Shown here: positions 1 through 17,410 of the stretch, in pieces
How the letters are laid out: each line of letters opens with the position of its first letter
How positions within the stretch are numbered: position 1 is the first letter of the stretch
Assembly (NCBI GenBank): GCA_003527885.1
Contig: DPWB01000404.1
Span: 1,044 to 18,453, forward strand
DNA length: 17,410 bases
Source: Candidatus Competibacteraceae bacterium
GTDB taxonomy: Bacteria; Pseudomonadota; Gammaproteobacteria; Competibacterales; Competibacteraceae
Direction of reading: 5' to 3'
Translations under genes and position numbers: made by a program
Notes under the pieces: model-generated
Seen by the model: the letters and a program-made list of their open reading frames with translations, nothing else
Database searches by the model: none
What the model was told of the DNA's origin: nothing

Positions 1-2
1 AC

Positions 3-2030
3 AACACCAACGTCGGGTCCGGCCAGACCGTCCGCTTCGATCTGGGCAGCGTGCTCAACGAACCCAACGGCAGCGAAAAGGACGATTTCGTCCTGGTCGA
101 AATCTTCGCCCGCGTGCGCAATATCGTCGCCAACCAAAACGGCGGCTCAGTTCTCAACGGCGAAGCCGCCGGTTCGCCGGTGTCGGTCAGCTACAACGAC
201 GGCGCGCCCCGCACGGTCAATTTCGACCACGACGACGCCACGCCCGGCAATCAAGGCATCCCCTTCACGGTGATCGAGCCGGTATTGGGCGTGACCAAGG
301 CCGCCAGCCCGGCCGCTCAGGCGCTCGGCGATGTGGTCACTTATAACTTGACCGTGAGCCATCAGCCGACCAGCACGGCGGACGCCTACGACGTGGTGTT
401 GACCGACACCCTGCCCGCCGGCTTGACCTATATCCCCGGCTCGGTGAATCCGCCGCCGGCTTTCGTCTCGTTCGACGCCGGCACGCGCGTCCTGCGGCTC
501 GCTTACGCCACTTTACCGCTAGCCGAGGGCAGCCGGACGGTCAGCTACCAGGCCCGCATCGACACGTCGGCCACGGTCGGGACGCCGCTCAACAACGCGG
601 TCGCGATGACCTGGGCCAGCCAGCCCGACGCGGCCGGCACGCCGGATGACGGCCGCACTGGAGCCGACGGCTCCGGCGGCGCGCTCAACGATTACGCGAC
701 CACCACCAGCGCGCCGGTCACGCCGACCGCGAGTTCATCCATCGATGCGGTCAAGACCGTCGCCGATGTCAACGGCGGCGTGGCGCTACCCAACGACGTG
801 TTGGAATACACGGTCGTTTTGACCAACACCGGCAGCACGCCGGCCACCAACGTCGTTTACACCGACCCGATTCCGGCCAACACGACCTACATTGACGGTT
901 CGTTGTTGCTGAACGCCGCTCCGGCCACCAATGCGGGCACGGCGGCGCAATTACAGCTCGCGGTCGGCGGCCTGCAACCTGGAGCCAGCGCCACCGTCAA
1001 GTTCCAGGTGCGCATCAATGCCGGCGTGGCCAATGGCGTGGTGATCCGCAATCAAGGTTCCGTGGATTCGGATCAGACCGTGCCGGAACCGACCGACAGC
1101 GACGGCGACGACAACAACGGCGACCAACCAACCGACATTCCGGTCGGCGGCCAACCGCCGTTGACCAGCGCGCTGTATTCCGAGAAGACCGTCGCTTGGA
1201 CTGATACTAACGGCTCCAGCACCGTCAACGCGGGCGACACCCTGCGCTATACCGTCACCCTGCGCAACCGGGGCGCGGCGACGCTCACCGGCTTGAGTTT
1301 CAACGATACCATTCCAACCGGGCTGAGCTACGTCGCCGCCTCCGCTTCCGCCACCAGCGGCACGGCGGCGGTGACCGGACAAACCGTCAGTTGGACCGGA
1401 ATAGCCGATCTCGCGCCGGGCGCGAGCCAAACCTTGCGGTTCGATGTCACGATTGGGGCCATCACCGGCGCGAGTCAGACCTTCACCAACCAAGGCAGCG
1501 CCGCCTCTACCCAAACCGGTTCTGTCCTCACCGACAGCAACGGCGACCCCAGCGACGGCAGCCAGCCGACTTCGATCACGGCGGTCGGCACCGGAACCGC
1601 CGCGCCGGCGCTGGACGCGCAGAAGCGCTGGTCTCTGGCGGTAGATGGCAGCACCATCGGCGTGGTCGATCCCGGCGATACGGTGCAATACACCCTCACC
1701 GTCACCAACACCGGCGCGCAAGCCGCCAGCAACGTGCGGCTGACCGACGCGCCGCTGCCGGCTCAGTTCACCTTCGTCCCGGGCAGCCTCGCCACCAGCC
1801 TCGGTGCGGTGGTGACCGAAACCCCCATCGACGTCAACGTCGGCACTCTGAACCCCGGTCAGACCGTCACCGCCACCTTCCGAATGACGGTTAACGCCGG
1901 GACCAACGGCCTAATCGCCAACAATCAGGCGAACGCGACGGCGGCCGGCGGCATTTCGGTCAACAGCGACGACAACGGCAACCCCGGCGACGGCCTGAAC
2001 CCGACGCTGACCCCCATCGGCCCGGTCGCC
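3..2030 (+). repeat. Higher-order duplication, copy A (about 4.5 domains)
   Basis: The run of domain subtypes here (ARxDN tail, NDY, VDSDQT, TDSNGDP, KRW-type) recurs in the same order at about 4100-6040. Matching positions are offset by roughly 4,095, 4,077, 4,050 and 4,034 nt going down the block. Specific peptide matches support true block duplication: STADAYD against STADAFD, VIRNQG followed by VDSDQTVP in both, and QPTxIT. At DNA level, bases 1041-1086 and 5121-5166 align without gaps and with few mismatches. Confidence 0.7.
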
Positions 2031-5000
2031 ACCTTCGCCGGCCTGAGCAAAACGCTGGTCAGCACCTCAAACGGCAACGACGCGAACGCCGCCGTTCAAA
2101 TCGGTGAAATCCTGAGCTATCAAATCGAGTTTAACGTTCCGGCCGGCACGACCGGCGAGGTGACGATGCTCGACACTTTGCCGGCGGGTATGAGTTACGT
2201 GGCCGGTACGGCGCGGCTGGCGCGGCGGTTCGGCACGGGATTGACGGCTTCGCAGAATCCGGGCGGCGTCAACGCCGCCGTCAGCGATGCTTTCGTCCCG
2301 TTGACCGACGGCGCTGAAGCCGTGGCGGCCGGTCAGACCCTCAGCGTGTTCCTCGGCAACGTCATCAACTCTGGCGGTAATTCGAGCTATGTTCTCGAAC
2401 TGCAAGCGCGGGTCGATAACGTCGCCGGCAACCAAGCGGGTACGGCGCTCACCGATCAAGCGGACCTGAGCTACCGGAACGCCGCCGGCCAACTGGGCAA
2501 CCTGACTCCGGCGACGCAAACCACCACGGTGGCGGAGCCGAACCTCCAGATCGCCAAGACCGCTTCGGTCAACGCCGTGCTGCCCAATACCGCCAGCACG
2601 ATCCGCTTTACCGTGACGCTGACCAACCCGGCCGGCGCGAACGTCAGCGCGGCGCACGATGTCAGCATCAGCGATATCTTGCCGGCGGCCTTTGCTTCCG
2701 CGGCGCTGGTCAGCGCCACGCCAAGCGGCGGCGTGACCGGCCAAACGTGCGCCTTTACCGGCACGACGCTCGGTTGCACAGCGACGCTGTTCCCGCCCGA
2801 CGGTCAGTTGGTGGTCCTTTACGACGCCACCACCACCGCCACGCTGGCGGAAGGCGCTAGCGTGACCAACAACAGCAGCGCGCAGTGGACCAGCTTGCCG
2901 GAAGCGAACCCCGGCGAGCGCACCGGCGCGGGCGGCGTCAACGATTACACCGCCGCCAGCGACGTGCTCATCCGGGTCGGGACGCCGAATCTGGACAAGA
3001 CCGTCGTCAACCCGCAAACCCGCTACGCCATCGGCGACGAGGTGAGCTACCGGGTGGTGCTGTCCTTCCCCGGCAGCTTCAACAGCGCCTCGTTCCAGGA
3101 CGTGTTGAGCGCGGGCTTGAGCTACGTGCCCGGCAGCCTGACGCTGGAGTACGGCACCGGCCTGAGCGCGTCCACGCCGCCCGCCGACTTCACGCGCACC
3201 GACAACGCGCCGGCGGCCGACCAGGAAACGTTGGCGCTGGCCTTCGGCACGTTGAGCAACGCCAGCGGCGACACGCGCACCGTCACCCTGAACTATCGGG
3301 CGCGGGTCGATAATCTGCTGAGCAACCAAGACGGCCAGACGCTGCCGAACACGGCGACCCTGGGTTACGCCAAACCGCTGACCGGCGAACCGGCCAGCAT
3401 CAGCGACGCCGAAAGCGTCACCGTCGGCGAGCCGCAGCTGGCGGTCACTCACACCATCACCAGCCCGACCGCCAATCTTGAGGCGGGCGACACGGTGGGC
3501 TATCAGGTCACCGTCACCAATACCGGCAATACGACTTCCTTCGAGACCTTGTTGCGCGAGTTGCTACCGCCGGGATTGGGCAACGTCCAGGGCATCAGCG
3601 TGGTGCTGACCAACACCAGCGGCGGCAGCGAAACGCCGACCATCACCGTGTTGCCCGACGGCTGGCAAAGCAGCCCGTTCGATCTCAAGCCGGGCGACAG
3701 CGTCAAGATCGTGTTCACCGCCACCCTGCAAAACACCGTGCAGCCGGGCCAGACCTTGCAAGCGAGCGTGGACGCGACCTACAGCAGCCGCGACGGCGAC
3801 GACCCGAACCAACGGACCGGCACGACGGCGGGTCCGAGCCAGGACGACGATACCGCGCTCGACAACTACCGCGTCGCGGCGCTGTCGGACACGTTCACGG
3901 TCGGCGATCCGGTGTCCTTGAACAAGGCGTTCCAGCCAGACCCGGCCAAGACGAACTACGCCATCGGCGAAACGGTCGGCTACCGGCTACGGCTGTCGGT
4001 GGGCGAGGGCACGGTTCGGGCGGTCACGGTGACCGACACCCTGCCGGCGGGCTTGACCTTCCTCGACGCCACTGTCGGTCAGGGCAACACCGGCATCACC
4101 TTCGGCGGCGGCGCGCCGGTCCAGACCGGCCAAACGCTGACCTTCAACTTGGGCGATCTGGTGAACCCGACCAACGGCAACGCCGCCGACGACTTCATCA
4201 CCCTCGACATCCGCGCGCGGCTGGACAATCTGCCCGAACACCAGGATGGCGTCGTGCTCGGCAACAACGCGCAATTGCGCTTCACCGACGGCGCGGGCGT
4301 CCCGCAAACGCGGGACTTCGACGCCGACACGAGCGCGCCGGGCCTCCAGCCGCTGAATCTCACCGTGGTGGAGCCCAACCTCGCGCTCGCCAAAGCCGTA
4401 ACCCCGACTCAACAGAGTCTCGGCGATGAGGTGACTTTCACCTTGACGCTGGATCATACGGCGGCCAGTACGGCGGACGCTTTCGATCTGGTGGTGGGCG
4501 ACACTTTGCCGGTCGGCTTGAGCTACAGTCCGGGTTCCGCCTCGCCAGCGCCGGCCAGCGTCTCGCCGGACGGGCGCACGCTGGTTTGGAACATCGCCAG
4601 CCTGACCCGCACCAGCGACCATCTGGCCATCAGCTATCGGGCGCGAATCGCGATGGACGCCGTGGTCGGCATCGGTCTGACCAACGCCGCAGCATTGGGC
4701 TACGCCTCCAGCCCCGGCGCGACCGGCGGCGCGGACAGCGGACGTACCGGGGCCGGTGGTCTGAACGACTATGCGGCGACCGGCGCGGCCACGGCCACGC
4801 CGACCACTAATTCGGTGATCAACGCCAGCAAGTCGGCCGGGTTCGCCGCCGGCGGCGATGCCAACGGCAATGGCGCGGTCGAGCCGGGCGATATCCTGTT
4901 GTATGCGATCAGCCTGACCAACACCGGCGCGAGCCCGACCCACAACGTCGTTTTCACGGACCCGATGCCGGCTCAGACCGAGTATGTCGCCAACAGCAGC

Positions 5001-6605
5001 AACCCGCCGGGCGTGTTCAGCAACGACACGCTGACGGTGAATCTGGGAACGCTGAACGCGGGCGCTTCGGCCGTCGTCAGCTTCCAGGCACGGGTCAACA
5101 CCACCGCCGCAGCCGGTACCGTGATCCGCAACCAGGGTGTGGTGGATTCCGATCAGACGGTGCCGGTCCCGACCAATCAGACCGAGACGACGGTGGTTGC
5201 AGCCGTCCAGCCGCGGCTGGCGGCCTACAAGGCGGTGGCCGTGCAAAACGACGCCACCCCGGTCGGCGCCGTCGGTCCCGGCGATAGCTTGCGCTATACC
5301 ATCGTGCTGCAAAATAGCAGCGCCGCGCCGCTGGCGGGCTTGACGCTGGCCGATCCGATCCCCGACGGGTTGAGCTACGTCAGCGGCAGCGCCAGCCCCG
5401 CGGCTACGCTGGCCGGCGCGACCTTGACCTGGAGCAATCTGAGCGTGCCCGCCAACGGTACCCTGGTGGTGACCTTCGATGTCACGATCAACCCGTTCAG
5501 CGGTTCCACGCGGGCGTTCAGCAACCAGCTCGTGGCGAGCTCGCCGCAAATCGGCGCCGTACAAACCGACTCGAACGGCGATCCGGGCGACGGCGCGCAA
5601 CCGACCACGATCACGGCGGTGGTGGGCGCAACCGGCGCCCCGAGGTTGGAATTGCGCAAACGCTGGGAACTCCAGCAGGATCTGGGAGGCGATGGAGCGG
5701 TCAGCCCAGGCGATACCGTCCTGTACGGGCTGGTGGTGGCGAATACCGGCTCCAGCGCGGCCAGCGCGGTGCGGATCGTGGATACGCCGTTACCGGCCCA
5801 GGTCAGCTTGGTGGCCGGCAGCACGGTGACCACGCGGGGCGCCGTCGCCGGCGAGAATCCGCTCACCGTCAATATCGGAACCCTCAATCCGGGCGAAACG
5901 GCGGCGGTCAACGTCCTGGTCACCATCAAGTCCGGCACCGAGGGCCAGATCGCCAGCAACCGGGCGACCGCGACGGCGGCCAATGCCACCGGCGTTTCGT
6001 CCAACATGACGCAAACGCCGATTGCGGGGGCCGGCCACCTGTTCGATCCGCCCTCCGGCCGCAAGACGGTGAATGCCAGCGGCCTGCCCGTGCTCGAATG
6101 GCGCATGGTCTGGATCAACGACGGCAACCAAACGGCGCTGGCGACGCGGGTCGTGGACGCCATCCCGGCCGGGACCGTCTACGAGCCTGGCAGCCTGCGT
6201 TGTGAGGCGCGCGGCGGTTCGACCGTAGCCCTGTGCAATTACGACGCCGCTCAAAATCGGGTGGTTTACCAGGGCAACATCGCCGCCGATCCGGGCGCGC
6301 TGGATGAGACAACGGCCCAGAACGAAGTCGTGATCGTCTTCGGCAGCCGGCTCCAGACCGGGATCACCAACGCCAGCAACACCGGCGCCGCCCACTGGGA
6401 CGCCAACGGCGATGGCAACGTGGACAACGATGTCGCCGCCGGACAACAGCCGGTCAAGACCAACAGCGGCGAAGCCACGGTATGGGATATCGCGGAGATT
6501 CCGACGCTGTCTCAAGTCGCCACGCTGGTATTGCTGGGCTTGCTGTTGCTGCTGGGATGGAGTCACCGGGATCGAGCCGTGCAACCGGGAGGCTCGCGTC
6601 GCTAG
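3..6605 (+). CDS. Giant DUF11-repeat surface protein with IPTL-CTERM anchor (5' truncated)
   Basis: The reading frame is open from the first bases and the first in-frame start-like codon (GTG at 51) lies inside a repeat, so the true start and any signal peptide are upstream of the window. About 2,200 residues are visible. They are tandem domains of the DUF11 / conserved-repeat type, each with the pattern K-T/A... GD.v.Y.ltv.NTG... v..tD.lPaGl.Y.pGS, roughly every 430-490 nt. Composition is rich in Ala, Thr, Gly, Asn and Asp. Only four cysteines are evident, in two close pairs (near 2750-2780 and 6200-6240). Asp/Asn/Gly-rich linkers such as DSDGDDNNGD resemble calcium-binding loops (inference). 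The C-terminus is an IPTL motif, a hydrophobic stretch and an Arg-rich tail. Known for the family: exported, surface-associated, often adhesive or structural. The exact role here is unknown. The family assignment is solid; an adhesin role is inference. Confidence 0.9.
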   Translation, partial: NTNVGSGQTVRFDLGSVLNEPNGSEKDDFVLVEIFARVRNIVANQNGGSVLNGEAAGSPVSVSYNDGAPRTVNFDHDDATPGNQGIPFTVIEPVLGVTKAASPAAQALGDVVTYNLTVSHQPTSTADAYDVVLTDTLPAGLTYIPGSVNPPPAFVSFDAGTRVLRLAYATLPLAEGSRTVSYQARIDTSATVGTPLNNAVAMTWASQPDAAGTPDDGRTGADGSGGALNDYATTTSAPVTPTASSSIDAVKTVADVNGGVALPNDVLEYTVVLTNTGSTPATNVVYTDPIPANTTYIDGSLLLNAAPATNAGTAAQLQLAVGGLQPGASATVKFQVRINAGVANGVVIRNQGSVDSDQTVPEPTDSDGDDNNGDQPTDIPVGGQPPLTSALYSEKTVAWTDTNGSSTVNAGDTLRYTVTLRNRGAATLTGLSFNDTIPTGLSYVAASASATSGTAAVTGQTVSWTGIADLAPGASQTLRFDVTIGAITGASQTFTNQGSAASTQTGSVLTDSNGDPSDGSQPTSITAVGTGTAAPALDAQKRWSLAVDGSTIGVVDPGDTVQYTLTVTNTGAQAASNVRLTDAPLPAQFTFVPGSLATSLGAVVTETPIDVNVGTLNPGQTVTATFRMTVNAGTNGLIANNQANATAAGGISVNSDDNGNPGDGLNPTLTPIGPVATFAGLSKTLVSTSNGNDANAAVQIGEILSYQIEFNVPAGTTGEVTMLDTLPAGMSYVAGTARLARRFGTGLTASQNPGGVNAAVSDAFVPLTDGAEAVAAGQTLSVFLGNVINSGGNSSYVLELQARVDNVAGNQAGTALTDQADLSYRNAAGQLGNLTPATQTTTVAEPNLQIAKTASVNAVLPNTASTIRFTVTLTNPAGANVSAAHDVSISDILPAAFASAALVSATPSGGVTGQTCAFTGTTLGCTATLFPPDGQLVVLYDATTTATLAEGASVTNNSSAQWTSLPEANPGERTGAGGVNDYTAASDVLIRVGTPNLDKTVVNPQTRYAIGDEVSYRVVLSFPGSFNSASFQDVLSAGLSYVPGSLTLEYGTGLSASTPPADFTRTDNAPAADQETLALAFGTLSNASGDTRTVTLNYRARVDNLLSNQDGQTLPNTATLGYAKPLTGEPASISDAESVTVGEPQLAVTHTITSPTANLEAGDTVGYQVTVTNTGNTTSFETLLRELLPPGLGNVQGISVVLTNTSGGSETPTITVLPDGWQSSPFDLKPGDSVKIVFTATLQNTVQPGQTLQASVDATYSSRDGDDPNQRTGTTAGPSQDDDTALDNYRVAALSDTFTVGDPVSLNKAFQPDPAKTNYAIGETVGYRLRLSVGEGTVRAVTVTDTLPAGLTFLDATVGQGNTGITFGGGAPVQTGQTLTFNLGDLVNPTNGNAADDFITLDIRARLDNLPEHQDGVVLGNNAQLRFTDGAGVPQTRDFDADTSAPGLQPLNLTVVEPNLALAKAVTPTQQSLGDEVTFTLTLDHTAASTADAFDLVVGDTLPVGLSYSPGSASPAPASVSPDGRTLVWNIASLTRTSDHLAISYRARIAMDAVVGIGLTNAAALGYASSPGATGGADSGRTGAGGLNDYAATGAATATPTTNSVINASKSAGFAAGGDANGNGAVEPGDILLYAISLTNTGASPTHNVVFTDPMPAQTEYVANSSNPPGVFSNDTLTVNLGTLNAGASAVVSFQARVNTTAAAGTVIRNQGVVDSDQTVPVPTNQTETTVVAAVQPRLAAYKAVAVQNDATPVGAVGPGDSLRYTIVLQNSSAAPLAGLTLADPIPDGLSYVSGSASPAATLAGATLTWSNLSVPANGTLVVTFDVTINPFSGSTRAFSNQLVASSPQIGAVQTDSNGDPGDGAQPTTITAVVGATGAPRLELRKRWELQQDLGGDGAVSPGDTVLYGLVVANTGSSAASAVRIVDTPLPAQVSLVAGSTVTTRGAVAGENPLTVNIGTLNPGETAAVNVLVTIKSGTEGQIASNRATATAANATGVSSNMTQTPIAGAGHLFDPPSGRKTVNASGLPVLEWRMVWINDGNQTALATRVVDAIPAGTVYEPGSLRCEARGGSTVALCNYDAAQNRVVYQGNIAADPGALDETTAQNEVVIVFGSRLQTGITNASNTGAAHWDANGDGNVDNDVAAGQQPVKTNSGEATVWDIAEIPTLSQVATLVLLGLLLLLGWSHRDRAVQPGGSRR
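282..6190 (+). repeat. Tandem array of 14 DUF11-type domains, alternating subtypes
   Basis: Domain starts, judged from the conserved K...GD..Y segment, lie near 282, 741, 1165, 1609, 2035, 2540, 2988, 3435, 3915, 4377, 4816, 5214, 5643 and 6045; the tail of one more precedes 282. Domains fall into recognisable subtypes by their C-terminal signature. One ends in A-R-v/l-D-N (tail domain before 282; domains starting at 2035, 2988, 3915). One ends in R-T-G...N-D-Y or a variant (282, 2540, 3435, 4377). One ends in V-D-S-D-Q-T-V-P (741, 4816). One ends in T-D-S-N-G-D-P (1165, 5214). The first two subtypes alternate through the middle of the protein. Boundaries are estimates by eye. Confidence 0.8.
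4100..6040 (+). repeat. Higher-order duplication, copy B
   Basis: This is the second copy of the block described at 3-2030, with the same order of domain subtypes. Protein similarity to the matching copy-A domain appears higher than to neighbouring domains, while DNA identity is moderate. That suggests an old duplication now diverging, or one kept partly alike by recombination. The domains between the copies (about 2035-4100) are different and alternate between two subtypes only. Confidence 0.65.
6498..6602 (+). other. IPTL-CTERM sorting signal at the end of the repeat protein
   Basis: The last 35 residues start with IPTLSQVA, continue as a run of about 14 mostly Leu/Val/Gly/Ala residues, and end in a basic tail (W-S-H-R-D-R ... 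R-R). This tripartite layout is that of the IPTL-CTERM family, which is thought to be processed by an exosortase of the XrtH type in Gram-negative bacteria (established family knowledge). The usual continuation IPTLxxWG is not kept: V-A stands where W-G is expected. Confidence 0.8.
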
Positions 6606-6632
6606 GCGACGGCCAGGAAGCTAGCTGAACGG

Positions 6633-6659
6633 TAAGGGCGTCCCCGGTGGACGCCCTTA
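6633..6659 (+). terminator. Hairpin after the giant repeat gene
   Basis: A perfect 11-bp inverted repeat (TAAGGGCGTCC / GGACGCCCTTA) with a 5-nt loop begins 28 nt after the stop codon. It is followed by TCGTTACC and not by a clear T-run, so it may be an imperfect rho-independent terminator or an mRNA 3'-end stabiliser. It separates the repeat gene from the helicase gene. Confidence 0.65.
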
Positions 6660-6734
6660 TCGTTACCGGACGGTTGAACGAAACAGAGAATGCTTTAGGC
6701 TAGGCGGAGACGCTTGCCAACCGCTGAGAATTCC

Positions 6735-8216
6735 ATGCCTTTCCGCACCAAAGACAACGCGGGCCTTTACCGCGTCGGCCACGATGACTCCGAACGCCAG
6801 CTTCGCTTCGACCGGGGTACTTTATTGCTGGAAGGCGTCGCCGAACTGCCGGCCGGCTTGGAGACTTGGTTTTGCTACGACCCGCGCGTGGACGCCTATC
6901 GCGCCCCGGCCAATTGCTACAGCGATATCATCGGCCCGCTAAAGAGCGAGCTGGCCCGCAACAAAGCGCCGCGCTACCAACTGCGGGAATTGAGCTGCGC
7001 GCTGGAAATGACGCCTTATCCGCACCAGCGGGAAGCGCTGGCGGCGTGGCGGGCGGCGAAAGGGCGCGGGGTGGTGGTGCTGCCGACCGGGGCCGGCAAA
7101 ACCCTGGTCGGCTTGCTGGCGCTGTGCTGGGCGCGACGGGACGGGCTGATCATGGTCCCGACCCTGGATTTGATGCAGCAATGGTACGCTTTGCTGCGGG
7201 CCGCTTTTCCCGATCAAGAGATCGGCCTGATCGGCGGCGGCTACCACGAACCGCAGCCGCTCACCATCGCCACCTACGATTCCGCCGCCCGGCACATCGA
7301 ACGTTTGGGCGACCGCTTCGGGTTGCTGGTCTTCGATGAAGTCCATCATCTGCCGTCGGAGTTTTACCGGATCATCGCCGAATTTTCGCTGGCCCCCTAC
7401 CGGCTGGGCTTGACCGCGACGCCGGAGCGTAGCGACGGGCGCGACGCCGATCTACCCGCTTTGATCGGCCCTATCGTCTACCGCAAGCGCCCCGAACAGT
7501 TGGCCGGCGGCGTGCTGGCGGATTTTCAGGTGCGCTCGGTCCACGTCGATTTGTCGCCCGCCGAACGCGCCGCTTACCAGCAAGCGCTGGACGAACGCAA
7601 CAGCTTCTTGCAAGCGAACCGGCTATCGTTGAGCACGCTGGAAGGCTGGAACCGTTTCGTGATGCTGTCGGCGCGCAGCGTCGAGGGCCGCCGCGCCATG
7701 CGCGCGCACCGCGACGCCCGCCGCATCGCCCACGCCACGCCGGGCAAGCTGCGGGCGCTGGGCTTGGTGTGCGCCAATCACCCCGGCGCCAAGACGGTGA
7801 TTTTCACCGAGGACAACGCCACCGCCTACGAAGTCTCCCAGCGCTTCCTGATCCCTTGCCTGACCCATCAGACCGCGATCAAGGAGCGCCAGGCTTTTCT
7901 GGATGGCTTTAAAAGCGGGCTTTATACCGCCATCGTCACCAGCAACGTGCTCAATGAAGGGGTGGACGTACCGGACGCTTCGATCGGCGTCATCCTGTCC
8001 GGCAGCGCCTCGGCGCGGGAATTCGTGCAGCGCCTGGGGCGCATTTTGCGGCGCGGCGACGGCAAGCAGGCGGTTCTTTATGAAGTGATCGCCAAGGAAA
8101 CGCGAGAAGAGCGGGTCGCCGACCGCCGCCGCACACCGCCCGATACGGCCCGGAAAGCGGAACGGATCGAAGCGACCTTGGCCTTGTTCGACCCATCGCT
8201 CCCGGCGCCCCCGTAA
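6735..8216 (+). CDS. XPB-like superfamily 2 DNA helicase
   Basis: This is an ATP-dependent DNA helicase of the XPB/Rad25 type, about 493 residues from the chosen ATG. The frame also allows TTG at 6714, preceded closely by GGAGA; I prefer ATG 6735, with GAG 6 nt upstream. Numbered from TTG 6714, motifs in order are: an N-terminal domain of about 95 residues with W-x-C-Y-D-P-R and Y-R-A-P (resembling the damage-recognition domain of archaeal XPB); P-H-Q (about 102); Walker A L-P-T-G-A-G-K-T (about 123-130); DEVHH Walker B (208-212); L-T-A-T-P-E-R (about 233); K-T-V-I-F (about 360); N-E-G-V-D-V-P (about 413); and Q-R-L-G-R-I-L-R-R (about 439). The archaeal/eukaryal RED motif after L-T-A-T appears here as R-S-D. 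The gene directly downstream is DUF790, the Bax1 nuclease family, which supports an XPB-type identity. The helicase call is firm; a role in excision repair is inferred. Confidence 0.9.
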   Translation: MPFRTKDNAGLYRVGHDDSERQLRFDRGTLLLEGVAELPAGLETWFCYDPRVDAYRAPANCYSDIIGPLKSELARNKAPRYQLRELSCALEMTPYPHQREALAAWRAAKGRGVVVLPTGAGKTLVGLLALCWARRDGLIMVPTLDLMQQWYALLRAAFPDQEIGLIGGGYHEPQPLTIATYDSAARHIERLGDRFGLLVFDEVHHLPSEFYRIIAEFSLAPYRLGLTATPERSDGRDADLPALIGPIVYRKRPEQLAGGVLADFQVRSVHVDLSPAERAAYQQALDERNSFLQANRLSLSTLEGWNRFVMLSARSVEGRRAMRAHRDARRIAHATPGKLRALGLVCANHPGAKTVIFTEDNATAYEVSQRFLIPCLTHQTAIKERQAFLDGFKSGLYTAIVTSNVLNEGVDVPDASIGVILSGSASAREFVQRLGRILRRGDGKQAVLYEVIAKETREERVADRRRTPPDTARKAERIEATLALFDPSLPAPP

Positions 8217-8226
8217 GCCTCAAGCG

Positions 8227-9417
8227 ATGCTCCCTTCCGACCTGCTGTTTTCCTCCAAGCGCGGCGCGCAGGTGTATCCGCGTTTTTTGCGGCGCGAACA
8301 GCACCTGTGGGCCGAGCAGGTTTTGAACCTGATCCGCGAACACCAGCACCGGCCGCGCGGTGAATTGCAAGCCGCGTTGCGCGCCTTGGAAGGCGATTCG
8401 CCCGATTACCGCATCGTGCGCGGCTTCTCTCATCTGGCGTTGAACGCCGCCGAATTCACTTTGGCGACCGGCGAGCTGGAGCCGGAAACGTTGCGGCGCG
8501 AGGTGTTCGCGCTGGCGGCCGAACGCGGTGGTTACGGGGAAACTCAGGCTAAAGCGGTGTTGGAAACCGTCGCGCCCCGCTATCGGCTGGAAGCGGACGC
8601 CTTGCGGGAATCGCTCTACGCCGACTTGCCGGAAAATCACCTGTTGACCGTGCTGCCGGAGTTCACGCCGGACAAGCTGGTGGACCGTTACAATCTCGCC
8701 CAGGCGCAGGGGCTGCTGTACTCGGCGCTCTATCTGCGCCTCACCGCCCACCGCAACGTGCCCGGCGAATACCGGCGGCTGTTCCAGCACCTCAAGTTTC
8801 ACGGGCTGATGTACGCCGTCGAGGGCAACCTGGATGACGGCTATCAGATTTACGTGGACGGCCCCGCCAGCCTGTTCAAGCAGACCCGCAAATACGGCCT
8901 GCAAATGGCGATGTTCCTGCCGGCGTTGCTGCGGGTCAGCCGCTGGGAGATGGAGGCGGTGTTGCAGCGAGACGGTCAGGAGCTGAGTTACCGGCTCGAT
9001 TCGCAGTCGCCGCTTAGGTCGTTGCAAGCCCCGCCACCAGCCTATGACAGCCTGCTGGAAGAGCGTTTCGCCGTCCGTTGGGATAAGCTCGGCACGGCCT
9101 GGGCGCTGGAGCGGGAGGTGGAAATCGTCGATCTGAAGGGTACGGTGTTCGTCCCCGATTTCGCCTTGCGCCACACCGATGGCCGTATCGCCCATGTCGA
9201 GATCATGGGTTTTTGGCACCCGGATTATCTGCGCCGCAAGCTGGATAAATTGCGGCGCGCCGCCATGCCGGATTTGATCGTCGCCGTTTCGGAGCGCTTG
9301 AATGTCGGCGCGGATGATTTTCGCGAGATTCCCGGCCCGGTGATTTTCTTCAAGGGCAAGCTGGAGCCCCGGCAGGTACTGGCCGTACTGGAACCGTCGG
9401 GAACTGCGGCTGATTGA
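8227..9417 (+). CDS. DUF790 / Bax1-family nuclease, partner of XPB-like helicase
   Basis: The product is 396 residues, starting 10 bp after the helicase stop, so the two are almost surely co-transcribed. The N-terminus M-L-P-S-D-L-L, the tract L-x-H-L-K-F-H-G-L and the C-terminal nuclease core match DUF790. The core reads V-P-D-F (D311), then H-V-E-I-M-G-F-W (E325), then Y-L-R-R-K-L (K338), with E-E-R-F about 25 residues before the Asp. This fits a PD-(D/E)xK-like fold in which the Lys of the E-x-K position is Met327; Lys338 may substitute (inference). Archaeal Bax1 binds XPB and is a structure-specific DNA endonuclease whose activity is coupled to the helicase (established). No signal peptide is visible, so it should act in the cytoplasm on DNA. 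I see no clear SD sequence, and translational coupling to the helicase is likely. Confidence 0.88.
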   Translation: MLPSDLLFSSKRGAQVYPRFLRREQHLWAEQVLNLIREHQHRPRGELQAALRALEGDSPDYRIVRGFSHLALNAAEFTLATGELEPETLRREVFALAAERGGYGETQAKAVLETVAPRYRLEADALRESLYADLPENHLLTVLPEFTPDKLVDRYNLAQAQGLLYSALYLRLTAHRNVPGEYRRLFQHLKFHGLMYAVEGNLDDGYQIYVDGPASLFKQTRKYGLQMAMFLPALLRVSRWEMEAVLQRDGQELSYRLDSQSPLRSLQAPPPAYDSLLEERFAVRWDKLGTAWALEREVEIVDLKGTVFVPDFALRHTDGRIAHVEIMGFWHPDYLRRKLDKLRRAAMPDLIVAVSERLNVGADDFREIPGPVIFFKGKLEPRQVLAVLEPSGTAAD

Positions 9418-9452
9418 AGGTAGGCCCGTCAGAGCGCGCTTGGCGGCCGGCG

Positions 9453-9836
9453 TTACTGCCGGGGACCGTCAACGATGTCCACCAAGATATCGCCGTGAAA
9501 AACCAGCGTCTTGAGCAAGGTTCCCCGGCCCAGGTTATATTCCCATTTGTAGACGGGAATGACGCGGCGATATTCGGTTTCGTAGCCCGGCAGCCCATAG
9601 GGCAACGGCATGGGCCTGACCGGGTAATAGCCATCGTTGTAGCGCACGGCTTGCTCGATGAACCCGTCTTGCCAGGCATGACGCGGCTCGCCGCAGGCGT
9701 CCAACACCTGCGATTGAGAATTGCCGGTTTGCACCACGTAGCGACCGCAGCGCAGGCTGTCGGCGGACGCCACCGCTGCGACCGCGCCCAACGCCAGCAA
9801 TGCTGCCATGATAACCAAGCGCCTTAACCCGCGCAT
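9453..9836 (-). CDS. Exported DUF2845 domain protein
   Basis: The product is 127 residues from the ATG whose codon ends at 9836, preceded by a good SD (GGGAG, 8 nt spacing). The frame extends 12 codons upstream, but that start would place charged residues before the signal sequence. The N-terminus is a typical signal peptide (M-R-G-L-R-R, hydrophobic core, A-S-A-D). The mature part begins L-R-C-G-R-Y-V-V-Q-x-G and continues V-L-D-A-C-G-E-P, the DUF2845 signature with two conserved cysteines. It is probably periplasmic; function unknown. It converges with the DUF790 gene (35 bp between stops) and diverges from the GDT1-family gene. I see no functional link to either neighbour. Confidence 0.85.
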   Translation of the reverse strand: MRGLRRLVIMAALLALGAVAAVASADSLRCGRYVVQTGNSQSQVLDACGEPRHAWQDGFIEQAVRYNDGYYPVRPMPLPYGLPGYETEYRRVIPVYKWEYNLGRGTLLKTLVFHGDILVDIVDGPRQ

Positions 9837-10002
9837 GTCGTTTGCTCCCGGTCGAAAATCGGCCTCAGCCACGCTGGCGCCTTGGGGCGTGTCCTCAAAT
9901 TGACTGGCGAGCCCGAACGGCTTTCGCGATCATCCGACAAGGCGCTTTACTGCCGCAATTGTTTATCATGCCCCATTCTGACCCTCACCGCCGAAAACAA
10001 TT

Positions 10003-10587
10003 ATGAACGATTTTGTGTTGACTGCCTCGACCGCGTTGGGCTTGGTCGCACTGGCTGAACTGGGCGATAAAACCCAACTGGTTTGTATGACCTTGGCGGC
10101 CCGCCACCCGCCGATGCCGGTTTTGCTCGGTGCGATCGTGGCCTTCGCCATCCTGAATCTGCTGGCGGTATCGTTCGGCGCCGCCGCCGCCGCGTGGTTG
10201 CCGGAATGGCTGGTTGCCGCCGCGGTGGCGATACTGTTTGCGGTGTTCGGCATCAATGCGCTGCGGGAGGCCGGCGAGGAAGCCGCCGAGATTCGGGAGC
10301 GTGACGGGCGGAGCGTGTTTCTATCGGCTTTTGCCATGATTTTTCTGGCCGAACTGGGCGACAAGACCCAACTGGCGGTCGCCGGGCTGGCCGGCACCCA
10401 GGCCGCTTTGCCGGTCTGGGTCGGCGGCACGCTGGCGCTGGCGCTGACCTCGGCGCTGGGGGTATTGGCGGGCCAAACCGTGTTGCGCCGCTTGCCGCTC
10501 CACATAGTGCATCGGGTCAGCGCCGCGCTGTTTCTGTTGTTGGCCGCGGTCGCCGCTTGGCGGGCGGTCGCCGCGCTGTCCGCCTAA
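10003..10587 (+). CDS. GDT1/TMEM165 (UPF0016) family cation transporter
   Basis: This is a membrane protein of 194 residues with two homologous halves, each carrying the family signature ELGDKTQL (residues 19-26 and 117-124). About six hydrophobic segments are visible, with a central charged loop rich in Glu and Arg (about residues 88-105). Members of this family export Mn2+ or exchange Ca2+/Mn2+ for H+. The acidic residues of the two E-x-G-D motifs form the metal path (established knowledge). Bacterial members characterised so far are manganese exporters, so Mn2+ efflux is the best guess. The ATG at 10003 puts the first motif at the usual place. No strong SD is visible. rarD follows after 20 bp on the same strand. 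Confidence 0.9.
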   Translation: MNDFVLTASTALGLVALAELGDKTQLVCMTLAARHPPMPVLLGAIVAFAILNLLAVSFGAAAAAWLPEWLVAAAVAILFAVFGINALREAGEEAAEIRERDGRSVFLSAFAMIFLAELGDKTQLAVAGLAGTQAALPVWVGGTLALALTSALGVLAGQTVLRRLPLHIVHRVSAALFLLLAAVAAWRAVAALSA

Positions 10588-10607
10588 GCGGCGGTTATCG
10601 CGCCATC

Positions 10608-11546
10608 ATGCGCTTTTCGGCACGCCCCTCGTCGAGCGCCGCGCCATCCGACCGGGATCCGACCGGCGTGCTGTATGCGCTGGGTTGTTTCAGCTTCTGG
10701 GGCGCGTTCCCGGTTTACTTCAAGTTCCTGTATGACGTTACCGCGCTGGAAGTGCTGGCGCATCGCATTTTGTGGTCGGTCGTGGTCTTGCTGGCGCTGA
10801 TGCTGTGGCAAGGGCAGGGAGCCGCTCTGGTCGCGGCCTTGCGCGACCGGCGGCGGTTGCGGTTTTACCTGGGGACTAGCCTGCTGATTTCAGTCAACTG
10901 GCTGCTCTATATCTGGGCCGTACAGAACAACCGCATCGTGGAGGCCAGTCTCGGCTACTACATTAACCCGCTGGTCAATGTCGTGCTGGGCGTGCTGTTT
11001 CTGCGGGAACGCTTGAACGGACGGCAGTGGAGCGCGATCGCCATCGCCGCCGCCGGCGTGCTGGTGCTGGTCGTCGGTCATGGCGCGTTTCCCTGGGTCT
11101 CGCTGGCCCTGGCTTTCAGTTTTGGCAGCTACGGGTTGCTGCGCAAAAAGGACGGGCAGAGCGCGACGCTGGGGTTGTGTGTGGAAACGGTGTTGCTGGC
11201 GCCGTTTGCCCTGCTCTTGCTGGTCGGGCTGACCGCCAACGGGGTCGGCGCGTTCGGGCAACGCGGTCGGGTGACCGACCTGTTGCTGCTGGCCGCCGGC
11301 CCGATCACCGTTGTCCCCCTGGTGTTGTTTCTGGAAGCGGGCCGACGGTTGCGCCTGTCCACGCTCGGCCTGATTCAATACCTGACTCCGACCCTGCAAT
11401 TTTTGTTGGGCGTCATCGTTTACCGGGAAGCGTTCACCGCGATCCATTGGGCGGCGTTCGGTTGTATCTGGCTGGCGCTGGCGCTGTACAGCGCCGATGC
11501 TTACCTGCACCAGCAAAGCCGTCTTGAGCCCGTAAAACCAGGGTGA
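10608..11546 (+). CDS. rarD: RarD-type EamA family permease
   Basis: An inner-membrane protein of 312 residues with about ten transmembrane segments. It contains the RarD signatures N-W-L-L-Y-I-W-A-V, E-A-S-L-G-Y-Y-I-N-P-L-V-N and L-R-L-S-T-L-G, and a length typical of RarD (about 300). E. coli RarD is linked to chloramphenicol resistance by name, but its natural substrate is not settled; other EamA proteins export amino acids and metabolites. I chose ATG 10608. The frame is open from a TTG at 10557, but that would overlap the preceding gene and add a non-conserved Arg-rich extension. The 20-bp gap suggests co-transcription with the upstream cation transporter. Confidence 0.9.
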   Translation: MRFSARPSSSAAPSDRDPTGVLYALGCFSFWGAFPVYFKFLYDVTALEVLAHRILWSVVVLLALMLWQGQGAALVAALRDRRRLRFYLGTSLLISVNWLLYIWAVQNNRIVEASLGYYINPLVNVVLGVLFLRERLNGRQWSAIAIAAAGVLVLVVGHGAFPWVSLALAFSFGSYGLLRKKDGQSATLGLCVETVLLAPFALLLLVGLTANGVGAFGQRGRVTDLLLLAAGPITVVPLVLFLEAGRRLRLSTLGLIQYLTPTLQFLLGVIVYREAFTAIHWAAFGCIWLALALYSADAYLHQQSRLEPVKPG

Positions 11547-11582
11547 GGTCCGGGTGGTGGCGCTAGGGTGTCCCTGGTCGCC

Positions 11583-11617
11583 GAGTCCTCTTGACCGGCT
11601 CAAGCGGCCGGTGACTC
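11583..11617. terminator. Nested inverted repeat between convergent genes
   Basis: In the 69-bp gap between the stops of rarD and the HDOD-GGDEF gene, GAGTC (11583-11587) pairs with GACTC (11613-11617) and ACCGGC (11594-11599) pairs with GCCGGT (11607-11612), leaving a one-sided bulge. A competing small hairpin, CTTGA-CCGGC-TCAAG (11590-11604), uses the same bases. There is no T-run in either direction. The position suits a bidirectional transcription end, but this is tentative. Confidence 0.4.
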
Positions 11618-13235
11618 ATTGACCGTAAACGAACAGCTGATCGGGGCCGGCGCGTTTGGCGGCAGCGAGCGCTTCTTCGGCGGCTTGCAGCAATTCCTCG
11701 GCGGTGATGCTCTCGGCGAAACCGGAGTCGGGATACGTCGCCAATCCGGCGCAAAAGGTGATATGCAGGCTATTTTCTCCGCCCAAGGTCGGTTCCCACT
11801 GGCGGGCCAGCTCCTGCAAGCGCGCCAACAGGTGGCGGCCCGGTTCTGCGCCGCTGGCCGGCAGCAGCAGCGCGAACTCGTCGCCGCCGTGGCGGGCTAC
11901 CGTATCGTGGCGGCGGATGTTGGCCCCGAACAGACGGCACAGCACGATCAATACCTGATCGCCGACCGCTTGGCCGCGCGTTTCGTTGATCTGCGTGCAA
12001 TGGTCCAGATCCACCAGCACCAAGGTCAGGGGCCAGTTCTGAGCTTTGGCGGTCGTCAGCTCCCGGCGCAGGATGTCTTCAAAGTAAGCACGGTTGAACA
12101 GTCCGGTCAGCGAATCGAAGACGTACTCGTCATCGAGCGGGAGCTGGGGGTGCAAGCCCGCGGGCGGGCTGGAGCCGATCACGGTAACCGGTCGCTCCGC
12201 CAAAAAATCGGCCGCCGCGACCGCGGCGACGCCAGTCCCAGGGGGATGACCCCCGCTCGCCAGCGCGGCCATCTCTTGCCGGTTGCGTACGGTCAGCGCC
12301 TCGCGGGCCTGATCGAGAATGCCGGCGATCTCGGTGGCATCCAAGGTCTTGATCTGGAAAAGCTCGGCCATTTCAGGGAGTTTGGCTCCGACCGAGCCTA
12401 ACAGCTCCACGTAATCTTGCGCGGCCAAGCCGAACCACTGGCGGGCCAGTTCCGCGATCTGGGGCGAATTTTGCCAGTAGCCGGGACGGACCCAGATATC
12501 GGCCAAGCGCACCGAGAGCGCCACGCATTCGACCAAGCTTCTGTGAGGTTCGGGCACCAGCGGATCGCTCGGATCGAGGCTGCCGGCCACCGCGTGACAC
12601 AGATAATCCGGCAAGCCCCAACGGTTTAACAGCCAGGAGCCCACTTGAGTGTGATCGACTTGCAAGCGAACCCGTTCCAGCCGGGCCAGCCGCTCGACAT
12701 CTAAAACGGCCGAACCGTCCAACTGGCGGTCGCCGGACTCGTCCAGCAAGGTGGCATATTGATCGGGCATCATGATGGCCAACGCCAGAATCCCGATGCC
12801 GTGCAGCAGCCCGGCCAGGAACAGTTCCTCCAGGTTTTTCAACCCGAGCCGTTCGCCCAAAGTGCGGCAAGCGGTGGCCGCCAGCAGCGAGCGACGCCAA
12901 AATTGCTCCGTGTCCAACGGGATTCCGTTGATGCCGCGCGAGCTGGCCATCAGCGAAAAGCCCAGGGCCAGCGCCAGCGTGCCTTGTAGCCCCAACAAAT
13001 TCAAAACCTGCCGCAGGTTGGTCGCCTTGCGGCGCACGCCGTACAGCGGCGAATTCGCGACCCGGAACAGTTTGGTCACCAGGGCGGGATCCATGGCGAT
13101 CACCCGCGCCACATCGTTGAGATGAACTTCCGGATTGTTGGCGAGTTCGATGATTCTGAGGGCGACCGCCGGCAAGGTCGGCAGGTTGCCGCAGAAACTC
13201 AACCGTTGTTCCAGTTCTACATGCATGATGGTCAT
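11616..13235 (-). CDS. HDOD-GGDEF signalling protein (putative diguanylate cyclase)
   Basis: The product is 539 residues. An N-terminal HDOD domain covers about residues 10-215 (L-P-T-L-P-A-V, V-I-x-x-D-P-A-L, R-V-A-N-S-P-L-Y-G, L-L-H-G-I-G). A linker of about 150 residues follows, then a GGDEF domain at about 370-539. The HD pair is H145-G146, in line with HDOD domains not being metal phosphohydrolases. The cyclase active-site motif GGDEF is intact (450-454). An RxxD inhibitory site (R441-R-H-D444) sits five residues before it, as in product-inhibited cyclases. The substrate segment D-L-D-H-C-T-Q-I-N-E departs from the usual D-x-D-x-F-K-x-x-N-D, so activity may be reduced (inference). No membrane segment is seen. 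Start: ATG 13235, or ATG 13226 three codons in, which has a GGATG upstream. It is divergent from a GGDEF-EAL gene. Confidence 0.9.
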   Translation of the reverse strand: MTIMHVELEQRLSFCGNLPTLPAVALRIIELANNPEVHLNDVARVIAMDPALVTKLFRVANSPLYGVRRKATNLRQVLNLLGLQGTLALALGFSLMASSRGINGIPLDTEQFWRRSLLAATACRTLGERLGLKNLEELFLAGLLHGIGILALAIMMPDQYATLLDESGDRQLDGSAVLDVERLARLERVRLQVDHTQVGSWLLNRWGLPDYLCHAVAGSLDPSDPLVPEPHRSLVECVALSVRLADIWVRPGYWQNSPQIAELARQWFGLAAQDYVELLGSVGAKLPEMAELFQIKTLDATEIAGILDQAREALTVRNRQEMAALASGGHPPGTGVAAVAAADFLAERPVTVIGSSPPAGLHPQLPLDDEYVFDSLTGLFNRAYFEDILRRELTTAKAQNWPLTLVLVDLDHCTQINETRGQAVGDQVLIVLCRLFGANIRRHDTVARHGGDEFALLLPASGAEPGRHLLARLQELARQWEPTLGGENSLHITFCAGLATYPDSGFAESITAEELLQAAEEALAAAKRAGPDQLFVYGQ

Positions 13236-13268
13236 CCAAAGCTAAAGTCGCGGCGAAAACTGCCGACT

Positions 13269-13297
13269 ATTATTGAAATCGGCTATAAAAAAACCAA
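13269..13297 (-). promoter_or_regulatory. Candidate promoter for the HDOD-GGDEF gene
   Basis: Reading the minus strand, TTGGTT (13292-13297) is followed 17 nt later by AATAAT (13269-13274), a 5/6 match to the -10 box; the -35 matches only 3/6. It would start transcription about 25 nt before ATG 13235. It lies in the AT-rich gap between the two divergent c-di-GMP genes. Confidence 0.35.
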
Positions 13298-13342
13298 GTT
13301 TTAAATAAAATTTTTTTAAACGCTGTTTAGAATAGTGGCTCT
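13281..13342. promoter_or_regulatory. AT-rich divergent regulatory region
   Basis: Between the two divergent signalling genes the sequence turns sharply AT-rich, with A- and T-tracts (for example 13284-13292 and 13307-13319), against a GC-rich surrounding. Such tracts suit promoters, bending or binding by H-NS/IHF-like proteins. A TAGAAT at 13328-13333 resembles a -10 box for the rightward gene but is too near its ATG (13343) to leave a normal leader. The rightward promoter is therefore not resolved. Confidence 0.4.
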
Positions 13343-15703
13343 ATGATCGACGAACCCGACGGCAAGCAGGGCCAGAAGACCGATTTTCACTGCCAGCACT
13401 GTGGTTCTCTCCAGGACAGGTTGGCGGCGCTACAAGTTGAGCTGGGCCAGCTCCGGCAGGAGTTTCGCCGCAGCCAGATCATCGCGCATGTCATCGAAGA
13501 ACTGCACCGTCTGGCGAACCGTCAGGCCACCATCGGCGAGCTGGGCGAGCTGATGGTGAACTTGCTGGTGGAGGTGTTAGCGGCGGATAGCGCCGCTTTG
13601 TTGAAATGGGATGGGCGGCGGGGCCGATTCATCGTCGCGTACGGTCGGAGTTTGCCCTCGGATTGGGAGCTGGCACTGGCTTCGTCCGAGGCTCCCGATG
13701 GCTGCGATTCGTCCCGATACCCGCAGGCGGCGTCGCAATTCGTGGAAATCCTGAATCGGAGCGCGACGCTGCGTCGCTGGATCTGGGTGTGCCACCGGCG
13801 CACCGGGCTGGCCCTGTTGTTGGGCGATGCCTTGGACAGCGGCCTGAACCGCAACCGTTTCAATGCCGACGACCATCGCATCGCCGAGACGGCGCTCGCT
13901 GTTTACGTCACCTTGCACCATCTGGACCGCACGGAAACCGCGCTCAAATATTCGGAAACCAAATATCAAGCGTTGTTCGACGGCGCGACCGACGCCTTGG
14001 CCGTGCTCGATCCAGATAGCGGTCTGATTCTCGATCACAACCGCCAAGCTCAGGAAATTTTCGGCGACAGCGCGGGCGGCAGGCGCCGGCGCACGCTGGA
14101 AGACTGCTTGTTCGGCGCCGATGGCGCCGTGCGGGACTCCCTGGCCCGGCACCGCGCCCGAGCGCTGGCGGGGGAAACGACGCCGGTCGAGTACCGGTTC
14201 CGCGACGCCGCCAACCAGCCGTTCTGGATCGAGCTGCACTTCAAAACGGTTGAGATCGAGGGGCAGTTGCAACTGTTGGCGATCTTGCGCGATATTTCCG
14301 AGCGCAAGCAGGTTGAAGCCCGCTTGCAATATCACGCCTTGCACGACGCCCTGACCGGGTTGCCCAACCGGGCCATGATCCTGGGGAAACTTCAGGAAAT
14401 GCTCGATAGCCGCTATCCCCGCCACGAGCTGTCGGCGTTGCTGCTACTGGACATCAACCGCTTCAAAGTGATCAACGACAGTTTGGGCCACGACATCGGT
14501 GACCGGATGCTGGCGGTGATCGGGCAGCGCTTGCAATCCTGTTTGCGCGTCGGAGACATCGTCGCCCGCTTGGGCGGCGATGAGTTTTTGCTGCTGCTGG
14601 CCGAGTTGCGCCAGCCGGGCGACGCGATGATCTGCGCCGAACGCGTCCATCAAAGCTTGTCCGACTCTTTTTACATCGGCGATCATGAAATTCACGCCAC
14701 GGCCAGCATCGGGATCGCGTTGAACCAGGGCGACCGCCAGCGCGCGGAAGACATGCTCCGCGATGCCGATATCGCGCTGCATCAAGCCAAGGCGCGGGGC
14801 AAGGATCAGCCTTACGTCCTGTTCGACTCGGCCATGTACGACCAGATGGTCCGGCTCATGCAACTGGAGCGCGATCTGCGCCGCGCCCTGGAACAACGGG
14901 AATTCGAGGTGTTCTATCAGCCGATCATCAATCTGGCCACCGGCGCGCTGAAAGGCTTCGAAGCGCTGGTGCGCTGGCGGCATCCCGAGCGCGGGCTGGT
15001 CTCGCCGGCCGATTTCATTCCCGTGGCCGAAGAAACCATGCTGATCGTGCCGCTGGGCCGGGAAGTGTTGGCTGACGCCTGCCGTCGGTTGGCGACCTGG
15101 AGCCGCTGCTACCCGGAACGGATGCCCATTACCCTCTGCGTCAACCTGTCCAGCCGCCAGTTGCTCGATGGCGGTCTGTTCGAAGATATTCGCCGCCTGT
15201 TGGCGGAAACCGGGTGCGATCCGGCGCTATTGGAGTTGGAAATCACCGAAAGCGTGTTGATCGACAACAGCGATACCGCCCGCGCGCTGTTGAACAGCTT
15301 GCGCGATCTGTCCATTCGCCTGTCGCTGGACGATTTCGGCACCGGCTATTCCTCGTTGAGTTATCTGCACCAGTTCCCTTTCGATACCATCAAGATCGAC
15401 CGGACTTTCATCCAGACCATGGACCAGAGCGACGGCCGTCTGGAGATCGTGCGCGCCATTATCGCCCTCGCGCGCGCCTTGGGAAAAAACGTGGTCGCCG
15501 AGGGTCTGGAAACCTTGGAACAGGTCGATTTGCTGACGAGCCTGGGCTGCGACTTCGGTCAGGGCTACTACTTCGCGCGGCCGATGAACGCGGTCGCGGC
15601 CGAATCGTTCTTGACCAAGGCCAGCGTGCTGTCGGCGGCGGAGCGGTCGGTCGGCTGGGCCGGCGCCGTTGCGCCCAGAGACTATCGAGCGGCGTCGAGC
15701 TGA
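13343..15703 (+). CDS. GAF-PAS-GGDEF-EAL c-di-GMP turnover protein
   Basis: The product is 786 residues and apparently cytoplasmic (no signal peptide or membrane helix). Layout: an N-terminal C-x-x-C and short coiled-coil (about 15-50); a GAF-like domain (about 50-195); a PAS domain (about 205-325, K-Y-Q-A-L-F-D-G-A-T-D-A-L-A-V-L-D); GGDEF (about 330-490); EAL (about 510-765). GGDEF is intact at 411-415, with an RxxD I-site (R-V-G-D, 402-405) and canonical N-R-F-K-V-I-N-D. EAL is also intact: F-E-A-L-V-R-W (539-545), V-N-L-S-S-R-Q, E-I-T-E-S, D-D-F-G-T-G-Y-S-S (663-671) and A-E-G-L-E-T. Both cyclase and phosphodiesterase activity are therefore possible. In many such hybrids the EAL activity dominates and GGDEF acts as a GTP sensor (family knowledge). 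GAF and PAS are likely to sense a small ligand, gas or redox state; the signal cannot be told from sequence. Confidence 0.93.
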   Translation: MIDEPDGKQGQKTDFHCQHCGSLQDRLAALQVELGQLRQEFRRSQIIAHVIEELHRLANRQATIGELGELMVNLLVEVLAADSAALLKWDGRRGRFIVAYGRSLPSDWELALASSEAPDGCDSSRYPQAASQFVEILNRSATLRRWIWVCHRRTGLALLLGDALDSGLNRNRFNADDHRIAETALAVYVTLHHLDRTETALKYSETKYQALFDGATDALAVLDPDSGLILDHNRQAQEIFGDSAGGRRRRTLEDCLFGADGAVRDSLARHRARALAGETTPVEYRFRDAANQPFWIELHFKTVEIEGQLQLLAILRDISERKQVEARLQYHALHDALTGLPNRAMILGKLQEMLDSRYPRHELSALLLLDINRFKVINDSLGHDIGDRMLAVIGQRLQSCLRVGDIVARLGGDEFLLLLAELRQPGDAMICAERVHQSLSDSFYIGDHEIHATASIGIALNQGDRQRAEDMLRDADIALHQAKARGKDQPYVLFDSAMYDQMVRLMQLERDLRRALEQREFEVFYQPIINLATGALKGFEALVRWRHPERGLVSPADFIPVAEETMLIVPLGREVLADACRRLATWSRCYPERMPITLCVNLSSRQLLDGGLFEDIRRLLAETGCDPALLELEITESVLIDNSDTARALLNSLRDLSIRLSLDDFGTGYSSLSYLHQFPFDTIKIDRTFIQTMDQSDGRLEIVRAIIALARALGKNVVAEGLETLEQVDLLTSLGCDFGQGYYFARPMNAVAAESFLTKASVLSAAERSVGWAGAVAPRDYRAASS

Positions 15704-15739
15704 GCGTCGCTCTCTTCGCGCCAAGGGGGGCCTTGCCGA

Positions 15740-15754
15740 AATTCATCTTGAATT
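15740..15754. repeat. Small inverted repeat after the GGDEF-EAL gene
   Basis: AATTCA and TGAATT form a perfect 6-bp stem around TCT, flanked by CCTT (15731-15734) and AAGG (15755-15758), which could extend the pairing past an asymmetric bulge. It may be a weak transcription end or a protein site. It overlaps the candidate -35 region of the peroxidase gene. Confidence 0.3.
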
Positions 15755-15773
15755 AAGGTTCGCGCGCTATACT
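15746..15773 (+). promoter_or_regulatory. Candidate promoter of the cytochrome c peroxidase gene
   Basis: TATACT (15768-15773) is a 5/6 match to the -10 box. TCTTGA (15746-15751), 16 nt upstream, is a weak -35. Transcription would begin near 15780, leaving a long AT-rich leader of about 137 nt before ATG 15917 that contains a palindrome starting about 8 nt into the transcript. The weak -35 suggests dependence on an activator (inference). Confidence 0.35.
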
Positions 15774-15787
15774 CCCACCGTTTGGGT

Positions 15788-15801
15788 TATTATCGATAAT
15801 A
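15788..15801. promoter_or_regulatory. 14-bp perfect palindrome, candidate operator
   Basis: TATTATCGATAATA is a perfect inverted repeat with no spacer, in the 213-bp gap before the peroxidase gene. It lies just downstream of the candidate -10 box, where a repressor would block transcription. Its A/T-rich symmetric form is compatible with a metal- or redox-responsive repressor site, but it does not match the FNR consensus TTGAT-N4-ATCAA, and I cannot assign a regulator. Confidence 0.45.
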
Positions 15802-15806
15802 TATTG

Positions 15807-15822
15807 ATTTTAAAGTTAAAAT
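15807..15822. repeat. AT-only inverted repeat in the peroxidase leader
   Basis: ATTTTAA-AG-TTAAAAT forms a 7-bp inverted repeat 5 nt after the 14-bp palindrome. It could be a second binding half of the same regulatory region or simply AT-rich symmetry. Confidence 0.3.
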
Positions 15823-15916
15823 TATTCTTTCCTAGCCTAAATGTGATTCGGGCAAAACAAGCCACAAGGCATCCAACGAATTCACTCCTAATCCACATGA
15901 GCAAGAGGGAAGCGTC

Positions 15917-16960
15917 ATGAGCATTCGTTTTTTCCCCTGGTTCCTTGGCATGGCAACGCTGGCCGGAGTGGCGTTCGCCGCCGACAGCCAATGGCAAGCC
16001 TTGCCGGAAACCGCGCCGGCGCCCGCCGACAATCCGACCACCGAGGCCAAAGTGACGCTCGGCAAGATGCTGTATTTCGACACCCGTTTCTCATCGACCG
16101 GTAACATCTCCTGTTTTTCCTGTCACAACGTGATGGAAGGCGGCGACGATCACCGGCCCACCTCGATCGGCGTCCACGGGCAGGTCGGCGGCCGTAACGC
16201 CCCGACGGTGTGGAACGCGGCCTTCAATTCGGCGCAGTTCTGGGATGGCCGCGCGCCTTCACTGGAAGAACAGGCCAAGGGTCCTCCGACCAATCCCATC
16301 GAAATGGGTATGCAGGATTTGGATGCCACCATCGGCCGCGTCAAGAAAATTCCGGGCTACAAAGCCCATTTTGAAGCGGCGTTCGGCAAGGGCGAGGTCG
16401 TGACCATGGACAACGCCGCCAAGGCCATCGCCGCTTACGAGCGGACCTTGATCACGCCCAACAGCGCCTACGACCGCTACGTCAAGGGCGACAAGAAAGC
16501 GCTGACCGAGCAGCAGGTGCGGGGGATGGAGACCTTCGCCAAGACCGGCTGCACCGCCTGCCACTCCGGCCCGGCGTTTAACGGCTCGCAAAACATGCCG
16601 GCGGGGCAGGGCTTCTTCATGAAATTCCCCACCTTCCCCGGCAGCGTGTACGACACTCAGTATCGGTTGCTCGAAGACAAAGGTCGCGCCGATGTCACCA
16701 AAAAGGACGAAGACAAACAGATGTTTCGGGTGCAGACCTTGCGAAATCTCGCCTATACCGCGCCGTATTTCCACAACGGATCGGTCAAGAGCTTGGATGA
16801 GGCGGTAAAGGTCATGGCGAAGGCTCAGCTCAACAAGGATCTGAAAGATGCGGAAGTCAAGGATATCGTGGCCTTTCTGGACGCGCTGAACGGTGAATTT
16901 CCGAAACAAACCATGCCGATGCTGCCGCCGACGCCCGGCGATTTGATCACCGAAAACTGA
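15917..16960 (+). CDS. Periplasmic diheme cytochrome c peroxidase
   Basis: The product is 347 residues. ATG 15917 has a strong SD (AGAGGGA, about 6 nt spacing) and starts a signal peptide with cleavage at A-F-A|A-D (about residue 22). Two heme c sites are present: C-F-S-C-H (66-70, N-terminal peroxidatic heme) and C-T-A-C-H (212-216, C-terminal electron-transfer heme). The stretches L-G-K-M-L-Y-F-D-x-R, N-A-P-T-V-W-N, F-W-D-G-R-A, N-P-I-E-M-G and L-R-N-L-A-Y-T-A-P-Y-F-H-N-G are classic for the bacterial CCP/MauG superfamily. Length and the conserved order fit true CCP, not MauG (inference). It reduces H2O2 to water in the periplasm with electrons from small cytochromes or cupredoxins. Met269 (before F-R-V-Q-T-L-R-N) is a candidate distal ligand of the high-potential heme. 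It is probably a single-gene unit, closed by its own terminator. Confidence 0.95.
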   Translation: MSIRFFPWFLGMATLAGVAFAADSQWQALPETAPAPADNPTTEAKVTLGKMLYFDTRFSSTGNISCFSCHNVMEGGDDHRPTSIGVHGQVGGRNAPTVWNAAFNSAQFWDGRAPSLEEQAKGPPTNPIEMGMQDLDATIGRVKKIPGYKAHFEAAFGKGEVVTMDNAAKAIAAYERTLITPNSAYDRYVKGDKKALTEQQVRGMETFAKTGCTACHSGPAFNGSQNMPAGQGFFMKFPTFPGSVYDTQYRLLEDKGRADVTKKDEDKQMFRVQTLRNLAYTAPYFHNGSVKSLDEAVKVMAKAQLNKDLKDAEVKDIVAFLDALNGEFPKQTMPMLPPTPGDLITEN

Positions 16961-16978
16961 TTGTCGACCCTGATGGGG

Positions 16979-17011
16979 ACCGGCGCTTCAAGCGCCGGTT
17001 ATCTTCTTCTT
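16979..17011 (+). terminator. Rho-independent terminator after the peroxidase gene
   Basis: ACCGGCGC (16979-16986) pairs with GCGCCGGT (16992-16999) around TTCAA, followed by TATCTTCTTCTT. The GC-rich 8-bp stem plus T-rich tail, 18 nt after the stop codon, is a good intrinsic terminator and separates this gene from hisB. Confidence 0.8.
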
Positions 17012-17128
17012 GCAAGCGCCCGGCCCGGCCCGGATCGGGTTGCCGCTTTTTCCTTCGGCGGCGTTTGAAATTCCCGCGCCCTGCTCGAATCGCCGTTTCA
17101 CCCTTCCAATTTTCCCAAAATCCAAGGA

Positions 17129-17156
17129 TTTCAAGCGCGGTACGCTGGGCTATACT
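17129..17156 (+). promoter_or_regulatory. Candidate promoter upstream of hisB
   Basis: TATACT (17151-17156) matches the -10 box at 5/6, with a weak TTTCAA 16 nt upstream. It precedes the hisB ATG by about 55 nt, in a locally AT-rich segment. The rest of the 199-bp gap after the terminator (17012-17210) holds no gene I can support. I see no leader peptide with a His run, so attenuation by a his leader is not evident. Confidence 0.35.
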
Positions 17157-17210
17157 TAGTTTTTATGTAGAATTGCTTTTGTCCCTTTCAAGCACAGCAA
17201 GCGAACTCGC

Positions 17211-17410
17211 ATGTCGGCACGCATCGCAACGGTCAAGCGCGATACCCTCGAAACCCAGATTCAGGTGCGGGTCAACTTGGACGGTACCGGGAATGCCAGC
17301 TTCGTCAGCGGCTTGCCCTTTCTCGATCACATGCTCGATCAAATTGCCCGCCACGGCCTGATCGATCTGAACATCGAAGCGCGCGGCGATCTGCACATCG
17401 ACGCCCATCA
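17211..17410 (+). CDS. hisB: Imidazoleglycerol-phosphate dehydratase (3' truncated)
   Basis: The first 66 codons are visible before the window ends. The sequence is diagnostic: [33 protein letters not shown] and G-D-L-H-I-D-A-H-H. The histidines of H-M-L-D, A-R-H-G and the H-H pair belong to the di-manganese active site of this enzyme, which dehydrates imidazole glycerol phosphate in histidine synthesis. It starts directly with the dehydratase domain, so it appears to be the monofunctional type and not the E. coli fusion with a phosphatase domain in front. No strong SD is visible. It is probably the first gene of a his cluster that continues beyond the window (inference). Confidence 0.95.

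What the first reader, a model, noticed from the sequence alone, without database searches (positions are those of the whole stretch)
6735..9417. Bacterial XPB-Bax1-like helicase-nuclease operon
A complete XPB-type helicase is followed 10 bp later by a DUF790 protein, the Bax1 family known from archaea as the endonuclease partner of XPB. Most bacteria rely on UvrABC and UvrD for excision repair, so a tight XPB-Bax1 pair in a gammaproteobacterium-like genome suggests a second, possibly transferred, repair or anti-invader machine. Motifs and adjacency are seen directly; the archaeal partnership is established; the bacterial function is inferred.
Basis: partly seen in the sequence, partly recalled or inferred. 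Interest (0 to 1): 0.72.

Follow-up and report, generated by a model that had tools for sequence, protein, structure and literature searches.

The report
Bacterial XPB-Bax1 helicase-nuclease gene pair
This bacterium carries a DNA-unwinding enzyme and a DNA-cutting partner best known from archaea, and the two genes tend to be inherited together in other bacteria even when they sit far apart, which points to a shared but still untested job in looking after DNA.

Summary
Window 6735-8216 encodes an XPB helicase of the Archaeoglobus type (damage-recognition domain plus thumb). Ten bases later, 8227-9417 encodes a full-length DUF790/Bax1 nuclease. Both find the solved archaeal XPB-Bax1 complexes as best PDB matches, and the predicted Bax1 fold agrees. 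The nuclease residues and one mapped interface pair (Bax1 Arg90, XPB Glu384) are invariant in the 69 pairs aligned. The host belongs to Candidatus Competibacteraceae. In 369 sampled genomes of its class, either gene was found only in that family (3 genomes, own included). Outside it, pairs occur in cyanobacteria, Deinococcota, Latescibacterota, Gemmatimonadota, Chloroflexota and haloarchaea, among others. In 292 cyanobacterial genomes 89 have both, 3 have one and 200 have neither, although only 39 of the 89 were seen as neighbours. The two trees agree closely, and the family's pair sits in a bacterial clade, so its nearest known relatives are bacterial, not archaeal. Fragments of uvrA, uvrB and uvrC are present, so the pair adds to standard excision repair. 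No defence association was seen. The DUF790-SSL2 association was noted in 2005, cyanobacteria included. This is a new member of a known kind; its bacterial function is untested.

The parts
6625..6669 (+). Strong hairpin after the upstream DUF11 gene, likely its terminator; separates the pair from the upstream gene
   Evidence: RNA fold -29.4 kcal/mol against shuffles -14.6 +/- 2.8, z -5.3, 0 of 200 shuffles as good
6735..8216 (+). XPB helicase, archaeal (DRD + ThM) type, 493 aa
   Evidence: NCBIfam bacterial-XPB equivalog NF045503 only 203 bits against cut-off 610
6801..6947 (+). XPB damage-recognition domain (residues 23-71)
   Evidence: PF18458 5.5e-10, 39.4 bits against cut-off 26
7083..7103 (+). 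Walker A PTGAGKT (residues 117-123)
   Evidence: G121 and K122 in 69 of 69; position 123 T in 51 and S in 18 of 69
7335..7346 (+). DEVH box (residues 201-204)
   Evidence: D, E and H in 69 of 69; V in 37 of 69
7428..7436 (+). RED-motif position, here R232-S233-D234
   Evidence: R in 65 and D in 67 of 69; middle residue S, A, P, G or T in most; Sulfurisphaera RDD, Archaeoglobus RED
7518..7739 (+). Thumb (ThM) region (about residues 262-335), same length as in Archaeoglobus and Sulfurisphaera
   Evidence: 74 residues in all three; wedge residue St F278 is W305 here, W in 60 of 69
7884..7886 (+). XPB E384, equivalent of StXPB E357 (Bax1-binding residue)
   Evidence: E in 69 of 69; mutated together with E360 in PMC7293015 (passage)
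8227..9417 (+). Bax1 nuclease (DUF790), 396 aa, without the C-terminal domain of AfBax1
   Evidence: in the 67 rows that are not from the PDB at most 24 residues follow window residue 388
8494..8508 (+). Bax1 R90-F94, equivalent of the StBax1 R86-F90 XPB-binding patch
   Evidence: R90 in 69 of 69, F94 in 68 of 69; R at position 91 in 27 of 69
8617..8631 (+). Bax1 Y131-P135, N-terminal second nuclease/interface site
   Evidence: D133 in 69 of 69, Y131 in 62 of 69; AfBax1 E135 is P here (E in 7 of 69)
8722..9000 (+). Cas2-like central domain (about residues 166-258)
   Evidence: position by comparison with AfBax1 CRD 168-260 (PMC7293015) and strands/helices of the model; not tested apart
9046..9390 (+). 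PD-(D/E)XK nuclease domain with D274, S275, E278, D311, E325, K338
   Evidence: all six in 69 of 69; D311 and E325 align with AfBax1 D305 and E318

Best explanation
The two genes are a bacterial XPB-Bax1 unit. Shown: both proteins belong to those families, the nuclease-domain residues and part of the mapped interface are kept, and the genes are inherited together. Inferred from the archaeal structures: the proteins form a heterodimer in which XPB, a 3' to 5' helicase, holds the double-strand/single-strand junction with its RxD and thumb elements and opens it, while the Bax1 nuclease domain cuts one arm at the junction. Inferred: the unit acts in chromosomal DNA maintenance (excision at bubbles, flaps or stalled forks) beside UvrABC. 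Inferred: lacking the C-terminal domain linked to dimerisation of archaeal Bax1, the bacterial nuclease would be monomeric and held in check by XPB alone. The family gained the pair from another bacterium, donor unknown.
Against: No bacterial pair was assayed here. The E of the RED motif, which PMC3353954 calls absolutely conserved, is S here and variable in the set. AfBax1 E135 is P here, and several mapped interface positions vary (StBax1 R87, P94, V95; StXPB E360, K364). Archaeal XPB mutants are only slightly UV-sensitive (PMC7776575, PMC7690668, passages), so a repair role is not firm even in archaea. The Fisher tests (7.6e-72 and 1.1e-5) ignore shared ancestry.
Confidence: 0.75

Rival explanations
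1. The pair is an anti-invader (defence) system that unwinds and cuts incoming DNA, and its patchy distribution reflects defence-type gain and loss.
For: Patchy distribution; on plasmids of Deinococcus and haloarchaea; the helicase scores against PADLOC helicases, best PbeA 3.8e-47; PMC1189080 did not exclude a 'selfish character' (passage); some neighbours elsewhere have PADLOC hits.
Against: Bax1 has no PADLOC match; the 6 window neighbours scanned have none; among 80 neighbours of 23 loci the most frequent PADLOC family hits 2 members and the other 24 families shown of 69 hit one each, GajB-type UvrD helicase and Cas12f models leading; the 25 Pfam families shown of 140 are mostly metabolic; the two genes are often far apart yet kept.
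Confidence: 0.12
2. The pair works in something other than lesion excision, such as replication-fork restart, R-loop removal or crosslink unhooking.
For: Archaeal XPB-Bax1 was studied on forks and bubbles and contacts the junction (PMC7293015, PMC7672443, passages); archaeal mutants are barely UV-sensitive; fragments of uvrA, uvrB and uvrC are already present here.
Against: None specific; the substrates overlap with excision repair, so the sequence data cannot tell them apart.
Confidence: 0.35
3. The two genes are ordinary neighbours that travel together by chance and act separately.
For: In 9 of 22 family genomes and 50 of 89 cyanobacteria they were not seen as neighbours.
Against: They are present or absent together even when apart, their trees agree, and key interface residues are invariant.
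Confidence: 0.04

Closest known systems
Archaeal XPB-Bax1 complex (Archaeoglobus fulgidus 6p66, Sulfurisphaera tokodaii 6p4f/6p4o/6p4w; passages of PMC7293015 and PMC7672443)
   Same: Same two families over nearly full length, DRD + helicase core + thumb in XPB, NTD + Cas2-like + nuclease domain in Bax1, the nuclease acids D305 and E318, the R86 (Bax1) and E357 (XPB) interface residues
   Different: Bacterial host with uvrABC genes; no Bax1 C-terminal domain; RSD in place of RED/RDD; N-terminal-site E135 replaced by P; wedge residue W in place of F
Pyrococcus furiosus Bax1 (8gy8)
   Different: About 27% identical; archaeal
Mycobacterium-type bacterial XPB (NF045503; passages of PMC3353954)
   Same: XPB superfamily, bacterial
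   Different: Per that paper it has a different N-terminal domain, no or a much shortened thumb, and no known Bax1 partner; the window protein scores 203 against the 610-bit cut-off
COG3372-COG1061 gene association (PMC1189080, 2005; passages)
   Different: Does not cover the further phyla found here, nor, in the passages read, the joint presence of the genes when apart

Membership tests
XPB (archaeal DRD/ThM type) | Damage-recognition domain before the helicase core | tested here: met
   PF18458 5.5e-10 at residues 23-71
XPB (archaeal DRD/ThM type) | Thumb insertion in helicase domain 2 | tested here: met
   Aligned without length change to the Af and St thumbs, 74 residues
XPB (archaeal DRD/ThM type) | Closest to XPB and not to UvrB, RecG or type III helicases | tested here: met
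   3e-102 to AfXPB against 1.2e-6 to UvrB; RecG models at best 1.7e-6
XPB with strict R-E-D motif (as stated for XPB in PMC3353954; not required for the archaeal type, since StXPB has R-D-D) | R-E-D at the motif position | tested here: not met
   R-S-D here; R in 65 and D in 67 of 69, middle residue free
Mycobacterium-type XPB (NCBIfam NF045503) | Curated score cut-off of 610 bits | tested here: not met
   203 bits
Bax1 / DUF790 | Full-length PF05626 match | tested here: met
   412.5 bits, profile 1-387 of 387
Bax1 / DUF790 | Nuclease acids and migrated lysine | tested here: met
   E278, D311, E325, K338 in 69 of 69; lysine migration in DUF790 noted in PMC1913061 (passage), that K338 is this lysine is my inference. 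The paper's AfBax1 E275 aligns with window E279 (E in 40 of 69); the invariant Glu is one residue earlier
NCBIfam archaeal Bax1 equivalogs NF053694/NF053695 | Curated cut-offs of 500 bits | tested here: not met
   198.8 and 169.8 bits; family yes, archaeal equivalog no
Bax1 with C-terminal domain (AfBax1 400-468; not shared by 8gy8) | C-terminal domain | tested here: not met
   Protein ends at 396 and matches Af 1-389
XPB-Bax1 complex | Physical heterodimer and junction incision | not testable with these tools
   Only residue conservation at the mapped interface was tested
Anti-phage defence system | Match to a known system or defence neighbourhood | tested here: inconclusive
   No Bax1 model hit; no hits in 6 window neighbours; scattered hits among 80 others

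The most novel reading that the evidence does not exclude
A large, overlooked share of bacteria (89 of 292 sampled cyanobacterial genomes, 22 of 36 sampled Competibacteraceae relatives, and members of Latescibacterota, Gemmatimonadota, Deinococcota, Verrucomicrobiota and Chloroflexota) runs an obligately paired XPB-Bax1 helicase-nuclease as a second, UvrABC-independent excision or fork-repair route. It has an old lineage of its own in Bacteria and uses the eukaryote-type repair helicase without any TFIIH-like partner.
Probability: 0.4. Interest if true: 0.7.

Novelty: new member of a known kind. Interest (0 to 1): 0.45.

Why it matters
XPB is a eukaryotic repair and transcription helicase, and archaeal XPB-Bax1 has been solved structurally, but its role in living cells is unclear. 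A pair that is present or absent as one unit in bacteria, next to the well-understood UvrABC pathway, offers a clean genetic test of what XPB-Bax1 does.

Full report
What is there. The window holds two intact genes on the + strand: XPB at 6735-8216 (493 aa) and Bax1 at 8227-9417 (396 aa), 10 bases apart. Upstream, the end of a DUF11 repeat protein (3-6605) is followed by a strong hairpin at 6625-6669 (z -5.3). Downstream, a DUF2845 gene lies on the opposite strand (9453-9872). The pair therefore looks like a transcription unit of its own; no promoter was identified.

Residues. I aligned 69 XPB-Bax1 pairs: the window, 66 others whose Bax1 lies in a named public locus (for 28 of them the XPB came from elsewhere in the same genome, through a G handle), and two archaeal pairs copied from PDB alignments. 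Bax1 D274, S275, E278, D311, E325 and K338 are identical in 69 of 69. D311 and E325 correspond to AfBax1 D305 and E318. The third acid named in PMC7293015, E275, aligns with window E279, which is E in only 40 of 69, while the residue before it is invariant. At the interface mapped in PMC7293015 (passages), StBax1 R86 is R in 69 of 69, F90 is F in 68 of 69 and StXPB E357 is E in 69 of 69; other interface positions vary, among them R87, P94 and E360. Against strict conservation, the RED motif reads R-S-D, with the middle position free across the set, and AfBax1 E135 of the N-terminal site is P here. In the 67 rows that are not from the PDB, at most 24 residues follow window residue 388, so the C-terminal domain of AfBax1 (400-468) is absent. 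Pyrococcus Bax1 is also short (375 aa in the entry).

Who has it. The closest named proteins and contigs are Candidatus Competibacteraceae and its genera. In 36 other genomes of the window's family, 25 have Bax1 and 23 have XPB above 750 bits: 22 both, 10 neither, 3 Bax1 only (58-83% complete) and 1 XPB only (93% complete). Of the 22, 13 have the genes close together on one contig and 9 on different contigs. The one genome of another family of the order and the 21 others of the class in that search have no Bax1. In 369 genomes drawn from the class (own genome included), Bax1 and XPB each occur in 3, the same 3, all of the window's family (in one search at most 4 candidates of a genome were scored). 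In 292 cyanobacterial genomes, 91 have Bax1 and 90 have XPB at E up to 1e-60 (at most 5 candidates scored): 89 both, 2 Bax1 only, 1 XPB only, 200 neither. Of the 89, 39 have XPB just upstream on the same strand (106-873 bases between the matched parts), 23 have both on one contig 8.7 kb to 3.3 Mb apart, and 27 on different contigs, where I did not check contig ends one by one. Fisher p values of 7.6e-72 (cyanobacteria) and 1.1e-5 (family) ignore shared ancestry. Of the 80 loci, 44 had no clear XPB in the flank held; I searched the genomes of 36 of them and 33 have XPB (E below 1e-90), in a few Latescibacterota on the same contig just beyond the flank. The misses are G416, G433 and G426. The other 8 carry Competibacteraceae-type Bax1 and were not searched through those loci. 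A scan of 84,980 species genomes with two peptide patterns gave 237 relatives, of which 80 were kept; this is a lower bound, and some record titles look wrong. Forty plasmid records hold Bax1: 11 Deinococcus, the other genera named being haloarchaeal; in 25 of the 30 rows shown the match also touches a helicase gene. No phage record matches.

History. Trees of the 69 XPBs and 69 Bax1s agree: patristic distances correlate at r 0.90 (0 of 999 permutations as high) and 41 of 66 splits are shared. In both, Competibacteraceae with one Blastocatellia MAG form a clade of 17 (support 100 and 100), sister to a clade of 21 with cyanobacteria, Deinococcota and Verrucomicrobiota (91 and 99). Support is SH-aLRT from the short search, and several long branches were flagged. 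The simplest reading, an inference, is joint gain by an ancestor of the family from another bacterium, later separation of the two genes in some members, and joint losses. GC and GC3 of the pair (0.63-0.66, 0.79-0.81) are like the neighbours'.

How it works. The mechanism is inferred from the archaeal complexes: XPB opens the junction, Bax1's nuclease domain cuts one arm, and XPB binding hides Bax1's N-terminal site (PMC7293015, PMC7672443, passages). Fragments of uvrA, uvrB and uvrC are in the same incomplete genome (73% complete), and UvrB was found in 17 of 24 genomes of the family searched, own included. The pair is thus an addition and not a replacement. Archaeal XPB mutants show only slight UV sensitivity (PMC7776575 and PMC7690668, passages), so I hold the repair role at moderate confidence and keep fork or crosslink processing as the main rival. 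Defence is not supported.

Novelty. PMC1189080 (2005; [quoted passage not shown] In the held library, the searches showed no title or abstract start that reports an experimental study of a bacterial XPB-Bax1 pair (some lists were cut at 20). Subscription papers are mostly not held, and the Rouillon and White 2010 paper could not be read. What is added here is the Competibacteraceae member, the breadth across phyla, the agreement of the trees and the joint presence of the genes without linkage.

Noticed in passing
window 3-6605: Very long DUF11-repeat protein (2200 aa in the window, open at its 5' end, 11 DUF11 stretches) whose C-terminus (EIPTLSQVATLVLLGLLLLLGWSHRDR) looks like an IPTL-CTERM sorting signal; that motif name is recalled, not tested.
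   Followed up: partly
window 11616-15703: Two c-di-GMP-type signalling genes side by side: HDOD-GGDEF (- strand) and PAS-GGDEF-EAL (+ strand).
   Followed up: no
window 15917-16960: MauG/cytochrome c peroxidase-like di-haem protein; best NCBIfam TIGR04039 but below its cut-off.
   Followed up: no
L018 and L058: In Contendobacter odensis and its whole-genome twin, Bax1 is followed by ORFs that read like the window's DUF2845, GDT1 and (L058) RarD neighbours, yet XPB lies on another contig: Bax1 seems to have stayed in place while XPB left the site. The neighbours were judged by eye, not scanned.
   Followed up: partly
   Followed up: partly
L026/L027 and L025/L029: In G035 and G032 Bax1, and XPB as well, are matched in two pieces: decaying genes or assembly errors.
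   Followed up: no
L103, L104: A Calditrichota and an Actinomycetota MAG carry nearly identical pairs (branch lengths 0 to 0.05); recent transfer or misbinning.
   Followed up: no
L108:2881-5697: Apparent single-frame XPB-Bax1 fusion in an Anaerolineae MAG, but the joint is a run of N, so it is not evidence of a fusion.
   Followed up: yes
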